Source: Natrinema gari JCM 14663 (lineage in GTDB: Archaea; Halobacteriota; Halobacteria; Halobacteriales; Natrialbaceae). From it: a DNA stretch of 64,000 bases. The position numbers and the translations under genes were made by a program. Below, piece after piece: positions 1 to 64,000 of this stretch. Where the stretch lies: assembly GCF_000337175.1 (NCBI RefSeq), contig NZ_AOIJ01000041.1:1-64000 (forward strand). Direction: 5' to 3'. Below the pieces are notes generated by a model, which had not been told where the DNA came from, did no database searches, and was given only the letters and a program-made list of their open reading frames with translations. Numbering within the stretch: the stretch's first letter is position 1; each line of letters begins with the position of its first letter.

Positions 1-1500
1 CCGCCGTACACGCGCGGTCCGTACCCGACGATGTACCGCGGGCGAACGTGGACGATGCGCCAGTTCGCCGGCTTCGGCACCGCCGAGGAGACAAACGAGC
101 GGTTCCACTACCTGATCGACGAGGGCCAGACGGGGCTCTCGACGGCGTTCGACATGCCCTCGCTGATGGGGCTGGACTCGGATCACCCGATGAGCCAGGG
201 CGAGGTCGGGAAGGAGGGCGTCGCCGTCGACACGCTCCGGGATATGGAGATCCTCTTCGACGGGATCGACATCGGCGCGGTTTCCACGTCGTTTACCATC
301 AACCCCTCGGCGGCGGTCATCTACGCGATGTACATCGCACTGGCCGATCAACAAGGCGTCCCGCGCGAGGAGGTCCGGGGGACGCTCCAAAACGACATGC
401 TCAAGGAGTTCATCGCCCAGCGGGAGTGGATGATCCCGCCGGAGCCATCGCTGGACATCGTCACCGACACCATCGAGTTCGCCACCGAAGAAACACCGCG
501 GTTCCATCCCGTCTCCATCTCGGGCTATCACATTCGCGAAGCGGGCTCGACCGCCATCCAGGAAGCGGCGTTCACGCTCGCCGACGGGTTCGCCTACGTC
601 GAGGACTGCCTCGATCGAGGGCTCGAGATCGACGAGTTTGCACCGCTGCTCTCGTTTTTCTTCAACTGCCACAACTCCATCTTCGAGGAGATCGCGAAGT
701 TCCGCGCAGCGCGGCGCGTCTACGCCCGCGTGATGGAAGACTGGTACGGGGCAGCGGCCGACGAATCGAAACGGCTCAAGTTCCACACCCAGACCGCGGG
801 GCAGTCCCTGACCGCCCAACAACCGCTGAACAACATCGCTCGGGTAACGATCCAGGCGCTGGCCGGCGTCCTCGGGGGGACCCAGTCGCTGCACACCAAC
901 AGCTTTGACGAGGCGCTCGCGCTCCCAAGCGAGAAAGCCGTCCGCGTCGCCTTACGCACTCAGCAGATCATCGCCGAGGAGTCCGGCGCGGCCGACATCG
1001 TCGACCCGATGGGGGGGAGCTACGCCGTCGAAACGCTTACGAACGAACTCGAGGCGGAGATCATGACGTATCTCGAGGAGATCAAGGAGATCGGCGACGG
1101 CTCGATGCGCGACGGCGTTCTCAACGGCATCGAGCAAGGCTATTTCCACCACGAAATCGGGGAGGCGAGCTACGAATACCAGCAACGCGTCGAACGCGGC
1201 GAGGAAGTCGTCGTCGGCGTCAACGAGTACACCATCGAGGAGGACACCTCCCCGGAGATCCTCGAAGTCGACGAGACGACGCGCGAGCGCCAACTCGCGC
1301 GCCTCGAGGAAGTACGGGCGGAACGCGACGACGAGGCGGTCGACGCGACGCTCGAGGCGCTGTCGGACGCGATCGACCGCAACGAGAACGTCATGCCGTT
1401 TATCATCGACGCAGTGAAAGCGTACGCATCGATGGGTGAGATCATGGACGTGTTCGAGGAGCACCACGGCGCATATCAGGAGAACATCACACCCGTCTAA
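1..1500 (+). CDS. mcmA1: methylmalonyl-CoA mutase, large-subunit catalytic domain (5' end outside window)
   Basis: The reading frame is open from base 1, so the true start lies upstream; 499 codons remain of a chain usually near 560. The protein has the substrate-binding TIM-barrel of the adenosylcobalamin-dependent mutase that interconverts methylmalonyl-CoA and succinyl-CoA. Recognisable blocks are TAFDMPSLMGLDSDHP, TLQNDMLKEF, HPVSISGYHIREAGS, FHTQTAGQSLTAQQP and DPMGGSYAVE. The C-terminus is the acidic linker that precedes the B12 domain in fused enzymes. No B12 domain follows, so this is the two-subunit archaeal form and the cobalamin-binding chain is encoded elsewhere. The role is propionate and odd-chain or branched-chain catabolism. 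The family is certain from sequence; the symbol follows common haloarchaeal usage. Confidence 0.93.
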   Translation, partial: PPYTRGPYPTMYRGRTWTMRQFAGFGTAEETNERFHYLIDEGQTGLSTAFDMPSLMGLDSDHPMSQGEVGKEGVAVDTLRDMEILFDGIDIGAVSTSFTINPSAAVIYAMYIALADQQGVPREEVRGTLQNDMLKEFIAQREWMIPPEPSLDIVTDTIEFATEETPRFHPVSISGYHIREAGSTAIQEAAFTLADGFAYVEDCLDRGLEIDEFAPLLSFFFNCHNSIFEEIAKFRAARRVYARVMEDWYGAAADESKRLKFHTQTAGQSLTAQQPLNNIARVTIQALAGVLGGTQSLHTNSFDEALALPSEKAVRVALRTQQIIAEESGAADIVDPMGGSYAVETLTNELEAEIMTYLEEIKEIGDGSMRDGVLNGIEQGYFHHEIGEASYEYQQRVERGEEVVVGVNEYTIEEDTSPEILEVDETTRERQLARLEEVRAERDDEAVDATLEALSDAIDRNENVMPFIIDAVKAYASMGEIMDVFEEHHGAYQENITPV

Positions 1501-1534
1501 CGATCGACGACAACTCCATCACGGTCACCGGATA

Positions 1535-1551
1535 CGAGAGTCGGACTCTCG
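1535..1551 (+). terminator. perfect 8-bp inverted repeat after the mutase gene
   Basis: CGAGAGTC-G-GACTCTCG begins 35 bases after the mutase stop codon. It could act in termination or RNA stability. The one-base loop is too tight for a standard hairpin and no T-run follows directly, so the role is uncertain. Confidence 0.3.
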
Positions 1552-1637
1552 GGACGCTATCAGAAAAAGGTATTTCTGTGAGAAGCGAGCCGCCGTGGGA
1601 CCTCCTATCCAGACGGATGATGGGATTGGTGATTTTG

Positions 1638-1660
1638 ATATTGTGTAATACCCACAATAT
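1638..1660. promoter_or_regulatory. 23-bp perfect dyad between convergent genes
   Basis: ATATTGTG and CACAATAT are exact inverted 8-base arms separated by 7 bases. The position between two convergent genes would suit a bidirectional terminator hairpin. The AT-rich arms equally resemble a protein-binding dyad. No promoter-dependent gene is evident beside it. Confidence 0.4.
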
Positions 1661-1983
1661 AGGACGTCATTCGACCGCGTTTCCGCTATGAGTTCTGTTT
1701 GATCGACTCGGCTATAGAAAGCGAAATAATAGTATGAATGACCAGTATTGTAGCTCGTCTGCCGGATCTATTCGCGACCCGTGAGTGAGATGGAGACGAG
1801 CGAGTGGTCGATTATTAGCCATACTCTTGTACGAAGTGCACATATTCACGCTCGGAATACCGGTCTGATAACTCATCTGCTGACCGATATCGGTGGTGTC
1901 GAACTGGACGACACTCGTGTCGCTATTCTAGTAGATGGTTGGTCGGCTCGAGGCAGGTTGCGGACTGAACGGGGACGAATGCC

Positions 1984-3291
1984 CTAGCGTCGATGATCGT
2001 AGACGCGTTTGACTTTCCCGGTTTTAGTCCGCTCGAGACTGCCGGGCTCGGCGATCGTGAGTCGATCCGGGGTAAAAGAGAGGACGTTCGAGAGCCGATT
2101 CCGGATTCGGTCGCGGAGGTCGTCGAGATCGGCAGTCGTCTCCGGCTCCCGTTCGACGGTGAGTGTCATCCGATCGAGATTGTTCTCGCGATCGATATCG
2201 ATACGATAAAACGGTGCGATCTCCTCGAACTCGAGGACGACGTCCTCCACTTCGCTGGGGTACAGGTTGATCCCACGAACGATCAGGAGGTCATCCGCAC
2301 GGCCAGTCACGTTGTCCATTCTGACCATCGTTCGACCACAGTCACAGGTGTCGTAATTCAGCGTCGTCAGATCACCCGTTCGATACCGGAGCACCGGTAG
2401 CGCCTCTTTCGTCAGACTCGTCAAGACGAGTTCGCCCTCCTCGCCCTCCTCGAGGGGGTCGCCCGTTTTCGGATCGACGACTTCGGGATAGAAGTGGTCC
2501 TCCCAGATGTGGAGGCCGTCCTGCGCCTCGTGACACTCCATCGAAACGCCAGGTCCGATGACCTCCGACAGTCCGTAGATGTCGACGCCGGTAACGTCGA
2601 GGCGCTCTTCGATCTCTTCCCGCATGGGGTCCGTACACGGCTCCGCCCCGAAAATGACCGTCTCGAGCGGGAGGTCGCGAACGTCGACGCCCATCTCCCG
2701 AGCGGTCTCGGCCAGATAGAGCGAGTACGACGGCGTACAACTGAGCGCATCGCTTTCCAGATCCTGCAGCAACTCGACTTGTCGCTGTGTCTGCCCGCCA
2801 CCGATCGGAATGACCGTCACCCCGAGCGTTTCCGCACCGTAGTGAAGCCCGAGGCCGCCGGTGAACAGGCCGTATCCGTAGCCGTTTTGCAGCGTTTCGC
2901 CCGGTTCGACGCCCGCCGCACGGAGCGAGCGAGCGACGACCTCACTCCAGACATCGATGTCGGTTTCCGTGTACCCGACGATTTTCGGCTTCCCGGTCGT
3001 CCCGGAGGAGGCGTGTATTCGCTGGAGGTCGCTTTCGTCGACGGCGAACAACCCATCCGGATACGCCGTACGGAAGTCCGCTTTCGTAGTCATCGGAATC
3101 AGTGACAGATCGTCGACCCCGTCGATCGCAGCCGGATCGACGCCGGCCTCGTCGAATGCCGTCCGATACAAGTCGACGTTTTCGTACGCGTGTGCAACCG
3201 TCTCTCGCAGTCGTTTGTCCTGTAGCGCGCGGAGTTCGTCCCGCGAGAGGGACTCGTGACTGCTCTCGAGTGGAGTTCGTGATTGTGACAT
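1984..3291 (-). CDS. paaK: phenylacetate-CoA ligase (PaaK family)
   Basis: This AMP-forming acyl-CoA ligase activates phenylacetate to phenylacetyl-CoA in the cytoplasm, the first step of the aerobic phenylacetate pathway. From the chosen start at 3291 (MSQSRTP, 435 residues, normal for PaaK), the ATP-binding loop SSGTTGKPK is at residues 95-103. An acidic C-terminal lobe contains YRTGDL, the NVTGRADD turn and the final TKTGKVKRV lysine motif. In-frame starts also exist at 3342 (ATG) and 3357 (GTG). A TATA-like box near 3386-3391 would make the longer form almost leaderless, so the N-terminus is not settled. It is divergent from an amidohydrolase gene and lies about 2 kb from the paaABCD operon, whose product acts on its product. 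Confidence 0.88.
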   Translation of the reverse strand: MSQSRTPLESSHESLSRDELRALQDKRLRETVAHAYENVDLYRTAFDEAGVDPAAIDGVDDLSLIPMTTKADFRTAYPDGLFAVDESDLQRIHASSGTTGKPKIVGYTETDIDVWSEVVARSLRAAGVEPGETLQNGYGYGLFTGGLGLHYGAETLGVTVIPIGGGQTQRQVELLQDLESDALSCTPSYSLYLAETAREMGVDVRDLPLETVIFGAEPCTDPMREEIEERLDVTGVDIYGLSEVIGPGVSMECHEAQDGLHIWEDHFYPEVVDPKTGDPLEEGEEGELVLTSLTKEALPVLRYRTGDLTTLNYDTCDCGRTMVRMDNVTGRADDLLIVRGINLYPSEVEDVVLEFEEIAPFYRIDIDRENNLDRMTLTVEREPETTADLDDLRDRIRNRLSNVLSFTPDRLTIAEPGSLERTKTGKVKRVYDHRR

Positions 3292-3506
3292 GAGTGACGT
3301 TCGTGTTCCCGGTAGTCCCGTGAATGCGTCTCGAGGTACCATACCGTACACATCCACTTATCACACAACCCCAATATGTGGGTGCTATAAGTATTCCATG
3401 GCTAGTACGACCGGAACAGCCACTCGGAGCCGGGGACGAAACGGCGCGAGCGGGCCGGTCGTCGCGTGACCCATACGCTTTTATCATTCGGACGGACATA
3501 TCCGAC
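3292..3506. promoter_or_regulatory. divergent promoter region, paaK / amidohydrolase
   Basis: On the minus strand a TATA-like TTATAG at 3386-3391 points toward paaK. On the plus strand CTTTTATCA near 3478-3487 sits about 25 bases before the ATG at 3507, the spacing of a leaderless haloarchaeal promoter. Both assignments rest on pattern and spacing only. Confidence 0.5.
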
Positions 3507-4379
3507 ATGGACCAGCTCCCGGGAGTAGCTGAGCAACGGCTCATCGATACGCACGCTCATCAGCCGACGGCGGAGTTCCTGGAAGACGCCGGCGGAGAGA
3601 TGATGCAAGACGCGGCCCGAAAGTTCGGCACCGACCTCGAGACGTGGGGATACGAGGAAATGCGGGCGGAATACGCTGACGCGGGCATCGGCCGCGCCGT
3701 GCTGTTGGGCTGGGACGCCGAGACGAATACCGGGAATCCGCCCGTTCCAAACGACTACGTCGCCGAAGTTCGGGACGAATACCCCGACTTTTTCATCGGG
3801 TTCGGAAGCGTCGATCCGCTAAAAGACGACTGTGTGGAAGAAGCGATCCGGTGCGTCGAGGACCTCGATCTCTCCGGCTTCAAATTTCAACAGATAGCGC
3901 AGGGGTTCGATCCGTCCGCTCCCGAGTACGAGGACCTGTGGACGACGATCGAAGACCTCGGAGTGCCGGTCGTCTTCCACGGCGGGAACTCGACGCTCGG
4001 TGCGTGCTCGGCGGGCGGACGCGGGTTGAAGGTCAAACACGGGAATCCGTTGCTCATCGACGACGTCGCCGCCGAGCATCCGGACCTCGAGATCCTGATC
4101 GCCCATCCGGCGTTCCCGTGGGAGGCGGAGCAACTCGCGATCTGTCAACAGAAGGGGAACGTCTATATGGATCTCTCGGGATGGCTGCCGAAGTACATCG
4201 ACGAGCAAGTACTGCAGTACGCTGGCTCGGTGCTCAGTGACAAGGTCATGTTCGGGACGGACTACCCGATGATCCATCCGGACGAGTGGCTCGAGTCGTT
4301 CGCCGCTCATACCGACTACGATGCGGCGACCCAACGGCGACTGCTCTTCGAGAACGCGGAGGAGTTTTTCGGACTCTAA
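3507..4379 (+). CDS. amidohydrolase family 2 (TIM-barrel metal-dependent hydrolase/decarboxylase)
   Basis: The 290-residue protein has the metal-binding start of the amidohydrolase-2 family (DTHAHQP, residues 14-20). Later motifs are FHGG, LIAHPAFPW and the C-terminal FGTDYPMIHPDEW, which supplies the usual metal-ligand Asp. This family includes aminocarboxymuconate-semialdehyde-type decarboxylases and other ring-fission or acyl hydrolases. The start at 3507 is chosen over upstream in-frame starts because a TATA-like box lies about 25 bases before it and upstream codons look non-coding. Its place between paaK and the paa regulator suggests a role in aromatic or acyl-CoA breakdown. The exact substrate cannot be read from sequence. 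Confidence 0.8.
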   Translation: MDQLPGVAEQRLIDTHAHQPTAEFLEDAGGEMMQDAARKFGTDLETWGYEEMRAEYADAGIGRAVLLGWDAETNTGNPPVPNDYVAEVRDEYPDFFIGFGSVDPLKDDCVEEAIRCVEDLDLSGFKFQQIAQGFDPSAPEYEDLWTTIEDLGVPVVFHGGNSTLGACSAGGRGLKVKHGNPLLIDDVAAEHPDLEILIAHPAFPWEAEQLAICQQKGNVYMDLSGWLPKYIDEQVLQYAGSVLSDKVMFGTDYPMIHPDEWLESFAAHTDYDAATQRRLLFENAEEFFGL

Positions 4380-4598
4380 GCCCCACTGAAACGCGACGGT
4401 CGCCGGCGTGCCACCGCTCGGTTCGTGTATCAGTTGCTGCGAACCGACCCCATCTACCTGCCCGGTCGACGCCCGGGCAGACAGCTCATTGCGGAACTCC
4501 CGATGAGCCCTGTCACGGTCTCGAGAGCAGCTAGAACGAAAGAATCGGAGCGACGTGAAATGCGAGCCCGCTTCGATCGGACCGCCGCCGTTTCCGCG

Positions 4599-4919
4599 TT
4601 ACTCGTCCGTCACGTGGACCGTCTCCTCGACGACCATTCGCGGCCCCGCACCGACATCGATGAATTCGGCAGCGTCATCCATAACGTCCGTTCCGACATC
4701 CGAGGCGAACGCCTCGTTCATCGCTTCGACGCTCTCGAAAGAGAGGTTGAGAACGCCGTCGTACTCGGCCTCGTCCGGGTCCGTCGGTACCGACGTGCTG
4801 TAGCGTTTCAGTCCGGGGAGTTGCGCCGCGATGGCCACGTGCTCTCCTCGCCAGCGGTCGACGAACTCCTCGTGAGTGTAGCCATCCGCTCTGCTGAGGA
4901 CATCGACTACCGTTATCAT
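4599..4919 (-). CDS. EthD-domain protein (small ferredoxin-like dimeric fold)
   Basis: The 106-residue protein has the typical EthD layout. A first strand MITVVDVLSR is followed by YTHEEFVDRWRGEHVAIAAQLPGLKRY, then an ALPHA-type helix SFESVEAMNEAFAS and a final strand. The WxxEH..L.PGL.RY pattern is the family signature. EthD proteins are small and often accompany degradation or oxygenase systems; their chemistry is mostly unknown. A longer open frame exists on the opposite strand over the same DNA, but only the minus-strand product shows family motifs and acidic composition. It lies between the amidohydrolase and the HTH-10 regulator, so a phenylacetate-linked role is plausible but inferred. 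Confidence 0.8.
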   Translation of the reverse strand: MITVVDVLSRADGYTHEEFVDRWRGEHVAIAAQLPGLKRYSTSVPTDPDEAEYDGVLNLSFESVEAMNEAFASDVGTDVMDDAAEFIDVGAGPRMVVEETVHVTDE

Positions 4920-5068
4920 ACATGCTATCTCTCACGGCCCGACGACTTTGCTCTATCGGTGGTACCGGTCTCACCGCACGTTCCGAACGGCGGGTCCGGA
5001 AACGATGTCCGATCGGGCCGAATCGGCTGCAAACACACGAGCCGATAGCCTCAATTGCGGACAGGACA

Positions 5069-5707
5069 CTAGCCGAAAAGATCCCTGAAGAGGGTGGCCT
5101 GCGCTCGGCGGAGTCGTTCGAGAAACGCCGACTTGCTAATGCCGATCGCATCGGCGACATCGCTCGCATCCGCCTCTCGAGGGACGGTAAAGTAATTCAG
5201 TTCCAGCGCGTACTGGATGCTCTCGACCTGGGTGGGTGTGAGATCCCAGCGACTGGCGACCGGTTCATCGTCCTCGCCGTGGAGTTGATAGATGCGTTCC
5301 AACCGAACGCCGACCGTTTCGCCGGCGGTTTCCATGACGCCGTCGAGGACGTCCCGACCGACGACTGCCCCAGTTAACAGCGCTTCGCCGGTCCGGTATT
5401 CGATGGAGTCGACCAGCAGACCGGCGCTGATGAGTTGGTGAATAATACAGGGCTGTTTCGACAGACAGCGGAAATTATCTCGGTTGTCCGTTCGCGATCG
5501 ATGGAGATACCGTATTCGGTCGTCACCGTCGAGCGTTTCGGCGAGTTCGTCGTGCGGCGAGGTACTGAACTGCAAGAGCACGTTCCCATCGCTTCGCAAC
5601 TGCGGCGGCTGGGCGACGATATCCGTCCCCGTCACCCGCGTCGCCTCCGCGAGCGGGCAGTCATCACCCGTGATACGGAACTCGACGATCAGACAGTCGC
5701 TGATCAT
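5069..5707 (-). CDS. HTH-10 (bacterio-opsin-activator type) transcriptional regulator
   Basis: This 212-residue regulator has a variable sensory N-terminal half. Its C-terminal HTH-10 domain (about residues 155-212) starts with the family hallmark LTPTQVESIQYALELNYFTVPRE and continues into the recognition region VADAIGISKSAFLERLRRAQATL. This is the haloarchaeal Bat-type class. It is transcribed divergently from paaABCD with only 84 bases between start codons, so control of the phenylacetyl-CoA epoxidase operon is the natural inference. A TATA-like TTATATTA on the minus strand at about 5729-5736 lies some 27 bases before the ATG, which supports this start and a leaderless transcript. The ligand is unknown. 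Confidence 0.88.
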   Translation of the reverse strand: MISDCLIVEFRITGDDCPLAEATRVTGTDIVAQPPQLRSDGNVLLQFSTSPHDELAETLDGDDRIRYLHRSRTDNRDNFRCLSKQPCIIHQLISAGLLVDSIEYRTGEALLTGAVVGRDVLDGVMETAGETVGVRLERIYQLHGEDDEPVASRWDLTPTQVESIQYALELNYFTVPREADASDVADAIGISKSAFLERLRRAQATLFRDLFG

Positions 5708-5791
5708 TACGCGTCGGTACGGCGGACCGTAATATAAATCCCCGACATACGCGGGTCAACCGGTAAGATACCATACGACGATACATCGCGT
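5708..5791. promoter_or_regulatory. divergent promoter between HTH-10 regulator and paaA
   Basis: The 84-base spacer holds two opposed TATA-like boxes at leaderless distance: TTATATTA (minus) near 5729-5736 and GTAAGATACC (plus) near 5762-5771. Shared control of regulator and operon is inferred from the short spacer. Confidence 0.55.
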
Positions 5792-6730
5792 ATGGACCTC
5801 GAGACAGTCATGGAACGGGCAGGCCCCCGGGAGTTCGGGCCGGGGGACGACCTCCCGGAGAAGTATCGCAAAGCCGCGACTCGAATGATCCAATTTCACG
5901 CGAACAGCGAGGTCATGGGCGGGTACCTCGACAAGACGTTTACGCGAAAGGCACCCTCGCTCGATCGGAAACTGGCGAACACGGCGAAAGTACAGGACGA
6001 AATCGGCCACGCACAGCTGCTCTATCGCGCCGCCGAGACGCTAGGCGTGAAAACTCGAGCGGAGATGCTCGATGAGCTCGCGACCGGTGACGGGAAGTTC
6101 TTGAACTGCTTTCATTATCCCGTCGATTCGTGGTACGAAGCACCGATGATCGACTTCTTCGTCGACGGCGGTGCGATGCGTCGGCAGGCGACGCTGAAGT
6201 CGACCAGTTGGACGCCGTACGCACATGCGATGGATAAGGTCTGTTTCGAGGAGGGGTTCCACGTGAAACACGGCGAGTCAATCCTTCGGGAACTCATGAA
6301 CGGGTCCAAGGCGACTCAAGAGCGCATGCAGGAGACGTTCGACGTGTGGTGGCCGCGCATCCTCCAGTTCTTCGGTCCGACGAACGACGAGAGCGTCCAC
6401 GATGACTTCGCCCAGGCCGTCGGCCTCAAAACGGCGACGAACGACGAACTCCGGACATCGTTCCTCAATATGTATATCCCCAAGGCTGAAAAGTACGGGT
6501 TGGAGATCCCGGAGTATCCCCGTCTTTACGAGCGGGACGACGGAACGATGGCCGTTCGTGAGGACGACCTCGACTGGGAGGAGTTCTGGACCATCTCGAG
6601 GAACGAATACGAGGGCTCGAAAGAACAGATCGGCTCGCGTCGTCGCCGGCAGGACGCGGTCGAATGGGTACGCGAATCGCTTGAAACGTGGGAGTCCAGT
6701 GCCGGACCGACCCCACAGACGGCCGATTAG
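5792..6730 (+). CDS. paaA: 1,2-phenylacetyl-CoA epoxidase, catalytic subunit PaaA
   Basis: PaaA is the diiron oxygenase subunit that epoxidises the ring of phenylacetyl-CoA. The 312-residue length matches the bacterial enzyme (about 309). Di-iron ligand motifs are visible: Glu40 in HANSEVMGGYL, EIGH at residues 70-73, and a downstream EEGFHVKHGE motif. The protein is the first gene of a tightly packed operon with PaaB, PaaC and PaaD and has its own TATA-like box about 27 bases upstream. The reductase PaaE, which feeds electrons to the complex, is not in this window. The sequence is acidic throughout, as expected for a halophile cytoplasmic enzyme. Confidence 0.95.
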   Translation: MDLETVMERAGPREFGPGDDLPEKYRKAATRMIQFHANSEVMGGYLDKTFTRKAPSLDRKLANTAKVQDEIGHAQLLYRAAETLGVKTRAEMLDELATGDGKFLNCFHYPVDSWYEAPMIDFFVDGGAMRRQATLKSTSWTPYAHAMDKVCFEEGFHVKHGESILRELMNGSKATQERMQETFDVWWPRILQFFGPTNDESVHDDFAQAVGLKTATNDELRTSFLNMYIPKAEKYGLEIPEYPRLYERDDGTMAVREDDLDWEEFWTISRNEYEGSKEQIGSRRRRQDAVEWVRESLETWESSAGPTPQTAD

Positions 6731-6734
6731 ACCG

Positions 6735-7079
6735 ATGATTTGGGAAGTATTCAGACAGGAGGAGCCGGGTGACTCCCACGAGCACGTCGGCAACGTCCAC
6801 GCCCCGGATCGCGAAATGGCCACGCTGTTCGCCCGGATTCAACACGCCCGGCGAATGCAAACGAACTCCCTCTGGGTCACGCCGCGGGACGAGATCGGAG
6901 AGGTCACCGCCGAAGAAGCCGCATTCGGCGGTCGAACCGACAAGTCATACCGATGGGCGATGACGTACAACGACATCGACGCCTCGTTCGCCGAGGAAGT
7001 CGCTGACAGTGAGTCCAAACAACGCGAAGCGGCCCGCAAGCGCCGGGAGGCGCTCCGAGAGGAGGAGACCGACGCATGA
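6735..7079 (+). CDS. paaB: 1,2-phenylacetyl-CoA epoxidase, subunit PaaB
   Basis: This 114-residue subunit starts 4 bases after paaA stops (MIWEVFRQE). It has the conserved PaaB pattern of an N-terminal WEVF strand, a central HVGNVHAPDREMATLFARIQ helix, LWVTPRDEI, and a lysine/arginine-rich tail. PaaB bridges PaaAC dimers in the bacterial complex and has no catalytic residues. The length is slightly above the bacterial form (about 95) because of an acidic C-terminal extension. Its stop overlaps the paaC start, indicating translational coupling. Confidence 0.93.
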   Translation: MIWEVFRQEEPGDSHEHVGNVHAPDREMATLFARIQHARRMQTNSLWVTPRDEIGEVTAEEAAFGGRTDKSYRWAMTYNDIDASFAEEVADSESKQREAARKRREALREEETDA

Positions 7080-7912
7080 GCGAGACACCACGATCCGACG
7101 CCATCGACCGACGGGAACTCTCCGCCGAACAGCAGGCCGCGGTAGAGGAGTTGCTCTTCCGACTGGCAGACGACGAATTCGTCCACGCCGAGCGCCTGAC
7201 CGAGTGGCAGATTTACGCTCCGACTCTCGAGTCGGACCTCGCGATCGCCAACATCGCACAGGACGAATTCGGGCACGCTCGCCTGTGGTACGACCTGCTC
7301 AAGCAACTCGGATACACGGAGCCGGAATGTCTCTGGGAGCGGGACCCAACCGAGTGGACCCATAGTCTACTCGTGGAACGCCCCTTCGATGCGGGCGACT
7401 GGGGTGACGCCGTTCTCCGCGGCTATCTCTACGACGCCGCCGAACGGATCCGACTCGAGGCGGTAGCCGACACGAGCTACGCACCGCTTGCGGATCGCGT
7501 CGGGAAAGCCCTCGAGGAAGAGGCGTACCATCGGGAACACGCCACCAACTGGTTGGAGCGGCTGACTGCGGACGACGACGGGCGGGCCCGGATGCAGGAC
7601 GCGCTCGACGAACTCTTTCCCGCTGCGCTGTCGCTGTTCGATCCCGGGCCGCGCGAGGACGATATCGTCGCGTTCGGATTCCGGACCGAATCGCTCGCGG
7701 CGATGCGTACCGAGTGGCTCGAAACGATCGGTCCGGCGCTGGAGGCGCTGGGGCTTGACGTTCCCGACCCCGACCAGGTGGCGCGACCGAACGGTCGCGG
7801 TCGCTACGGGACGCACACCGATGCGTGGCACGACCTCTACGACGAGTTCACGGCGACGTATCGCGAGGTCGATTTCGAAACGCCCGCCCAGCTCCGCGCG
7901 ACGGAGGAATGA
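7076..7912 (+). CDS. paaC: 1,2-phenylacetyl-CoA epoxidase, structural subunit PaaC
   Basis: This 278-residue ferritin-like protein overlaps paaB by 4 bases (ATGA). Family motifs are ADDEFVHAERLTEW near the N-terminus, AQDEFGHARLWYDLL, and EEEAYHREHATNWLERL. PaaC forms the structural partner of PaaA and stabilises the epoxidase complex. It retains ferritin-like helices but does not bind catalytic iron in characterised homologues. The length is slightly above the usual 250 residues. It overlaps the next gene by 4 bases, so all subunits are probably made from one transcript. Confidence 0.93.
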   Translation: MSETPRSDAIDRRELSAEQQAAVEELLFRLADDEFVHAERLTEWQIYAPTLESDLAIANIAQDEFGHARLWYDLLKQLGYTEPECLWERDPTEWTHSLLVERPFDAGDWGDAVLRGYLYDAAERIRLEAVADTSYAPLADRVGKALEEEAYHREHATNWLERLTADDDGRARMQDALDELFPAALSLFDPGPREDDIVAFGFRTESLAAMRTEWLETIGPALEALGLDVPDPDQVARPNGRGRYGTHTDAWHDLYDEFTATYREVDFETPAQLRATEE

Positions 7913-8325
7913 CAATGCCGACGAACGCACCGATGGATGCCGAGGCCTGCACCTTCACCGACTTCAGCGAGGGGGACCCGTCCAGCGAGTATCCCAAAAC
8001 CGGAGCGGAGGCGGACGGCATCGAGGCCGAGGTCTGGAAGGCCCTCTACGAAGTCGAGGACCCGGAAATGCCCGTCAGTATCGTCGATCTCGGTCTGATT
8101 TACGATGTCGACGTCGCGGACGGTCGCTGTGACGTCGAAATGACGCTCACCTACACGGGCTGTCCCGCTCGAGAGATGCTGCTGAACGACGTGAAATGTG
8201 CGGCCGAAACGGTCCCGGCGGTCGACGAGGCGACCGTCGAACTTCGGTACACACCGGAGTGGAACGTGAACATGGTAACCGAAGAGGGCAAAGACAGCCT
8301 TCGGGACTTCGGGCTAAGCGTATGA
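7909..8325 (+). CDS. paaD: PaaD-like MIP18/DUF59 domain protein (iron-sulfur maturation of the epoxidase)
   Basis: The 138-residue product contains the MIP18/DUF59 domain: VWKALYEVEDPEMPVSIVDLGLIYDVDV, then MTLTYTGCPAREMLLNDV with the conserved Cys, and VELRYTPEWNVNMVTEEGKDSLRDFGLS. PaaD is thought to help assemble the metal or Fe-S sites of the epoxidase system. Starts at 7909 and 7915 are both possible. The first overlaps the paaC stop as ATGA and is preferred. Bacterial PaaD is one chain with a C-terminal zinc ribbon. Here the chain stops before the ribbon, and the ribbon is encoded by the next, overlapping gene. Confidence 0.9.
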   Translation: MTMPTNAPMDAEACTFTDFSEGDPSSEYPKTGAEADGIEAEVWKALYEVEDPEMPVSIVDLGLIYDVDVADGRCDVEMTLTYTGCPAREMLLNDVKCAAETVPAVDEATVELRYTPEWNVNMVTEEGKDSLRDFGLSV

Positions 8326-8486
8326 CGGAGCACGATCCGAGCACGACGACGACTGGTGAGACCGACGCACGGTGTCCCTACTGCGGGTCGACGGAGACGA
8401 GACGCGATCATCCCAAGGGACCCTCGCTCTGTCGATCGATGCACTTCTGCGAGAACTGCCAGCAACCGTTCGAGAAGTTCGCCTGA
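8322..8486 (+). CDS. stand-alone zinc-ribbon protein matching the C-terminal domain of bacterial PaaD
   Basis: This 54-residue protein overlaps the paaD stop by 4 bases (ATGA). It has two CxxC knuckles: CPYCGSTETRRD and CENCQQPFEKFA, with a middle Cys in PSLCRSMHF. The order CPYCGS..T...GPSLCRS..FC..C..PFEKF matches the zinc ribbon that ends single-chain bacterial PaaD proteins, as I recall them. It is best read as the second half of a split PaaD and should work with the preceding MIP18-type protein. It is followed at once by a convergent MaoC gene, so it ends the operon. Confidence 0.85.
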   Translation: MTEHDPSTTTTGETDARCPYCGSTETRRDHPKGPSLCRSMHFCENCQQPFEKFA

Positions 8487-8496
8487 GCGCGGTCCG

Positions 8497-8958
8497 CTAC
8501 TGCTTCGTTTTGATCAGGAACTTCATATCGCCCTGGAAGACGACGGTGCCGTCTTGATTGGTCATCTCCGTGTCGAGCACGACCAGACCGACATCATCGC
8601 GGTCCCCGAGTTCCTTTTTCTCGTCGACGACGATCTCGAGCGAGATCGTATCGCCGATGTGGACCGGTTCGGGCAGGTCCATGTAGTTCATCCCGAGGAA
8701 GGCGTAGGCCGTTCGTTCGACGATACCCGTTCGGTAGACGAACCCCGTCGCATGAACGAACGTCATCGGTCCGTGTGCGATGCGCTCATCGAAGTCCTGC
8801 TCGGCCGCGTACTCCTTGTTCGTGTGGAGTTCCGTCCAGTCACCACTCAGCGCCGAGTGCATCACGAAGTCCGATTCGGTAACCGTCCGCCCGACGCTTA
8901 CGAACTCCTGACCCGGCTCGAAGTCTTCGAAGTGATGTGGCTCGTAACTATAGGCCAT
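8497..8958 (-). CDS. MaoC-like (R)-specific enoyl-CoA hydratase
   Basis: The 153-residue hot-dog protein has the hydratase-2 motif: FVMHSALSGDWTELHTNKEYAAEQDFDERIAHGPMTFVHATGF, with the Asp/His pair and GP. A short C-terminal strand set QDGTVVFQGDMKFLIKTK completes the fold. It would hydrate enoyl-CoA thioesters. Convergence with the paa operon suggests it serves phenylacetate ring-cleavage products, perhaps in place of the hydratase domain of PaaZ; that is inference. A TATA-like box on the minus strand (CTTATTTAC, near 8981-8989) lies about 27 bases upstream of the start. Confidence 0.88.
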   Translation of the reverse strand: MAYSYEPHHFEDFEPGQEFVSVGRTVTESDFVMHSALSGDWTELHTNKEYAAEQDFDERIAHGPMTFVHATGFVYRTGIVERTAYAFLGMNYMDLPEPVHIGDTISLEIVVDEKKELGDRDDVGLVVLDTEMTNQDGTVVFQGDMKFLIKTKQ

Positions 8959-9144
8959 GATCGTAGTACCGAAGCATCACGTAAATAAGTTGCTTCGATT
9001 GAACGACGTCGATTCCGGCGGTCGATGGAAGCCAGCGGTAGCCACGGAACGTGGACTGCAGGCGGCGGGATCGCCCCGCCGGATCGTGACGAGGCGTCGT
9101 CGCGAGCGTTGGAACTGGTACGGTATCACGCCCCACTATTAAAA

Positions 9145-9160
9145 CCACGATATGTCGTGG
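9145..9160. promoter_or_regulatory. 16-bp palindrome CCACGATATGTCGTGG
   Basis: The arms CCACGA/TCGTGG are exact with a TATG centre. The arm sequence resembles the CCACGAC/GTCGTGG hairpin at the end of IS200/IS605-type elements, one of which has left a trace at 12500. It may be an operator or an element scar. Confidence 0.35.
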
Positions 9161-9243
9161 AGAGAGTATAACCTACTCGACCGTCTATTCGGAGTCGAAC
9201 GACTGCGGCCGACACCTCAGGTCGGCGAGCCTCCGGCCCGTAG

Positions 9244-9263
9244 TTACAAACATATGATTGTAA
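9244..9263. promoter_or_regulatory. recurrent 20-bp dyad, copy 1 (TTACAAACATATGATTGTAA)
   Basis: The 6-base arms TTACAA/TTGTAA are exact inverted repeats around an ATATG-containing core. Close copies occur at 27853, 36209 and, weaker, 46576, always outside genes. This one lies 105 bases before the alpha/beta hydrolase. A binding site for a dimeric regulator is the likely reading. Confidence 0.5.
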
Positions 9264-9368
9264 TAGGCAACCGACTGACATCGAGTCGAACCGCGTCGAA
9301 TACGCCGTGACTGAACGCATGCCTTCCATCGACGGAACGGACGGGAAGTCGGTGATCGGCCATCGACA

Positions 9369-10202
9369 ATGAGCCGGCTCACGTACCCATCCGAGCTGGA
9401 TCTCGAGTCGAACTGGACTTCCAGCCGGATCGTGGTCAACGGCTGTCGACATCGGTTCGTGACGGCGGGCACGGGAGATGGGCCACCCGTGCTGTTCGCA
9501 CACGGGTTCACGGACAACTGGCAGTGTCTTTCCCCGCTCGCTGCACAGTTCGCCGCCGAACACGAGGTGATTCTGTACGATGCCCGCGGCCACGGGTTGA
9601 GCGAGGCCCCGGAGACGGGCTACGACGCGGAAACGATGACGGACGATCTGCTGTCCCTCTGCGACGCCCTGAACGTCGAACGCCCCATCCTGTACGGGCA
9701 TTCGCTCGGCGCGGATTCGATCGCTCGCGCCACCGCCCGGGGTGGGCTCCAGCCTCGAGCGCTCGTCTTGGAGGACCACCCTGCACAGCTGTTCGAAGCG
9801 CTCGGGGAGGATCACCTCCCGAACAAACGGGCCCAGCTCGACCGGTGGAGTACCGCCGCTCACGAATCGCTCCGTGACGAATTCGAGCCACGGTACCCCC
9901 GTTTTGCCGATGTCCTGGCCACTGCTCGAAAGCAAGTGCGGTCTCAGGTACTGGGGATTACGAAGCGTGGGTTCGAGCCGCTGGAAACCGCCCTCCCGGA
10001 CCCGCCCTGTCCGACGCTGCTTCTCCGTCCCGACCCCGCCGTCGCTTCCTACACGGCTCCCTCGCGGGATCGACGGTGGGCAACTGAGACCACCACAGTC
10101 CGAAGCGTCGACGGCGCGGGACATACGGTCTTCCGCGACCGTCCGTCCGTCTGCCTCGAGTCCATCGAGAAGTTCCTCGCCGAACATGACAGCGGCAGAT
10201 AG
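9369..10202 (+). CDS. alpha/beta-fold hydrolase
   Basis: The 277-residue protein has the standard alpha/beta hydrolase order. The oxyanion-region HGFTDNW is near residue 45, DARGHGLSEAPETGYD follows, and the nucleophile elbow GHSLGA puts Ser at the catalytic position. The acid is likely the Asp in LLLRPDPAV, and the catalytic His is in GAGHTVFRD near residue 255. It resembles esterases and ring-fission-product hydrolases, and the substrate cannot be assigned. It stands alone, upstream of a decayed region and close to the phenylacetate genes. Confidence 0.88.
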   Translation: MSRLTYPSELDLESNWTSSRIVVNGCRHRFVTAGTGDGPPVLFAHGFTDNWQCLSPLAAQFAAEHEVILYDARGHGLSEAPETGYDAETMTDDLLSLCDALNVERPILYGHSLGADSIARATARGGLQPRALVLEDHPAQLFEALGEDHLPNKRAQLDRWSTAAHESLRDEFEPRYPRFADVLATARKQVRSQVLGITKRGFEPLETALPDPPCPTLLLRPDPAVASYTAPSRDRRWATETTTVRSVDGAGHTVFRDRPSVCLESIEKFLAEHDSGR

Positions 10203-11101
10203 AGCCCGGACTGGGAGCCAAGTGGCCGGTACTCGCCGTCGGAAGAGAGCGTGGTCGGGGACACGATCGGAGCCTGTCCGCAGGAACGACGACCCACGAC
10301 CGATGTCGGAGGGTGCGTTCACGAATCGCGCTCTCCGAACGTGTCACCGGCAGCTTCGGCCGTCCTTTCGCTTCGGGATGCGAGTACGACTTCCGACCAC
10401 TGCCTCGTTGTTCTCCAGCGGACAGCGCCACCGGTGTGATCGACAGAGGTATCGGTTCGCACTCGCGAAGCGCGTCACAAACCTCCGACTGACCGATACG
10501 CCCTTCGGCGAAGCCCTCGATCTCGTCGCTGACCAGCCGTGTGCTTCTCGTAGTCCCGTTCGGGGGTCTCGTAAAGTATCGGGACAGGAACGTCGGAAAC
10601 ACTGACCAGCCCTCCCCAGCAGGGTCGAGCGCGGTTCTATATCGCGATATATGATTTACATCCTGCGCGGTCAGTGCTTGAGCGGACCAACCTGCGTTTT
10701 CGCGAGCACAGTCATCGCCCACTCGAGGCCGTTTCGACGATCGCCTTCGGGCCTGCGACCATTTCCCCGCCCCGAACGCCGGCGTACCAAGGGCACAAAC
10801 GAGCGCTCGATCGTGACCCTCCTGAAATCGCATCGAACACTTCTCGCCGCCGGCATCGTGTGCCCGTTCGTCGACGTAGCGCGTGCTTCATAATCGGTGA
10901 TCGGCGATCCACGAGCCACCGGATCTCGGTCGTCGGTCCCCGGTTCCGTCGCGACGTTCTGCTGGGCGTCGTTCGCCTCGAGGACTCCTCTTGCGTGCCC
11001 CATCCGAGATAGCGCTGACGTGCGCGTAGTACGTTTGAATCGGCCCGTGCGAGATTCCGGCCGCGAGTGCTCGAGCGTGTGCCATCGGACCGGTCGGTCG
11101 T
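10203..11101. other. eroded region; possible decayed crotonase-like fragment on the minus strand
   Basis: No intact gene is seen. On the minus strand short coherent pieces occur in different frames. Around 11060-11000 there is ARALAAGISHGPIQTYYAHV, continued in another frame by GVLEANDAQQNVATE. This order resembles the C-terminal part of an enoyl-CoA hydratase (crotonase), though only weakly. Further on, fragments GEMVAGPKAIVET and NGLEWAMTVLAKTQVG abut in two frames near 10700-10800 and look like one broken C-terminus that I do not recognise. Confidence 0.25.
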
Positions 11102-11266
11102 CTACTCCTCGATCATCACGGCCGACCCTGTCTCTGCCTCGAGCCAGTCGAGAAAACCGTCAAGACAGTTCGCGGTTCCGTCGATAGTTCCCGCTTCCGT
11201 CGCCGGCTTTCGATCTGGACCGACCGCCGCGGGCGGCTCGGCGATCACCGTCGAGTTGGCTGTCAC
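11102..11266 (-). CDS. possible small acidic protein, or a gene remnant
   Basis: A GTG-started frame of 54 residues (MTANSTVIAEPPAAVGPDRK... ending GSAVMIEE) reads cleanly. It has an acidic, tryptophan-containing C-terminal helix DGFLDWLEAETGSAVM. It lies among decayed genes, has no clear promoter, and no family is recognised. It may equally be the tail of a lost protein. Confidence 0.25.
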   Translation of the reverse strand: MTANSTVIAEPPAAVGPDRKPATEAGTIDGTANCLDGFLDWLEAETGSAVMIEE

Positions 11267-11379
11267 GCCCGATCACCCTCGAGAACCAGGGTCGACAGAA
11301 GCAGCTATTTCGGTGATGGTATTGAGTGCGTTCTGCAGATAAGGTGTGCAATAAACCCTATAGCACTATACGAAATCGG

Positions 11380-11630
11380 TAAGTGCTGGCGTTCGCGTTT
11401 CGGATGGTGGCCTCGTCTAGTACGCGAAAAAACAGCCGTACACGGTCGTCCGTCGAGACTGTCTTAGCACGGAAATTACCCTTGATCGACTCGGGCTCGT
11501 CTTCGATCCGCCAGCGACGGCCGGCCCGTCGACTCCAACGTCTCGATGACCTCCCGCTCAGTGCCGGTGATCTGTTGGAATAAAGTAGTTCACGCCGAGG
11601 TTCGATAGCGTTCGGTAGACTCGCCGGGAA
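11380..11630 (-). pseudogene. remnant resembling a DDE transposase
   Basis: On the minus strand three overlapping frames contribute pieces in transposase-like order. NLGVNYFIPTDH comes first, then TEREVIETLES, then DEPESIKGNFRAKTVSTDD followed by RVRLFFRVLDEAT. This layout is typical of the catalytic core of haloarchaeal IS4/IS5-like transposases. At least two frameshifts separate the pieces and neither end of the element is visible. The family cannot be fixed. Confidence 0.3.
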
Positions 11631-11695
11631 TGCAGATGATGCGTGGTCACTTACCGGGTTCAGGTAGTTCCGGATGGAAGATTTCTACCGTTCGG

Positions 11696-12131
11696 CTATA
11701 TCCACTCTTGAGGTCCTCTCAGCCCATGACTCCCGAATACACGAGCCACCCAGGAGATTAACTGTTTCCGTGGCGTGGTCCCCGTATTCTCGAGCTCCCA
11801 GCCGGCAGCACTGGCAGCGTCTGTGAGAGCGAAATACTCCCACTGCGTCCGAGGAAGGTACTCGGGACGGATCGGGAGCCTCGCTGACCAGAACGTGTCT
11901 CTCGGTCGTGAACCGGTTATGGAGGCGGGTGAAGTTCGGGGAAGTCGGCGCTACTCGGAAGGCCAGACGAACGAGATTCGTTGAACTGAAGGCGTGAGCA
12001 GCCCCGGACTCTGCCGCGGTCAGACCGACGTTCTGCGCCCATCGTCGTGCATCAACGACCACCGCCTGTGGCTCACGAGCCTGCTGAAGCGCCGCGAGCT
12101 CGAATGCGAGCGTCATGGATTCCCCGGTCAT
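11696..12131 (-). pseudogene. frameshifted haloarchaeal conserved protein (DUF7124-like)
   Basis: The frame starts well with MTGESMTLAFELAALQQ and AVVVDARRWAQNVGLTAAES, and continues to RLHNRFTTERHVLVSEAPDPSRV. The expected C-terminal block then resumes in another frame as EYLPRTQWEYFALTDAASAAGWELE and runs to a stop at 11696. The two halves together match the order of a small haloarchaeal family I remember as DUF7124; the name is from memory. One frameshift near 11860-11880 separates them, so the gene is probably dead, unless the shift is a sequencing error. Confidence 0.5.
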
Positions 12132-12265
12132 CGATTAGCAGAGGACGGCACCTTCCCATCCGATGAGTAAATTGCCAACCAGTACCGTCTTCGGTTCCAC
12201 ATTATACAGAGCTGAGAAGCGTGCTGACAGTTACTTCGTACCTGTCGCACCCAGGTATAGCTGCA

Positions 12266-12400
12266 ATGTGTCACTGCTTCAGCGACCCAACCGAGACGAG
12301 TGACGAAGGGCGGGCGGCGGTTCTCGAAGAACACTCGAATGCGGAACGCCGCGCTGAATACTCCACGGACGAACTGGAGACGCACGGCGTTATCGCCTGA
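12266..12400 (+). CDS. small acidic protein (44 residues), unknown function
   Basis: A clean ATG-started frame gives a 44-residue product with strong haloarchaeal bias: MCHCFSDPTETSDEGRAAVL, an acidic helix EEHSNAERRAEYSTDELE, and an end in THGVIA. It is glutamate-rich, unlike the neighbouring non-coding frames, and reads as an N-terminal CxC patch followed by two short helices. No family is recognised. It may be a genuine micro-protein or the tail of a lost gene, as it lies in an eroded stretch. Confidence 0.4.
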   Translation: MCHCFSDPTETSDEGRAAVLEEHSNAERRAEYSTDELETHGVIA

Positions 12401-12485
12401 GCCAGCCGCTCGGTCGTTCTACGGACACGTTCGATAGTGTCGTCGTCCCATCCCGGCCCGTCATCCGCTCGGTTCTCAGCGTCCG

Positions 12486-12728
12486 CTAGCGTTTGCCATC
12501 CACGACTGAAGTCGTGGGATTCCTCTCGTGGGAGTCGCAGTCGTTTCGAGCTTCCCCGAGAGCGGGATTCCCGTTTGATTCGGTCTCTGGTCCGCGAATC
12601 CGACTACGTGCTCGCTCATCCGTCTCACCGGCTGTCTGCCGGGTCACGAGCCCGACCAGATACGAGGCGTCTTCGGCGATGACCGCCGCCGTGGTGAGCT
12701 GAACACCGTTCTCATTTCCCGATCGCAC
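12486..12728 (-). mobile_element. remnant of an IS200/IS605-type (IS1341-like) element, OrfB C-terminal end
   Basis: The minus-strand frame contains PETESNGNPALGEARNDCDS followed by HERNPTTSVVDGKR, which resembles the C-terminal tail of haloarchaeal IS1341-type OrfB (TnpB-like) proteins. It is followed by the characteristic end hairpin at 12500-12517. The catalytic part of OrfB, the zinc ribbon and the other element end are absent, so only a right-end scar remains. Confidence 0.55.
12500..12517. repeat. IS200/IS605 end hairpin CCACGAC-TGAA-GTCGTGG
   Basis: Perfect 7-base arms around TGAA form the sub-terminal hairpin seen at the right end of haloarchaeal IS200/IS605 and IS1341 elements. The neighbouring OrfB tail supports the reading. 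Confidence 0.6.
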
Positions 12729-12851
12729 GACCGCTGGACCGTCGCGGACGATGCCCGCTGTCGCGTGGCTCGAGACGATCCGCGTCCGACCTCCCCTCCA
12801 AGAGAGCCATCGGAACGCATCGCCGACTCCTGCAGAGCCGGCGGTTCCGGA

Positions 12852-13418
12852 TCATCGTCGCTCACCGAGTACGAAGCGTTGTTCCATTGGGGGCTGGGAC
12901 CACTCTAGCGTCCCTGGGAACGGATTCTCGAGCGTGTCCCAATCGTCGTCCATCTCCGTCTCCGAGAGGAGGCAGTCGTCGAGCGAGGCGACGATGGCGG
13001 ACTCGTCCATCCCAGTGCCGATGAAGACGAGTTTCACTTCGCGGTCACCCCACTGCTCGTCCCAGTGGCGATCCGACCGCGAGTCACGGTAGGATTCCCG
13101 CTGGAACTCTGGAAGCGTGACCGCCCACCGACCGTTGACCTCGACGTGGGTCTGTGTCCCCGCCTGGCTTAGCTCGAGGGCGTAGCGTTCCCGGCCAGCG
13201 ACCCACAGGTACCCTTTCGCTCGGACGACAGGATCGGGGAACGAGCGGAGCCATTCGTGGAACCGCTCCGGATGGAACGGTCGGTGGCGCTCGTAGACGA
13301 ACGAATCAATACCGAACTCCTCCGGCGGGTGGAGGTGGTCATGCCTGTGGCCGTCCGGTTCCGTCTCGTCTTCGTCGTGCTCGTGATCCCGGAGTCGTGC
13401 CGTCATCGAGGCGGTCAC
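12852..13418 (-). CDS. CobW C-terminal domain only (truncated COG0523 metallochaperone)
   Basis: The 188-residue frame starts in the His/Asp-rich metal-binding linker (HEHDEDETEPDGHRHDHLHPP) of haloarchaeal CobW-type GTPases. It continues through the whole CobW_C domain: FGIDSFVYERHRPFHPERFHEWLR, VVRAKGYLWVAGRERYALELSQAG, GDREVKLVFIGTGMDESAIVASLDDCLL. The N-terminal GTPase half (about 200 residues with the Walker motifs and CxCC) is missing. Instead the 3' end of an ABC transporter operon lies 80 bases upstream. An AATATAAT box at 13446-13453 is at about the right distance for transcription from this ATG. It is either a truncated pseudogene or an orphan metal-binding domain that is still expressed. 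Confidence 0.75.
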   Translation of the reverse strand: MTASMTARLRDHEHDEDETEPDGHRHDHLHPPEEFGIDSFVYERHRPFHPERFHEWLRSFPDPVVRAKGYLWVAGRERYALELSQAGTQTHVEVNGRWAVTLPEFQRESYRDSRSDRHWDEQWGDREVKLVFIGTGMDESAIVASLDDCLLSETEMDDDWDTLENPFPGTLEWSQPPMEQRFVLGERR

Positions 13419-13445
13419 GACGGCGAGCCAGTAAAAGCCGACGCG

Positions 13446-13453
13446 AATATAAT
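13446..13453 (-). promoter_or_regulatory. TATA-like box before the truncated cobW
   Basis: ATTATATT on the minus strand is centred 31 bases before the ATG at 13418, close to leaderless spacing. It lies in the 80-base gap after the ABC transporter operon. Confidence 0.4.
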
Positions 13454-13498
13454 AGGAGTCCGGAGCAGTATTGTTACTCGAACTGCCCTGGGACAGTC

Positions 13499-14287
13499 TC
13501 AGTGACTGGTGTCGTCCGGACGCCCAAGTTCAGTCCTGATCCGCGCGACGTGGCCCACGAAGTCACGAGCGGTCCGTTCACGGGGGCGCGCTAAATCGAT
13601 CGAGAACGTCGACTGCACGGTTCCCGGGTCTGCATCCACGACAATCACGCGATCAGCGAGGGTCACCGCTTCGTCGATGTCGTGCGTGACGAACACGACG
13701 GTCTGTCCGGTCTGCGTCCAGATGTCGAGCAATTCGGCGTGAAGGCGATCCCGCGTCCGGGTGTCGACACTGCCGAACGGCTCGTCCATCAAGAGTATTT
13801 CAGGATCGACAGCGAGAGCGCGAGCGATCCCGACGCGTTGTTTCATGCCGCCGGACAGCGCCTTCGGGTACGCGTCCTCGAAACCCTCGAGCCCCACCAG
13901 GTCGATCAACTCCCGGACCCGTGCTTCGCAGTCGGGGCAGTCACACGCGGGCCGGTCGAGGCCGAACCGGATGTTCCCGCGGACGGTTCGCCAGGGGAAG
14001 AGTGCGTACTCCTGGAAGACCATCCCCCGGTCCAGCCCAGGACCGGTAACCGGATCTCCACCGACCAGTATCGACCCACCGTCCGGGTCATCGAGTCCGG
14101 CGATTGCCCGCAACAGCGTCGTCTTCCCACACCCGGACGGACCGACCACACAGCAGAACTCGCCTTCCGCAACCGAGAACGAGACGTCTGCGAGCGCTTG
14201 CACCGACTCGTAGGATCGGCTGACGTTCTGAATTGTGATCTTCTCACGTGAGTCGTGATCCGTCGACGAGCCCGAACTCAGCGCCAT
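13499..14287 (-). CDS. ABC transporter ATP-binding protein, taurine/nitrate/sulfonate type
   Basis: The 262-residue ATPase has Walker [18 protein letters not shown]-loop [10 protein letters not shown], signature [15 protein letters not shown], Walker [13 protein letters not shown] and the switch His in [11 protein letters not shown]. This is the SsuB/TauB/NrtD subfamily. It carries a short CPDCEAR insertion between Q-loop and signature, giving a CxCPxC-like cysteine cluster ([14 protein letters not shown]). It overlaps the permease gene by 10 bases and ends the three-gene operon. The imported solute is not evident. Confidence 0.9.
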
Positions 14288-15120
14288 GTGAGGATCCTCC
14301 GTTCGAGAAGTCGGAACCCGACGTCCATACAGAGGAACGCCAGACTGATCAGGACCATGTAGGCGACGCTGGTCGCCATCGCGAGGTTGTTCGAGGCGTT
14401 GATGATCTCGTAGCCGACGCCGGGCGCGCCGAACAGTTCGGCCCCGACGACGATCATCCAGCAGCGACCGATGCTCGTTCGGAACCCGGTCAATACCTGG
14501 GGTGCGGCGCTCGGGAGTGCGACGAGTTTTAGCATCGAGAGGTCACGCTCCACGCCGAGGGTCGACGCGGCATCGGTCAGCTCGCTCGAGACGCCTTCGA
14601 CGCCACCATACGCGCCGTAGAAGTTGATCCAGAACGCCCCGACGAAGACGATAAACGCCGCACCGGTGTGGTGAATGCCGAACCAGACGATCGCGAAGAC
14701 GACCCACGCCAGCGGCGGGATCGGCCGGAGCACCCGGACGAGTGGCCGTAACCAGTCGTCGAGCACACCGTGCCAGCCCATCGCTAATCCCAGACTGATC
14801 CCACAGCTCGCACCGAGGAGGAGGCCAGGGAGGTAGTGGAACAACGTCTGTGCGAGGTGTGCAAAGCCGGTCGGCAGGACTAGACTCGAGCCCAGGACGG
14901 GGACCACGATCGCAGTCGAGGTCGCGAACAGGTCGATAAACGCGCGTCCCGAATCGAGCGGGCCCGGCACTAGATATGACGGCTGGGTCGTCATCGCACC
15001 AACCCACCAAACGAGGAGAAACACGAGGAGACCGCCCAGACCGCGCAGATACCGCCGTCGGTCCCCCTCGAAGCTGCCGGCGACCACCGCGTTGGAACTG
15101 GTGTCGGTACGCGTACTCAT
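14278..15120 (-). CDS. ABC transporter permease, taurine/nitrate/sulfonate type
   Basis: The 280-residue membrane protein has about six predicted helices. The first is [14 protein letters not shown] and a later one is [19 protein letters not shown]. The EAA loop [39 protein letters not shown] that contacts the ATPase is conserved. This is the SsuC/TauC family. It overlaps the ATPase gene by 10 bases and the binding-protein gene by 4 bases, so the operon is translationally coupled. Confidence 0.9.
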
Positions 15121-16145
15121 TCCTGGATGGCGTCGTAGGGATCGAACGCGAACAGGTTCTCAGTCGCGACCGGTGCTTCGATGTTCCCGACGTTCGCGAC
15201 GAACTCGCCCATCGTCGCAGCTTGGTCGGTGATCGCGTGCGGGTCCGAGAGGAAATCCGACGCCTGTGAGTCCATGGCCGCCGTAGCGAGGTCTTCGCTC
15301 ACGCCGGAGCCGATCACCGACGCGGCGTGGGCGGCAGCGGCATCGGGGGCGTCTGCTGTGAACTCGGTCGCTGCGACGTGCTGTTCAACAAGCGATTGGG
15401 CGATGTCGGCGTCGTCGAGCACTTGCTGGTTCGCGAACAGCACCGTGACGGGGTGGTTCTCGAGGATGTTTCCGGACCAGGCGAGTTCGCCGAAGCCGTC
15501 ATCTTGGTCGATGATCGTCGCGAACGGCTCTTGGATGATCGTCGCGTCGATGTCGCCGGATTGAATCGTCTGGACCGCCTTCGCTGGCGGGACTTTCGAT
15601 TTGTTGATGACGGACGCCATCTCACCGGCGTCGAGATCCTCCTGGATCCAGTATCGGAGGACGACGTCGGGGACGCTTCCGTCCGGTGGGGCACCGAACC
15701 GTACCTTGCGACCCTGCTCCTGCTCGAAACGCTCGAACATAGCTGTGCCGTCCTGTTCGTTGCGCTCGACGAGTTCGGTTGTCCCCATGATCTTGAAGCC
15801 GTTTCTCGAGTTTGCCGCGAGGATACCGGCGTCGGTGCCTTTGTCGGCGAGAACCATCGCAGGAGTAATCCCGAAGAGCGCAACGTCGACATCCCCGCTG
15901 GCAAATGCCTTGACGACGCTGGGGCCAGAGCTGAACCGCTCGATTGTGACAGCCGCTGGGACATCCTCGTAGTAGCCCTCTTGTTCCATCACGTAGTGTT
16001 GCATGTTCGGATAAATCGGGACGTACGCGATCGTGACGGAATCGAGTGACTCCCCTCCTCGACCGAGACAGCCAGCGATTCCCGCCGCAGCAATAGTGGT
16101 TGCGCCTGCCTTCCGAAGCAGCCTTCGGCGCGAGATGTGGACCAT
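15117..16145 (-). CDS. ABC transporter substrate-binding lipoprotein, SsuA/TauA/NMT1-like
   Basis: The 342-residue protein begins with a twin-arginine lipoprotein signal: SRRRLLRKAG, a hydrophobic stretch, and lipobox IAGC with Cys26. The mature part has the SsuA/THI5-like fold order: TIAYVPIYPNMQHYVMEQEGYYED, the helix-forming GPSVVKAFASGDVDVALFGITPAM, FGAPPDGSVPDVVLRYW and IIQEPFATI. It would be anchored outside the membrane and deliver an organic anion or similar solute. A TATA-like AATATTATT on the minus strand near 16172-16180 lies about 27 bases upstream, making it the first gene of the operon. A broken nikR gene and a truncated cobW flank the operon, but a nickel or cobalt substrate is only a guess. 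Confidence 0.88.
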   Translation of the reverse strand: MVHISRRRLLRKAGATTIAAAGIAGCLGRGGESLDSVTIAYVPIYPNMQHYVMEQEGYYEDVPAAVTIERFSSGPSVVKAFASGDVDVALFGITPAMVLADKGTDAGILAANSRNGFKIMGTTELVERNEQDGTAMFERFEQEQGRKVRFGAPPDGSVPDVVLRYWIQEDLDAGEMASVINKSKVPPAKAVQTIQSGDIDATIIQEPFATIIDQDDGFGELAWSGNILENHPVTVLFANQQVLDDADIAQSLVEQHVAATEFTADAPDAAAAHAASVIGSGVSEDLATAAMDSQASDFLSDPHAITDQAATMGEFVANVGNIEAPVATENLFAFDPYDAIQE

Positions 16146-16277
16146 CGGTGTTGATAACTGTAGGTCTAGTCCTAATAATATCTGTGGTTTGTTCGGAGAG
16201 AGTTAACATTCAAAGGGGCCTGAGAGGGTGGATGTTGCTAGAGTTGGTGTGAGTACAGCGAGAAGGGGAAACCAGGA

Positions 16278-16699
16278 TCAATCCATGTCGGCAAGCGAGC
16301 CAAAGTCGTCCATCGACAGCACAGCGTAGTCGATCGTGAGCGTGTCTTTCGTCGCTCGGCTCTTCCCGACGAACGTCGAACTCTCTTCGAGTGATCCCGT
16401 CAGCACGAACAGTTCCATGCAGTGATAGCCGTCGACGTGACTATGACAACTCGAAGCGACGATGTCCTCGTGTTCGTGGCGGAGGTGCATCGTTGCCTCC
16501 TCGACGCTCGTTGGTTCATAATCGAAAACCACAGTGACGACGCCCATCACGTCTCTATTCGCGAGTGTCTTATCCTCGAGTTCACCGAGCCGGTTCCGGC
16601 TCGCTTCACGGAGTCCCTCACTGCGACCGGTATAGCCGTGATCGTCCGCGAACTGGTGGTTCGATCACACAACTCCTCGGTGTCGAGACACTGAGCTGG
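16278..16699 (-). pseudogene. nikR: nikR nickel-responsive regulator with a frameshifted N-terminus
   Basis: The C-terminal 89 residues (16278-16547) are an intact NikR nickel-binding domain. His25, His36, His38 and Cys44 of the 90-codon frame match the spacing of E. coli NikR His76, His87, His89 and Cys95 with one constant offset. Upstream the DNA-binding half is recognisable but broken into three frames. SVSTP lies near 16690, EELCDRTT comes next, then [35 protein letters not shown] runs straight into the intact domain. A TGA closes that last frame just before FADD. The ribbon-helix-helix strand that reads DNA is therefore lost or out of frame. Translation from 16547 would give a nickel-binding domain without a DNA-binding domain. 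Confidence 0.75.
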
Positions 16700-16952
16700 T
16701 TCGCAGTTGTGGATTTTTGCTAAAACGAATGCCAGGGTTAGTTGGGAGATTGTAGCGAATTTTGTTGGAGCAACGAGAACAGAAGAGACGCATCAATTCC
16801 ATACTCCGCGGTTGTGGGGAGGTCGGACTTTCGCAGGATGGACGAAAACAGGGCCAAACCCTGGAACGGCATGCACGTCACAGCCAGGGCGTGACTGAGA
16901 AAGCATTCTTTTGGAGTGAATCGAGAGGAGATCACACGTACTACCTAACTGA

Positions 16953-16968
16953 TACAAGTGTGGTTGTA
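16953..16968. promoter_or_regulatory. 16-bp dyad TACAAGTGTGGTTGTA, copy 1
   Basis: TACAA/TTGTA arms flank a 6-base core, 48 bases before the thioesterase ATG and just ahead of an AT-rich TATA-like ATAATATC. The surrounding 30 bases (ct-atacaagtg---ttgta-ta-atcaag) recur at 17580-17610. The 250 bases before this site (16700-16952) hold no recognisable gene. Confidence 0.45.
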
Positions 16969-17015
16969 TAATATCAAGTCAAATGGTTTTTGTAGCGCTT
17001 TCCCCGAGATAAGAT

Positions 17016-17501
17016 ATGCCATCGCAACAATCAGCGAGTGGGACAGCAACGCTAGAGAGCTCTCACACGGAAATGAGCGAAATTTTGATGCCGAACGACA
17101 CGAACAATCTCGGACGCGCTCTCGGCGGCTCCATCCTCCATTGGATGGACATTTGCGGGGCGATTGCCGCCCGGCGATTCTCTAATCGTCAAGTCGTCAC
17201 CGCTGCAATGGACCACGTTGATTTTATTTCTCCGATCGAACTGGGCGATATCGTGACAATCACTGGCTACGTTTTTGATACTGGTCGGACACGCATGGAC
17301 ATCAAAGTCGATGTACAAGCTGAACGGCCAACAGCGGACGAAACCGATGAAGCAGCCACCTCGTTTTTTAGTTTCGTCGCCCTCGATGCGAGCGAAGCTC
17401 CGACACCTGTTCCAGCGCTTCGCTGCCCGACGGAGGCCCAACGAGAACTGCGTGATATCGCCCTCGAGCAACGCCAAAAGCGCCGACAAAACCTCGCGTG
17501 A
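17016..17501 (+). CDS. acyl-CoA thioesterase, hot-dog fold (BFIT/YciA type)
   Basis: The 161-residue protein matches acyl-CoA hydrolases of the cytosolic thioesterase family: EILMPNDTNNLGRALGGSILHWMD with the catalytic Asn/Asp block, then VVTAAMDHVDFISPIELGDIVTITGYVFDTGRTRMDIKVDV. A final helix EAQRELRDIALEQRQKRRQ is rich in charge. It would hydrolyse acyl-CoA to free acid and CoA. The two related 16-bp dyads at 16953 and 17585 lie either side of the gene. It is followed by the broken nrdR. Confidence 0.88.
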   Translation: MPSQQSASGTATLESSHTEMSEILMPNDTNNLGRALGGSILHWMDICGAIAARRFSNRQVVTAAMDHVDFISPIELGDIVTITGYVFDTGRTRMDIKVDVQAERPTADETDEAATSFFSFVALDASEAPTPVPALRCPTEAQRELRDIALEQRQKRRQNLA

Positions 17502-17584
17502 ATGTCTAATACGTAATTGTTGTTGAGGCTGGTGTCGCTGTGCTTCCATGTCACAGAACTAGTCGATTGCCTCTCTCCGACTAA

Positions 17585-17600
17585 TACAAGTGAATTTGTA
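17585..17600. promoter_or_regulatory. 16-bp dyad TACAAGTGAATTTGTA, copy 2
   Basis: Same arms and outer flanks as the site at 16953. A TATA-like ACTTTATATGG follows at about 17621-17631, some 85 bases before the nrdR remnant. It could be the operator for the nrd operon, or one of two direct repeats left around the thioesterase gene. Confidence 0.45.
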
Positions 17601-17715
17601 CTACATCAAGCTAGTTGGGAAACTTTATATGGATTCCCCTGACACCAGCTATTGCGGCTGCAAACGAGAGGCCCCCACCTGGGGATCGGAGTGAGAGGGA
17701 CGACCAGTGATAACT

Positions 17716-18215
17716 ATGACCTGTCCGGACTACGGGAACGAGCGAACATGCATCATCGATACGGGGAGCAGTACCGATGGAACCGTTATCCGACGACGCC
17801 GTAAGTGTCACCGCTGTTCGCCCCGTGGTACCACCTTCGAACGTCCGGAGTGGGTCCCTCTCCAAGCGAAGAACCGCGATGGACTCATCGAATCGTTCTC
17901 CCGTACGAAACTTCGTACGAGGGTCGAACGAGCGATAGAGAAGCGTAACGTGTCCGAGACACCCGAGACGTATCTCGTCGACGACAGCGGGAGTCTACAC
18001 GATGGGGATACGCGTCTCGGCTCGCCATTTCCCATCGGCGAACTCGTCTCAGAACGGGTACGCGACATCGGCACGAGTTCGACATCCGATTTGTCTCAGG
18101 CCGCACTTAATTCTCTGAATCCGACACGCACTGTCGCGAACTTGAGACAGTCCTCGGTGTTGAAGCCGACGGGTTCGGACCAGCGATAGCAGCAAATCGA
18201 TTACCGAATACATGA
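17716..18215 (+). pseudogene. nrdR: decayed nrdR, ribonucleotide reductase repressor
   Basis: The product starts like NrdR (MTCPDYGNERT, IRRRRKCHRC, TTFERPEW), but the second zinc-ligand Cys is Tyr (CPDY instead of CPxC) and the last knuckle is altered. An ATP-cone follows (RDGLIESFSRTKLRTRVERAIEKRNVSET, then IGELVSERVRDI). Near 18065 the frame is lost. The expected ending continues in another frame as FDIRFVSGRT, a TAA at 18108-18110, then FSESDTHCRELETVLGVEADG. In that restored frame the stop TGA overlaps the nrdA ATG as ATGA. The repressor is therefore almost certainly non-functional, although the first frame stays open to 18189. Confidence 0.8.
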
Positions 18216-20650
18216 GCCAGCAATCCACCGTCACGACCCAAGAGATCCGGTCGATCATCGACAGAGCACGCACGGACATCGAGACGAGTCTTACCGCAAC
18301 AGAGTGGGACGATATCGTTACCGAGATCGAGCGCAACCTCTACGATGGTGCGGCCATCGACGAGGTGTACCAGGCTGCGATCCAAGCACTGACCGCGCGC
18401 GTGGAGGCCGAACCGAGGCTCAAACGCGTCGCAGCCGCTGTCTTCCGACAGCGGTACTACCGCGAGATACTCGGCGAGGACCTGACCGGGTTCGAACTCG
18501 ACCGCGCATACCGTGAGACGTTCGTCACGAACCTCCACCGTGCCATCGATCTCGAACTCCTCGACGAGCGACTCTCCGAGCGATTTGACCTCGAGGACCT
18601 CGCCGACTACCTCGCACTCGAGCGTGACCAGGCGTTCGAATACATGGCGATGGAGACGCTGTACCAGCGGTATTTCTGTAAGACCGAGCAAAACGGGGAC
18701 CGCCTCGAACTCCCGCAGGCGTTCTGGATGCGGGTCGCAATGGGGCTTGCAATCGAGGAGGACGACCCACAAAAGCGAGCCAAGGAGTTCTACGACGTTC
18801 TCTCGAAACTCGAGTTTACACCCTCAACGCCGACGCTGTTTCACAGTGGCTCGACCCATCCCCAACTCTCGTCGTGTTACCTAACGACGGTCCAGGACGA
18901 CCTCGAGAACATCTTCGACTCGTACAAACACCACGCCCAACTGTCGAAGTGGAGTGGCGGGCTCGGCAACGACTGGACGAACATTCGGTCGGCGGGCGCG
19001 CTCATCGAGAGCACCGGTGTGGAATCGACCGGCGTCGTTCCGTTCCTCCGCATCAGCAACGACGTCACGGCGGCTATCAATCGCTCGGGAAAACGCCGCG
19101 GAGCTGCGTGTGCGTACCTCGCCTGCTGGCACCTCGATTTCCCTGCGTTCACTGACCTCAAGCGGAACACGGGAGACGAGCGTCGCCGCACGCCGGATAT
19201 GAACACGGCTGCGTGGATTCCGGATCTCTTCATGAAGCGCGTCGAGAACGGCGAGAAGTGGACGCTGTTCAGTCCCGACGAGGTCCCGGATCTCCACGAC
19301 CTTTCCGGTGAGGCGTTCGAAGAGCGCTACCGCGAGTACGAACAGCAGGCCGAAAACGGTGAACTCAGACAGTACGACCGCGTCGACGCCGCGGACCTCT
19401 GGCGAAAGATGCTCACGCGATTGTTCGAGACGGGTCACCCGTGGCTGACGTTCAAAGATCCCTGCAACGTTCGCTCCCCACAGGATCACGTTGGGACGGT
19501 CCACTCTTCGAACCTCTGTACGGAAATCACGCTCAATACCAGCGCAGACGAGCACGCCGTCTGTAATCTGGGGAGCGTCAACTTCGCGACGCACGTCTCC
19601 AACGGCGAACTCGACCGGGAGTATCTCGCGGAGACGATCGAGACGGCGATGCGGATGCTCGACAACGTCGTCGACCTCTGCTTTTACCCGACCGACGAAG
19701 CCGAACGCTCGAACATGCGACATCGGCCGATCGGACTCGGGACGATGGGTTTCCACGACGCACTGATGCAACTGGGGGTCCCGATGGACACCGAAGAGGC
19801 AGTTGCAAAGGCCAACCGCTGGCAGGAGTTCGTCTCCTACCACGCCATTCTCAACTCCTCGAAACTCGCGGCGGAGCGGGACCCCTATCCCTCTTACGAG
19901 GGATCGAAGTGGGACCGCGGTCTCCTTCCACAGGACACTGTCGACCTCCTCGAGGATGAGCGGGGCCGTGAGATTCCGACCGATCGCGAAGAGACACTCG
20001 ATTGGGCTAGCGTCCGCGAACACGTCGAGGAACACGGGATGCGGAACTCGAACACGATGGCCATCGCGCCGACGGCGACGGTCTCGACCATCAACGGGAC
20101 GACACCGTCCATCGAGCCACTGTACTCGAACCTGTACGTGAAGTCGAATATGTCGGGCGAGTTCACGATTATCAACGACCAGCTCGTCGAAGACCTGCGA
20201 GGATTGGGTCTCTGGGACGAAGAGATGACCGACCGCATCAAGTACCACGACGGGTCGATTCAGGAGATCGACGCCATCCCGGACGAGCTGAAGCGACTGT
20301 ACCGCAGTGCCTTCGAAATCGATCCGCGTCATCAGCTTCGGCTGACAGCACACCGACAGACGTGGATTGACCAGTCCGTCTCGCACAACGTTTTCTTCCC
20401 GTCGACCGACGGATCCCTCCTTACCGATGTGTACGAGACGGCGTGGGAACTAGGTCTGAAAACAACCTATTACCTTCGAACGCTCGGGGCGTCCCAGATC
20501 GAAAAGTCCACGCTGGATATGTCCGAGTACGGGAAGACCCAGCATCGCGACGGGTCTTCGTCCGAGTCCCTCGAATCCGATGGTGGTCACCCCACCGACG
20601 ATGGCGACCTCTGCAGAGTCGAGGACCCCACCTGCGAGGCTTGTCAGTAA
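18212..20650 (+). CDS. nrdA: class I ribonucleoside-diphosphate reductase, large (alpha) subunit
   Basis: The 812-residue catalytic subunit reduces ribonucleotides to deoxyribonucleotides. Active-site features are the redox Cys in QLSSCYLTTV (about residue 222), NLCTEITL with the thiyl-radical Cys near 435, AVCNLGSVNF near 451, and the substrate-loop block APTATVSTINGTTPSIEP. The C-terminal shuttle cysteines are in the CEAC of the last ten residues. The first 90 residues look like a degenerate ATP-cone. nrdB follows after 35 bases. Many haloarchaea rely on a B12-dependent class II enzyme, so a class I pair is an alternative or additional system. Confidence 0.93.
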   Translation: MSQQSTVTTQEIRSIIDRARTDIETSLTATEWDDIVTEIERNLYDGAAIDEVYQAAIQALTARVEAEPRLKRVAAAVFRQRYYREILGEDLTGFELDRAYRETFVTNLHRAIDLELLDERLSERFDLEDLADYLALERDQAFEYMAMETLYQRYFCKTEQNGDRLELPQAFWMRVAMGLAIEEDDPQKRAKEFYDVLSKLEFTPSTPTLFHSGSTHPQLSSCYLTTVQDDLENIFDSYKHHAQLSKWSGGLGNDWTNIRSAGALIESTGVESTGVVPFLRISNDVTAAINRSGKRRGAACAYLACWHLDFPAFTDLKRNTGDERRRTPDMNTAAWIPDLFMKRVENGEKWTLFSPDEVPDLHDLSGEAFEERYREYEQQAENGELRQYDRVDAADLWRKMLTRLFETGHPWLTFKDPCNVRSPQDHVGTVHSSNLCTEITLNTSADEHAVCNLGSVNFATHVSNGELDREYLAETIETAMRMLDNVVDLCFYPTDEAERSNMRHRPIGLGTMGFHDALMQLGVPMDTEEAVAKANRWQEFVSYHAILNSSKLAAERDPYPSYEGSKWDRGLLPQDTVDLLEDERGREIPTDREETLDWASVREHVEEHGMRNSNTMAIAPTATVSTINGTTPSIEPLYSNLYVKSNMSGEFTIINDQLVEDLRGLGLWDEEMTDRIKYHDGSIQEIDAIPDELKRLYRSAFEIDPRHQLRLTAHRQTWIDQSVSHNVFFPSTDGSLLTDVYETAWELGLKTTYYLRTLGASQIEKSTLDMSEYGKTQHRDGSSSESLESDGGHPTDDGDLCRVEDPTCEACQ

Positions 20651-20685
20651 CACGCACAAAGAACGTCTTCTCAATCACTACGACA

Positions 20686-21678
20686 ATGCCCATTATCAAC
20701 AACGACACCGAACACGACCCGAACAAGATACTCCCGATCGACTACGACTGGGCCCGCGAGTATTACGAAGCCGGTGTGAACAACAACTGGATTCCCGAGG
20801 AAATCCCGATGCAGGACGACATCACCCAGTGGAACGGCGACGCCCTCTCGGACGCCGAACGACAGCTCGTCGAGTGGAATCTCGGCTTCTTTTCGACGGC
20901 CGAGTCGCTCACCGCGAACAACATCGTCCTGGCGGTGTATGACTACGTCACAGCACCCGAATGTCGGCAGTACCTGCTCCGTCAGGCCTACGAGGAGGCC
21001 ATCCACACGGACACGTTCATCTACTGCTGTGACTCGCTCGGATTCGACCCCGAGTACCTCTACGGGATGTACGACCGTATCCCCTCGATTAAGCAGAAAG
21101 ACGAGTTCGTGGTCGACTTGACCCGGGTGATCAACAAAGACGGCTTCATGATCGAGACGGACGAGGATCTGCGGAACTTCCTTCGTGACCTCGTTGGCTT
21201 CTACGTCATCATGGAGGGGATTTTCTTCTACGCCGGGTTCGCGATGATGCTCGGCCTGAAACGCCAGAACAAGATGGTCGGAATCGGGCAACAGTTCGAG
21301 TACATCATGCGTGATGAGTCACTCCACCTCGGGTTCGGCGTGGACCTCATCAACCAGATTCGAACCGAAAATCCCGGCGTCTGGACCGACGAATTCGGTA
21401 CCGAGGTGGTCGATCTGATTACCGAAGCGGTCGAGTTAGAGAAAATCTACGCCTACGAGGCGTGTCCTGACGACATCCTCGGCATGAGTGCCAAGCAGTT
21501 CGCCGAATACGTCGAACACATCGCCGACCGGCGACTCGGGCAACTCGACTTACCTGAACAGTACGGGACCGACAATCCGTTCCCGTGGATGTCCGAGCAA
21601 GTCGACCTGAACAAGGAGAAGAACTTCTTCGAAACGCAGGTGACGGAATATCAGAGCGGAGGCAGCCTCGACTGGTAG
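20686..21678 (+). CDS. nrdB: ribonucleotide reductase small subunit, class Ic type (no radical tyrosine, probable Mn/Fe cofactor)
   Basis: The 330-residue ferritin-like subunit generates the radical used by NrdA. Metal ligands are Glu73, Glu104, His107, Glu177, Glu211 and His214. The position of the radical tyrosine is Phe111 (EEAIHTDTF, codon 21016-21018). Every one of these differs by exactly 16 from the Chlamydia trachomatis class Ic protein as I know it (Glu89, Glu120, His123, Phe127, Glu193, Glu227, His230). The radical-transfer residues match at the same offset: Trp35, Tyr206 and C-terminal Tyr322. The start at 20686 is chosen because upstream codons are in nrdA in another frame. Confidence 0.93.
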   Translation: MPIINNDTEHDPNKILPIDYDWAREYYEAGVNNNWIPEEIPMQDDITQWNGDALSDAERQLVEWNLGFFSTAESLTANNIVLAVYDYVTAPECRQYLLRQAYEEAIHTDTFIYCCDSLGFDPEYLYGMYDRIPSIKQKDEFVVDLTRVINKDGFMIETDEDLRNFLRDLVGFYVIMEGIFFYAGFAMMLGLKRQNKMVGIGQQFEYIMRDESLHLGFGVDLINQIRTENPGVWTDEFGTEVVDLITEAVELEKIYAYEACPDDILGMSAKQFAEYVEHIADRRLGQLDLPEQYGTDNPFPWMSEQVDLNKEKNFFETQVTEYQSGGSLDW

Positions 21679-22110
21679 CGTTCGGCCACGTTCCGTATAG
21701 CGACGCGATCCCTGACTGTCCCCGGAGCATCGCTGTCTCTCTGCTCGAGGAGGCCTTACAGCGTCTCTCGAACGGATGAGCCGCGACTACTGGCAGTCAA
21801 CAGCGCAATCGCGACGGGACGCCTTTCGAACTATCGTACAGTTGCAACACGTCGACTGGCCGGCCGACGAGTCGACACCACTCTCTGATCGACTTCCGTT
21901 ACCGCTCTCTACTTCACTCCATTCGTCCGCATTATCCTTTCAGAAACTGTTTCTGTCGTGGAGTGGGTCGGTGCAAAACGGCCAAAACCGACGGTTCAAC
22001 AACTACTGACCCATGATTGCAGAGCGACGGCTACTGCTGGAACCAGCCAATCTGAACGATGTCTCGCGAAGCCTCACAAAATATTTAGCCCCCAAACCGG
22101 GAAATATTGT
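21679..22110. other. intergenic, no gene recognised
   Basis: Short open frames here lack acidic bias and known motifs. A TATA-like AATATTTA at about 22080-22087 lies 27 bases before the lipoprotein ATG. No other structure was identified. Confidence 0.5.
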
Positions 22111-22803
22111 ATGCAACGGCGACAGGTCATCTGTCTACTCGGTTCGAGTAGCGTTCTCGGCACAGTCGGCTGTCTGGGCAGTACCGAGTCTGAACCGGCA
22201 GGCCGGGAAACCGAATCGGACCCCACAACGACTGCACCGCAGTCGTCGGCAGCCACGTCACCCACGACGAACTCCTCGCGTGTTCGCCAGTGGGCGAAAG
22301 AAGCCGACTCGAGAGGCCCTGTGCGCCCCGACGGCGAGCCAATCAGTGTCGACCGGACCATTACCGACGACCCGGGCTACGAGCAGGACAATGTGGAATA
22401 CTTCCCACAAAACAAGACTGTTCGATATGTAAAGCTCAGGAGCGGCGACGAGCCCCTCGAGTACGGTACCTGGTCGTTCGAAGAGTGGGGCGAAATCGAA
22501 AGCGCCGAGGTGGGCGCGGCTCGAGCGCGGACGGTCACGGCCCGTCGACTCGGCGTGGAAGAGGTCGGCAGTGGTATGTCGAGCCCGCCGGATGATGCAG
22601 AGACTGAAGGGATGGTTATTACCGTTCAGATCTCGAAGGCACTTAATCGCGATGGCGAGGTCGTAAGTTGGCCGGTGGCAACGTTTCCGGCCCTCAAAGA
22701 GTCGGCACCGCAATCGGTCGATGTGACACTGTCAATCGAGGGCGACACCGTCTCCCGACAGGTACCGGTGTACGTAAGCTACAGTATTATGCACTACGAT
22801 TAA
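22111..22803 (+). CDS. predicted secreted lipoprotein, function unknown
   Basis: The 230-residue product starts MQRRQVICLLGSSSVLGTVGC, a short twin-arginine-like signal with lipobox TVGC at Cys21. A Thr/Ser/Pro-rich tether (TESEPAGRETESDPTTTAPQ) follows. The mature domain, about residues 60-230, contains FPQNKTVRYVKLRSGDEPLEYGTWSFEEW and several predicted strands ending VPVYVSYSIMHYD. I do not recognise the domain. The start is supported by the lipobox and by a TATA-like box 27 bases upstream. A dead transposase fragment begins 5 bases after the stop. Confidence 0.75.
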   Translation: MQRRQVICLLGSSSVLGTVGCLGSTESEPAGRETESDPTTTAPQSSAATSPTTNSSRVRQWAKEADSRGPVRPDGEPISVDRTITDDPGYEQDNVEYFPQNKTVRYVKLRSGDEPLEYGTWSFEEWGEIESAEVGAARARTVTARRLGVEEVGSGMSSPPDDAETEGMVITVQISKALNRDGEVVSWPVATFPALKESAPQSVDVTLSIEGDTVSRQVPVYVSYSIMHYD

Positions 22804-22807
22804 TAGG

Positions 22808-23098
22808 TTCGTGCGCGACTCTGCTACGATCTCTCGGATACTGAGTTTCTTGTGGACCAATTCGGCTATCGGACTGCTTTCTCGACTAGGGTTGAGCGAT
22901 CGGGTCAACTATACCGACCGAAACTGCACCGAAAAATGGCATCACACTCTCAAAATGCGGATCGACCGCTTCCATAATTCGTGAGTGGGCAGTCGGGCGA
23001 GCGTCCGCGAGTGGTGTGAACAAATTCTGCACTACAACCGATAGAGATCACACCAAGCTCTCGATGAAAAGACATCAACAGAGGAGGTTCGGAACTAG
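22808..23098 (+). pseudogene. C-terminal remnant of an IS6-like (integrase-core) transposase
   Basis: One frame from 22808 reads TNSAIGLLSRLGLSDRVNYT, then CTEKWHHTLKMRIDRFHNS, a TGA where Trp is expected, VGSRASVREWCEQILHYN, a TAG, and HQALDEKTSTEEVRN with the natural stop at 23096-23098. This is the C-terminal quarter of a haloarchaeal transposase of the IS6 type. Two stop codons and a small deletion (HYNR for HYYNRQRP) show it is dead. The N-terminal part and inverted repeats are absent. Confidence 0.7.
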
Positions 23099-23417
23099 AT
23101 TATGTCGTCCAAACATACCTACCCAGATTATTTTATAATTCAAAATTATTAATATAATGCCGAGTTGTTCACCTCGTATCCGCTGAGAAGACCAGTCTCG
23201 GCTTCTACGTGGACCGAAGGAGAGCGACGACAGCGAGGAGAGATCCGTCGGGCTGTCCGGTCGCGACTGCATTGTGAACTCGAACTGTACCGGATAGCCT
23301 CCGGATGTCGACACGAAAGGCCCGGCGTCCAGCGAATCGCAGGACGGGTTCGGACGGAAGACGATCATGGCCGGATTCGTCGATCGGTGTGACGGGGTGG
23401 AACTGTCTCGGACGGGA
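23099..23417. other. AT-rich intergenic stretch
   Basis: The segment at about 23098-23162 is by far the most AT-rich in the neighbourhood (TTATTTTATAATTC, then AAAATTATTAATATAATG). It may be the flank of the dead insertion sequence. No gene or replication-origin motif was recognised. Confidence 0.45.
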
Positions 23418-23434
23418 GTTTGGTATATACAAAC
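23418..23434. promoter_or_regulatory. GTTTG-N7-CAAAC palindrome before IclR gene 1
   Basis: GTTTGGTATATACAAAC has exact 5-base arms around a TATA-like core. It ends 20 bases before the ATG at 23455 and covers the expected TATA position (about -27). Similar sites precede the second IclR gene (34365) and the aldehyde dehydrogenase (36087). Autorepression by masking the TATA box is the likely mechanism. Confidence 0.6.
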
Positions 23435-23454
23435 CTATATGCCGCGATGCGAAC

Positions 23455-24267
23455 ATGAACGACATGCACGCCGACGACTCGACCGGTTCACCCCGCCGCA
23501 TCAAATCCATTCAGACAGCGAGTGCCATCCTGGAAGCGATACAATATCTCGAGAGCCCGACGTTTACTGACATTTGTAATGAAGTCGAGATTTCGAAAGG
23601 GACGGTCCATACGTATCTCGAGACGTTAGAGAACGAAGGGTTCATCGCAAAATCGGGGAAGAAGTATCAGCTCGGGGTCCGGCTGGTAACGATGGGTGAG
23701 AGCGTCCGAAATCAGACCGACATCTACCGTGCGGGTCAGGACGAGGTGGAAACACTCGCGGAGAAGACTGGTGAGTGGGTCCATCTCACGGTCGAGTACC
23801 AGGGACAAGAAGTAACGCTCTACGAAAGTAGCGGCGACAGAGCGATCGCGATGGATTACCACCTTCGAATGCGGGAGTCACCGCAGTACCTGTATCACAC
23901 GGCGGCTGGAAAGGCGATGCTGGCGTGTTTCGACCGAGAACGGGTCCGGGAGATCATCGACCAACAGGGGTTCGTCCAACGAACCGAAAAGACGATCACC
24001 GATCTCGAAACGTTGTTCGACGAACTCGAGCAGATCCAAGCTCAGGGGTACGCGGTCAACGACGAAGAGGAAGTGCGGGGCATGCGTTCCGTCGGAACCG
24101 CAATCACGGGACCCGACGCCACCGTCTGCGGGGCGATAAGCGTAACAGCCCCAACCAGTCGCCTCTCCGGGGACTACTTCGAATCCGAGATTCCCGAGTT
24201 AGTAATGGAAGCCGCCAATATTATCGAGGTGAACCTCGAGACGGCTGGCGTCCAGAAGCCACGCTAA
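23455..24267 (+). CDS. IclR-family transcriptional regulator (copy 1)
   Basis: The 270-residue protein has an N-terminal winged helix (residues about 14-75; FTDICNEVEISKGTVHTYLETLENEGFI) and a C-terminal IclR effector domain (RESPQYLYHTAAGKAMLACFDRE, AVNDEEEVRGMRSVGTAITGP, CGAISVTAPTSRLSGDYF). It is closely related to the regulator at 33533 and carries the same palindrome at its promoter. It lies next to glutamate dehydrogenase. The start at 23455 is preferred over upstream frames because of the TATA-like core 27 bases before it and the absence of conserved sequence upstream. Confidence 0.9.
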   Translation: MNDMHADDSTGSPRRIKSIQTASAILEAIQYLESPTFTDICNEVEISKGTVHTYLETLENEGFIAKSGKKYQLGVRLVTMGESVRNQTDIYRAGQDEVETLAEKTGEWVHLTVEYQGQEVTLYESSGDRAIAMDYHLRMRESPQYLYHTAAGKAMLACFDRERVREIIDQQGFVQRTEKTITDLETLFDELEQIQAQGYAVNDEEEVRGMRSVGTAITGPDATVCGAISVTAPTSRLSGDYFESEIPELVMEAANIIEVNLETAGVQKPR

Positions 24268-24357
24268 GTCCGGGAACCGAGTCAAAAACGGCGTTTCTCA
24301 CGGATCGGCGTCGGTAATCACGCCGTGAGACGTGTCTTCAATCGTCGGTCGCCCGCC

Positions 24358-25647
24358 CTATGGCCAGAGTCCGCGGGCTTCTTTTGCCTCGCCGATGCGG
24401 TTGAGCGCTACGACGTACGCCGCATCCCGCCAGCTTATGTCACGGCCATCGACTTCCGCTTTCACGTCAGCCCACGCGTCGAGCATCGCCTCCTCGAGTT
24501 CGTCGTTGACCCGCTCTTTGGACCACGTTCGGCGGTTGATATCCTGGAGCCACTCGAAGTAGGAGACGGTGACCCCGCCGGCATTCGCGAGGATATCAGG
24601 AATGACGTGTTTACCACGCTCGTGAAGGATCGTGTCCGCGGTCGAGGTAGTCGGGCCGTTTGCGCCTTCGACGATGATGTCGGCCTGGATCCGTTCCGCG
24701 TTGTCGGCCGTGATGACGTTCCCGATGGCGGCCGGGATGAGCACGTCCACGTCCAGTTCGAGGAGTTCCTCGTTGGAGACCGTGTTCGAACTGTCGTACC
24801 GCATCACGCCCTCCGGCTCCTCCTTGTGGGACGGTACGTCTTGTGTCTGCAGTCCGTCAGGATCGTACAGACCGCCGTTGACGTCACTGACGGCAACGAT
24901 GTCCGCACCCCACTCGTCGAGCAGGCGGGCAGCGTTCGCACCGACGCTCCCGTACCCTTGGACCGCGATCGACACGTCGTCGAGACTCTCGTCGTAGTAC
25001 TCGATCGCTTCCCGTGCGACGATGGCGACGCTCCGCCCGGGGGCTTCTTCGCGACCGTAACTCCCGCCGATGACAGGCGGTTTACCGGTAACGACGCCGG
25101 GAATCGTTTCCCCTTCCTGCATGCTGTACGCGTCCATGAACCAGGCCATCGTCTGTGCGTCGGTGCCCATATCGGGTGCGGGGATGTCCCTGCTGGGACC
25201 GACCTCGTCTCGGATTTCTTCCGCGAACCGTCGGGTGAGACGTTCCTTCTCGTCGTCGCTGAGGTCCTTCGGATCGACGACGATACCCCCTTTCCCGCCG
25301 CCGAACGGGATATCCATAACGGCACATTTCCACGTCATCCACATCGCGAGGCCGACGCACTCGTCGGCGTTGACTTCGGGGTGGTAGCGGAGTCCGCCCT
25401 TGTAGGGGCCGCGAACGTCATCGTGCTGTGCTCGATAGCCGGTAAAGACGTCGACGGAGCCGTCGTCCCGCTCGAGCGGAATGGAGACCTCGACGACTCT
25501 GGTCGGGTGTTTGAGGCGTTCGATGACGCCGTCGTCGACATCGGTCCGGCTCGCAGCGGTACGGAGTTGCCGGCGAGCCGTTTCGAGGGGTGATTCGGTC
25601 GTCGATTCGCTGTCCGATTCGGAGTGGGTGGTCTGCTTCTGTGTCAT
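24358..25647 (-). CDS. gdh: glutamate dehydrogenase (Glu/Leu/Phe/Val dehydrogenase family)
   Basis: The 429-residue enzyme interconverts glutamate and 2-oxoglutarate plus ammonia. Catalytic-lysine motifs are [13 protein letters not shown] (Lys83), [19 protein letters not shown] (Lys107, Lys119), and the nucleotide-binding [20 protein letters not shown]. An acidic 20-residue N-terminal tail precedes the fold. It converges with the IclR gene and follows an aminotransferase gene on the same strand, a context that suggests recycling of 2-oxoglutarate or deamination of glutamate formed by transamination. Coenzyme preference cannot be stated. Confidence 0.92.
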
Positions 25648-25766
25648 TATTGGAGTCGGGTGGTAGTGTGGAGAGTCGTGATCGGCCGGCGACGGGCGTC
25701 GTCAACACGTGGGCACGTGCCTGACTCGTGCCGACGGGGCCGCGCGATCATCAACTGGATACTCGA

Positions 25767-27077
25767 TTACGATTCGACGTGGTCGATCGCGTCGTCGAGG
25801 AGGTCGATGGCGATGTCGAGTTCGCGCTCGCGAACGTCCAGCGGCGGGAGCAGTCGAAGCGTCTTTTGCCCGCAGCCCAGCGTCAATAGCCCTCGCTGGA
25901 GGGCAGCGTCGACGACCGCCTCTCGACGGTCTTTCGTATCGAACTCGACCGCGGTCATCAGCCCAAGTCCGCGAACGTCGACGACCGTCTCGGGGGGACT
26001 GTCCTGCAACTCCTCGAGCTGTCCCAGGAACCGCTCGCCGGCCTGTGTCGCGTGACTGAGGAGGTCGTGTTCCTGTATGGCTGCGAGCGTGAGCGTTCCC
26101 TGAATCGAGGCGAGGATATCGCCGGCACCCCACGTCGAGGAGATACGGCTCTTGTCATCGGGGAAGATATCCGCGGACGAGATCGTCGCGCCGACGCGAA
26201 GCGCTTTGGCGCTCGTGATAACGTCGGGGTCGAAGTCGAAGTGGTCCGATGCCCACATCTCACCGGTCCGGCCGACGCCGGACTGGATCTCGTCGGCGAT
26301 GAGCGGGATGTCGTGTTCGGCACAGAGGTCGTTGACCGCACGCATGAACTCCGGCTCCGGAATCTGATACCCGCCTTCGCCCTGTACTGGCTCGAGGATG
26401 AGGAAGGCGACCTGCTCCGGCGGGATGTGGCCGTGTTCCGGGTCCAGTTTCTCGCGGAGGCGTTCGACACCGGCCATACTGTGGGGGACGTCGTGAATGC
26501 CGCTGAGTTCGGGGAAATCACGGCGGTGGACGGATTTCGACCGGTTCAGCGAGAGCGTCCCGAGCGTGCGCCCGTGGAACGCGCCCTCGAACGTGAGTCC
26601 ATATTTGGGCTGCTCGCAGTTATCGTAACAGATCTTCATCGCGTTCTCGACCGCCTCCGCCCCGGAGTTCGACAGGAAGACCGTGTCCATTCCGTACTGA
26701 TCGGTGATATCCGTCAGCGTGTTCATCAGATGGGCGGGGCCGGGGAGTTCCGTGTCGTCCGGCGTGCCACCGGTGCTGACGTAGAAGTCCTGACCCGCGA
26801 TCTTCAGCGGATCGACGAGGTCGAACTCCTGCAGTTTGTCCATCAGTTTCGGGTTGTTGTAGCCGAGCGGAGCAGCAGCGACGTGACTCGTAAAGTCGAG
26901 CAGAACATTGCCGTCGGGGTCGGTACAGAACGGACCGACCGCGTCTTCGGTGATGTCCCAGACGAAATCATAGACGTACGTGCTCGTTGCTGCCGCCTCG
27001 CTGTGAAACTCGACCCACTCCTGGGCCTTTGGTCCCGGTAATTTTTGGACTGTTGGCTCAGCTTTTTCTCGCTGCAT
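25767..27077 (-). CDS. PLP-dependent class III aminotransferase (copy 1; ornithine/lysine/GABA type)
   Basis: The 436-residue enzyme has fold-type I aminotransferase motifs. These are SNSGAEAVENAMK (about 136-148), AFHGRTLGTLSLNRSK, PVQGEGGY, ADEIQSGVGRTG with the PLP-ring Asp262, and the Schiff-base Lys291 in VITSAKALRVGA. It belongs with omega-aminotransferases acting on GABA, lysine or ornithine; the precise amine donor is not readable. A near-copy lies at 30548. The surrounding arginase, aldehyde dehydrogenase and glutamate dehydrogenase fit a route from a basic amino acid to glutamate. A TATA-like AATATTTATG (minus, near 27101-27110) is about 27 bases upstream. Confidence 0.9.
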   Translation of the reverse strand: MQREKAEPTVQKLPGPKAQEWVEFHSEAAATSTYVYDFVWDITEDAVGPFCTDPDGNVLLDFTSHVAAAPLGYNNPKLMDKLQEFDLVDPLKIAGQDFYVSTGGTPDDTELPGPAHLMNTLTDITDQYGMDTVFLSNSGAEAVENAMKICYDNCEQPKYGLTFEGAFHGRTLGTLSLNRSKSVHRRDFPELSGIHDVPHSMAGVERLREKLDPEHGHIPPEQVAFLILEPVQGEGGYQIPEPEFMRAVNDLCAEHDIPLIADEIQSGVGRTGEMWASDHFDFDPDVITSAKALRVGATISSADIFPDDKSRISSTWGAGDILASIQGTLTLAAIQEHDLLSHATQAGERFLGQLEELQDSPPETVVDVRGLGLMTAVEFDTKDRREAVVDAALQRGLLTLGCGQKTLRLLPPLDVRERELDIAIDLLDDAIDHVES

Positions 27078-28559
27078 ATACTGTCCTGTCCGCTACCACG
27101 GCATAAATATTTCGTACAATAGCCACGTGTCGACACTGGAGAAACGGCAGCAAGTGTTTGAGATTATCAAAACAACGTGTGCGTAAGCATCTGTCGGTCG
27201 CAGATCATCACGGACTGAAACGAAGGAGTCCCATTACAGCCGTATGAATGTATGAGTTTGGTTGATCGGCCCTATCGTCTCGGCCTGCCAACGGAATCAC
27301 GGGCGGAAAGCGACAGTCACTGGAGAGAATCCTTTTGACAGTCACGAACGAGACCGTACGCAGTTCGACGCGGAACGGCTGCTACCGTCAAGCGATAGGT
27401 GTGGCTCCGTTCGCCCGATATTCGGTCGGGTCGGCGTAACACGATTCGAGCGACGATCACTCACGGTACACCTGCCGGCATGACGAGTTGACGATCAGCG
27501 TCTCATGCATTTCAGCGGTCGGTCTACCCCCCATTTTCCGATCGACTCACGATTGCACGACCGGCCGGAATAGCGATGGGTGTTCCGTTTACTCCCGTGC
27601 CGATCGAATACCGTCGCTGAGCGCAACCCGTTCGAGCGAGTGCGTTAGACCGCGAGACGCTCGAGCCAGTGTCCGCCCTACGCCCACGAACGAACTCCAG
27701 CGAGAGTGCTACTGATATCCGCGATAGCAGAACGCGACTCGGAACGTGGACTCGAGCAGGTAATACCGATTCTGAGTTCGCATATTTCAAACAGACGAAT
27801 CGCCCGTGCTGACCGGATTCTCGGCGGGCGCGACCGTGAATCAAACAGCCAATTACACATATATGATTGTAACAGAAGTGTGTAAACAAACCCGGTTCTC
27901 CCATCTCGAAGCGGGACTGGCACGCGGACAAGCAGGCGTCCGCTGCTCTCGATCGGCCCGGCAATGCAACGGACTGTGAGCGTGTCGGAGAATCCCAGTC
28001 GTTCCGCAACGAACTGATATCCAGGTTCCAAACCCGGTTTAGGACCGTCACGCGGCCCGAACCGCATTCTCATCGCTGTCGGCATCCCTGACTCATGCCC
28101 CGGCGAAAGCGACCGGTGAATGGGAGCAGGTGATCCTCCTCGGGGACCGTTTCGAGAACCGATGCGATCGAAACTCGAACCGAAGCGATGGCGAATCTCC
28201 GTGGTTCGCTCGAGCAAGTACCGGCCCGAACCGAGTGCAACTCCCGTACGGAACGAACGAGACGCGCTAGTCACTGAGAACGCGTCTCGAAGCGTGTAAG
28301 TGCCCCTCCACAACCGAGATATTTATTCGTGATAGTCAAACTAATCAGTGCTCTATTGAGTGTGGTGTTACCATGGAGACCGCTACTGGACGGTCTACAA
28401 GAGCACAAGATACATAAACTATCATTGCAACCGTTGAACCGGCATGCATTGTCAACCCTACCCTTACGTAGCGACTATACTGACGAGTGGGTCTCGAGGA
28501 ACGGCTACCTGGACCGCGGAAGCGTCCGCATCTCGCTTGGACTGTAGCGTCTGAGAACA
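27078..28559. other. long intergenic region, no gene supported
   Basis: Nearly 1.5 kb separates the divergent aminotransferase and NhaC genes. Open frames on both strands lack acidic bias and known motifs. The region contains one copy of the 20-bp TTACA...TTGTAA dyad. It may hold untranslated RNA or decayed sequence, but I recognised neither. Confidence 0.5.
27853..27872. promoter_or_regulatory. recurrent 20-bp dyad, copy 2 (TTACACATATATGATTGTAA)
   Basis: Matches the site at 9244 at 18 of 20 bases. It lies deep in the intergenic region, about 690 bases from the NhaC ATG. Confidence 0.5.
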
Positions 28560-30026
28560 ATGGAATACGATATTCAACTCTTCGAAGATCTCGATCCGGA
28601 CGCCCGTCCTTCGTTGGGGGAGGCGTTGGTGCCGGTCGTGGGAATGCTGACGTTCCTTGGTATCGGCATCGGAATATACGGGCTCGATCCGCAGTTCCCC
28701 TTGTTCTGGGGCATCACCTTTACCGGGTTGTTTAGTTACTACTGGCTCGGTGTTTCGTGGGACACGTTGTACGATGGGATCACCCAAAGTCTCCTCATGG
28801 GGCTGCAGGTGGTGTTCATTCTCTTTATCGTGTATGCGCTCATTTCCACGTGGATCCACGCGGGGACGATTCCCGCGATGATGTACTACGGACTGAGTCT
28901 ATTGACTCCCGCGGTGTTCCTCCCGATGACCGCGGTGATAACCGCCGTTATCACGTTCGCTATTGGGTCCTCGTGGACGGCAGCGGGGACGCTCGGCGTC
29001 GCCTTCATCGGAATCGGCTCCGGGCTCGGTCTCCCCGCACCGATGACGGCCGGCGCGATCCTCACTGGAGCGTACACGGGTGACAAGCAGTCACCGCTGT
29101 CGGACACGACGAACCTCGCAGCAGCTGTCACCAACACTGACCTCTACGATCACATCAACGCGATGCGGAACGGAACGACGCTCGCGTTCGGAATCAGTGT
29201 CATATTGTTCGCGATCCTCGGCCTCCGTGCCTCCGGCTCCATTCCGGCCGATCGAGTCGCCGAGATCCAGACGGCACTCACTGGGACGTACACGATCTCA
29301 CCGCTTGCGTTCGTTCCGATCGTGGTCACGTTCGCGCTCGCGATATACGGCATTTCCGCGATCCCGGCCCTCGGAACGGGGATCTTTGCCGGCGCGGCGA
29401 CCGCGCTCGTGCTGCAAGACACGGGCTTTGAACAGATCTGGACGGCGGCCCAGAGCGGTACGAGTCCCGAGACCGGGCTCGAGGTCGTCAACGACCTCCT
29501 GGCCAGCGGTGGAATGGTCGGCGGATCGTGGGCCGTGACGATCGCTATTTCCGCTCTCGCACTCGGCGGAATGTTCGAAAGCACGGGTATTATCGCCGTC
29601 CTCGCCCACCATCTCGGCCGCCTGAGCCGGAGCGTTGCAAGCCTGACCGGCGTGACCGTGTTCTCGTCCATATCGATGAACATCCTCGCCGCGGAGCAGT
29701 ACGTCAGCATTGTCGTGCCGGGGATCACACTACGGAACCTGTACGAAGAAAAAGATCTCAAGAGCGAAAACCTGTCACGAGCCATCGAATCGTCCGGAAC
29801 AGTGACGAGCGCGCTCGTCCCGTGGAACAGTGGTGCCGTCTTCATGGCGGGAACGCTCGGCGTCAGCACGTTCGAATATGCGCCGTACTATTTCCTTGGC
29901 TTTCTCTCGCCCCTGATACTCATCCTGATGGGTATCACTGGGTGGAACATTACCCACAAGGAAACAGCAGAGACAGAGAGCGCCACAGCCGAGCACGCCG
30001 AGCCCGTCACGGCTGAGCGAGAGTAA
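28560..30026 (+). CDS. NhaC-family Na+/H+ (or amino-acid-coupled) antiporter, copy A
   Basis: The 488-residue polytopic membrane protein has about 11-12 helices. NhaC-family blocks are AIGSSWTAAGTLGVAFIGIGSGLGLP, ILTGAYTGDKQSPLSDTTNLAAAVT, and SSISMNILAAEQYVSIVVPG. The family includes Na+/H+ antiporters and exchangers for organic anions and amino acids. Standing between two aminotransferase genes and near arginase, it may exchange an amino acid rather than simply protons; that is inference. The charged tail (ETAETESATAEHAEP) is cytoplasmic-like. Confidence 0.9.
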   Translation: MEYDIQLFEDLDPDARPSLGEALVPVVGMLTFLGIGIGIYGLDPQFPLFWGITFTGLFSYYWLGVSWDTLYDGITQSLLMGLQVVFILFIVYALISTWIHAGTIPAMMYYGLSLLTPAVFLPMTAVITAVITFAIGSSWTAAGTLGVAFIGIGSGLGLPAPMTAGAILTGAYTGDKQSPLSDTTNLAAAVTNTDLYDHINAMRNGTTLAFGISVILFAILGLRASGSIPADRVAEIQTALTGTYTISPLAFVPIVVTFALAIYGISAIPALGTGIFAGAATALVLQDTGFEQIWTAAQSGTSPETGLEVVNDLLASGGMVGGSWAVTIAISALALGGMFESTGIIAVLAHHLGRLSRSVASLTGVTVFSSISMNILAAEQYVSIVVPGITLRNLYEEKDLKSENLSRAIESSGTVTSALVPWNSGAVFMAGTLGVSTFEYAPYYFLGFLSPLILILMGITGWNITHKETAETESATAEHAEPVTAERE

Positions 30027-30547
30027 GGCTCTCGGCCGTTCGACACGGCTCGATATTCTCGCTCGACTGACCGTACGTCGTCGAACCCGGTTCGGCCGAT
30101 CGTCATCGCCGCCGACTGGAGTGAGAGCGCGAATTGCGAGGCAGTCGGGACCGAGCCACGGCGTCATAACTCCGATGCGGACGCCCTGCGGAGACAGTCG
30201 AATTCCGAACCGACAACAGGTATCGGGGGCGGACACGGCACCCGTACTGCATCGAAAGCGCCGAGCAGCGATCGTCGCTCGGCTACGTGTCTCACCACGC
30301 GTAACATCCGGATGGCGACACCGTGTCGAGTATCGAATCGTCTCGCATCGGAGGGGCTCGAGAATCGAGTACAGCAACGCAGTCCAGGGGACACTCGGCC
30401 GGAGCAGAGGTGTTGGTCGCCGGAGTCCCGTCTATGTCCCTTCGACCATCGCGTTTCGATTTCGGAGCGGTGAGTCTCGCCCTCCGCCGGACTCGTTTCG
30501 AAACGCGTCGCTCGTGTATGGTCCGTCGTCGGACCCGCAGGTGGCAG
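30027..30547. other. intergenic, convergent 3' ends; nothing recognised
   Basis: This stretch lies between the NhaC gene and the convergent second aminotransferase. No frame shows haloarchaeal coding bias, and no clear hairpin with a T-run was seen. Confidence 0.5.
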
Positions 30548-31867
30548 TCAGACGGTCGCGGCTCGACTGATGCTCGCGATCGCCTCGTCGAGGAGGTCCA
30601 CGGCGATGTCGAGTTCGCGGTCGCGAACGTCCAGCGGCGGCAGCAGTCGGAGCGTCTTCCGCCCACAGCCAAGCGTTAACAGGCCACGCTCGAGCGCGGC
30701 TTCCATGACCGCTTCGCGTTGATCGGCGGTCTCGAACTCGACGGCGGCCATGAGGCCGAGGCCGCGTACGTCCTCGAGGGCCTGGTACTCGTCCTGGAGG
30801 GGTGCCAGGCGATCGAGGAGCCCCGTGCCCTGTCGGTCAGCGTGATCGAGCAAGTCGTGGTCCTCGATTGCAGCGAGGGTAAGCGAGCCCTGAATCGAGG
30901 CGAGGATATCGCCGGCACCCCACGTCGAGGAGATGCGCGCTTTCTCGTCGGGGAACAGTTCCGACCGCGAGATCGTCGCGCCGACGCGAAGCGCTTTAGC
31001 GCTCGTGATAACGTCGGGGTCGAAGTCGAAGTGGTCTGATGCCCACATTTTCCCGGTGCGACCGACGCCGGACTGGATCTCGTCAGCGATGAGCGGGATG
31101 TCGTGTTCGGCACAGAGGTCGTTGACGGCGCTCATGAACTCGGCGTCGGGAACCCGATAGCCGCCTTCGCCCTGGACCGGCTCGAGGATGAGGAAGGCGA
31201 CCTGTTCCGGCGGAATATGACCGTGTTTCGGGTCCAACTTCTCGCGGAGGCGTTCGACGCCGGCCATGCTGTGAGGGACGTCGTGGATGCCGCTGAGTTC
31301 GGGGAAATCACGGCGGTGGACGGATTTCGACCGGTTCAGCGAGAGCGCCCCGAGCGTGCGTCCGTGGAACGCGCCCTCGAACGTGAGTCCGTATTTGGGC
31401 TGCTCGCAGTTATCGTAACAGATCTTCATCGCGTTCTCGACCGCCTCCGCCCCGGAGTTCGACAGGAAGACCGTATCCATGTCGTATTTGGCGGTGATCT
31501 CCGTCAGCGTGTTCATCAGATGGGCGGGGCCGGGAAGTTCGGTGTCGTCCGGCGTGCCACCGGTGCTCACATAGAAATCCTGCCCGGCGATTTTCAGCGG
31601 ATCGACGAGGTCGAATTCCCGGAGATCGTCCATGATCTTCGGGTTGTTGTAGCCGAGCGGGGCGGCGGCGACGTGGCTCGTGAAATCCAGGAGCACGTTG
31701 CCATCCGCGTCCGTGCAGAACGGCCCCACGGCGTCTTCGGTGATGTCCCAGACGAAATCGTAGACGTACGTACTCGTGGCCGCCGACTGATGGTGGAGAT
31801 CGACCCATTCCGTCGCAGTTGGGCCTGGCAGTTGCTGGACGGCTGGCTCCGCTGTGTCACGTTGCAT
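30548..31867 (-). CDS. PLP-dependent class III aminotransferase (copy 2)
   Basis: The 439-residue paralogue of the enzyme at 25767 is about 85% identical over the first 100 residues and higher in the core. It keeps SNSGAEAVENAMK, ADEIQSGVGRTG and the PLP lysine in VITSAKALRVGA. It differs mainly in the surface tail and in residues 300-440. The start at 31867 (MQRDTAEP) is aligned with the start of copy 1; an in-frame ATG at 31879 is possible. A TATA-like CTTAAAAC region (minus, about 31892-31899) lies at leaderless distance. Each copy sits beside the NhaC gene, a sign of tandem duplication followed by divergence. Confidence 0.9.
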   Translation of the reverse strand: MQRDTAEPAVQQLPGPTATEWVDLHHQSAATSTYVYDFVWDITEDAVGPFCTDADGNVLLDFTSHVAAAPLGYNNPKIMDDLREFDLVDPLKIAGQDFYVSTGGTPDDTELPGPAHLMNTLTEITAKYDMDTVFLSNSGAEAVENAMKICYDNCEQPKYGLTFEGAFHGRTLGALSLNRSKSVHRRDFPELSGIHDVPHSMAGVERLREKLDPKHGHIPPEQVAFLILEPVQGEGGYRVPDAEFMSAVNDLCAEHDIPLIADEIQSGVGRTGKMWASDHFDFDPDVITSAKALRVGATISRSELFPDEKARISSTWGAGDILASIQGSLTLAAIEDHDLLDHADRQGTGLLDRLAPLQDEYQALEDVRGLGLMAAVEFETADQREAVMEAALERGLLTLGCGRKTLRLLPPLDVRDRELDIAVDLLDEAIASISRAATV

Positions 31868-32036
31868 ACTCTCACACACGGAGACGTGTGTCTTAAAACT
31901 CGGGGTTTCATCAAAACAGTGACTTCGTGAGCGACGACATGTGACCGGCGGGTGGGCCGCCTCGAGGAGTATCCGCTACGCTGTGTCACTCGTCTCTCCG
32001 CAGCAACAGGTTCGCCGGTCGAACGGCTCCGAAGCG

Positions 32037-32990
32037 TTACGCGATTCGGTTGCCGAGGAGACTGGCAGCGAGTTCAGCCGCGACTTCCGCGGTGCGGTTA
32101 TCCCGGTCGAGAATCGGATTCACTTCGACGATATCGACGGAGCGAAGCAGCCCCGCGTCGCGGTCCCGGTTCGCAACGCATTCGAGTGCAGCGTGGGCCT
32201 CCCTGTAGTCGACGCCGCCGCGTACGGGGGTCCCAACGCCCGGCGCGACCGTCGGGTCGAGCCAGTCGAGATCGAGGCTGACGTGAATCTCGTCCACGCC
32301 GTCGGTTGCGATATCGAGGGCATCCGCGACGACGGCGGTGATGCCCCGTTCGTCGATATCGTGCATCGTGAATACGGTTACCTCACTGTCCTCGAGGGCG
32401 AGCCGTTCGGCGTCGTCGAGGCGTCGTGCGCCGATGATAACGGTATTCGACGGGTCGACGGTCGGGGTCGCCGTCCAGTCGAGGGCGTCGAACTCGCCGT
32501 GGCCAGTGACGGCTGCCAGGGGCATGCCGTGGACGTTGCCGCTGGGGGAGGTGTCGGGTGTGTTGTAGTCCCCGTGAGCGTCGAACCAGAGAACCCCGAT
32601 GTCCGCCGCTCGTGCTGCGCCGCTGATGGTTCCCATTGCAGTCGCGTGATCGCCGCCGAGAGCGATCGGAACGTCGCCGTCCGCGATCGTATCGGCAACC
32701 TCGTCCGCGAGTTCAGCGGTCACACCGGCGATCTCGTCGATGTACTTCGCATCGGCCGTCGCAGGGGCATCGCACTGCTCGAGTCGGGGGACACGCAGGT
32801 CTCCGAAATCGGTGCAACGAACGCCAGCCGTTTCGAGTTCGGTAGCGATATCCGCATACCGGATGGCTCGCGGCCCGATGTCGACGCCGCGCCGATCCGC
32901 TCCGAGATCGAGCGGCGCGCCGAGCAGGCGAACGGTTCGAGTCGTCGATCGGTTCGGGTGGTCGGTCCTGGAGTCAGTCGGTGTCGTCAT
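32037..32990 (-). CDS. rocF: arginase family protein (arginase)
   Basis: The 317-residue protein carries the full set of binuclear-manganese ligands: GGDHATAMG (His115), FDAHGDYNTPD (Asp137, His139, Asp141) and SLDLDWLDP (Asp240, Asp242). The N-terminal block RLLGAPLDLGADRRGVDIGPRAIR is typical of arginase rather than agmatinase, so hydrolysis of arginine to ornithine and urea is the best assignment. The frame stays open for 430 bases upstream because of high GC, but conserved sequence begins at the chosen start 32990. The neighbouring aminotransferases and dehydrogenases could take ornithine to glutamate. Confidence 0.88.
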   Translation of the reverse strand: MTTPTDSRTDHPNRSTTRTVRLLGAPLDLGADRRGVDIGPRAIRYADIATELETAGVRCTDFGDLRVPRLEQCDAPATADAKYIDEIAGVTAELADEVADTIADGDVPIALGGDHATAMGTISGAARAADIGVLWFDAHGDYNTPDTSPSGNVHGMPLAAVTGHGEFDALDWTATPTVDPSNTVIIGARRLDDAERLALEDSEVTVFTMHDIDERGITAVVADALDIATDGVDEIHVSLDLDWLDPTVAPGVGTPVRGGVDYREAHAALECVANRDRDAGLLRSVDIVEVNPILDRDNRTAEVAAELAASLLGNRIA

Positions 32991-33336
32991 GCTGTTGGGA
33001 AGGCTCGTCGATGGGGCCGGTTCGTCGGCAGGGCGACAGTGCTCGTAGCCTGTGCGTCGCACCGTCGCTGCAACGCGGCGAGACGGACAGCAGTTCGCCA
33101 CGAGACATCTCGTTTCTCGACCGCCGTCCGGAGCGTCCGCCGGGGATCGAACCGGACTCCCGCGCGGTCGTCGCGGACGCGCTCGAGCGATCGGCTCCGG
33201 CGGGTGAACTGCTGGAGTCACCCAACGTCGGTCACTGTCACGCCGTCCGCGGTCGCGACCGTATCGGAAAGGGCTGGCGGTTACAGGTAGCGACTCTCGC
33301 GGCGGCGATGAGCGGTGAGGCTGCCGGAAACACGTA

Positions 33337-33456
33337 TCAATCACTCGGCTGTTTCGTACCGGTGCTCCAGTAGCAGTTTCCGCACCTCGGTTCCGGGTCA
33401 CAAGTATCAATAGCAGTACCACATGCTGGACACCGTCGCTGGGTAGTAGCAGGCAT
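33337..33456 (-). CDS. small zinc-ribbon protein, 39 residues
   Basis: The frame starting MPATTQRRCPACGTAIDTC has two knuckles, CPAC and CGNC (CDPEPRCGNCYWSTG), typical of the many haloarchaeal zinc-finger micro-proteins. A TATA-like GTATATATGC on the minus strand near 33487-33497 is about 35-40 bases before the ATG. The stretch between it and arginase (33000-33336) holds nothing else recognisable. Function unknown; such proteins often act in regulation. Confidence 0.65.
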   Translation of the reverse strand: MPATTQRRCPACGTAIDTCDPEPRCGNCYWSTGTKQPSD

Positions 33457-33532
33457 GGTTCCGTGTATCGTCACGGTAACTCTACGGCAGCATATATACT
33501 CTTCGCAACCCACGGCCCGACAGCGAGACGGG

Positions 33533-34333
33533 TCAGCCGTCACGCTGTGCGGTCTCGAGGTTGACCTCGATGAGATTCGCGGTCTCCATGACGATTTCGG
33601 GAACGTCCGACCGAAACCGCTCGCCCTGCAACCGGCTGGCCGGTGCGCTCATGCTCACTGCACCGAAGATGGAGCCGTCGGGAACGCGGATCGGTGCGCC
33701 GACGGCACGCATGCCCCGGATCTCTTCTTCGTCATTGAGCGCATAGCCGTTCTCCCGCACCGTCTCGAGTGTGTCCCGCAGTTCGGCCTCGTCCGTGATC
33801 GTGTGTTCCGTCTGGGCGTCGAGTTCCTGGGCGTCGAGTATCCTGTCTCGACGGTCCGGAGCGAAGTTCGCGAGCATCGCTTTGCCGGCGGCGTTGTGGT
33901 GGAGGTACTGCGGTGTCTCGCGCAGACGGAGGTGGTAGTCGGTCGCGATCGCGTATTCGCCGCGACTCTCGTAGAGGGTGACTTCTCGACCGCGTTCTTC
34001 AGCGACGAGGTGTGCGTATTCCCCGGTGCGCTCGGCGAGTGCGTCGACTTCGTCGTGGCCCGCCATGTACAGGCTGGTTTCGTTTCGCACGTGTTCGGCG
34101 ACCGTGATGAACTGTAAGCTGAGCCGGTAGACGCCGTCTTCCTCCGTGAGGTAGCCACAGTTGTGAAGCGTCCGGAGGTACGTGTGGACCGTCCCCTTCG
34201 TCAGCTCGACTTCCTCGGCGATCTCCGTGAGCGTCCCCTCGTTGAGTCGTTTGATGACGGCGAGTATTTCATCGATCTTGTGGACTGATTTGATCTCCCG
34301 CCGACCGTCTGTTTCCTTTGCGGTTCCGAACAT
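33533..34333 (-). CDS. IclR-family transcriptional regulator (copy 2)
   Basis: The 266-residue protein has the winged helix TLTEIAEEVELTKGTVHTYLRTLHNCGYL and the effector domain RETPQYLHHNAAGKAMLANFAPD, ALNDEEEIRGMRAVGAPIRVPDGSIFGAVSMSAPASRL. It is strikingly similar to copy 1 at 23455. The start at 34333 (MFGTAKETD) is chosen because a TATA-like TTTATGC lies about 28 bases upstream. A GTTTG-N7-CAAAC palindrome at 34365-34381 is just beyond, which suggests autoregulation. It ends close to arginase and precedes the aldehyde dehydrogenase gene on the same strand. Confidence 0.9.
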   Translation of the reverse strand: MFGTAKETDGRREIKSVHKIDEILAVIKRLNEGTLTEIAEEVELTKGTVHTYLRTLHNCGYLTEEDGVYRLSLQFITVAEHVRNETSLYMAGHDEVDALAERTGEYAHLVAEERGREVTLYESRGEYAIATDYHLRLRETPQYLHHNAAGKAMLANFAPDRRDRILDAQELDAQTEHTITDEAELRDTLETVRENGYALNDEEEIRGMRAVGAPIRVPDGSIFGAVSMSAPASRLQGERFRSDVPEIVMETANLIEVNLETAQRDG

Positions 34334-34364
34334 AGTCCTGCGTCTATAGCGCCGTCGCATAAAC

Positions 34365-34381
34365 GTTTGCATATATCAAAC
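34365..34381. promoter_or_regulatory. GTTTG-N7-CAAAC palindrome before IclR gene 2
   Basis: GTTTGCATATATCAAAC has exact 5-base arms. It lies 32-48 bases upstream of the IclR start, abutting the TATA-like box, and faces into the gap before the aldehyde dehydrogenase stop. Confidence 0.6.
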
Positions 34382-34475
34382 GAGTTTATTCGGACGCGAA
34401 AACCGAGGTTCCGAGACGGAACCGTGAAAGGGAAAACCGCCGCCGATTCGCAGCCGATTCGACTCGAGAACCCAG

Positions 34476-36008
34476 TTAGTCCTCGGTCTTGATGTCGGCC
34501 GACAGCCCCTGTGCCATCTCGATGTCTTTGGAGTTGTTCATCGTCCAGGCGGTGCGTTCGGTCACGGCCTCGATCGCTTCACGGGCGCTCGGGTAGCCGT
34601 TACCCGACTTCTTGACGCCACCGAACGGGAGATGGACCTCCGCGCCGATACACGGCAGGTTCGCGTACGCGAGTCCGATATCCGCGTGGTCACGGAAGTA
34701 GTTGATCTGTCGGTAATCCTCCGAGATGACTGCCCCTGCCAGCCCGTAGGGCGTATCGTTGTGGATCTCGACTGCGTCCTCGATGTCACCCGAGTACTCG
34801 AGGAGGGCGACGTGGGGACCGAAACACTCCTCGTTGAGACAGCGCAGGTCCGACTCGTAGTCGATCTCGTAGACGAAGGGGCCGACCCAGTGGCCTTCCG
34901 CGTGGCCGTCCGGAATCTCGTCGGCCTCGAGTTCGAACCGATCGACCAGCACGTTCGCACCCTCCTCGCGTGCGAGTTCGTTGTGTCGCTGGATTTTCTC
35001 GACGTGGTCGGCTTCGATCGCCGGCCCCATGAACGTCTCCTCCTCGAGGGGGTCGCCGACGGCGACGTCCTTGGCGACGTCGACGAACCGCTCTTTGAAC
35101 TCGTCGTAAACGTCCTCGTGGACGATCAGCCGTTCGGAAGAGACACAGCGCTGGCCGGTCGTCTTGAACGAACTCATGACGGCCGCGTGGACGGCGATGT
35201 CGAGATCGGCTTCTTCGGTCACGACGATGCCGTTCTTGCCGCCCATCTCACAGGCCGCGAGCTTGCCGGGTTCGCCGCCGACTTTGCCGGCGATCTCGTG
35301 GCCGACTTCGGCCGAGCCCGTAAACAGGACCGTATCGACGCGCTCGTCGTCGGTGATCGCTGCGCCGGCGTCGCCAAAGCCTTGGACCATGTTGAAGACG
35401 CCATCCGGAATCCCGGCGTCCTCGAACATCTCGGCGATGATCTGGGCACACCACGGCGTCTGCTCGGCGGGCTTCCAGACGACCGTGTTCCCTTCGACCA
35501 GCGCGATGGCCATGTGCCAGAACGGGATCGCGACCGGGAAGTTCCAGGGAGTGATACAGCCGATGACGCCCCGCGGTTTCCGGCGCATGTACGCGTCCTT
35601 GCTCGGAATCTCCGACGGCACGACGTCACCGTGGGGATGGCGCGCGTTGCCCGCCGCCCACTCGACCATGTGCCAGGCCTCGGTGACGTCGGCTTTCCCT
35701 TCCGAGATCTCCTTGCCACACTCCTTCGAGACGATCTCGCCGAGTTCCTCGTGGCGATCCCGCAGTTCGTGGTAAATATCCCACAGGTACTCCGCGCGGT
35801 CGATCGCGGACAGTTCACGCCACTCCTCGAAGGCCTCGTCCGCCGCCTCGAGGGCCGTGTCGACGTCTGCCTCCGTTCCGCGCTGGAACGTCGCCAGCGT
35901 CTCGCCCGTCGCGGGGCTTTCGCTCTCGAAGGTTTCGGAGCCGGTTCCGCTCGTCCATTCGCCGTTGATATAGTGGAGATTGGCTCCACTCGCTGTTGAT
36001 CGACTCAC
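34476..36008 (-). CDS. NAD(P)-dependent aldehyde dehydrogenase
   Basis: The 510-residue enzyme has the ALDH catalytic set: Asn156 in CITPWNFPVAIPFW, Glu254 in CEMGGKNGIVV, and Cys288 in FKTTGQRCVSSE. Cofactor motif FTGSAEVGHEI and the C-terminal LPFGGVKKSGNGYPS are present. It resembles semialdehyde dehydrogenases (aminoadipate, succinate or glutamate semialdehyde type). Its place between IclR regulator 2 and an NhaC exchanger suggests it oxidises the semialdehyde made by the nearby aminotransferases. A TATA-like TTATATG (minus, 36032-36039) is about 27 bases before the start, and the GTTTG/CAAAC palindrome lies 80-95 bases upstream. Confidence 0.9.
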   Translation of the reverse strand: MSRSTASGANLHYINGEWTSGTGSETFESESPATGETLATFQRGTEADVDTALEAADEAFEEWRELSAIDRAEYLWDIYHELRDRHEELGEIVSKECGKEISEGKADVTEAWHMVEWAAGNARHPHGDVVPSEIPSKDAYMRRKPRGVIGCITPWNFPVAIPFWHMAIALVEGNTVVWKPAEQTPWCAQIIAEMFEDAGIPDGVFNMVQGFGDAGAAITDDERVDTVLFTGSAEVGHEIAGKVGGEPGKLAACEMGGKNGIVVTEEADLDIAVHAAVMSSFKTTGQRCVSSERLIVHEDVYDEFKERFVDVAKDVAVGDPLEEETFMGPAIEADHVEKIQRHNELAREEGANVLVDRFELEADEIPDGHAEGHWVGPFVYEIDYESDLRCLNEECFGPHVALLEYSGDIEDAVEIHNDTPYGLAGAVISEDYRQINYFRDHADIGLAYANLPCIGAEVHLPFGGVKKSGNGYPSAREAIEAVTERTAWTMNNSKDIEMAQGLSADIKTED

Positions 36009-36086
36009 GCTAGACCCTTCTCCTGTGGCCCATATAATTGTTCATCTTTGAGCGAGCGATCCGTGACGCGACTTGCCGAAAAATTG

Positions 36087-36103
36087 TTTTGTATATATCA
36101 AAC
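36087..36103. promoter_or_regulatory. palindrome TTTTG-N7-CAAAC before aldehyde dehydrogenase
   Basis: TTTTGTATATATCAAAC is the third member of the family, with one arm mismatch (with the adjoining G it can also be read GTTTTG). It lies about 80-95 bases upstream of the start at 36008, further out than at the IclR genes. Confidence 0.55.
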
Positions 36104-36208
36104 AGCGTTCGTGAGAGCACGGCGACTGTAAGAGCGTCGTATGCAACAGCGAGGGCGTGGTAAGCGGTCACTCTCCGGACAATAGATGATACCATGGGAC
36201 TAGTGAAC

Positions 36209-36228
36209 TTACAAAGATATGCTTGTAA
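36209..36228. promoter_or_regulatory. recurrent 20-bp dyad, copy 3 (TTACAAAGATATGCTTGTAA)
   Basis: Matches the site at 9244 at 18 of 20 bases, with exact TTACAA/TTGTAA arms. It lies in the 490-base divergent gap between the aldehyde dehydrogenase and NhaC copy B, in which no gene was recognised. Confidence 0.5.
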
Positions 36229-36500
36229 CACGGAACGGGACATGCGGTTTGATATTCTGAAATAGACTGGTATCGTGATGGGAATTTGCGGGTACCGCTG
36301 ACGGCACGAACGCACGCGACGGGGCCAAACGCCTCGAGTCAGGGCAGACCGTCTCTCAGCGATAGCTCACTCCGACGGGGTGCCTACTCGTTGGACACGC
36401 GGGTCAGCATGGATCTCGTACTGTTCGTCACCCGTTAGAATCGTGTCATAGAATCCCACCCATGGAAAGACTTATCAAGGGACATGGTAGAATAGATCCC

Positions 36501-38183
36501 ATGGGTGAATTCGGGATACTCTCCCTCGTACCGCCACTGTTGGCAATCACGTTAGCAGTTACCACGAGGCGTGTAATCCTCTCACTGTTCGTTAGCATTT
36601 GGTTCGGTGGCGTCATCTATACCGGCGGACTCGGCGTTGGACGGACGTTTAACTGGATCGTCGAAGCCATCATCGCCGACGAAGGGTTTCACGCGGAGAT
36701 CCTGGTATTCACGCTCCTCCTCGGCTCGGGCGTTGCACTGATCTGGCGGCTGGGCGGTGCGATCGCCATTCAGGAGGTGGCGAGCAAGCGCCTCGAAACC
36801 AGACGGAAAGTCGGGATCGTCGCCTGGCTGTTGGGCATCGTACTGTTCTTCGACGACTACGCAAACACCGCGATCATCGGGAACACGATGCGTGAGACGT
36901 CCGATCGAGTCAACATCTCGCGCGAGAAGTTGTCCTACATCGTCGACTCGACAGCCGCGCCCGTCGCGACGATCGGCATTTCGGGCTGGGTCGCGTTCCA
37001 GTTGTCGATGATCGATGAGGCCTTCAGCAACATCGAAGCCACAGCGGGCGTCCAAACACCGGACGTCTTCACTGTCTACCTCGAGTCGATCCCGTACAAC
37101 GCCTACGCGATTCTCGCGATCGTCATGGTCGGCATCATCGTCGTGACACAGCGGGACTACGGTGAAATGCTCACAGCGGAGCGCCGTGCCTGGAAAACGG
37201 GCAAGGTCAACGACGACGACGCGGACCCGCTACAGGAAGTTGAAGGCCATCTCAGTGACCCGATCACCGACCGACCCATGCTCCGAACGTTCCTGCTTCC
37301 GATCGTGGTCCTGGTCGCCGTGACGATCTGCAGCGCGCTCCGGACCGGCTACGGCGGCCAACCGGTGCTCGAGTCACTGCTCGCGGGCGAGTTCACGGCG
37401 TTCGTCGAAACGACGACGACCATTGCCGGCAACGGGTCCTGGACGACCGCACTAGTATGGGGGTCGTTCGCAATGGTTGCAACGGCGTTCACGATCGGCA
37501 TCGTGTACGACCTGTGTACCGCCGACGAAGGCGTCGATGCGGTCCTCGAAGGGTTCGAACTCATGCTGACTGCGGTGACGATCCTGATCCTCGCGTGGTC
37601 GATCAGTACCGTCGCCGATGCGCTGGGGACGGGAGCGTACGTCGCGACGCTGGTCGAGGGGACGATTCCGGTCACAGTGTTCCCCGTTGCCGTCTTCATC
37701 ACCGCGACGTTCATCTCGTTCACCATGGGGTCGTCGTGGGCGACCATGAGTCTGCTGACACCTGTCGCACTCTCCGTCGCGTTCGATCTCACCGGCGGGT
37801 TCGGACTTGCTCCCGCTATCGTGGGAGCGGTGTTTTCCGGCGCGATCTTCGGCGATCACACGTCACCGATCTCCGATACGACCGTGCTCTCATCGACCTT
37901 TACCGGTGCCGACCTCGTTGACCACGTCCGAACGCAAGCGTACTACGCGACGACCGTTGCGACCGTGGTCGTCGTCTGCTACCTGCTGTACGGGTTCTTC
38001 GGCGTGCCGCCGCTGGTTTTCCTGCCGGTCGGCGTCGTTCTGCTGGTCGGACTCGTATACGGCCTATCGGAATTCGACGCGAATCGAAGGGGGATCGACG
38101 TAGGGGCAGTACAACGCGACGTTCCCCTGGTCGAGCAGGATGCCGACTCCGATCACGGCAAATCGCTGGAAGGGTCCGACTAA
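36501..38183 (+). CDS. NhaC-family antiporter/exchanger, copy B
   Basis: The 560-residue polytopic membrane protein has about 12 helices. Family blocks are GIVLFFDDYANTAIIGNTMR, FTMGSSWATMSLLTPVALSVA and VFSGAIFGDHTSPISDTTVLSST. The start at 36501 (MGEFGILSLVPP) is preferred to the ATG at 36462 because it begins at the first helix and a TATA-like CTTATCAAG lies about 27 bases upstream. It is only distantly related to copy A. The conserved DDYAN block places it with the subgroup that includes malate/lactate and amino-acid exchangers. Substrate unknown. Confidence 0.88.
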   Translation: MGEFGILSLVPPLLAITLAVTTRRVILSLFVSIWFGGVIYTGGLGVGRTFNWIVEAIIADEGFHAEILVFTLLLGSGVALIWRLGGAIAIQEVASKRLETRRKVGIVAWLLGIVLFFDDYANTAIIGNTMRETSDRVNISREKLSYIVDSTAAPVATIGISGWVAFQLSMIDEAFSNIEATAGVQTPDVFTVYLESIPYNAYAILAIVMVGIIVVTQRDYGEMLTAERRAWKTGKVNDDDADPLQEVEGHLSDPITDRPMLRTFLLPIVVLVAVTICSALRTGYGGQPVLESLLAGEFTAFVETTTTIAGNGSWTTALVWGSFAMVATAFTIGIVYDLCTADEGVDAVLEGFELMLTAVTILILAWSISTVADALGTGAYVATLVEGTIPVTVFPVAVFITATFISFTMGSSWATMSLLTPVALSVAFDLTGGFGLAPAIVGAVFSGAIFGDHTSPISDTTVLSSTFTGADLVDHVRTQAYYATTVATVVVVCYLLYGFFGVPPLVFLPVGVVLLVGLVYGLSEFDANRRGIDVGAVQRDVPLVEQDADSDHGKSLEGSD

Positions 38184-38376
38184 CGTCCACGACGCTCGTT
38201 TCGGTACCCTATCGAAGCTCGATATCGCTCCGCTCGGTTCGGAAGACGACGCAGCCGCTTCTCCACGCCCTGTTTCCGGAGAGAATGGGTAGAAACGAGG
38301 GGGTGAGCCCCATCGCAGCCGGCAAGCGTATCGCCGGAATGGGAGATCATAAGTACCTGGTTTACGATGACGGAGT

Positions 38377-40023
38377 ATGGATGTCAACCGGGCAGTGATA
38401 GAACGATTGACGAGCAATGGGATCGACACGATGTTCGGTATTCCGGGCAAACAAACGCTCCCGTTGAACGAAGCGATCGGTGCACGTGACGACATCCGGT
38501 TTGTAGTTGCACGCCACGAAACCGCAGTGTCCCACCAAGCGTGGGGATACGCGGAAACGAGTGGCACGCCGGCGGCGACGGCTGTCGTCCCCGGACCGGG
38601 CGACATGAACGCAATGAACGGGCTGAAAAACGCCCGCAACGACTGTACGCCGCTCATCCATATCGCCGTCGAGACCGAACCCGAGGTTCGCGGGGGGAGC
38701 GGAATTCACGAGACGCCACCGGAGACCTACGATACCGTGGTAAAGGAGAACCTGCTCGCCGAGCGGCCGGAAAGCACGGCCGCGGTCATCGAGGACGCCA
38801 TCGCGATCGCCGAAACGCCGCCAAAGGGGCCGGTCCGGATCGGTATCCCGAAAAACTTCTTGACGATGGACGTCCCCCTGGCGACACCCAGCGAGTACAA
38901 CCGAGCGTACGTCGAGGGCGTCGCCGAATCGGACATCGAGGCGGCTGCGACGCTGCTGGCCGAGGCGACGACGCCAGTAATCCTTGCCGGCGGTGGCGTC
39001 CGTGCCGCGAACGCGAGCGACTCGCTGCGACGGCTGGCCGACCGACTCGAGGCACCCATCGTGACGACGTACAAGGGCAAAGGCGTTCTCCCCGACGATC
39101 CCGACGAGTACGTCGCCGGAACGCTCTCCGGCAGTGCGTCCCCCGAACTCCTCGACTGCCTCGCCACTGCCGACGCCGCGCTGGCGGTCGGGACGGACTT
39201 CGACGCGGTCGCGACTCGGACCTGGAGCGTCGAACTGCCCGCGGATCTCGTCCACGTGACGCTCGACGCCGACGATCTCGGGAACGGCTACGATCCCACG
39301 GTCGGTATCATCGCCGATGCCGGGGTGGCGCTGGCGGAACTCGAGGCCGCGCTCGCGGATCGAACGGTCAGTGCTCGCGACGGGACGGGGCGCGCGGCGG
39401 CGGTCCGGGAAGCGACGAGCGACCGTCTCGACCCGCTCCGGGATCCGTCGCCACCGCTGACATCGGTGAGCGCCCTCGAGAGCGTCCGGGACGCCGTTCC
39501 ACGGGACGCAGTCGTCTCCGTCGACGCCGGCGGGTTTCGCGTCTGGGCGCTCAACGTCTTCGAGGCCGCCGGGCCACGGTCGTACGTCAATCCGGGGTCG
39601 TGGGCGACGATGGGAACCGGGCTGCCGGCGGGGATCGGCGCACAGCTCGCCAATCCCGACGACGATGTCGTCGTGCTCACCGGCGACGGCGGGCTCATGA
39701 TGTGCATCCACGAACTGCACACGGCCGTCGCCGAGAACGTTCCGATTACGGTCGTCGTGTTCACGAACGAGGACTACGCGATTATCAGCGATCAGGCGAG
39801 ACGAGACTACGATCTCTCCGACGGCGAGTACAACTGGAGCGACGCGCCGATCTCGTTCATGTCGCTCGCGGAGAGTATGGGAATGCGGAGTGAGTACGCC
39901 GACGACCCGACCGAGATACGGTCGACGGTCGAGTCCGCAACCGCGGCGGACGAACCGGTTCTCGTTCAGATTCCCACCGATCCATCGGAGCCACAGGCGA
40001 GCGACTGGATGAGTACGGAGTGA
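38377..40023 (+). CDS. thiamine-diphosphate-dependent enzyme, acetolactate-synthase-like
   Basis: The 548-residue enzyme has the three-domain layout of the pyruvate-oxidase family. The N-terminal domain has catalytic Glu48 in RHETAVSHQAWGYAE, the middle domain has TPVILAGGGVRAAN, and the C-terminal ThDP site is GDGG...NEDYAII (about residues 435-460). Members decarboxylate or condense 2-oxo acids. There is no adjacent regulatory ilvN-type subunit, so it is more likely a catabolic decarboxylase or lyase than the biosynthetic enzyme. A TATA-like CATAAGTA lies about 28 bases upstream. The 2-oxo acid acted on cannot be stated. Confidence 0.85.
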   Translation: MDVNRAVIERLTSNGIDTMFGIPGKQTLPLNEAIGARDDIRFVVARHETAVSHQAWGYAETSGTPAATAVVPGPGDMNAMNGLKNARNDCTPLIHIAVETEPEVRGGSGIHETPPETYDTVVKENLLAERPESTAAVIEDAIAIAETPPKGPVRIGIPKNFLTMDVPLATPSEYNRAYVEGVAESDIEAAATLLAEATTPVILAGGGVRAANASDSLRRLADRLEAPIVTTYKGKGVLPDDPDEYVAGTLSGSASPELLDCLATADAALAVGTDFDAVATRTWSVELPADLVHVTLDADDLGNGYDPTVGIIADAGVALAELEAALADRTVSARDGTGRAAAVREATSDRLDPLRDPSPPLTSVSALESVRDAVPRDAVVSVDAGGFRVWALNVFEAAGPRSYVNPGSWATMGTGLPAGIGAQLANPDDDVVVLTGDGGLMMCIHELHTAVAENVPITVVVFTNEDYAIISDQARRDYDLSDGEYNWSDAPISFMSLAESMGMRSEYADDPTEIRSTVESATAADEPVLVQIPTDPSEPQASDWMSTE

Positions 40024-40940
40024 CGATTCCGACACGAGAACCGGCGGATTCGTCGTCGGACTCCCAGCGTATCGCTCCGCTTCGATTTCAACACCGCCCC
40101 ACCACAGACCAGTTCCTCTCAAGCGGGTAGGACGGCGGGTCGATCGGGATGGGTCCCGATCCCGGATCGACCCCCGACCTCGTGGGACGGAAACGAGTAG
40201 ACACATCGAACCACACTAGTTGGCATCCGAAGGGAAAGCGGAGGTTCGTGTTCAGCGACGTGATGTATCGGTTTCGAATATTGTTTCGATGGGAGAGAGG
40301 TAAAACGGTGACCGGGCACGGATGACGGAGCACGATCGGTTGCAAAGGGAGACGCGACAGCCGCCTCCCGGCAACAGTCCGACCGCGGTGTACTCGCTGA
40401 ACCCGTGAGTCGGACCGACGAGCAGCGGAGACGGCGACAGACCGTGGCGGTCTCGAGGCGGACGGGTAACCGGCTCTTTGAGCATCTTTCCGAACGAAAC
40501 AGCACGCACTCATACCGTCTCTCACCGACTGCTCGGGACACGCAACGTCGTGGCTAGCGTGTGCCTGGCGATGCACCACCGTGACCGACGACAGCACTTC
40601 ATCGATATGCCGGCCGATTTCGACACAGAATACGCGGACATCGGACCGAACCTGAACTAATATTTTGAGATATGGGTTAATATACCTACCAACATACCTA
40701 GTATTAGGAGATCGATCGAAAACGGATTCGACACGACAGCAGGGCGACACAGCCCACTGGATCCGGGCGAGCCACCGATTACCGAGTCGGCGAAGGTACC
40801 GACGAGGATCACCGGGACACGTCGCGAGGGGACAGCGGAACGACGGGTTCCACACGCGAAGCGTCGCTGGTCGCGATCGAGGGTAGTGGAGCTGGAACGG
40901 TCCGTCTGCTTTGGCTCGAACGGCTCGAGCGGCGGTGGCA
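40024..40940. other. intergenic region, no gene recognised
   Basis: The stretch holds no frame with acidic bias. An AT-rich patch at about 40660-40710 (TATTTTGAGATATGGG, then TTAATATACC) could be a promoter, but no gene follows. It lies between two convergent 3' ends. Confidence 0.5.
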
Positions 40941-40970
40941 CAAAAAACGACGGCCGCAGATCCGGGCCGT
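40941..40970 (-). terminator. hairpin plus T-run terminator of the proline-symporter operon
   Basis: On the minus strand ACGGCC-CGGATCTGC-GGCCGT forms a stem, followed by CGTTTTTTG. It begins 9 bases after the stop of the last operon gene at 40979. Confidence 0.65.
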
Positions 40971-40978
40971 GAGTCGCC

Positions 40979-41491
40979 TCACTCGACCAGCGGCGACTCG
41001 CTACCGCGGACACTGTCGACGATGACGTCGCCGTCGGGTCGGGATGCGATCCAGAACAGTTTGTAGGCGTCGATCGACCGTTCGAAGCGCACGTCCGGCG
41101 CGGAGCCGACGGCGACGGTTCGGAGCGTCCAGGAGAACACCGCGTCTTCGGCCTTCTCGCGAGCCTGTGTGTCGGAGAGTTCGGACGGAACGACGAGTAC
41201 GTCGTCGATCGTTCTCGTGATGGTTTCCGGCATCACGTCGGCACGGACGGCGAGCCGGCGGGAGCGGTCGACGCTGACCACGTATTCCAGCTCGCGGTCC
41301 GCGATCATCGGTCGCTCGAGCGTCGCAACGGCGTCGTAGAGACGGTACGGGTACGCGATCGCGCCGACGCGGCCGGTCGACTCGACATCCGTGCGCGACA
41401 CCGCCGGTTCGATGACGGTCAGTGTCGTCCGCTGACTGGACTCCTCGGTGATCGTGGCGGATTCGCGCGGCCGTCGACTCGTCTCGCTCAT
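40979..41491 (-). CDS. uncharacterised protein in the symporter operon
   Basis: The 170-residue soluble, acidic protein begins with a Ser/Thr-rich tail. A domain follows with VGAIAYPYRLYDAVATLERP and LEYVVSVDRSRRLAVRADVMPETITRTIDDVLVVPSEL, then a helix YDAVFSW-like (KAEDAVFSWTLRTVAVG). No signal or membrane segment is visible. It is encoded directly after the SSF symporter (start at 41491, symporter stop at 41492) and before the terminator, so it is co-transcribed with it. No family is recognised; a regulatory or assembly role for the symporter is possible. Confidence 0.75.
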   Translation of the reverse strand: MSETSRRPRESATITEESSQRTTLTVIEPAVSRTDVESTGRVGAIAYPYRLYDAVATLERPMIADRELEYVVSVDRSRRLAVRADVMPETITRTIDDVLVVPSELSDTQAREKAEDAVFSWTLRTVAVGSAPDVRFERSIDAYKLFWIASRPDGDVIVDSVRGSESPLVE

Positions 41492-43180
41492 TTATTCGTC
41501 ACCCGTGTCCCAGTAGTCGCTGGCCGTCACGTGTGCGCGAATGTTGTCCGTTTCCGTGACGGCTTTCGGTTCGACATCGCGACCGCCGTCGGTCACGTAG
41601 TCGGGCGTTCCGGTCGGCTCGTCGCCGCTCGAGACGGCCGAGAGCGGCTTATTGAACGACTTGAAGTGATCCGCGACACCCTCCGGCGGCGTCGTCAGCA
41701 GCGAGACGACGATGAGCGTCGCCGTCGAGAGGATGAACGCGGGGAAGAGCCCGTAGACGCCGACCAGTCCGGTGAGGAACGCCGACCCCTCGACTGCCCC
41801 CATGAGTCCGAGGACCTCGAGAAGGGTCGACAGCTGAATCCACAGGACCATGGTCAGGGTGCCGACGATCATACTCGCGACCGAGCCCGTCGCAGTGACC
41901 CGTTTCCACCACAGCGACGCGATGAGCGTTGGCCCGATCGCCGCGCCGAGGCCGCCCCACGCGTAGTCGAGCACGAGCGTGTAGATCGGCGTGTTCTGTG
42001 CGACGAAGGCGAACGCGACGCTCGCCGCGCCGAGTCCGAGCGTGACGTATTGGGAGTAGCGAACGAGCGTCTCCTGGCTCGCGTCCGGGTTGACGTAGCC
42101 GTGGTAGACGTCCTCCACGATGGCGCTCGTTGCGACGAGCAGCTGTGAGTCGGCACTGGACATCATCGCGGCGAGGGCGGCCGCCAGGATGATCCCCGCG
42201 ATCGCACCGGGGAAGAACTCGAGCGTGAGCAACGGCATGACGTTGTTCGGATCCTCGATCCCGCCCTGACCGAAGACGACCAGCGCGTACAGCCCGACGA
42301 AGCCGGCACCGATGTAGGCGACGAACATGAACAACTGCGCGACGAGTGCCGCGAGACGAATGTTCTCGACCTCGTCGATTCCCATGAACCGGACCATCAC
42401 GTGCGGGTTTCCGGGGATCCCGAGCCCGATGGCGGCGTAGCTGATGATCCCGAAGACGGCGGCCCAGCCGGTCATCCCGGCCGTGACGCTCGTGTACGAA
42501 CTGCCGACGGACTCGAGTTCGCCGAACGGGAGCCCGTAGTTGGTAAACGCGATGATCGGCAGGATGATAAACGCGATCAGGATGATCGCCCCCTGGACGT
42601 AGTCGGACCACGCGACGGCGAAGTAGCCCCCGAGCATCGTGTACCCGACGACGATGACCCCGCCGACGAGGATGCCGACCAGCGACGAAACGCCGGTGAG
42701 CACCTCCAGTAGCGTCCCGGCGGCGACGATCTGTGCGCCCACGTATCCGCCCTCGAAGATCATCAGGACGATCGCGGAGACGCCTTTGACGTAGCCGGTG
42801 TCGTCCTGCAGTCGTGTCTCGAAGAAGGTCGGTAGCGTGACCGCTTTCACGATTTCCGTGTATTTCCGGAGGCGCTTTGCGATCCCGGCCCACGCGAACA
42901 GGTCGGCGGGGATCATTCCGAGCCCATTGTAGAAGGCCATCACACCGGTTCCGAACGCGTCGCTCGGGACACCGAGCGTGAGCCACCCGCTCATCTCGGA
43001 GGCGCGTTCGGAAAAGCCCGTGACGACCGGGCCGATGCTGCGCCCGCCGATGACGTAGTCGTCGACGGAATCCATGAGTCGAGAGGAGTACAGCCCGATG
43101 CCGAGCAGCACGAGGAGATAGATCGCGAACGTCCCGAGCACCCAGACACCGGCCGACCCGGCGAGTCCCTCACTGGCCAT
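41492..43180 (-). CDS. putP: sodium/solute symporter (SSF family), probable proline permease
   Basis: The 562-residue protein has about 13 transmembrane helices in the SSF/LeuT-like order. Signature stretches are DDYVIGGRSIGPVVTGFSERASEMSGWLTLGVP, the PutP motif MGIDEVENIRLAALVAQL, AALAAMMSSADSQLLVATSAIVEDVY, and a long acidic cytoplasmic tail. Sodium-coupled proline uptake is the most likely role because proline dehydrogenase lies just upstream on the same strand. A small membrane protein gene overlaps its start by 11 bases. Confidence 0.88.
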   Translation of the reverse strand: MASEGLAGSAGVWVLGTFAIYLLVLLGIGLYSSRLMDSVDDYVIGGRSIGPVVTGFSERASEMSGWLTLGVPSDAFGTGVMAFYNGLGMIPADLFAWAGIAKRLRKYTEIVKAVTLPTFFETRLQDDTGYVKGVSAIVLMIFEGGYVGAQIVAAGTLLEVLTGVSSLVGILVGGVIVVGYTMLGGYFAVAWSDYVQGAIILIAFIILPIIAFTNYGLPFGELESVGSSYTSVTAGMTGWAAVFGIISYAAIGLGIPGNPHVMVRFMGIDEVENIRLAALVAQLFMFVAYIGAGFVGLYALVVFGQGGIEDPNNVMPLLTLEFFPGAIAGIILAAALAAMMSSADSQLLVATSAIVEDVYHGYVNPDASQETLVRYSQYVTLGLGAASVAFAFVAQNTPIYTLVLDYAWGGLGAAIGPTLIASLWWKRVTATGSVASMIVGTLTMVLWIQLSTLLEVLGLMGAVEGSAFLTGLVGVYGLFPAFILSTATLIVVSLLTTPPEGVADHFKSFNKPLSAVSSGDEPTGTPDYVTDGGRDVEPKAVTETDNIRAHVTASDYWDTGDE

Positions 43181-43313
43181 GTTCTGCCTCCTGGTACCGG
43201 TCGCGTAGCTTGTCCTCGCGTTTCCCTTCCCACACGTAGTAGACGCCGAGCATCACGAGATACACGACGAACGGCCCGAATAACCAGACCAAGTTAATGT
43301 TACTCTCAACCAT
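43170..43313 (-). CDS. small membrane accessory subunit of the SSF symporter (47 residues)
   Basis: The product starts MVESNINLVWLFGPFVVYLV, has one hydrophobic helix (about residues 8-28, LVWLFGPFVVYLVMLGVYYVW), and a charged tail EGKREDKLRDRY. It overlaps the symporter start by 11 bases. Small one-helix subunits of this type are known beside SSF symporters in bacteria and archaea. A strong TATA-like ATATATTTATGC (minus, about 43336-43347) lies 27 bases before the ATG, so this gene carries the operon promoter. Confidence 0.75.
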   Translation of the reverse strand: MVESNINLVWLFGPFVVYLVMLGVYYVWEGKREDKLRDRYQEAEHGQ

Positions 43314-43502
43314 GGTCCCGTGTGTTCACTACCCATGCATAAATATATCGGTCCGTCACCTACCCGACCATGGATCGGCGCGACGACGGAATCGAGACCG
43401 GACAGCGGCTACCGCGGCGGAGCGAGAGCTATGGGGATCGTTGCGGGCAGAAAAGAGGACGTGACTCGGGTCAGGGAACGGGGTCGTCTGTCAGCCGATC
43501 GC

Positions 43503-44342
43503 TCACACGCCGAGGACGGCGCGAGCCGCGAACAAGGCGTTCTCCTTTCGTTCGCGGACCCGGCGGTAGAAGTACTGCATCCATTTGTCGCCGTAGGGAA
43601 CGTACTGATTGACCTCGTATCCCTTTGCCGCGAGTTCGCGCTGAGCGTCCTCGCGAACGCCCATCAACATCTGAATCTCGAACGGCGTCCCGTACTCCTG
43701 ATGGAGGTCGACTGCAGTTCTGAGCATCGCCGGATCGTGACTCCCGACCGCGACGCCCTGGTCAAACTCGCGGAACAGGAACTCGAGGTACTCTTCGTAC
43801 GCGTCGTCGACGGCCGACTTCGAATCGAGAGCGATCGATGACGGTTCGTCGTACGCACCCTTCACCAATCGAACCGCAGCGGGGACATCGGCGAGCCGAG
43901 CGAGATCATCGCGCGTCCGCGTGATGTTCGCCTGAATGGCGACGCCGACGCCGTTGGGATGGTCGCGTGCCGTCGCTTCGACGGCATCCAGTGTCGTGTC
44001 GGTCGTCGTGTGATCTTCCATATCACACCAGACGAACACGTCGTTGGCCGCCGCGGCCTCGACGATCTGTTCGAAGTTGCTCGTGAAAACGTCGGGACCG
44101 ACGTCGATTCCGATCTGGGACGGCTTGACCGAGAGACACCCGTTCAGGTCTCGAACGGCCAGTTGGGAGGCGAGATGGCAGTATTCCTCGGTATCCTCGG
44201 CTGCGGGTCCGGGCTCGTGGTAGTGCTCGCCGAGAAGGTTCAAGATACCGCCTATGCCCGCTTCGTTACACTCCGAAACGTGAGCCAGCGCACCGGATGC
44301 GGATGTCCCGGCGACGAATTGGCTAGCGATCGGGGGGATCAT
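43503..44342 (-). CDS. putA: proline dehydrogenase
   Basis: The 279-residue FAD enzyme oxidises proline to pyrroline-5-carboxylate. PRODH features are LSVKPSQIGIDVG with the catalytic-region Lys, FVWCDMEDHTTTD, GVAIQANITRT, VRLVKGAYDEPS, GSHDPAML, FEIQMLMGVRED and QYVPYGDKWMQYFYRRVRER. The last contains the C-terminal YxxRRxxE substrate motif. The start at 44342 (MIPPIASQFVAG) is chosen because it begins the conserved domain; a start 18 codons upstream is possible. A single-domain enzyme means pyrroline-5-carboxylate dehydrogenase is encoded elsewhere, perhaps by the aldehyde dehydrogenase at 34476. Confidence 0.9.
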   Translation of the reverse strand: MIPPIASQFVAGTSASGALAHVSECNEAGIGGILNLLGEHYHEPGPAAEDTEEYCHLASQLAVRDLNGCLSVKPSQIGIDVGPDVFTSNFEQIVEAAAANDVFVWCDMEDHTTTDTTLDAVEATARDHPNGVGVAIQANITRTRDDLARLADVPAAVRLVKGAYDEPSSIALDSKSAVDDAYEEYLEFLFREFDQGVAVGSHDPAMLRTAVDLHQEYGTPFEIQMLMGVREDAQRELAAKGYEVNQYVPYGDKWMQYFYRRVRERKENALFAARAVLGV

Positions 44343-44411
44343 ACCGAACCGCTCGGACCGCACCCACCTAAGTTGATACCCGACCACAAGATTCACCGCC
44401 TCCGGTGTGAA

Positions 44412-45149
44412 TTAATCCAGCTCCCCGTCGGGATTGAGCAATTTCGCTTCGGCGGTCCGGAGGTGCTCGAGCAGCGTCGTCTTCGAGACGCCGAGTTCCG
44501 CCGCGAGTTCGCGCGTGCTGGTCTCGCGAGGCCATGCGTAGTAGTTCCGTTCGCAGGCGAGATCGAACGCGGCGCGCTGACGCGGCGTGAGACGGTCGGT
44601 CCGATCGAACCGCTCGGTGGAATCGGCGTCAGCCGGAGCGATCCTGCTGATCGAAATCTCGGCGTCGGTCTCGGCGCGAATGGTGTCCAGTCGGTCCCGA
44701 ACCTCGACGCGATCGCCGGCGACGAACACCGGCCAGTGTTCGGCCCCGGCTTCGACGCGTACCGACGCGTCGTGAATGAATTCGTGCGAGACGAGCGTGT
44801 CGCTGATACTGTGTTCGGGATCGTAATCGACGAACAGTTCGCGGGTCACGTTTCCGGGAGTCGGTGCCGTACCGGTCGTCCGCTGTCCGAGCTCGACCGT
44901 CGAGTATGTCAGCGGCGAGTCGTCCACGAACGCGACGAACTCGTCGAGTCGGGCCGTCGTGTCGGCGTAGACGGTAAAGTGCCCTTTGACCGTCTCATCG
45001 AGCGTTCGGTGGACGGTGTGAACGAGGAGTCCGGCGTCGACGGCCTCGGTCGCCTGCAGGCCCCAACAGTCGGGATGCCAGATCTCGAGGGTGAGTCGCG
45101 TGCCCGCTGTCGCCCCTGTCGTGGTCGTCGTCGAGTTCGTGCTACTCAT
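44412..45149 (-). CDS. HTH-10 (Bat-type) regulator, probable proline-catabolism regulator
   Basis: The 245-residue protein has a C-terminal HTH-10 domain: LTPRQRAAFDLACERNYYAWPRETSTRELAAELGVSKTTLLEHLRTAEAKLL. Its large N-terminal half (LTLEIWHPDCWGLQATEAVDAGLLVHTVHR) is a sensory domain of the kind seen in haloarchaeal proline-linked regulators. It lies immediately upstream of proline dehydrogenase on the same strand, with 69 bases between. Activation of proline use by proline is a reasonable inference. Confidence 0.87.
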   Translation of the reverse strand: MSSTNSTTTTTGATAGTRLTLEIWHPDCWGLQATEAVDAGLLVHTVHRTLDETVKGHFTVYADTTARLDEFVAFVDDSPLTYSTVELGQRTTGTAPTPGNVTRELFVDYDPEHSISDTLVSHEFIHDASVRVEAGAEHWPVFVAGDRVEVRDRLDTIRAETDAEISISRIAPADADSTERFDRTDRLTPRQRAAFDLACERNYYAWPRETSTRELAAELGVSKTTLLEHLRTAEAKLLNPDGELD

Positions 45150-45795
45150 ACGTGGGCTCTGAATACTCGTTCTCCCGTGGGGCGCATAAGCATACTGAAG
45201 ATCACCACCGCGTCCGAACGGGCGCCGTGGCGTGTCACGTTCGTCGCCGAACCGGTCGCGGCAGCCACGAGGAGGACGTCCTCGAGTCCAACGAACTCAC
45301 ACGAAACGAGGGGACGAACGGCCGTGTCGACTGCGACGAACGATAGTAGCAACTGAACGTCAGTGCATACCTGATCGCACGACAGCGTTGCGAGCAGTGT
45401 GTACATCGTTTCAATTGCTACTCTAGACATCGGACCGTTGCCGGACGGCCACGAGAGTAATACCGATCGCGTTCCGAATGCGTGAACTACCCACATCCAT
45501 GAGTGATTCATTCACGCGCGATACCGTATATCCGACCGACGCAACCGATGTCTTTCCAGTTGTTCACGCATTTCGAACGACATGCGATCGACCGGCCGTC
45601 TGAGGAGCCGATAACAGCGTCCCTCTGTCTGAGATAATACTGCTGACATTTTTGTTTCATATACTGGATTATATATGGATCGTTCAGTACAAACGCCATG
45701 AAAATTATGATAGATCTGTGAGACGCCGAATTTCGTTCTCGAGGGCGTTCACACATTCCGAACGCTTATACGCCAGTGGTGCCACGGTTCGAACC
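45150..45795. other. intergenic region with MITE-like repeat and the IclR-3 promoter
   Basis: Contains the first 76-bp hairpin repeat (45346-45421). A TATA-like GCTTATACG at about 45765-45773 lies 27 bases before the IclR ATG at 45796. A 41-codon frame at 45479 (MRELPTSMSDSFTRD...) is open but not convincing. Confidence 0.5.
45346..45421 (+). repeat. 76-bp MITE-like hairpin repeat, copy 1
   Basis: Begins GTAGCAACTGAACG and ends TTTCAATTGCTAC, so GTAGCAA/TTGCTAC are terminal inverted repeats. The interior is also self-complementary (CTGATCGCA ... TGCGAGCAG). It differs from copy 2 at 46683 by only three bases. No transposase is nearby. A non-autonomous element or a mobile RNA hairpin fits. 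Confidence 0.75.
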
Positions 45796-46575
45796 ATGAC
45801 GGACGACGGCCCTCGCCCGGTCAAGACAACCAAAACGTCGCTCGCGCTCGCTCGAGCGGTTCGTGACAGCGGCGGGGCGACGTTGAGCGACTTGGCCGAC
45901 CGCCTCGATCTGGCCAAGAGTACCGTACACAACCACCTGCATACACTGGTCGATGAGGGCTTTCTCGTTCGGGATGGCGACACCTATCACGTCGGGCTTC
46001 AGTTTCTCCCGTTTAGCGAACACGCACGCAACCGGAATCCGCTGTACTCGACGGCCCGCCAGCGGGTCTACAGCCTCGCCGAGGAGACGGGCAACGAAGC
46101 CGATTTCATCGTCGAGGAGAACGGCCGCGCGTACACGCTCGAGTATGCAATCGGCGAATCGACGGCCCGTGGGCTTTCGGAATCGAGTCCGTTCCGTGCG
46201 GGCAACCGTTTTCACATGCACAACTGCGCCTCGGGGAAGGCCATGCTCGCGTTGCTGTCCGACGAACGCGTTCGAGAAATACTCGATCGCTGGGGGCTCC
46301 CGGCGACGACCGCCCACACCATAACCGACGAGGCGACGCTGTTCGACGAACTCGAGACGATCCGCCGACAGGGATACGCGACGAACGACGAGGAACTGAT
46401 CGACGGCTATCGGTCCATCGGCGCAGCGGTAACAGGGCCCGACGATGCCGTCGTCGGTGCGTTCTCCGTCGGTGGACCGGCGTATCGTCTGGCCATCGAC
46501 GACTCATCGACTCGGGAAATCGCACAGCTACTGCTGGACGAGATCGACGCGCTTGAGTCGGAACTCCCGGTCTGA
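45796..46575 (+). CDS. IclR-family transcriptional regulator (copy 3)
   Basis: The 259-residue protein has a winged helix (ATLSDLADRLDLAKSTVHNHLHTLVDEGFL) and an effector domain (MHNCASGKAMLALLSDERVREILDRWG, ATNDEELIDGYRSIGAAVTGPDDAVVGAFSVGGPAYRL). It is clearly diverged from the other two IclR proteins and lacks their GTTTG/CAAAC palindrome. The start is supported by a TATA-like box 27 bases upstream. MITE-like repeats lie on both sides, and no target gene is adjacent. Confidence 0.9.
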   Translation: MTDDGPRPVKTTKTSLALARAVRDSGGATLSDLADRLDLAKSTVHNHLHTLVDEGFLVRDGDTYHVGLQFLPFSEHARNRNPLYSTARQRVYSLAEETGNEADFIVEENGRAYTLEYAIGESTARGLSESSPFRAGNRFHMHNCASGKAMLALLSDERVREILDRWGLPATTAHTITDEATLFDELETIRRQGYATNDEELIDGYRSIGAAVTGPDDAVVGAFSVGGPAYRLAIDDSSTREIAQLLLDEIDALESELPV

Positions 46576-46595
46576 TTACTGCCATAGGATTGTAA
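46576..46595. promoter_or_regulatory. recurrent 20-bp dyad, weaker copy 4
   Basis: TTACTGCCATAGGATTGTAA keeps the TTAC and GATTGTAA ends and the length of the dyads at 9244, 27853 and 36209, but the left arm is degraded. It starts on the base after the IclR-3 stop codon. Confidence 0.3.
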
Positions 46596-46682
46596 TTCGC
46601 TCGCGGCGTGATCGCAACCGCGTCGACGGTACCGTTGGGACGACGGCCGCAGCGAGGGTCGCTGCATGCATTCACGGCTATA

Positions 46683-46758
46683 GTAGCAACTGAACGTCAG
46701 TGCACACCTGATCGCACGACAGCGTTGCGATCAGTGTGTACATCGTTTCCATTGCTAC
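46683..46758 (+). repeat. 76-bp MITE-like hairpin repeat, copy 2
   Basis: Same length and orientation as copy 1 at 45346, with three substitutions. The internal arms CTGATCGCA/TGCGATCAG are perfect here, so this copy is closer to a full palindrome. Confidence 0.75.
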
Positions 46759-46913
46759 TATCGGTCGAGAGCCGGACCGGCTCGAATGGGTGTCTCGGGT
46801 CAGGCGATCGAATCGCCTCGGAGACCGGGCATCGTCCAGAACCGCTCGAGTCACCAGCAGCCCTACCCCGGCAATATTATCACTTTCAGATACTGTTTCC
46901 CGTTTGGAAAGGT

Positions 46914-47279
46914 ATGGGGTCGGATGTGCACGATCGACCATCCAGAACATGTGGAGAACGCTCATCGACAGCCGGCGAAGGACCCCAACCGGCTCGGGTT
47001 GCGATCGGCGACCCCGTAAGCGAACTCGAGGAGCGACACGGGTGTCCGGACGCCGTCATCGACCCAGCAGCGATCGACTGCCGCGATACCGAAGTTGATC
47101 CGGCCGAGCGACAACACTCCCTCGATCGTGTGATATACGCCGAGACAAGCACGATCTCGGTGCTGCCGTCCGTCTCGGCGATTCAGCGCCATGACCGCCG
47201 GTTCCACGTCACGACTACGGGTACCGATCTCGAAACGAAAAAACACGACATCGAAACACCGATAAAAGATATCGCTTAA
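46914..47279 (+). CDS. possible small acidic protein, unrecognised
   Basis: The 121-residue frame (MGSDVHDRPSRTC start) looks coding from about residue 35: VSELEERHGCPDAVIDPAAI, then DCRDTEVDPAERQHSLDRVI, then YAETSTISVLPSVSAIQRHD. The pattern and acidic bias are haloarchaeal, while the first 30 residues look random. A TATA-like AATATTATC lies about 35 bases upstream. It could be a real small protein or a decayed gene with a lost N-terminus. The stretches on either side (46759-46913 and 47280-47517) hold nothing recognisable. Confidence 0.35.
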   Translation: MGSDVHDRPSRTCGERSSTAGEGPQPARVAIGDPVSELEERHGCPDAVIDPAAIDCRDTEVDPAERQHSLDRVIYAETSTISVLPSVSAIQRHDRRFHVTTTGTDLETKKHDIETPIKDIA

Positions 47280-47517
47280 AATATATCTCGAGAGACCACT
47301 ATGAGTTATGATGGCTTTGAAAACGCCGCTCAGAATACGCCGAAACGTGGCTCCGAAGCCACATCGATCGCCGGACACGGCTACTCTGAACGGTGCGTTT
47401 GTCGGAGACTCAGCCGTTTGGACGACCGCTGGTTTCCGGGCTCGAGGTCGCTCTCGATGGACGGACAGTCACGTCGGTCCGCTATGCTTTTCCCTCCCTT
47501 CTGCGTCCTCACTACCG

Positions 47518-47994
47518 ATGCGCTACTTCGAGGACATCGAGGTCGGATCGACCGCGGAGTTCGGCGAGTACCACGTCACCAAAGCGGAGATCACCGAGTT
47601 CGCCGAGCAGTACGATCCGCAGCCGTTCCACACTGACGAGGATGCCGCGAACGAATCGGCATTCGGCGAGCTAGTCGCGTCGGGGTGGCATACCGCCGCG
47701 ATATCCATGCGAATGCTCGTGGACAACTACTTGGGGGAGCAAGCGGGTATGGGCGGTCGCAGCGCGGACGAACTACGCTGGGAGCGGCCGGTCACACCGG
47801 GCGAAACGCTCTCGCTCCGACTCGAGGTCGTGGACAAACACTGCTCCGAGAGTGACCCGCAACGGGGATACGTTGACAACTACGTTGAAGTGGTAAATCA
47901 GGACGACGAAGTCGTGCTCTCGTATACCGTGACGGGAATGATCGAACGACGAAAAGACGAGTCGTCTCGTAGTCGCCATATCGACGATAGGTGA
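47518..47994 (+). CDS. MaoC-family dehydratase
   Basis: The 158-residue hot-dog protein starts MRYFEDIEVGSTAEFGEYHV. It carries the hydratase-2 motif FAEQYDPQPFHTDEDAANESAFGELVASGWHTAAI with Asp and His, then a strand-rich C-terminal half (RGYVDNYVEVVNQDDEVVLSYTVTGMI). It would hydrate an enoyl-CoA. The start is set by the family's usual N-terminus; a long upstream in-frame extension lacks conservation. It stands alone, separate from the MaoC protein of the phenylacetate block. Confidence 0.85.
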   Translation: MRYFEDIEVGSTAEFGEYHVTKAEITEFAEQYDPQPFHTDEDAANESAFGELVASGWHTAAISMRMLVDNYLGEQAGMGGRSADELRWERPVTPGETLSLRLEVVDKHCSESDPQRGYVDNYVEVVNQDDEVVLSYTVTGMIERRKDESSRSRHIDDR

Positions 47995-48239
47995 TCACGA
48001 CCGGCGGCAGACCGAGGTTGATTCCGGACGGGATCTCGAGTACTGGGAGAAATCGGGTCGAGCGGACGCTGGCTAGTCTGTTTGGGCAGAGAAGATGCGA
48101 CTTTCTGCGTGAGTTCGGGCAACGCTTTTCTCATTGCCAGTTCGCCGGCCCGGCTCTGACTCGAGCGACGGGACAGTCCTGTCGATCCACCCGGGCCGCC
48201 GATGGACTCGAGTTCAGGGCGAGTGCGGGCTGCATGTCC

Positions 48240-48944
48240 TCAGATGACTGCGGAGCACGCGAGGACGACCGCAACGACGAGTACGGGATAATCAGCCCGC
48301 GAAAAGGCGAGCGGCGGGAGGGTCGGGTTCCACGCGAAGCACCGTGCTTGCAGCGCAAGCGAGAGTCGATCGGCGCGGTCGAAGGCCCGCGACAGTCCGA
48401 GCATGCCGATCGTGCTGGCGCGGTCAACGGCCCCGCGTTCGGTCCCCAGTCGGGCGGCCATCGTCTCGCGGATCGTCCGGAGGTCACTCCGAAGCACGGG
48501 AAGGAACCGGAAGACGAGCGCGACGCCGACCCCGAGTAGTTGCCCCGGCTTTCCGGGAATCGTTCGCTGAATCGCCGCTCGAGAGTCCCGAACCGGGGTC
48601 GAGCGGACGTAGGCCGCACTGACGAGCAGCACGAGCAGGACGCGATAGCTCGCCAACCCCGACGCCGTTGCGGCCGCCCGATCGAACCAGGGCGCGCCGA
48701 GTGTCACCCCCGAGAGGACGGGCGCGAGCGCGAGGACGAGCAGGGCGAACCGGTAGGCGACGAGGGTCCGGCGCAGCGACACCCCGGCACCGGCCATCAC
48801 GAGTCCCGTCAGCGCCGAGAGCACGAGTAACGCCCACGGCGTCGGATGTGCCAAAGCGGTCGCCGCGAATCCGATCTGGACCGCCAGTTTGGTCCGCGGA
48901 TCGAGCCGATGTGCGAACGTGTCGTCGGGTTCGTAGGTCAGCAT
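48240..48944 (-). CDS. bioN: ECF transporter T component (biotin transport, BioN/CbiQ family)
   Basis: The 234-residue membrane protein has about five helices and the two cytoplasmic coupling helices of T components, with the Ala-Arg-Gly-like motifs replaced by IRETMAARLGTERG and LSLALQARCF. The start at 48944 (MLTYEPDDTFAHRLDPRTKL) is the family's usual N-terminus. It is the last gene of bioY-bioM-bioN. It links the ATPase to the substrate-binding S component in the membrane. Confidence 0.85.
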   Translation of the reverse strand: MLTYEPDDTFAHRLDPRTKLAVQIGFAATALAHPTPWALLVLSALTGLVMAGAGVSLRRTLVAYRFALLVLALAPVLSGVTLGAPWFDRAAATASGLASYRVLLVLLVSAAYVRSTPVRDSRAAIQRTIPGKPGQLLGVGVALVFRFLPVLRSDLRTIRETMAARLGTERGAVDRASTIGMLGLSRAFDRADRLSLALQARCFAWNPTLPPLAFSRADYPVLVVAVVLACSAVI

Positions 48945-49014
48945 TGGTGTCTCCGTCCTCGCTGTGGTGGGTGTCTCGAGTCGTCCGTCGCGGTCGGCGG
49001 GCGGAAACGCACCG

Positions 49015-49719
49015 TCATCCGCTCGGAACGCGAACCTCGAGCCCGTCGAGGTCGCCGAGCGCGTTCGCGGGGGGGCCATCGACGACGACGCGGCCGTCGC
49101 GCATGGCGATCACGCGGTCGGCGAGTTCGCAGACGTCTCTGAGATCGTGGGTCGCCAGCAGGACGCCGGTGCCGTCGGCCGCCAGCGACGCGAGTCGCTC
49201 GAGGACCGAGCGGCGCGCAGGGTCGTCGAGCCCGGTGAAGGGTTCGTCGAGGACCAGATGAGTCGGTTCCATCGCGAGCGCGCCCGCGATGGCGACCCGT
49301 GACTGTTCGCCGCCCGAGAGGGCGTCGATCCGGTCGTCCTCGCGGCCGGTCATGTTGACCGCCGCGAGTGCGGCGTCGACGCGACGATCGATCTCGGTCC
49401 GCTCGAGGCCGAGGTTCTCCGGGCCGAAGGCGATATCCGCGCCGACGGTCGCCGAGACGAACTGGTCCCGTGGGTGCTGGAAGACCATCCCGACGCTCGA
49501 GCGGGCGGCGATCAGGTCGTCTTCGACCGGTGTCCCGTCGACGCGGACCGTGCCGGAGTCGGGAGTCAACAGGCCGTTGCAGTGGCGCAGCAGCGTCGTC
49601 TTCCCGCTGCCGTTGGCCCCCGCCAACAGGACGAACTCGCCGTCGTCGATCGACAGCGAGACGTCCTCGAGGACGGGAACGTCGTCGAACGCGTAAGAGA
49701 CGGATCGGAACTCGATCAT
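49015..49719 (-). CDS. bioM: ECF transporter ATPase (biotin transport, BioM/CbiO family)
   Basis: The 234-residue ATPase has Walker A LLAGANGSGKTTLLRHCNGLL, the Q-loop VFQHPRDQFVSATVGADIAFGPENLGL, signature LSGGEQSRVAIAGAL and Walker B HLVLDEPFTGLD. A Q-loop followed by a serine/threonine-rich ECF helix is typical of CbiO-type ECF ATPases. It begins 25 bases after bioY stops. The start at 49719 (MIEFRSVSYAF) is chosen over a longer frame with no conserved sequence. Confidence 0.88.
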   Translation of the reverse strand: MIEFRSVSYAFDDVPVLEDVSLSIDDGEFVLLAGANGSGKTTLLRHCNGLLTPDSGTVRVDGTPVEDDLIAARSSVGMVFQHPRDQFVSATVGADIAFGPENLGLERTEIDRRVDAALAAVNMTGREDDRIDALSGGEQSRVAIAGALAMEPTHLVLDEPFTGLDDPARRSVLERLASLAADGTGVLLATHDLRDVCELADRVIAMRDGRVVVDGPPANALGDLDGLEVRVPSG

Positions 49720-49744
49720 CGAATCGGCTCCCGTCGGGCGGCGA

Positions 49745-50329
49745 TCACGTTGGGTCGATGCGACCGCCTTTGACGATCGCGATCGCGGCGACGATCTTGA
49801 GCAGGTCGCCCGGGATAAACGGAACGACACCGAGGTTGAGGGCCTCGATCGTGCTGAGTTTGAGCATGTATCCGAGCCAGACCGTCCCGAGCGCGTAGAT
49901 GATGGTGAGCGCCGCGAGCAACACCGCGGCGAGGACCGGGACCGACGTTTCCGCGGGATTCTCGAGTTGCCCGCGACCGTGGATGAGGGCCCCGATAACC
50001 AGTGCGGCGATCAGGTACGCCCAGAGGTATCCCGCGGTGTCGCCGACCAGAACACCGAGGCCGCTCGTGCCGTTGGCGAATACCGGGAGCCCGACGGCCC
50101 CCGCGGTCAGATACAGTCCGACCGAGGCCGGCCCCCAGACCGGGCCGAGGTAGAGCCCCATGAGGTAGACGACGAGGACCCCCAGCGACACCGGGACCGG
50201 CGAGAACGGGATCGGAATCGATCCGACCATGACGGCCGCACCCATCAGCGCCGCGAGAACGGCCGCCCGCGCGAACGACCGGACGACGGCATCGTCGACG
50301 CGTTCCACCGAAGTCTGATTCGTTGCCAT
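49745..50329 (-). CDS. bioY: biotin ECF transporter S component BioY
   Basis: The 194-residue protein has about six transmembrane helices. The BioY hallmarks are ALMGAAVMVGSIPIPFSPVPVSLGVLVVYLMGL near the N-terminus, GLPVFANGTSGLGVLVGDTAGYLWAYL in the middle, and VVPFIPGDLLKIVAAIAI at the end. BioY binds biotin with high affinity and works with BioM and BioN encoded directly downstream. Biotin scavenging is therefore the likely role. Confidence 0.9.
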   Translation of the reverse strand: MATNQTSVERVDDAVVRSFARAAVLAALMGAAVMVGSIPIPFSPVPVSLGVLVVYLMGLYLGPVWGPASVGLYLTAGAVGLPVFANGTSGLGVLVGDTAGYLWAYLIAALVIGALIHGRGQLENPAETSVPVLAAVLLAALTIIYALGTVWLGYMLKLSTIEALNLGVVPFIPGDLLKIVAAIAIVKGGRIDPT

Positions 50330-50757
50330 ATCCCTGCTCTCTCGTAAACCGGGATCAAGACTTCGGTTTCCGAGATTATCGGAACGCGGACTGACACGTT
50401 TTCTCGAGCCGGTTTCGCGACGGGTGGGAGTCGGCCCGGGAGCGAAACAGCGGGCTTCCTCCCAGCAGCGGTGACGGTTGCCGTCGCTGTCCGATTCTGG
50501 ATGGCCCGGTCAGCGGGCGTCACGCGGCCGTCCGTGCCGACCACACGCTCGATCGGAACGGGTAATATCCGATTGTCTCGCCTCGCGAACCGGAACGACC
50601 GGCGTCCTTATGCGCGCGTTCCGCGCCGTGGTGGAAAAATGCGAACCGGTAGTACGAGGGCCGTCGATCGGGTGAACTCCGCCTCGAACGTGAGTGCCGG
50701 ACGAAACGGCGCGGTCGAACCGACGGGAACGCGTGCCGCGACGGGAGGACTCGGTCG
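50330..50757. other. intergenic, divergent 5' ends; no motif identified
   Basis: The stretch separates bioY from the giant repeat-protein gene. No clear TATA-like box or palindrome was recognised for either. Open frames are GC-rich shadows. Confidence 0.5.
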
Positions 50758-53700
50758 ATGAGACGACTGCGACCCATCGCCGTCGTTTTGCTCACGACCG
50801 CGATGATCGGCAGCGTCGTCGCCCTGCCGGCACTCGGGAGCGGCCTCGAGCGCGGCGGGACGGATGCCGCGACCGACGCGGCCATTGCGTCGCCAGTCGG
50901 AGTCGAGGGGCAGGCGGCGCTCCAGAACACGAGCGAACGGGCGAGCGCACCATCGGCGACCGGACTCGAGTTCGAGCCGGTGACGATGGGGCCGTCCGCG
51001 ACCGATGGAGACACGCCCCCCGCGGATGGCGGCGCGAACGCACAGACGTCGATCCAGCAAGAGCGCGAGGATGTCGTGGAGTCGGGCGTCAGCGAGGGGC
51101 TCGCGATCGTCCAAGCCCAGGGCGTCGAGGTGACTCAGGAACAGCGAACGGCGGCGCTCGAGGGCGCTCTCGGCTCGGTCGCCCAGTATCAAAGCGCCGA
51201 GGCCGAGCAGGTCCAAGCGGCGACGACGGGCGCAGTCCACGGCGCGCTGATTCAGAACCAGTCGGTGAACGCGACGCAGCTCCAGCAGGCGGTCGGCGGT
51301 GCGATCGCCGGCGGGCTCTCTCAGTCCCAGTCGGTCAATGCGACCCAGTTACAGAGCGCGACCTGGGGGGCGGCCCACGGCGCGGTCGCGCAGCGCCAGC
51401 GCGTGAGCGGCGAACAGATGCAGGTCGCGACCCGCGGTGCGGCCGCAGGTGCCGCGAGCGAGGCGGGCGCGAACGATGTCGGCGAGGTGCCGAAGATACA
51501 GGAAGCCGCACAAGGGGCCGCTTACGGCGTGCTGACACAGTATCAGTCGGTATCGGTCGCGCAGCGCCAGCAAGTGACACTCGAGCACGTGGAACACGCC
51601 GCGGCCGGCGGAGCCGCCGGCTCGCTCGAGGGCAGTACGCGCGCGGCGATCGCACAGGACCAACGCGTCGATGCCGAGCAACGCCAGCGGGTGACGATCA
51701 AGCAGATTCAGACGGCCGCTAACGGCGGTGCGGGCGGTGCACTCGTCCAGCGCCAGGCGGTGTCGGTCGAGCAGACGCAGGCGGCGGCCCGCGGCGCGAG
51801 TCGAGGGTCGCTAAAACGGGTCCAAGCCACGCGACTCGAGCAGCGCCAGCGCGTCGCGACCACGCAGGTACAGGAGGCGTCTTCCGGTGCGGCGACGGGC
51901 GCGATCTCCCAAGGTCAGGCGGCGACTGTCGAACAGATTCAGGCGGCCGCTGACGGTGGCGCGGGCGGTGCGCTCATCCAGCGCCAGACGGTGTCGGTCA
52001 CGCAGATTCAGTCGGCTGCGAGCGGTGCCGCGGAGGGTGCGGTGACCGGTGCGAGACAGCGTCAGGCGGTGACCGTCGAGCAGGTACAGGCCGCCGCATT
52101 CGGTGCCGGGGAGGGGGCAGTGAGCCAGACGCAGGTAGTCGATGTGACGCAGATCCAGCGTCTCGCTCGCGGCGGCGCAAGCGGTGCGCTCGTCCAGACG
52201 CAGGCGGCGTCAGTCACGCAGATCCAGACGGCGGCGAGAGTCGCCTGTGAGGAAACGGCACAGGTCGTCCAGTCCCAGCGGATCAGCGTCACGCAACTCC
52301 AGACGCTCACGCAGGAGACGGCGGCCGACGCGACCGCGTACGCAGTGCAGGTGGAGACCGATGACGTGACGCGCATTACCCAGCGCGTCGAGGTCGAAGT
52401 CGTGCAGCGAATCGAGACGATCGACCGGATCGAGGGGACGGCCACGATCGACTTCCCCGATCAGGAGACCGAAGGCGAGACAGTCAGGATCGAGGACGTG
52501 TCGCTTTCGGAGGGTGGCTTCGTCGCCGTCTACCGAGATGCCGCCGTCGACGCCGATCCCGACGATCTCGTCGGGGTCTCGAGCGAACTCGAGGCCGGCG
52601 AGCACGAGAACGTCACGGTCGAACTCAACGAGTCGCTCGCGGAGAGCGACGCGCTCGTGGCGGTCGTCCACCGCGACACGAACGACGACGGGACGTTCCA
52701 GTACGCCGAGTCCGACGGCGAGACGGACGGCCCCTATGTCACCGAGGCCGGGACGCCGGTGCTCGACGGCGCGTTCGTGACGGTCACGGACGAACCGGAC
52801 GAGGCGAACGCGACCCTTTCCGTCGACGACCAGACGGGGGACGGTGAAACCCTCACGGTCGCGGCGGCGAACGCCTCCGTCCCCTACACCGTGACCGCGA
52901 CCTACGACGGCGAAACCGCCACAAGCGACACGTTCGCGGCCGGCGAGGAAGTCACGAACCGCTCCCTCGATCTGGAGCCGCCACTCGAGGGGAACGCGAC
53001 CGTCGACGTTTCGGTTCGCGCCGCGGCGGACGACGCAGTACTGGCGACCGACACCATCGAGTACACCATCACGGACGAACCCGACGAGCGCGAGGCGACG
53101 CTCTCGGTCGACGACCAGGAAGGCGACGGCGAAACCCTCGAGATCGACGCGGCGAGCGCATCCGTGCCGTACGTCATTACGGCCGAGTACGACGGACAAC
53201 GGGTCGACAGCGACCCCTTCGAGGCCAACGAGACGGTCGCGGACCAGATCCTCGATCTGGAGCCGCCACTCGAGGAGAACGCGACCGTCAACGTCTCGGT
53301 TCGCGCCGTGGCGGACGACGCGGTACTAGCGACCGACGCCATCGAGTACGCGGTCGCCGAACCCGATCCGACGGAGCCGACGGCGAACCTCACGGTGGCA
53401 GATCAGACGGGTGACGGTGAGACGCTTACCATCACCGCAGCCAACGCATCCGTCGAGTACGCAGTCACGGTCACCGACGAGACCGGGGCCCGACTCGCCA
53501 CAAGCGACACGTTCGCTGCCAACGAAACGATCGGGCCGACTGAGTTCGATCTGGAGCCGCCCCTCGAGGAGAACGCGACACTCGAGGTCGCGGTCGTCGC
53601 GGCGGCGGACGGGACCCCCATCGAAACGGATACCGTCGAGTACACGGTCGACGGCGAACTCGAGGCGTTCGATGTCGAGTTCACGAGTTGCTCGCGCGCG

Positions 53701-55182
53701 GTGGTCACTGCGTCGCTCGAAGCGGGCGATCAGGTCGCCGCGAGCACGGGCTTTTACGATTCCGCCGGCTTCGGGAACACGATCATCGAGGACGCGGTCA
53801 CCGCCGGTGACGAGATCGAGGCACCGTTTACCGGGACGATCGTCTTCGAGATCGGCGACGAACGCGACGTGACGACCGCGGGCGACGAGGTACTCGTCGA
53901 GGTCCCCGATTACGGCACCTTCGGGACCTACATCTCCGGTATCAGTTCACCGGAAGCGGTCCCCTTCGCGTCGATCGATTTCCCGAACCCCTCGGCGAGG
54001 GACTGCGACCAGGACGCGCGACCCGCGCTGCCGACGCTGTCCGTCGAGGAGACGACGCCCGCCGAGGACGGGACCGCCATCGACGTGACGTTCGGCTACG
54101 AGAACCCGAACGACGCGACGATCGCCGGCAACAGCCAGTTCGTCGAGGGGACCACGACCGACGAGCCCCCGTCCGAACTGGCGTCCGGGTCGGAGTCGTT
54201 CACCGTCGAGTGGACGCCCGAGAGCGACGACGAACGACTCGTCTGGGCGATGGACTTCGCGAACTACGGGTACGACGACCCGGTGACGGCGGCGACGCCG
54301 CCCGCCAGTGAAATTCAGCCGTCCGAACCCGCTGCGTTCGACGTCTCGATCGCGTCAGTCACCAGCCCGATCGAACGGGGCGACCAGCTCGTGGTCGAGG
54401 CCCAACTCCAACACGTCGGCGGCGAGGCGGGCACGCAGAACGTTACGCTCGCGATCGGCGAGACCGCGGTCGACTCGCAATCGGTCTCGCTCGAGCCCGG
54501 CGAAAGCCGAACCGTCTCGTTGACCGTCGAGACGGACGACCTCGAGCCCGGCGACTACCCGCTCGCGGTGTCGACCGATGACGAAACAGCGGCGACGACG
54601 GTGACGGTCACGGAGAGCGGGACGCCGGCCACGTTCGCCGTGAGCGACGTGTCCGCACCCGACAGCGGAGTAGCCGGCGACGAGGTGACGGTGACGGCGA
54701 CGGTCGAGAACCAGGGTGAACTCGAGGGAACGCAGCCGGTGGTCTACAGCGTCGACGGCCAGCCCGTCGCCGAGTCGACCGTGACGCTCGCAGCCGGACA
54801 GACGGCCGAGATCCCGTTCTCGTCGGCGTTGCCCGAGGGAGCGTCGACACATACGATCACGACCGACGACGATCAGGAGGCGGTGACGATCGAAGCGGCC
54901 ACAACGGAGCCCGGGGGAGAGAACGGTGACGCGGAATCGGACAGCGGCCCCGAGACATCACCTGACGACTCGGGACCACCTGACGATGCGGGACCACCTG
55001 ATGAGACAGAACCGTCTGACGATACAGGACCGCCTGACGACGCGGGACCGTCTGATGAGACAGCACCGCCTGACGATGCGGAACCGACTGCCGATGAGGA
55101 CTCCGACCCGGTCGAGACGCCGGGCGACGCAGCCGGCGGAGCCACGGAGGGAACCGCTACAACCGAAAACACCACCGGCTAA
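50758..55182 (+). CDS. giant secreted repeat protein (1474 residues) with Gln-rich 23-residue repeats, DUF7282-like and CARDB-like domains
   Basis: A Sec-type signal peptide starts the protein (MRRLRPIAVVLLTTAMIGSV). Residues about 95-560 hold some 14-16 copies of a 23-residue repeat with the pattern xQxQxVxVxQxQxAAxGAAxGAx (for example IQNQSVNATQLQQAVGGAIA). Residues about 563-677 match the haloarchaeal DUF7282 pattern as I recall it (FPDQETEGETVRIEDVSLSE, HRDTNDDGTFQY). Three 95-residue tandem repeats follow (about 678-965; LSVDDQTGDGETL, LEPPLEENATV). Then comes a unique segment, two CARDB-like adhesion modules (about 1190-1375), and a Pro/Asp/Gly tail. No C-terminal membrane anchor or sorting signal is seen. 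It stands alone, and its role in the cell surface or matrix is inferred. Confidence 0.85.
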   Translation: MRRLRPIAVVLLTTAMIGSVVALPALGSGLERGGTDAATDAAIASPVGVEGQAALQNTSERASAPSATGLEFEPVTMGPSATDGDTPPADGGANAQTSIQQEREDVVESGVSEGLAIVQAQGVEVTQEQRTAALEGALGSVAQYQSAEAEQVQAATTGAVHGALIQNQSVNATQLQQAVGGAIAGGLSQSQSVNATQLQSATWGAAHGAVAQRQRVSGEQMQVATRGAAAGAASEAGANDVGEVPKIQEAAQGAAYGVLTQYQSVSVAQRQQVTLEHVEHAAAGGAAGSLEGSTRAAIAQDQRVDAEQRQRVTIKQIQTAANGGAGGALVQRQAVSVEQTQAAARGASRGSLKRVQATRLEQRQRVATTQVQEASSGAATGAISQGQAATVEQIQAAADGGAGGALIQRQTVSVTQIQSAASGAAEGAVTGARQRQAVTVEQVQAAAFGAGEGAVSQTQVVDVTQIQRLARGGASGALVQTQAASVTQIQTAARVACEETAQVVQSQRISVTQLQTLTQETAADATAYAVQVETDDVTRITQRVEVEVVQRIETIDRIEGTATIDFPDQETEGETVRIEDVSLSEGGFVAVYRDAAVDADPDDLVGVSSELEAGEHENVTVELNESLAESDALVAVVHRDTNDDGTFQYAESDGETDGPYVTEAGTPVLDGAFVTVTDEPDEANATLSVDDQTGDGETLTVAAANASVPYTVTATYDGETATSDTFAAGEEVTNRSLDLEPPLEGNATVDVSVRAAADDAVLATDTIEYTITDEPDEREATLSVDDQEGDGETLEIDAASASVPYVITAEYDGQRVDSDPFEANETVADQILDLEPPLEENATVNVSVRAVADDAVLATDAIEYAVAEPDPTEPTANLTVADQTGDGETLTITAANASVEYAVTVTDETGARLATSDTFAANETIGPTEFDLEPPLEENATLEVAVVAAADGTPIETDTVEYTVDGELEAFDVEFTSCSRAVVTASLEAGDQVAASTGFYDSAGFGNTIIEDAVTAGDEIEAPFTGTIVFEIGDERDVTTAGDEVLVEVPDYGTFGTYISGISSPEAVPFASIDFPNPSARDCDQDARPALPTLSVEETTPAEDGTAIDVTFGYENPNDATIAGNSQFVEGTTTDEPPSELASGSESFTVEWTPESDDERLVWAMDFANYGYDDPVTAATPPASEIQPSEPAAFDVSIASVTSPIERGDQLVVEAQLQHVGGEAGTQNVTLAIGETAVDSQSVSLEPGESRTVSLTVETDDLEPGDYPLAVSTDDETAATTVTVTESGTPATFAVSDVSAPDSGVAGDEVTVTATVENQGELEGTQPVVYSVDGQPVAESTVTLAAGQTAEIPFSSALPEGASTHTITTDDDQEAVTIEAATTEPGGENGDAESDSGPETSPDDSGPPDDAGPPDETEPSDDTGPPDDAGPSDETAPPDDAEPTADEDSDPVETPGDAAGGATEGTATTENTTG
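51041..52380 (+). repeat. tandem 69-bp (23-residue) Gln-rich repeats
   Basis: Units such as SQSQSVNATQLQSATWGAAH and VQRQAVSVEQTQAAARGAS recur end to end, mostly 23 codons apart with some spacers. Each alternates a Q/V strand-like half with a small-residue GAxxGA half. Confidence 0.75.
52789..53652 (+). repeat. three ~285-bp tandem repeats in the repeat protein
   Basis: Units begin near 52789, 53074 and 53356 (285 and 282 bp apart). Each encodes DQxGDGETL, a VPY or VEY strand, FxAxE and LDLEPPLExNAT. The first two are the most alike. Confidence 0.75.
54955..55085 (+). repeat. Pro/Asp/Gly codon repeat near the C-terminus
   Basis: Repeated PPDDAG, PSDET and PPDDTG units encode an acidic, extended tail of about 40 residues. 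Confidence 0.7.
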
Positions 55183-55294
55183 GCAGTCCACGAGCCTCGC
55201 GTCTGCCACCGCTACGGTGCGCGCTCGTGAATTTTTCTGGCTGCGAAAAATACGGTTCGGAGGCCGTGCTGCGCCGATCGGTGTATCGGAGCCG

Positions 55295-55585
55295 TCAGTG
55301 CTGGTGTCCGGTTGCTTCGCCGAACGTGACGCCGAACCGCTCCTCGAAGAGATCCATCACGCGGGCCTCCTGGACCTCGAGGTCCTCGTCGACGTCCTCG
55401 CCGTGGTGGACGAGATGGTGGGCGCGGCTGGCAAAGGACAACAACACGACATCGCCGACGGTTTCGGCGTCGCTTTGGTCACCCTCGGCCACGAGGTCGA
55501 CGAGACCGGACGGGACCGTGATTTCGTCGGTTGCGCCGTCGTCGGAACTGATCGAGAACGTCGTCGTCTGAACGTCGTCGCTCAT
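55295..55585 (-). CDS. small haloarchaeal conserved protein (DUF7545-like)
   Basis: The 96-residue acidic protein starts MSDDVQTTTFSISSDDGATD. A helix-rich C-terminus RAHHLVHHGEDVDEDLEVQEARVMDLFEERFGVTFGEATGHQH has a His-rich patch. The pattern matches a short haloarchaeal family I recall as DUF7545; the number is from memory. Function unknown. It converges with the repeat protein gene. Confidence 0.75.
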   Translation of the reverse strand: MSDDVQTTTFSISSDDGATDEITVPSGLVDLVAEGDQSDAETVGDVVLLSFASRAHHLVHHGEDVDEDLEVQEARVMDLFEERFGVTFGEATGHQH

Positions 55586-55710
55586 ATAGTGACGGTCGGG
55601 AACCGGCCGTAAAGATGCTGTGGCTTGCACCCGAGAGCCGATCGCGACCGTCCCGCGCCGGGACGCGACGTGCCGTGGTCTTTTTGCTCCTCGGCGTCGG
55701 ACCTCCGACT

Positions 55711-55854
55711 ATGCCATCCGTCGAACTCGAGGAGGAGACAATCGACCGACTGGAGGCACTGCGCGTCGACGACGAGTCATACGACGAGCTCGTCAACGAA
55801 CTCATCAACATCTACGAAACGAGCGAATACACGCTCTTTCACGCCGGCGACTGA
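55711..55854 (+). CDS. very small acidic protein (47 residues, DUF7557-like)
   Basis: The product (MPSVELEEETIDRLEALRVD start, DESYDELVNELINIYETSEY middle) looks like a short ribbon-helix-helix-type or antitoxin-like protein common in haloarchaea. I recall the family as DUF7557; the label is from memory. A longer upstream in-frame extension has no conserved sequence, so the start at 55711 is used. Confidence 0.7.
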   Translation: MPSVELEEETIDRLEALRVDDESYDELVNELINIYETSEYTLFHAGD

Positions 55855-55907
55855 CGGCGGTGCCGACGCGTCGCGATCCGGAGACCGTGCGAGGGACGCA
55901 GGACGGC

Positions 55908-56372
55908 TTACTGGCCGTCGGCGGCCTGCTGCCGGATCGTCTCCCACTTCCCCTTGGACTCGAGGTGTGACTGGAGTTGCGCCGCGTACTCCTGCGTGAG
56001 TCGTTCGGCCGCCTTCCGTTGGTCGTCCTCCGAGGGGCCGCTGTTGCCCCCGACGCCGAGCGCGCCCATGATCGAGTCGAGGACGCCCCCGCTCGACGAA
56101 CTCGAGCCGTCGTCGGCTCGCCCGCCGGCCATCGCTCCCATCCCGGCCTGGACGTTGTCGAGTTCGGGGATGACACCGTCGATTTTGTCCGTGTTAGCGA
56201 CGATCCGTGCCTGATCGGGATCGTCGGGGCGTTCGATCTCGAACTCCGTGGCGGTCATGATCAGACTCCACTGCTGGTTGGAAAACTGCGACGCCTCGAT
56301 CTGCGTCGAGAACTCCTGATCGACGGCCATCCGTTCGCCGACGATCCGGTCCGTCCACGGGTTGTCGCTCAT
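55908..56372 (-). CDS. haloarchaeal conserved protein (DUF5799-like)
   Basis: The 154-residue protein begins MSDNPWTDRIVGERMAVDQE and has FSNQQWSLIMTATEFEIERPDDPDQARIVANTDKI. A Gly/Ser-rich linker (DDGSSSSSGGVLDSIMG) follows, then a helix EDDQRKAAERLTQEYAAQLQSHLESKGKWETIRQQAADGQ. This order matches the DUF5799 family. No catalytic motif is seen and no role is known. Confidence 0.8.
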   Translation of the reverse strand: MSDNPWTDRIVGERMAVDQEFSTQIEASQFSNQQWSLIMTATEFEIERPDDPDQARIVANTDKIDGVIPELDNVQAGMGAMAGGRADDGSSSSSGGVLDSIMGALGVGGNSGPSEDDQRKAAERLTQEYAAQLQSHLESKGKWETIRQQAADGQ

Positions 56373-56544
56373 GGCCTCCGGTTGGATCGGTAGCTGTATC
56401 AGCGTTTTCCTCCGCCGCGTTCGACGCTCCCACGGCAGTGCGGACGGCGAATCGGACTCCGGGCGAGCTATCGTCTCGAGTGAGGGTCACGGTCGCCGCG
56501 ATAACGTTAATGTAGCTCTTTGTCGTGTGCCACCATGTATCGTA

Positions 56545-57021
56545 ATGTACGACTGCATTCTCGTGCCGACCGACGGTTCGCGCGAGGTCGAACGCGCACT
56601 CGAGTACGCCGTCGAGTTCGCGCGTCTGCACGACGCGACGATTCGAGCGCTGTACGTCGTCAACGCGGCCGGCTACGGCGGCCTTCCCATGGAGGCCGCA
56701 CTCGAGGGCGTCAGCGATGCGCTTCACCAGGAGGGGCAGGCGGCAGTCGGCCGAGTCGAGGACCTCGCGCCGGCGACCGTCACGGTCGAACCGACGGTGC
56801 TTGAGGGAGCACCGAGTCGAGTCATCATCGAGGAGGCCGACGCCGCGGAGTGCGATCTGATCGTGATGGGCACCCACAGTCGCGGCGGGATCGATCGATT
56901 GTTGCTCGGCAGCGTTACGGAACGGGTCGTCCGTCGGGCATCGGTCCCGGTATTGACGGTCCACGTCGACCCCGACGATCTCGACGACCGGTCCGAAGAA
57001 CCGTGGCTCACTGCCGAGTAA
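56545..57021 (+). CDS. universal stress protein A family
   Basis: The 158-residue protein starts MYDCILVPTDGSREVERALE and has the ATP-binding UspA motif MGTHSRGGIDRLLLGSVTERVVRRASVPVLTV (GxxGx9GS). The first 60 residues form the usual Rossmann-like beta-alpha half. Such proteins bind ATP and modulate stress responses. It stands alone. Confidence 0.9.
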   Translation: MYDCILVPTDGSREVERALEYAVEFARLHDATIRALYVVNAAGYGGLPMEAALEGVSDALHQEGQAAVGRVEDLAPATVTVEPTVLEGAPSRVIIEEADAAECDLIVMGTHSRGGIDRLLLGSVTERVVRRASVPVLTVHVDPDDLDDRSEEPWLTAE

Positions 57022-57093
57022 CCACGGCTTCCGATCACGCCTGACCCACCGCGCTCGAGGTTCGATCCCGAACGGGGACCGCGTTCGCGGCGG

Positions 57094-57576
57094 TTACAGC
57101 GCTTCCGGAAGGAACGGCGTTACGTCGTCGTGGACGAACTCGACGTAGTCGTCGTTCAGCCGCCTGCAGAACAGTCGGAGTTCGCCGTCCGCCCGGATTT
57201 GCTCGAGTTTCGTCTGGCCGGACCCGAGGTCGTAGTAGGCGGGGACGAGGACGACCGTCTCGTCTTCCGGTGCCTGCTCGACGACGAGCAGGTAAAGCAT
57301 CCCGCCGTGTTCGGCTTGAAACACGTCGACCGCGGTGAACGTACAGTCGTCCGTCAGCGCCTCGAGGTCCTCGTACTCGGGTCCCGGCACGACCACGTCG
57401 AGGCCCGTTCGCGTCTCGGCGTCCACGAGGACGGAATCCCCTGGGTGGAGTTCGAGGGCCGTCCACCCGCGATCACGGTACTCGTCGGCGATCGCCGTCA
57501 TGTCCTCGATGACGGACTGCCAACCGGACTGCGCCTGGACGGTCTCGGGAGTCTCGTCCGTGGGCTGCTCGCTCAT
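57094..57576 (-). CDS. haloarchaeal conserved protein of unknown function
   Basis: The 160-residue acidic protein (MSEQPTDETPETVQ start) contains VIEDMTAIADEYRDRGWTALELHPGDSVLV, GLDVVVPGPEYEDLEAL, FQAEHGGMLYLLVVEQ, VLVPAYYDLGSGQTKLEQIR and DYVEFVHDDVTPFLPEAL. The last third is reminiscent of conserved haloarchaeal single-domain proteins, but no function is recognised. A TATA-like CGTTTATCC (minus, about 57598-57606) lies 27 bases before the chosen start. Confidence 0.75.
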   Translation of the reverse strand: MSEQPTDETPETVQAQSGWQSVIEDMTAIADEYRDRGWTALELHPGDSVLVDAETRTGLDVVVPGPEYEDLEALTDDCTFTAVDVFQAEHGGMLYLLVVEQAPEDETVVLVPAYYDLGSGQTKLEQIRADGELRLFCRRLNDDYVEFVHDDVTPFLPEAL

Positions 57577-57657
57577 GTCTGCACCGCGTGCATCACGGGG
57601 GATAAACGTTCCCAAGTCCCGCAAGCTATTTGATGGCTGCCAAGAGAACTGCTGTCA

Positions 57658-60648
<2,991 letters not shown>

Positions 60649-60858
60649 CGAGGGCCGCGGGCACCGCCTCAGCGCCGGACGGCGCGACCGCGAGTGACCG
60701 TCCTGGCGACGCCGATTCGATATGTGCGCCCGAAACCGCGCATATTTTTCATTATATTTAGTTAAAATAACGTCTCAGCCACACCGATTGTGTCGTTGGG
60801 TGTGGTTTTCACTATCTTGATCGATAGCATTATATATGTAGATACAAGCACTACGCTT

Positions 60859-62499
60859 ATGCCAGGTGATAACAACCAGGTCTCTCGGCGTCGGTTCATG
60901 AAGTCCGCCGGGAGCGCCACGGTCGTCGCGACGGCTGCGAGTTCCGTTTCCGGCTGTCTCGGCGGCAATGGCAGTGGTGGTGGGACGCTTCGATACGGTC
61001 GCAGTGCACACTCGAAAACCCTCGACCCGCAGGATACGACCAGCGGCGAGGTGTCGAAGGTCACGAACCAGATTTACGACGGGCTCATCGACTTCCAGCC
61101 CGGCGAGGCAGCGATTACGGAGAGCCTCGCGGTCGACTGGTCGATGGAGGGGACGGACGTCACGCTCGAACTACGCGAGGACGCCCAGTTCGACGACGGG
61201 ACCGACTTCACCGCCGACGATTTCATCGCGACCTACCGGCGGTTCGTCGACGAGGAGTACGAGTACCACGTCGGTGACCTGTCCTCGTACGGGCCGTTCA
61301 CGCTCGGCAACTGGATCGACTCCGTCGAAGCCGACGGCGACTATATGCTGAACATCACGCTTACGGACCCGTACGCACCGTTCCTGCGTAACCTCGCGAT
61401 GTTCGCCGCCGTCGTCCTCCCGCAGGACGCGATCGAGGGCGATTTCGACTTCGCTACGAACGCCAATGGGACCGGCCCGTTCCAACTCGACAAACTCGAC
61501 AACTCGAACGGCAAAATCAAACTTACTCCCAACGACAACTACTGGGGCGACGGGCCGAACGTGGACCAACTCCTGTTCCTCGAACGCGGACAGAACTCCA
61601 CGCGAACGCAGGCTCTCATCGAGGGCGAACTCGAGATCATCGACAATCTCGGGCCGAACAACATCGGACAGGTCGAAGACTCCGATGCCGCCGAAGTCCA
61701 GTCCGGTGAAGGCATCAACATCGGATACATGTCGTTCAACCAGTCCCGCGTGGAAGCGTTCCGTGATTCGCGGGTCCGCCGGGCCATCAGTTACGCTATC
61801 GACACCGAATCCATCGTCTCCGAGGTCTACTCCGGGATCGCCAAACAGGCCGACCAGCCGTGCCCGCCGGCGCTTTTCGGCCACAACGACGATCTCAGCC
61901 CGTATCCCCACGATACCGAGAAGGCACAGTCGCTCCTGGAGGACGCCGGGTACGGTGACGGCTTCTCCTTCGATCTGACGACCTTCCAGAACGCCCGCGG
62001 CTACAACCCGGCACCGATGTCGACGGCGGAGTCGATCCGGACGAACCTCAGAGAGATCGGTATCGAGGTCGAGATCGACGATCGCCAGTTCTCGGACTAC
62101 CTCACCTACACCTCCGAAGGGAAACACGACGCGTCGCTGGCCGGGTGGTATACGGACAACGCCGATCCGGACAACTTCTACTACGTCCTTCTCCACCCGC
62201 AGGTCGAGTCCCCCGAAGGACAGGACTGGGTGGACTGGGACACGGAGGGGTACAACACCTCCAACCGAACCGCGTGGGCGAACCAGGAGTTCATGGACCT
62301 CATCGAGGACGCCCAGCAGGCGTCGGATAAAGACAAGCGCGCCGAACTCTACCACGAGGCCGCACAGCTCGCCTACGACGAAGCACCGTGGGTTTACATC
62401 GACTACGCGGACGAGATTCGCGGTGTCCGCAACACCGTCAATAACTACGAGGTGTCGGCCATCGGTGGCCCGCACCTCCATCTCGTCGACGTCGAGTAA
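60859..62499 (+). CDS. ABC transporter substrate-binding lipoprotein (DppA/OppA family)
   Basis: The 546-residue protein has a twin-arginine lipoprotein signal: QVSRRRFMKSAGSATVV, then lipobox SVSGC with Cys34. The mature part is a class II peptide/nickel-binding protein: LDPQDTTSGEVSKVTNQIYDGLIDF, PYAPFLRNLAMFAAVVLP, NGTGPFQLDKLDNSNGKIKL, and YMSFNQSRVEAFRDSRVRRAISYAID. It would bind peptides or a similar solute outside the cell. The start at 60859 (MPGDNNQ) fits a TATA-like TTATATATG (about 60829-60837) 27 bases upstream. The AT-rich stretch before it is the operon's second promoter. Confidence 0.9.
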   Translation: MPGDNNQVSRRRFMKSAGSATVVATAASSVSGCLGGNGSGGGTLRYGRSAHSKTLDPQDTTSGEVSKVTNQIYDGLIDFQPGEAAITESLAVDWSMEGTDVTLELREDAQFDDGTDFTADDFIATYRRFVDEEYEYHVGDLSSYGPFTLGNWIDSVEADGDYMLNITLTDPYAPFLRNLAMFAAVVLPQDAIEGDFDFATNANGTGPFQLDKLDNSNGKIKLTPNDNYWGDGPNVDQLLFLERGQNSTRTQALIEGELEIIDNLGPNNIGQVEDSDAAEVQSGEGINIGYMSFNQSRVEAFRDSRVRRAISYAIDTESIVSEVYSGIAKQADQPCPPALFGHNDDLSPYPHDTEKAQSLLEDAGYGDGFSFDLTTFQNARGYNPAPMSTAESIRTNLREIGIEVEIDDRQFSDYLTYTSEGKHDASLAGWYTDNADPDNFYYVLLHPQVESPEGQDWVDWDTEGYNTSNRTAWANQEFMDLIEDAQQASDKDKRAELYHEAAQLAYDEAPWVYIDYADEIRGVRNTVNNYEVSAIGGPHLHLVDVE

Positions 62500-62551
62500 C
62501 GCGGTCGTTGACAAGAATTATCTTAAACATACACACTCATCCCTCCACATA

Positions 62552-63565
62552 ATGGTATCAAAGCGGTTCATCGCCAAACGACTGCTGTTGCTCGGTCCGG
62601 TGCTGTTCGGAGTGGCGACAGTGGTCTTCGCTATCCTCCATCTCTCGCCCGGCGACCCCGCGATCGCGATCGCGGGCGAACGCGCGAGCCAGGAGTTCGT
62701 CGAACAGGTCCGTTCGGATCTCGGACTCACCGATCCGCTGTGGGAGCAGTACGTCCGTTTCATCCGAGATACTGCGACGCTCGACTTCGGAGAGTCCTAC
62801 CAGGTCCGACGCGGGACCGCCGTCGGCGATATCCTCGCCGATCGGCTCCCGATCACCATCGAACTTGCCGTTCTCGGGCAGATAGCGGGGCTCCTGTTCG
62901 GGCTGCCGCTCGGAATCCTGAGCGCCGTCAAGAAAGACACGCTGACCGACCACTTCTCTCGAGTCGGTGCACTCACGGGCATCAGCGTCCCGATCTACTG
63001 GAGCGGACCGCTCCTCATCCTGCTGTTCGCGCAGGTCCTGGGTATTCTCCCGACGAGCGGCCGTATCGGCTCCACCTACTTCATCGACTCGAAGACGGGG
63101 TTCATCCTGATCGACACCCTGCTCGCCGGCAATCTCGCGGCGTTCCAGTCCGCGGCCCTCCATCTGGTCATGCCCGTTATCGTCCTCGGCGTGTACTCGA
63201 TGGCGTTTATCTCTCGAATGATGCGGTCGTCGATGCTGGAAGTCATCCGACAGGACTACATGCGGACGGCCCGCGCGAAAGGGCAAGGCGCGAAGACGAC
63301 CGTCATGAAACACGGGCTCCGGAACGCGTTCATCCCTGTCATCACCATCATCGGTATCCAGTTCGGGTCGATGCTCGGCGGGTCCGTGCTGACCGAAACC
63401 GTCTTCGAGATCAACGGGATCGGGACGTTGCTCGTGTCCGCGATCAACAAGAGCGACTACCCGGTGGTACAAGCGACCGTCCTCGTGTTCGCGTTCATGT
63501 ACACGATCGTGAATCTCCTCGTCGACATCACCTACTCCGTCCTTGACCCACGGATCGATCAATGA
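62552..63565 (+). CDS. ABC transporter permease (DppB/OppB family)
   Basis: The 337-residue membrane protein has six helices. The first is RLLLLGPVLFGVATVVFAILHL, followed by the periplasmic GDPAIAIAGERASQ and the EAA loop MLEVIRQDYMRTARAKGQGAKTTVMKHGLRNAFIPVITIIG. The last helix is VVQATVLVFAFMYTIVNLLVDITYSVLDPRI. The start at 62552 is preceded by a TATA-like CTTAAACATA about 27 bases upstream, so the permeases may also have their own promoter. It overlaps the next permease gene as ATGA. Confidence 0.9.
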   Translation: MVSKRFIAKRLLLLGPVLFGVATVVFAILHLSPGDPAIAIAGERASQEFVEQVRSDLGLTDPLWEQYVRFIRDTATLDFGESYQVRRGTAVGDILADRLPITIELAVLGQIAGLLFGLPLGILSAVKKDTLTDHFSRVGALTGISVPIYWSGPLLILLFAQVLGILPTSGRIGSTYFIDSKTGFILIDTLLAGNLAAFQSAALHLVMPVIVLGVYSMAFISRMMRSSMLEVIRQDYMRTARAKGQGAKTTVMKHGLRNAFIPVITIIGIQFGSMLGGSVLTETVFEINGIGTLLVSAINKSDYPVVQATVLVFAFMYTIVNLLVDITYSVLDPRIDQ

Positions 63566-64000
63566 GTACGAAAACCCACTCCTCCGACGTCGAACGCAGT
63601 ATCGTCGATCGCATCCGCGCGAGTCCGTTCCTGACGGAACTGCTCTCGAACCGCATCGCCGTCGCGGGTCTCAGCCTTATCATCGGGCTGTTCGCCGTCG
63701 CCATCTACGCTCGACTCGTGTACGATCTCGACGCCATCATCGCGACCAGTTTCGGCTCGAACCCGACGGAGGCAGCCCCGAGCGCCCAGTTCTGGTTCGG
63801 AACGGACGGACAGGCCCGCGATATCTTCCCGCGGGTCCTGTACGGCGCGTGGTACGCGCTGAAGTTCGGAACCGCGACCGTCCTCGCGTCGACGGCCCTC
63901 GGCATCACTGCCGGCATCGTCGCAGCGTACTACGGTGACCTCACGGACAACGTGATCATGCGGACGATGGACGTTCTCCTGTCGTTCCCGTCGCTGCTGC
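63562..64000 (+). CDS. ABC transporter permease (DppC/OppC family), 3' end outside window
   Basis: The first 146 codons are present. They include a cytoplasmic N-terminus (MSTKTHSSDVERSIVDRIRA), helix 1 (NRIAVAGLSLIIGLFAVAIYARL), the GTDGQARDIFPRVLYGAWYALKFG motif typical of DppC permeases, and the helix LASTALGITAGIVAAYYGDLTD. The gene overlaps dppB by 4 bases and forms the second permease of the complex. Confidence 0.88.
   Translation, partial: MSTKTHSSDVERSIVDRIRASPFLTELLSNRIAVAGLSLIIGLFAVAIYARLVYDLDAIIATSFGSNPTEAAPSAQFWFGTDGQARDIFPRVLYGAWYALKFGTATVLASTALGITAGIVAAYYGDLTDNVIMRTMDVLLSFPSLL

Follow-up and report, generated by a model that had tools for sequence, protein, structure and literature searches.

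Our analyses point, with a probability that we put at roughly 90%, to the nikR-like gene of Natrinema gari JCM 14663 being a pseudogene and not a new sensor, and to its having once encoded the NikR repressor that served locally in a haloarchaeal metal-uptake island spread by horizontal transfer. The gene, hereafter nikR1, lies in the window that we analysed, which is the stretch formed by the first 64,000 nucleotides of contig NZ_AOIJ01000041.1 (C41) in a genome of 4.02 Mb and 88 contigs. The sequence shows that a deletion removed the promoter, the start codon and the first codons of nikR1, that two frame changes arose in its DNA-binding half and that, under relaxed constraint, amino-acid changes have since gathered in the nickel-binding half. 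Another deletion took nearly all of nikR2 together with the GTPase half of a cobW gene; the three ABC transporter genes in between are intact and constrained. The corresponding features are listed in Table 1.

Table 1. Features of the window around the nikR1 remnant
Feature	Position	Strand	Evidence
nikR-like gene remnant (nikR1)	16278-16699	(-)	Three-frame translation
nikR1 remnant, frame of 128 aa open after TGA, covering the RHH domain from its second half and the NikR_C domain	16278..16664	(-)	PF08753 E 1.1e-17; 82% identity/125 aa to L067 nikR1
90-aa GTG/ATG ORF (GTG 16550, ATG 16547); its Met is the ancestral internal Met	16278..16550	(-)	
Beta-strand and first helix of the RHH domain, spread over three frames, with two frame changes	16655..16695	(-)	
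Junction of the ~125-bp deletion (nikR1 promoter, ATG and first codons gone)	16696..16700	(-)	Alignment with L064
Ancestral sequence upstream of the nikR1 promoter	16700..16829	(-)	blastn to L064, L066, L067, L068, L077
Promoter/operator-like block of the ABC operon	16146..16210	(-)	Alignment of 25 loci and the window
ABC substrate-binding protein (SBP), NMT1_2 (NitT/TauT type), 342 aa, intact	15117..16145	(-)	PF13379 E 2e-45
ABC permease, intact	14278..15120	(-)	PF00528
ABC ATPase, intact	13499..14287	(-)	PF00005
Scar of a deletion, joining the initial ~14 codons of nikR2 (ATG changed) in frame to the His-rich linker and CobW_C half of a COG0523 GTPase	12852..13427	(-)	Local alignments to L077/L067 nikR2 and L077 cobW2; PF07683
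Remnant (C-terminal part) of the island gene that comes next, for a protein with a molybdenum cofactor synthesis domain	12636..12830	(-)	tblastn, 52% to residues 123-187 of 190 of the L093 protein
Sequence split over two frames, related to a hypothetical protein from the island of Haloferax gibbonsii (L094)	11744..12131	(-)	

Three-frame translation revealed that the NikR_C frame ran through the whole C-terminal domain to a stop at 16280, while SVSTP and EELCDRTT were found in the other two frames, one in each, and a TGA at 16667 interrupted the C-terminal frame. In profile searches, NikR_C (PF08753) was the sole domain matched by the remnant, with 64.4 bits against a cut-off of 22, while the intact nikR1 of locus L067 matched both RHH_1 and NikR_C. 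The 82% identity to the L067 gene over 125 residues places the resemblance beyond chance. The remnant also scored 47.7 bits with TIGR02793, whose curated cut-off of 175.45 does not separate it from intact haloarchaeal copies, as these reached just 70-72 bits. A HMMER alignment of L067 with E. coli NikR (1q5v), read together with the window sequence, revealed that the four nickel ligands H, H, H and C were kept at E. coli positions 76, 87, 89 and 95, the ligands of the E. coli protein being H76, H87, H89 and C95. Neither translation, ortholog alignment nor domain search found in the remnant a continuous frame with an N-terminal RHH domain and a start codon. The remnant thus has PF08753 and the four ligands in common with NikR, the nickel-responsive ribbon-helix-helix repressor (E. 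coli 1q5v, 2bj1), with which the intact L067 orthologue aligns over residues 3-121, but it differs from the E. coli protein in having no start, no promoter, an RHH half split over three frames and relaxed constraint.

The lesions were placed by comparison with 16 orthologous rows, among which L036 and L065 are the same sequence. Two one-base gaps in the RHH region were present in the window only. At the 5′ end, the window lacked about 125 bp that are present in Halonotius L064, whereas the sequences on either side of this segment matched; in L064 the segment contains the promoter and the ATG along with the first codons. The sequence at 16700-16829 showed 74-76% identity to longer matches located further upstream in the five loci named in Table 1. 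Intact nikR1 genes and the chromosomal nikR have a common promoter architecture, in which the pattern GATAATCCTTAATA...TTATTATATG, or a variant thereof, lies upstream, and this pattern was lost from the window nikR1. The Met codon at 16547 was found in 16 out of 16 ortholog rows, indicating that this ATG was inherited and is not a new start. Programmed frameshifting is moot because the start is missing and, likewise, a corrected sequence giving a single frame would not rescue the gene, since the start and the promoter would still be absent. Two claims of the sequence-only reading were borne out by these results, namely that nikR was broken in its DNA-binding half, in three frames with a TGA between, and that all four nickel ligands were kept at E. 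coli spacing.

We then compared the constraint on the nickel-binding half with that on the transporter genes. The window nikR1 had changed at 16 out of 88 residues that were invariant in 14 intact orthologues, several of these changes falling inside NikR_C, while each of the other nikR1 rows, tested in turn, had changed at 0-5 invariant residues (14 of the 16 intact nikR1 loci were used; L084 and the divergent L086 were left out). The window SBP presented only 2 changes at 184 invariant residues (13 orthologues; L063 was dropped due to its in-frame stop), the permease 2 at 199 (13 orthologues) and the ATPase 2 at 159 (12 orthologues), significantly fewer than nikR1 (Fisher p 4e-7, 2e-7 and 2e-6, respectively). 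In three codon triplets, nonsynonymous and synonymous codons stood at 8:7, 16:10 and 15:12 on the window lineage and at 0:9, 1:4 and 1:10 on the partner lineage. The synonymous changes that are still present show that the relaxation has acted over a limited time and not on a long-dead gene. The ligands of the NikR_C half thus survive, while the surrounding protein is no longer under constraint. This qualifies the earlier description of the nickel-binding half as intact, which is right as regards the open NikR_C frame and the ligands and wrong as regards the changed invariant residues. Altogether, the 5′ deletion, the two frame changes, the relaxed C-terminal constraint and the decay of neighbouring island genes support a decaying gene, the first of the two fates that had been suggested from the letters.

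The second fate was an altered sensor forming inactive heteromers. If the ATG at 16547 or the GTG at 16550 were used, the cell would make a NikR C-terminal domain unable to bind DNA, which could sequester nickel or form inactive heteromers with the chromosomal NikR. The frame is indeed open for 90 aa with the four ligands in place and an intact paralogue is available for mixing, but we consider this reading very improbable, because the promoter is deleted, the ATG is an internal Met codon inherited in all 16 ortholog rows, the 16 altered invariant residues include several within NikR_C and no comparable truncated form occurs among the 27 loci described below, where L070 holds a degraded piece only. 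The C-terminal ORF was also considered as a new gene and ruled out, its start being the inherited Met codon and its promoter being lost. Least probable of all is a sequencing or assembly error in a gene that is intact in the organism: two of the lesions are single-base gaps and the assembly is a draft of 88 contigs, but read errors would not be expected to produce the 125-bp loss of promoter and start, the changes at 16 invariant positions of a drifted C-terminal half and the decay of other island genes nearby, and we rejected this explanation.

A scan of genome contigs identified the same ABC binding protein at 27 loci of haloarchaea. In 16 of them nikR1 was located just upstream of the ABC operon, intact and open from its ATG; in one (L071) its start held unread bases, in another (L070, Haloarcula amylovorans) only a degraded piece was present, and 9 had no trace of nikR1 within 1.5 kb. 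Four named plasmid records carried nikR1 intact. The closer intact copies were 75-82% identical to the window remnant and, as exemplified by NZ_CP126162.1 P1L40_RS19060 (annotated nikR), occupied the corresponding place ahead of the same ABC operon, although the gene there is an intact one of 142 aa and the window copy a pseudogene. In the NikR tree, the window copy grouped with 11 nikR1 rows at a weak fork (89/71) and nikR1 did not form one clade, so that its assignment to nikR1 was mainly based on position and identity. Elsewhere in the genome, where the sequence-only reading had proposed a search for an intact nikR, such a copy was present: of two further NikR-like genes, that on contig C37 was a distant copy, while that on C86 was intact, chromosomal and 68% identical, with a close counterpart in most relatives. 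A NikR match was found in 59 out of 61 genomes searched, including this one. The C86 protein carried the strand VVSVSM, the same as that of intact NikR1, which we place as the DNA-reading strand from what we take to be the DNA-contact residues of E. coli NikR. As regards NikR2 (L067:8725-9153 and other nikR2 copies), SHNC...C replaced the HxH...C ligand pattern, with a Cys at the His89 position and the last Cys displaced onwards by one residue, a pattern suggestive of another metal or another geometry.

The complete island showed the order nikR1-ABC-nikR2-cbiMNQO-nikR-cobW and was often located on plasmids. In relatives it comprised nikR1, the SBP, permease and ATPase genes, nikR2, cbiM, a gene for a 107-aa protein in the cbiN position, cbiQ and cbiO. 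Downstream of cbiO, some relatives also carried a third and a fourth nikR, two COG0523 GTPases, a molybdenum-cofactor-type gene, an iron-sulphur scaffold gene, a cobalt-factor II methyltransferase and a metal ABC transporter. On the minus strand of the window, the order was nikR remnant, SBP, permease, ATPase and CobW_C fragment. The nikR2/cobW fusion was open from the GTG at 13418 for 188 aa, its cobW part corresponding to the second GTPase of the island, and had changed at 4 out of 82 residues invariant in four references; the fusion might still be used. Searches of the window genome found no CbiM, no urease gene and no further nikR2. Decay was also seen at other loci. A same-genus genome (L061, G005:C2) contained scattered remnants of nikR1, nikR2, the binding protein and the permease, and there the island looks fully decayed. 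Halovenus aranensis (L063) presented a binding-protein gene with an in-frame stop at codon 143 (6001-7026) and, between the ATPase and nikR2, an insertion (L063:8651-10461) that by eye we take to be TnpB/TnpA-like.

Domain searches showed that the operon, consisting of an NMT1_2 binding protein, a BPD_transp_1 permease and an ABC ATPase, has the architecture of a NitT/TauT-type ABC importer, and its scores with the NCBIfam named substrate families were all below their cut-offs. A promoter block (~TATTAAC...ATCACAG.TATTATTA...GTTAGYAACA..ATG) aligned without gaps and with equal spacing in 25 loci and the window, with or without nikR1; the alignment included all 9 loci without nikR1, and L085 was the most divergent. 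The transporter would still be expressed from its own retained promoter, and nickel control of the operon would now either be exerted in trans by the chromosomal NikR (C86), which is intact, or be lost. Conservation of the block whether or not nikR1 is present suggests a regulator acting in trans. The first candidate, on account of the VVSVSM strand that it shares with intact NikR1, is the chromosomal NikR. As the ABC block showed no visible sequence likeness to the nikR promoters, this step relies on the similarity of the proteins, and we regard control by the chromosomal NikR as about evenly poised. Another regulator, for example of the SirR type, could also act on the operon; SirR is predicted to regulate cbiN, cbiM and cbiQ in Halobacterium (review PMC3600143, in the portion considered here). 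Alternatively, the loss of both local NikRs would have made the transporter constitutive, a state selected because a cell without CbiM depends on this importer. The breakage of both nikR1 and nikR2 beside a constrained transporter, the absence of CbiM from the window genome and the 9 out of 27 loci without nikR1 are compatible with such a scenario, but we hold it unlikely, given that a block of fixed spacing kept in nikR1-less loci suggests that some regulator still reads it and that an intact NikR remains in the genome. The SBP tree was too poorly resolved to count the independent losses of nikR1. Apart from the operon, two similar ATACAAGTG..TTGTA boxes (16950-16985 and 17583-17610) were located upstream of a thioesterase-like gene (17016) and of an NrdR-like zinc-ribbon gene (17707), respectively; they are possibly a shared operator.

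The linkage of the operon to NikR and Cbi genes, together with co-occurrence, indicates that the transporter probably imports nickel or cobalt. Neither urease nor CbiM was found in the window genome, which makes a need for nickel there less evident. Across 125 family genomes, UreC (E <= 1e-13) was present in 13 out of 16 with the SBP clade (at least 53% identity) and in 36 out of 109 without it (Fisher p 5e-4), 11 genomes, among 60, with weak UreC matches only (E 1e-5 to 1e-3) being counted as without urease. Within the genus itself, the figures were 2 out of 4 and 8 out of 25 (p 0.59). Urease as the reason for the transporter is suggestive only, since genera are not independent. In two genomes (G008 and G099), the urease and SBP loci were located ~26-29 kb apart on one contig. 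According to the part considered here of PMC12029414, a paper on Haloarcula and Natrinema genomes, no more than two Natrinema species have CbiMNQO and a few have urease, a distribution that agrees with our genome searches; this part makes no mention of the ABC operon.

The nickel and cobalt transporter families given for archaea in the portion of PMC2667541 considered are Nik/CbiMNQO, NikABCDE and NiCoT, plus the predicted CbtX. NikABCDE, Nik/CbiMNQO and NiCoT are linked to nikR, as is the ABC operon described here, and CbiMNQO is found in the same island in relatives; in contrast to these families, the binding protein of the operon is of the NMT1_2 (NitT/TauT/SsuA) type. CbtJKL, the cobalt importer of Sinorhizobium, is likewise a canonical ABC importer for a metal of the nickel/cobalt type, but CbtJ is described as similar to BtuF in the part of PMC7689651 considered, and that description sets it apart from the NMT1_2 protein. 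In the literature on NikR and haloarchaea or Haloferax, and more widely, titles and abstract openings yielded no description of the operon, in a coverage that excluded most subscription journals. We tentatively propose that the NMT1_2-type ABC operon could encode a haloarchaeal importer of nickel/cobalt (or of a metal chelate) that is controlled by NikR and has so far not been described. The operon would move on plasmid-borne islands together with CbiMNQO, COG0523 GTPases, a metal ABC transporter and as many as four NikR paralogues, and would repeatedly shed its local NikR and keep a fixed promoter block that is taken over by the chromosomal NikR.

Taken by itself, the broken nikR is a case of ordinary gene decay whose history is well resolved. 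Of wider interest are the island and its transporter, which may be previously undescribed. Across haloarchaea, the same transporter promoter occurs with an intact, a decayed or an absent local repressor, a natural experiment in which one can test whether an incoming operon is adopted by a regulator already resident on the chromosome. The transporter itself is a candidate nickel/cobalt importer type outside the three families that PMC2667541, in the portion considered, gives for archaea.

Follow-up and report, generated by a model that had tools for sequence, protein, structure and literature searches.

A conserved repeat domain, predicted to be all-helical, in a large predicted-exported protein of Natrialbaceae

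Results

The locus and its product

The window (the whole stretch of DNA that was analyzed, 64,000 nucleotides from Natrinema gari JCM 14663) carries on its forward strand an open reading frame at positions 50758-55182, whose product is 1474 amino acids long; the first-pass annotation had given the same coordinates and length. The gene and its parts are as follows.

50758..55182, + strand: whole gene of a predicted exported repeat protein; the ATG start is kept in orthologs as MRRxR/MSRR...
50758..50826, + strand: N-terminal export signal (predicted signal peptide or possible signal anchor) with the motif SVVALPALG, conserved in orthologs
50827..51051, + strand: low-complexity N-terminal linker, poorly conserved (dN/dS 0.31-0.85)
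51052..51132, + strand: N-cap helix of the repeat block, REDxVESGVxEGxxxVQxQG, found in all aligned orthologs (predicted, helix 2-22 of the model)
51133..52368, + strand: 16 repeat units, [ET]Q[IV]QxAAxGAAxGA[LV]xQxQxV[STN]V (AlphaFold2, AF2, predicts a helix and a loop for units 1-5)
51238..51525, + strand: invariant patch H161, W203, H207, Y256 (with E249 and Q252), conserved in 55 of 55 sequences, W/Y/F and Y/F being allowed at the aromatic positions
52441..52782, + strand: DUF7282 (PF23951), from Pfam
52786..53658, + strand: three repeats of about 95 residues, found by TRF, with copy number differing among species
53659..54327, + strand: two more stalk segments (residues 968-1190), conserved in most Natrialbaceae
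54328..54888, + strand: CARDB modules (PF07705, from Pfam), one to three in orthologs
54898..55179, + strand: acidic, Pro/Asp-rich low-complexity tail with no transmembrane segment in the hydropathy scan

All the C-terminal parts named in the first-pass annotation were recovered by Pfam and TRF, that is, the DUF7282 domain (residues 562-675; E-value 1.7e-35, 122 bits against a gathering cutoff of 27), three 95-residue repeats (a tandem repeat of about 285 bp, with copies about 80% identical at best), CARDB (residues 1295-1377; E-value 2.6e-7) and the acidic Pro/Asp tail. A homologue of the first of the two stalk segments is encoded at another place in the genome (C30). Complete Natrialbaceae orthologs are 1141-1713 amino acids long. 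Other DUF7282-like proteins of the same genome are encoded at C30:148407, C33:155687 and C51:185112, in frames of 234, 600 and 760 amino acids; none of these three matches the repeat block, and a search of one literature library for DUF7282 found nothing.

Sequence pattern of the repeat block

The repeat array occupies residues 99-537 and consists, as defined by its motif, of a cap (residues 99-125) followed by 16 units. The 23-residue period is real, self-identity at lag 23 being 0.249 compared with at most 0.173 in 500 shuffles. Thus, the earlier description of the block as tandem 23-residue units is correct on average, but only 8 of the 16 units have exactly this length, while the others are 24-39 residues long and themselves conserved. 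The spacings in order are 24, 23, 23, 23, 26, 31, 39, 23, 31, 23, 23, 26, 23, 23, 25 and 26.

The block is near neutral (9% acidic and 7% basic residues), rich in Gln (16%) and Ala (20%) and almost free of Pro, whereas the domains downstream of it are 17-32% acidic. Each unit contains four near-invariant Gln. In particular, Q17, Q19, V21 and V23 are conserved, while positions 18, 20 and 22 vary, so that conservation in positions 17-23 (QxQxVxV) has a 180-degree period (p 0.03-0.06). Position 22 is Ser, Thr, Asn or Asp in 89% of 319 exact units, the pattern of a helix N-cap, with positions 17-22 forming a loop. In positions 1-16, the Fourier test of conservation shows no significant helix period of 100 degrees (p 0.23), the top peak being at 165 degrees.

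Searches of Pfam, NCBIfam, PHROGs and PDB sequences yielded no match to the block, in agreement with the first-pass statement that the repeats belong to no named family, and our literature searches on haloarchaeal repeat proteins found no description of this one.

The commonest indel of the conserved N-terminal part is an 8-residue QxQxVxxx element, inserted or multiplied in three orthologs; such octads are also seen in the window protein (e.g. residues 261-275 and 300-314). Arrays of the 23-residue unit that are additional, shorter or rearranged occur at four other loci, and second matches were found in four genomes; in such arrays of some genomes the number of units does vary.

Predicted fold of the block

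AF2 modelling of residues 99-245 (the first 147 residues, about a third of the block) used 63 alignment rows, including sequences from other families and register-shifted windows. The best model (pLDDT 88.9, pTM 0.88) has helices at its residues 2-22, 29-43, 51-67, 74-89, 97-113 and 120-141 and zero strands, with one alpha helix and a 6-residue loop per unit. Two of the five models were good (pLDDT 88.9 and 87.7), the other three having pLDDT of 36-40. For 592 residues covering the full block, pLDDT was 38.6, with helix-loop-helix in the first 90 residues. Foldseek searches of PDB and BFVD found nothing at E <= 0.001; among PDB entries, the designed repeat DHR10 gave the highest TM-score with the block model, 0.48.

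According to this model, the block is a helical-repeat domain of an undescribed type rather than a beta structure. Since the Fourier test is not significant, the evidence for helices is the AF2 model together with the capping pattern. In the first-pass annotation, the repeats had been read as alternating Q-x-Q-x-V strands of a beta-solenoid or amyloid-like fibre. The alternation is real, and its 180-degree period would suit strands, but the predicted structure is all-alpha and position 22 carries a capping-box pattern, which makes such a fibre very improbable; we have rejected it and take the Q-x-Q-x-V segment, on the strength of the model, as a linker followed by a helix N-cap.

More tentatively, and with some doubt, we suggest that the block may represent a new fold, in which each turn of a parallel solenoid contains just one helix. 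A 16-residue helix would run one way and a 7-residue extended QxQxVxV segment would lead back, and columns of glutamine side chains, replacing the backbone beta bonds, would tie the return segments together. This reading fits the similar lengths of the two parts (16 x 1.5 A and 7 x 3.3 A), the one-sidedness of the helical wheel (variable face 1/5/8/12/16, small residues on the opposite flanks) and the empty structural searches. If true, it would be a low-charge route to a stable extracellular domain in saturated brine.

Distribution and genomic neighbourhood

Of 125 Natrialbaceae genomes, 103 (about 82%), representing 26 of 29 genera, carry the block. In the class-level sample it was found in 111 of 391 genomes, some of them from other families of the same order (among these carriers are Halorussus, Haladaptatus, Halosimplex and Halorarius), and in the phylum-level sample of 393 genomes there was no match outside the order. 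The closest named loci are those of N. altunense and N. pallidum, with 93% over the block. This conserved domain is new to Pfam, NCBIfam and PDB. None of the viral contigs and phages searched encodes the block, and two haloarchaeal plasmids carry partial copies, both annotated as 'hypothetical protein'; a viral or plasmid origin was therefore rejected.

In Natrialbaceae, the gene lies between bioN-bioM-bioY and DUF7545-DUF5799 in nearly all loci with enough flanking sequence to show it, while in other families the block genes are at unrelated loci (twelve loci). Both bioY and DUF7545 are kept in all 16 Natrialbaceae genomes studied that lack the gene, and in 9 of these the two genes share one orientation and are separated by 91-360 bp, forming a clean empty site (the flanks in the window are 49745-50329 and 55295-55585). 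Clean empty sites in some lineages mean that the gene is dispensable, which is all that such losses show. The gene is vertically kept, not essential, and has no functional tie to biotin transport; such a link was rejected, as the gene and bioMNY each occur without the other.

Two more frames were noted nearby. A 47-residue one (55711-55854, + strand; MPSVELEEETIDRLEALRVDDESYDELVNELINIYETSEYTLFHAGD), antitoxin-like in appearance, lies between the DUF7545 and DUF5799 genes. In a 996-residue one (57658-60645, + strand), an ABC ATPase plus oligo_HPY unit occurs twice within a single chain, which looks like a fusion of DppD and DppF; SBP_bac_5 and BPD_transp_1 genes follow it.

Conserved head and variable stalk

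Among 37 Natrialbaceae orthologs, the block module (the head) has a length of 463.9 +/- 5.9 amino acids, compared with 878 +/- 124 for the rest of the protein. A given unit of the window protein and the corresponding units of other species have identity of 0.68-0.88; the mean between different units of the window protein is 0.40. Moreover, the odd unit spacings (26, 28/26, 25) recur at equivalent positions of the array in Halorussus and Haladaptatus. Diagonal matching of units between families is clear for some of them only, e.g. KIQEAAQG-A/S-AYG, and hence positional homology between families rests mainly on the shared odd spacings and the cap.

The dN/dS ratio is 0.18-0.24 in the block, 0.18-0.41 in the 95-residue repeats and 0.44-0.53 in the tail, which together with the N-terminal linker is the least constrained part. 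The head is under purifying selection and its length is frozen. The number of repeats also appears to be frozen rather than polymorphic, unlike that of a simple fibre repeat. The C-terminal side depends on the lineage: some relatives have DUF7282 arrays and Thr-rich stalks, others TSP3 repeats joined to a CAP domain or right-handed beta-helices, and in yet others there is nothing but a Thr-rich stalk.

Export, anchoring and glycosylation

The N-terminal hydrophobic segment is the only one that the hydropathy scan detects in the protein. Its end, ...SVVALPLLGGG, is strongly conserved in orthologs, which a simple signal peptide would not usually show, and its sequence fits either a signal peptide cleaved after VxA or an uncleaved signal anchor. 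The same scan found no C-terminal transmembrane segment in the window protein or in any Natrialbaceae ortholog examined, whereas in several relatives from other families the last segment is hydrophobic and accompanied by basic residues, as expected of a C-terminal membrane anchor. Hence the absence of a visible anchor, reported in the first-pass annotation, holds for Natrialbaceae and does not extend to homologues in other families. The protein contains 19 N-glycosylation sequons, against 5.3 expected, with 16 of the 19 outside the block; this excess would fit an exported glycoprotein whose head is mostly bare.

A candidate binding surface

Positions H161, aromatic 203 (Trp, Tyr or Phe), H207, E249, Q252, aromatic 256 (Tyr or Phe) and K315 are conserved in all 55 sequences compared, including eight from other families. 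The whole block has 10 His and aromatic residues. The four that belong to the patch sit on units 2, 4 and 6; units 3 and 5, which lie between, carry mostly small residues there. The helical wheel suggests that positions 1, 5, 8, 12 and 16 of the unit face outward, and most of these vary more than other helix positions. The patch formed by H161, 203, H207 and 256, likely exposed according to the wheel, is the best candidate for a binding site.

Discussion

Possible function of the protein

The explanation that we prefer, at roughly even confidence, is that the protein resembles a fibrillar adhesin, with a helical-repeat head of a novel type carried by a stalk whose modules are exchangeable. A rigid head of fixed length, with about 17 single-helix repeats (residues 99-537), would be displayed at the cell surface after export. 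Its stalk, which is variable, would consist of beta-sandwich-type modules (DUF7282, the 95-residue repeats, CARDB) with the acidic tail, and the head would touch its partner, which might be a second cell, a glycan, a polymer of the matrix or the S-layer, via the invariant His/aromatic patch. The near-invariant glutamines may form ladders that bridge neighbouring repeats and could keep this low-charge domain folded in brine. Against an adhesive role, the window protein has no anchor, and the head, consisting itself of repeats, could be a mere spacer.

It is less probable that the protein is a structural scaffold, with the helical block self-associating laterally through Gln ladders and Ala/Gly faces into a sheet or fibre accessory to the matrix or S-layer, while the C-terminal modules decorate the assembly and no specific ligand is bound. 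The near-neutral, Pro-free, Ala/Gly/Gln-rich composition of the block within an otherwise acidic protein, its four Gln per unit, the frozen length and the strong constraint over the entire block beyond the patch would all suit this. Still, a polymer repeat usually tolerates changes of copy number, of which there are hardly any in Natrialbaceae orthologs, and the invariant patch is confined to units 2-6.

The polarity could also be reversed, which we consider unlikely. In that case the SVVALPLLGGG segment would be an uncleaved signal anchor, the helical block the membrane-proximal base or an S-layer spacer, and the variable C-terminal modules the outer, interacting end. Such an arrangement agrees with the conservation of the segment's c-region, unusual for a signal peptide, with the missing C-terminal anchor in all Natrialbaceae orthologs examined and with the position of the variable modules. 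On the other hand, a signal peptidase site (VxA) would fit just before LP, and Halorussus, Halorarius and other relatives combine ordinary-looking signal sequences with C-terminal transmembrane anchors.

Almost certainly, the protein is not an enzyme acting outside the cell and does not bind nutrients there, for instance in connection with the biotin transporter BioY-BioM-BioN encoded next to it, since, despite the location of the gene between bioY and DUF7545 in Natrialbaceae and the His, Glu and Gln of the patch, other families carry it at unrelated loci, BioY and DUF7545 are adjacent without it in several genera, and Pfam finds no catalytic family in the window protein.

The first-pass suggestion of an undescribed surface or matrix component has held up insofar as an undescribed repeat family occurs in a predicted-exported protein of surface or matrix type. 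To our knowledge, little is known about how haloarchaea contact surfaces and each other beyond pili and the S-layer, and here is a large predicted-exported protein kept by most sampled Natrialbaceae. If the fold prediction is right, the block would be a novel solution for building a helical repeat, one in which a near-neutral Gln/Ala/Gly domain functions in a habitat whose proteins are normally very acidic.

Comparison with known systems

Halomucin and other large surface glycoproteins of haloarchaea are large exported proteins with many sequons and low-complexity parts. By this description the window protein, large, predicted to be exported and also having many sequons and low-complexity parts, resembles them, although we know of no counterpart of its conserved head there.

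As in alpha-solenoids and designed helical repeats (DHR8 and DHR10, PDB 5cwf and 5cwg; weak matches, TM-score up to 0.48), the block is predicted to be an all-helical array, its tandem units being stacked as one continuous domain in the model of the first 147 residues. However, it has one helix per 23-residue unit instead of a two-helix hairpin, and its linkers are rich in Gln. Alpha-solenoid families (TPR, HEAT, ARM, ANK, PPR etc.) have no Pfam match in the block and no Foldseek match at E <= 0.001.

The definition of fibrillar adhesins comprises length, an adhesive region, a stalk and an anchor, and anchors were found in about half of the positive training set (PMC9210967). Like them (PMC8286594, PMC9210967), the window protein is a long, predicted-exported multidomain protein (1474 amino acids, the length criterion being over about 1000), with an N-terminal conserved region distal to stalk modules and a stalk of repeated folded domains (three 95-residue repeats, CARDB, DUF7282); a C-terminal membrane anchor is seen in several relatives and not in the window protein. 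The differences are that it is archaeal and that its head is an undescribed helical repeat array with a putative adhesive role. As no recognised adhesive domain was found in Pfam or NCBIfam searches, which leave the head unclassified, we do not claim membership among fibrillar adhesins.

Periscope proteins (SasG, Rib, Sgo_0707; PMC8201768) have an N-terminal functional region and a stalk of highly identical repeats, the number of which varies among strains. The family described here similarly has a conserved N-terminal head on a stalk with a variable module number, but the variation seen in our comparison is between species, and the modules, with DNA identity of about 80% at best, are not near-identical.
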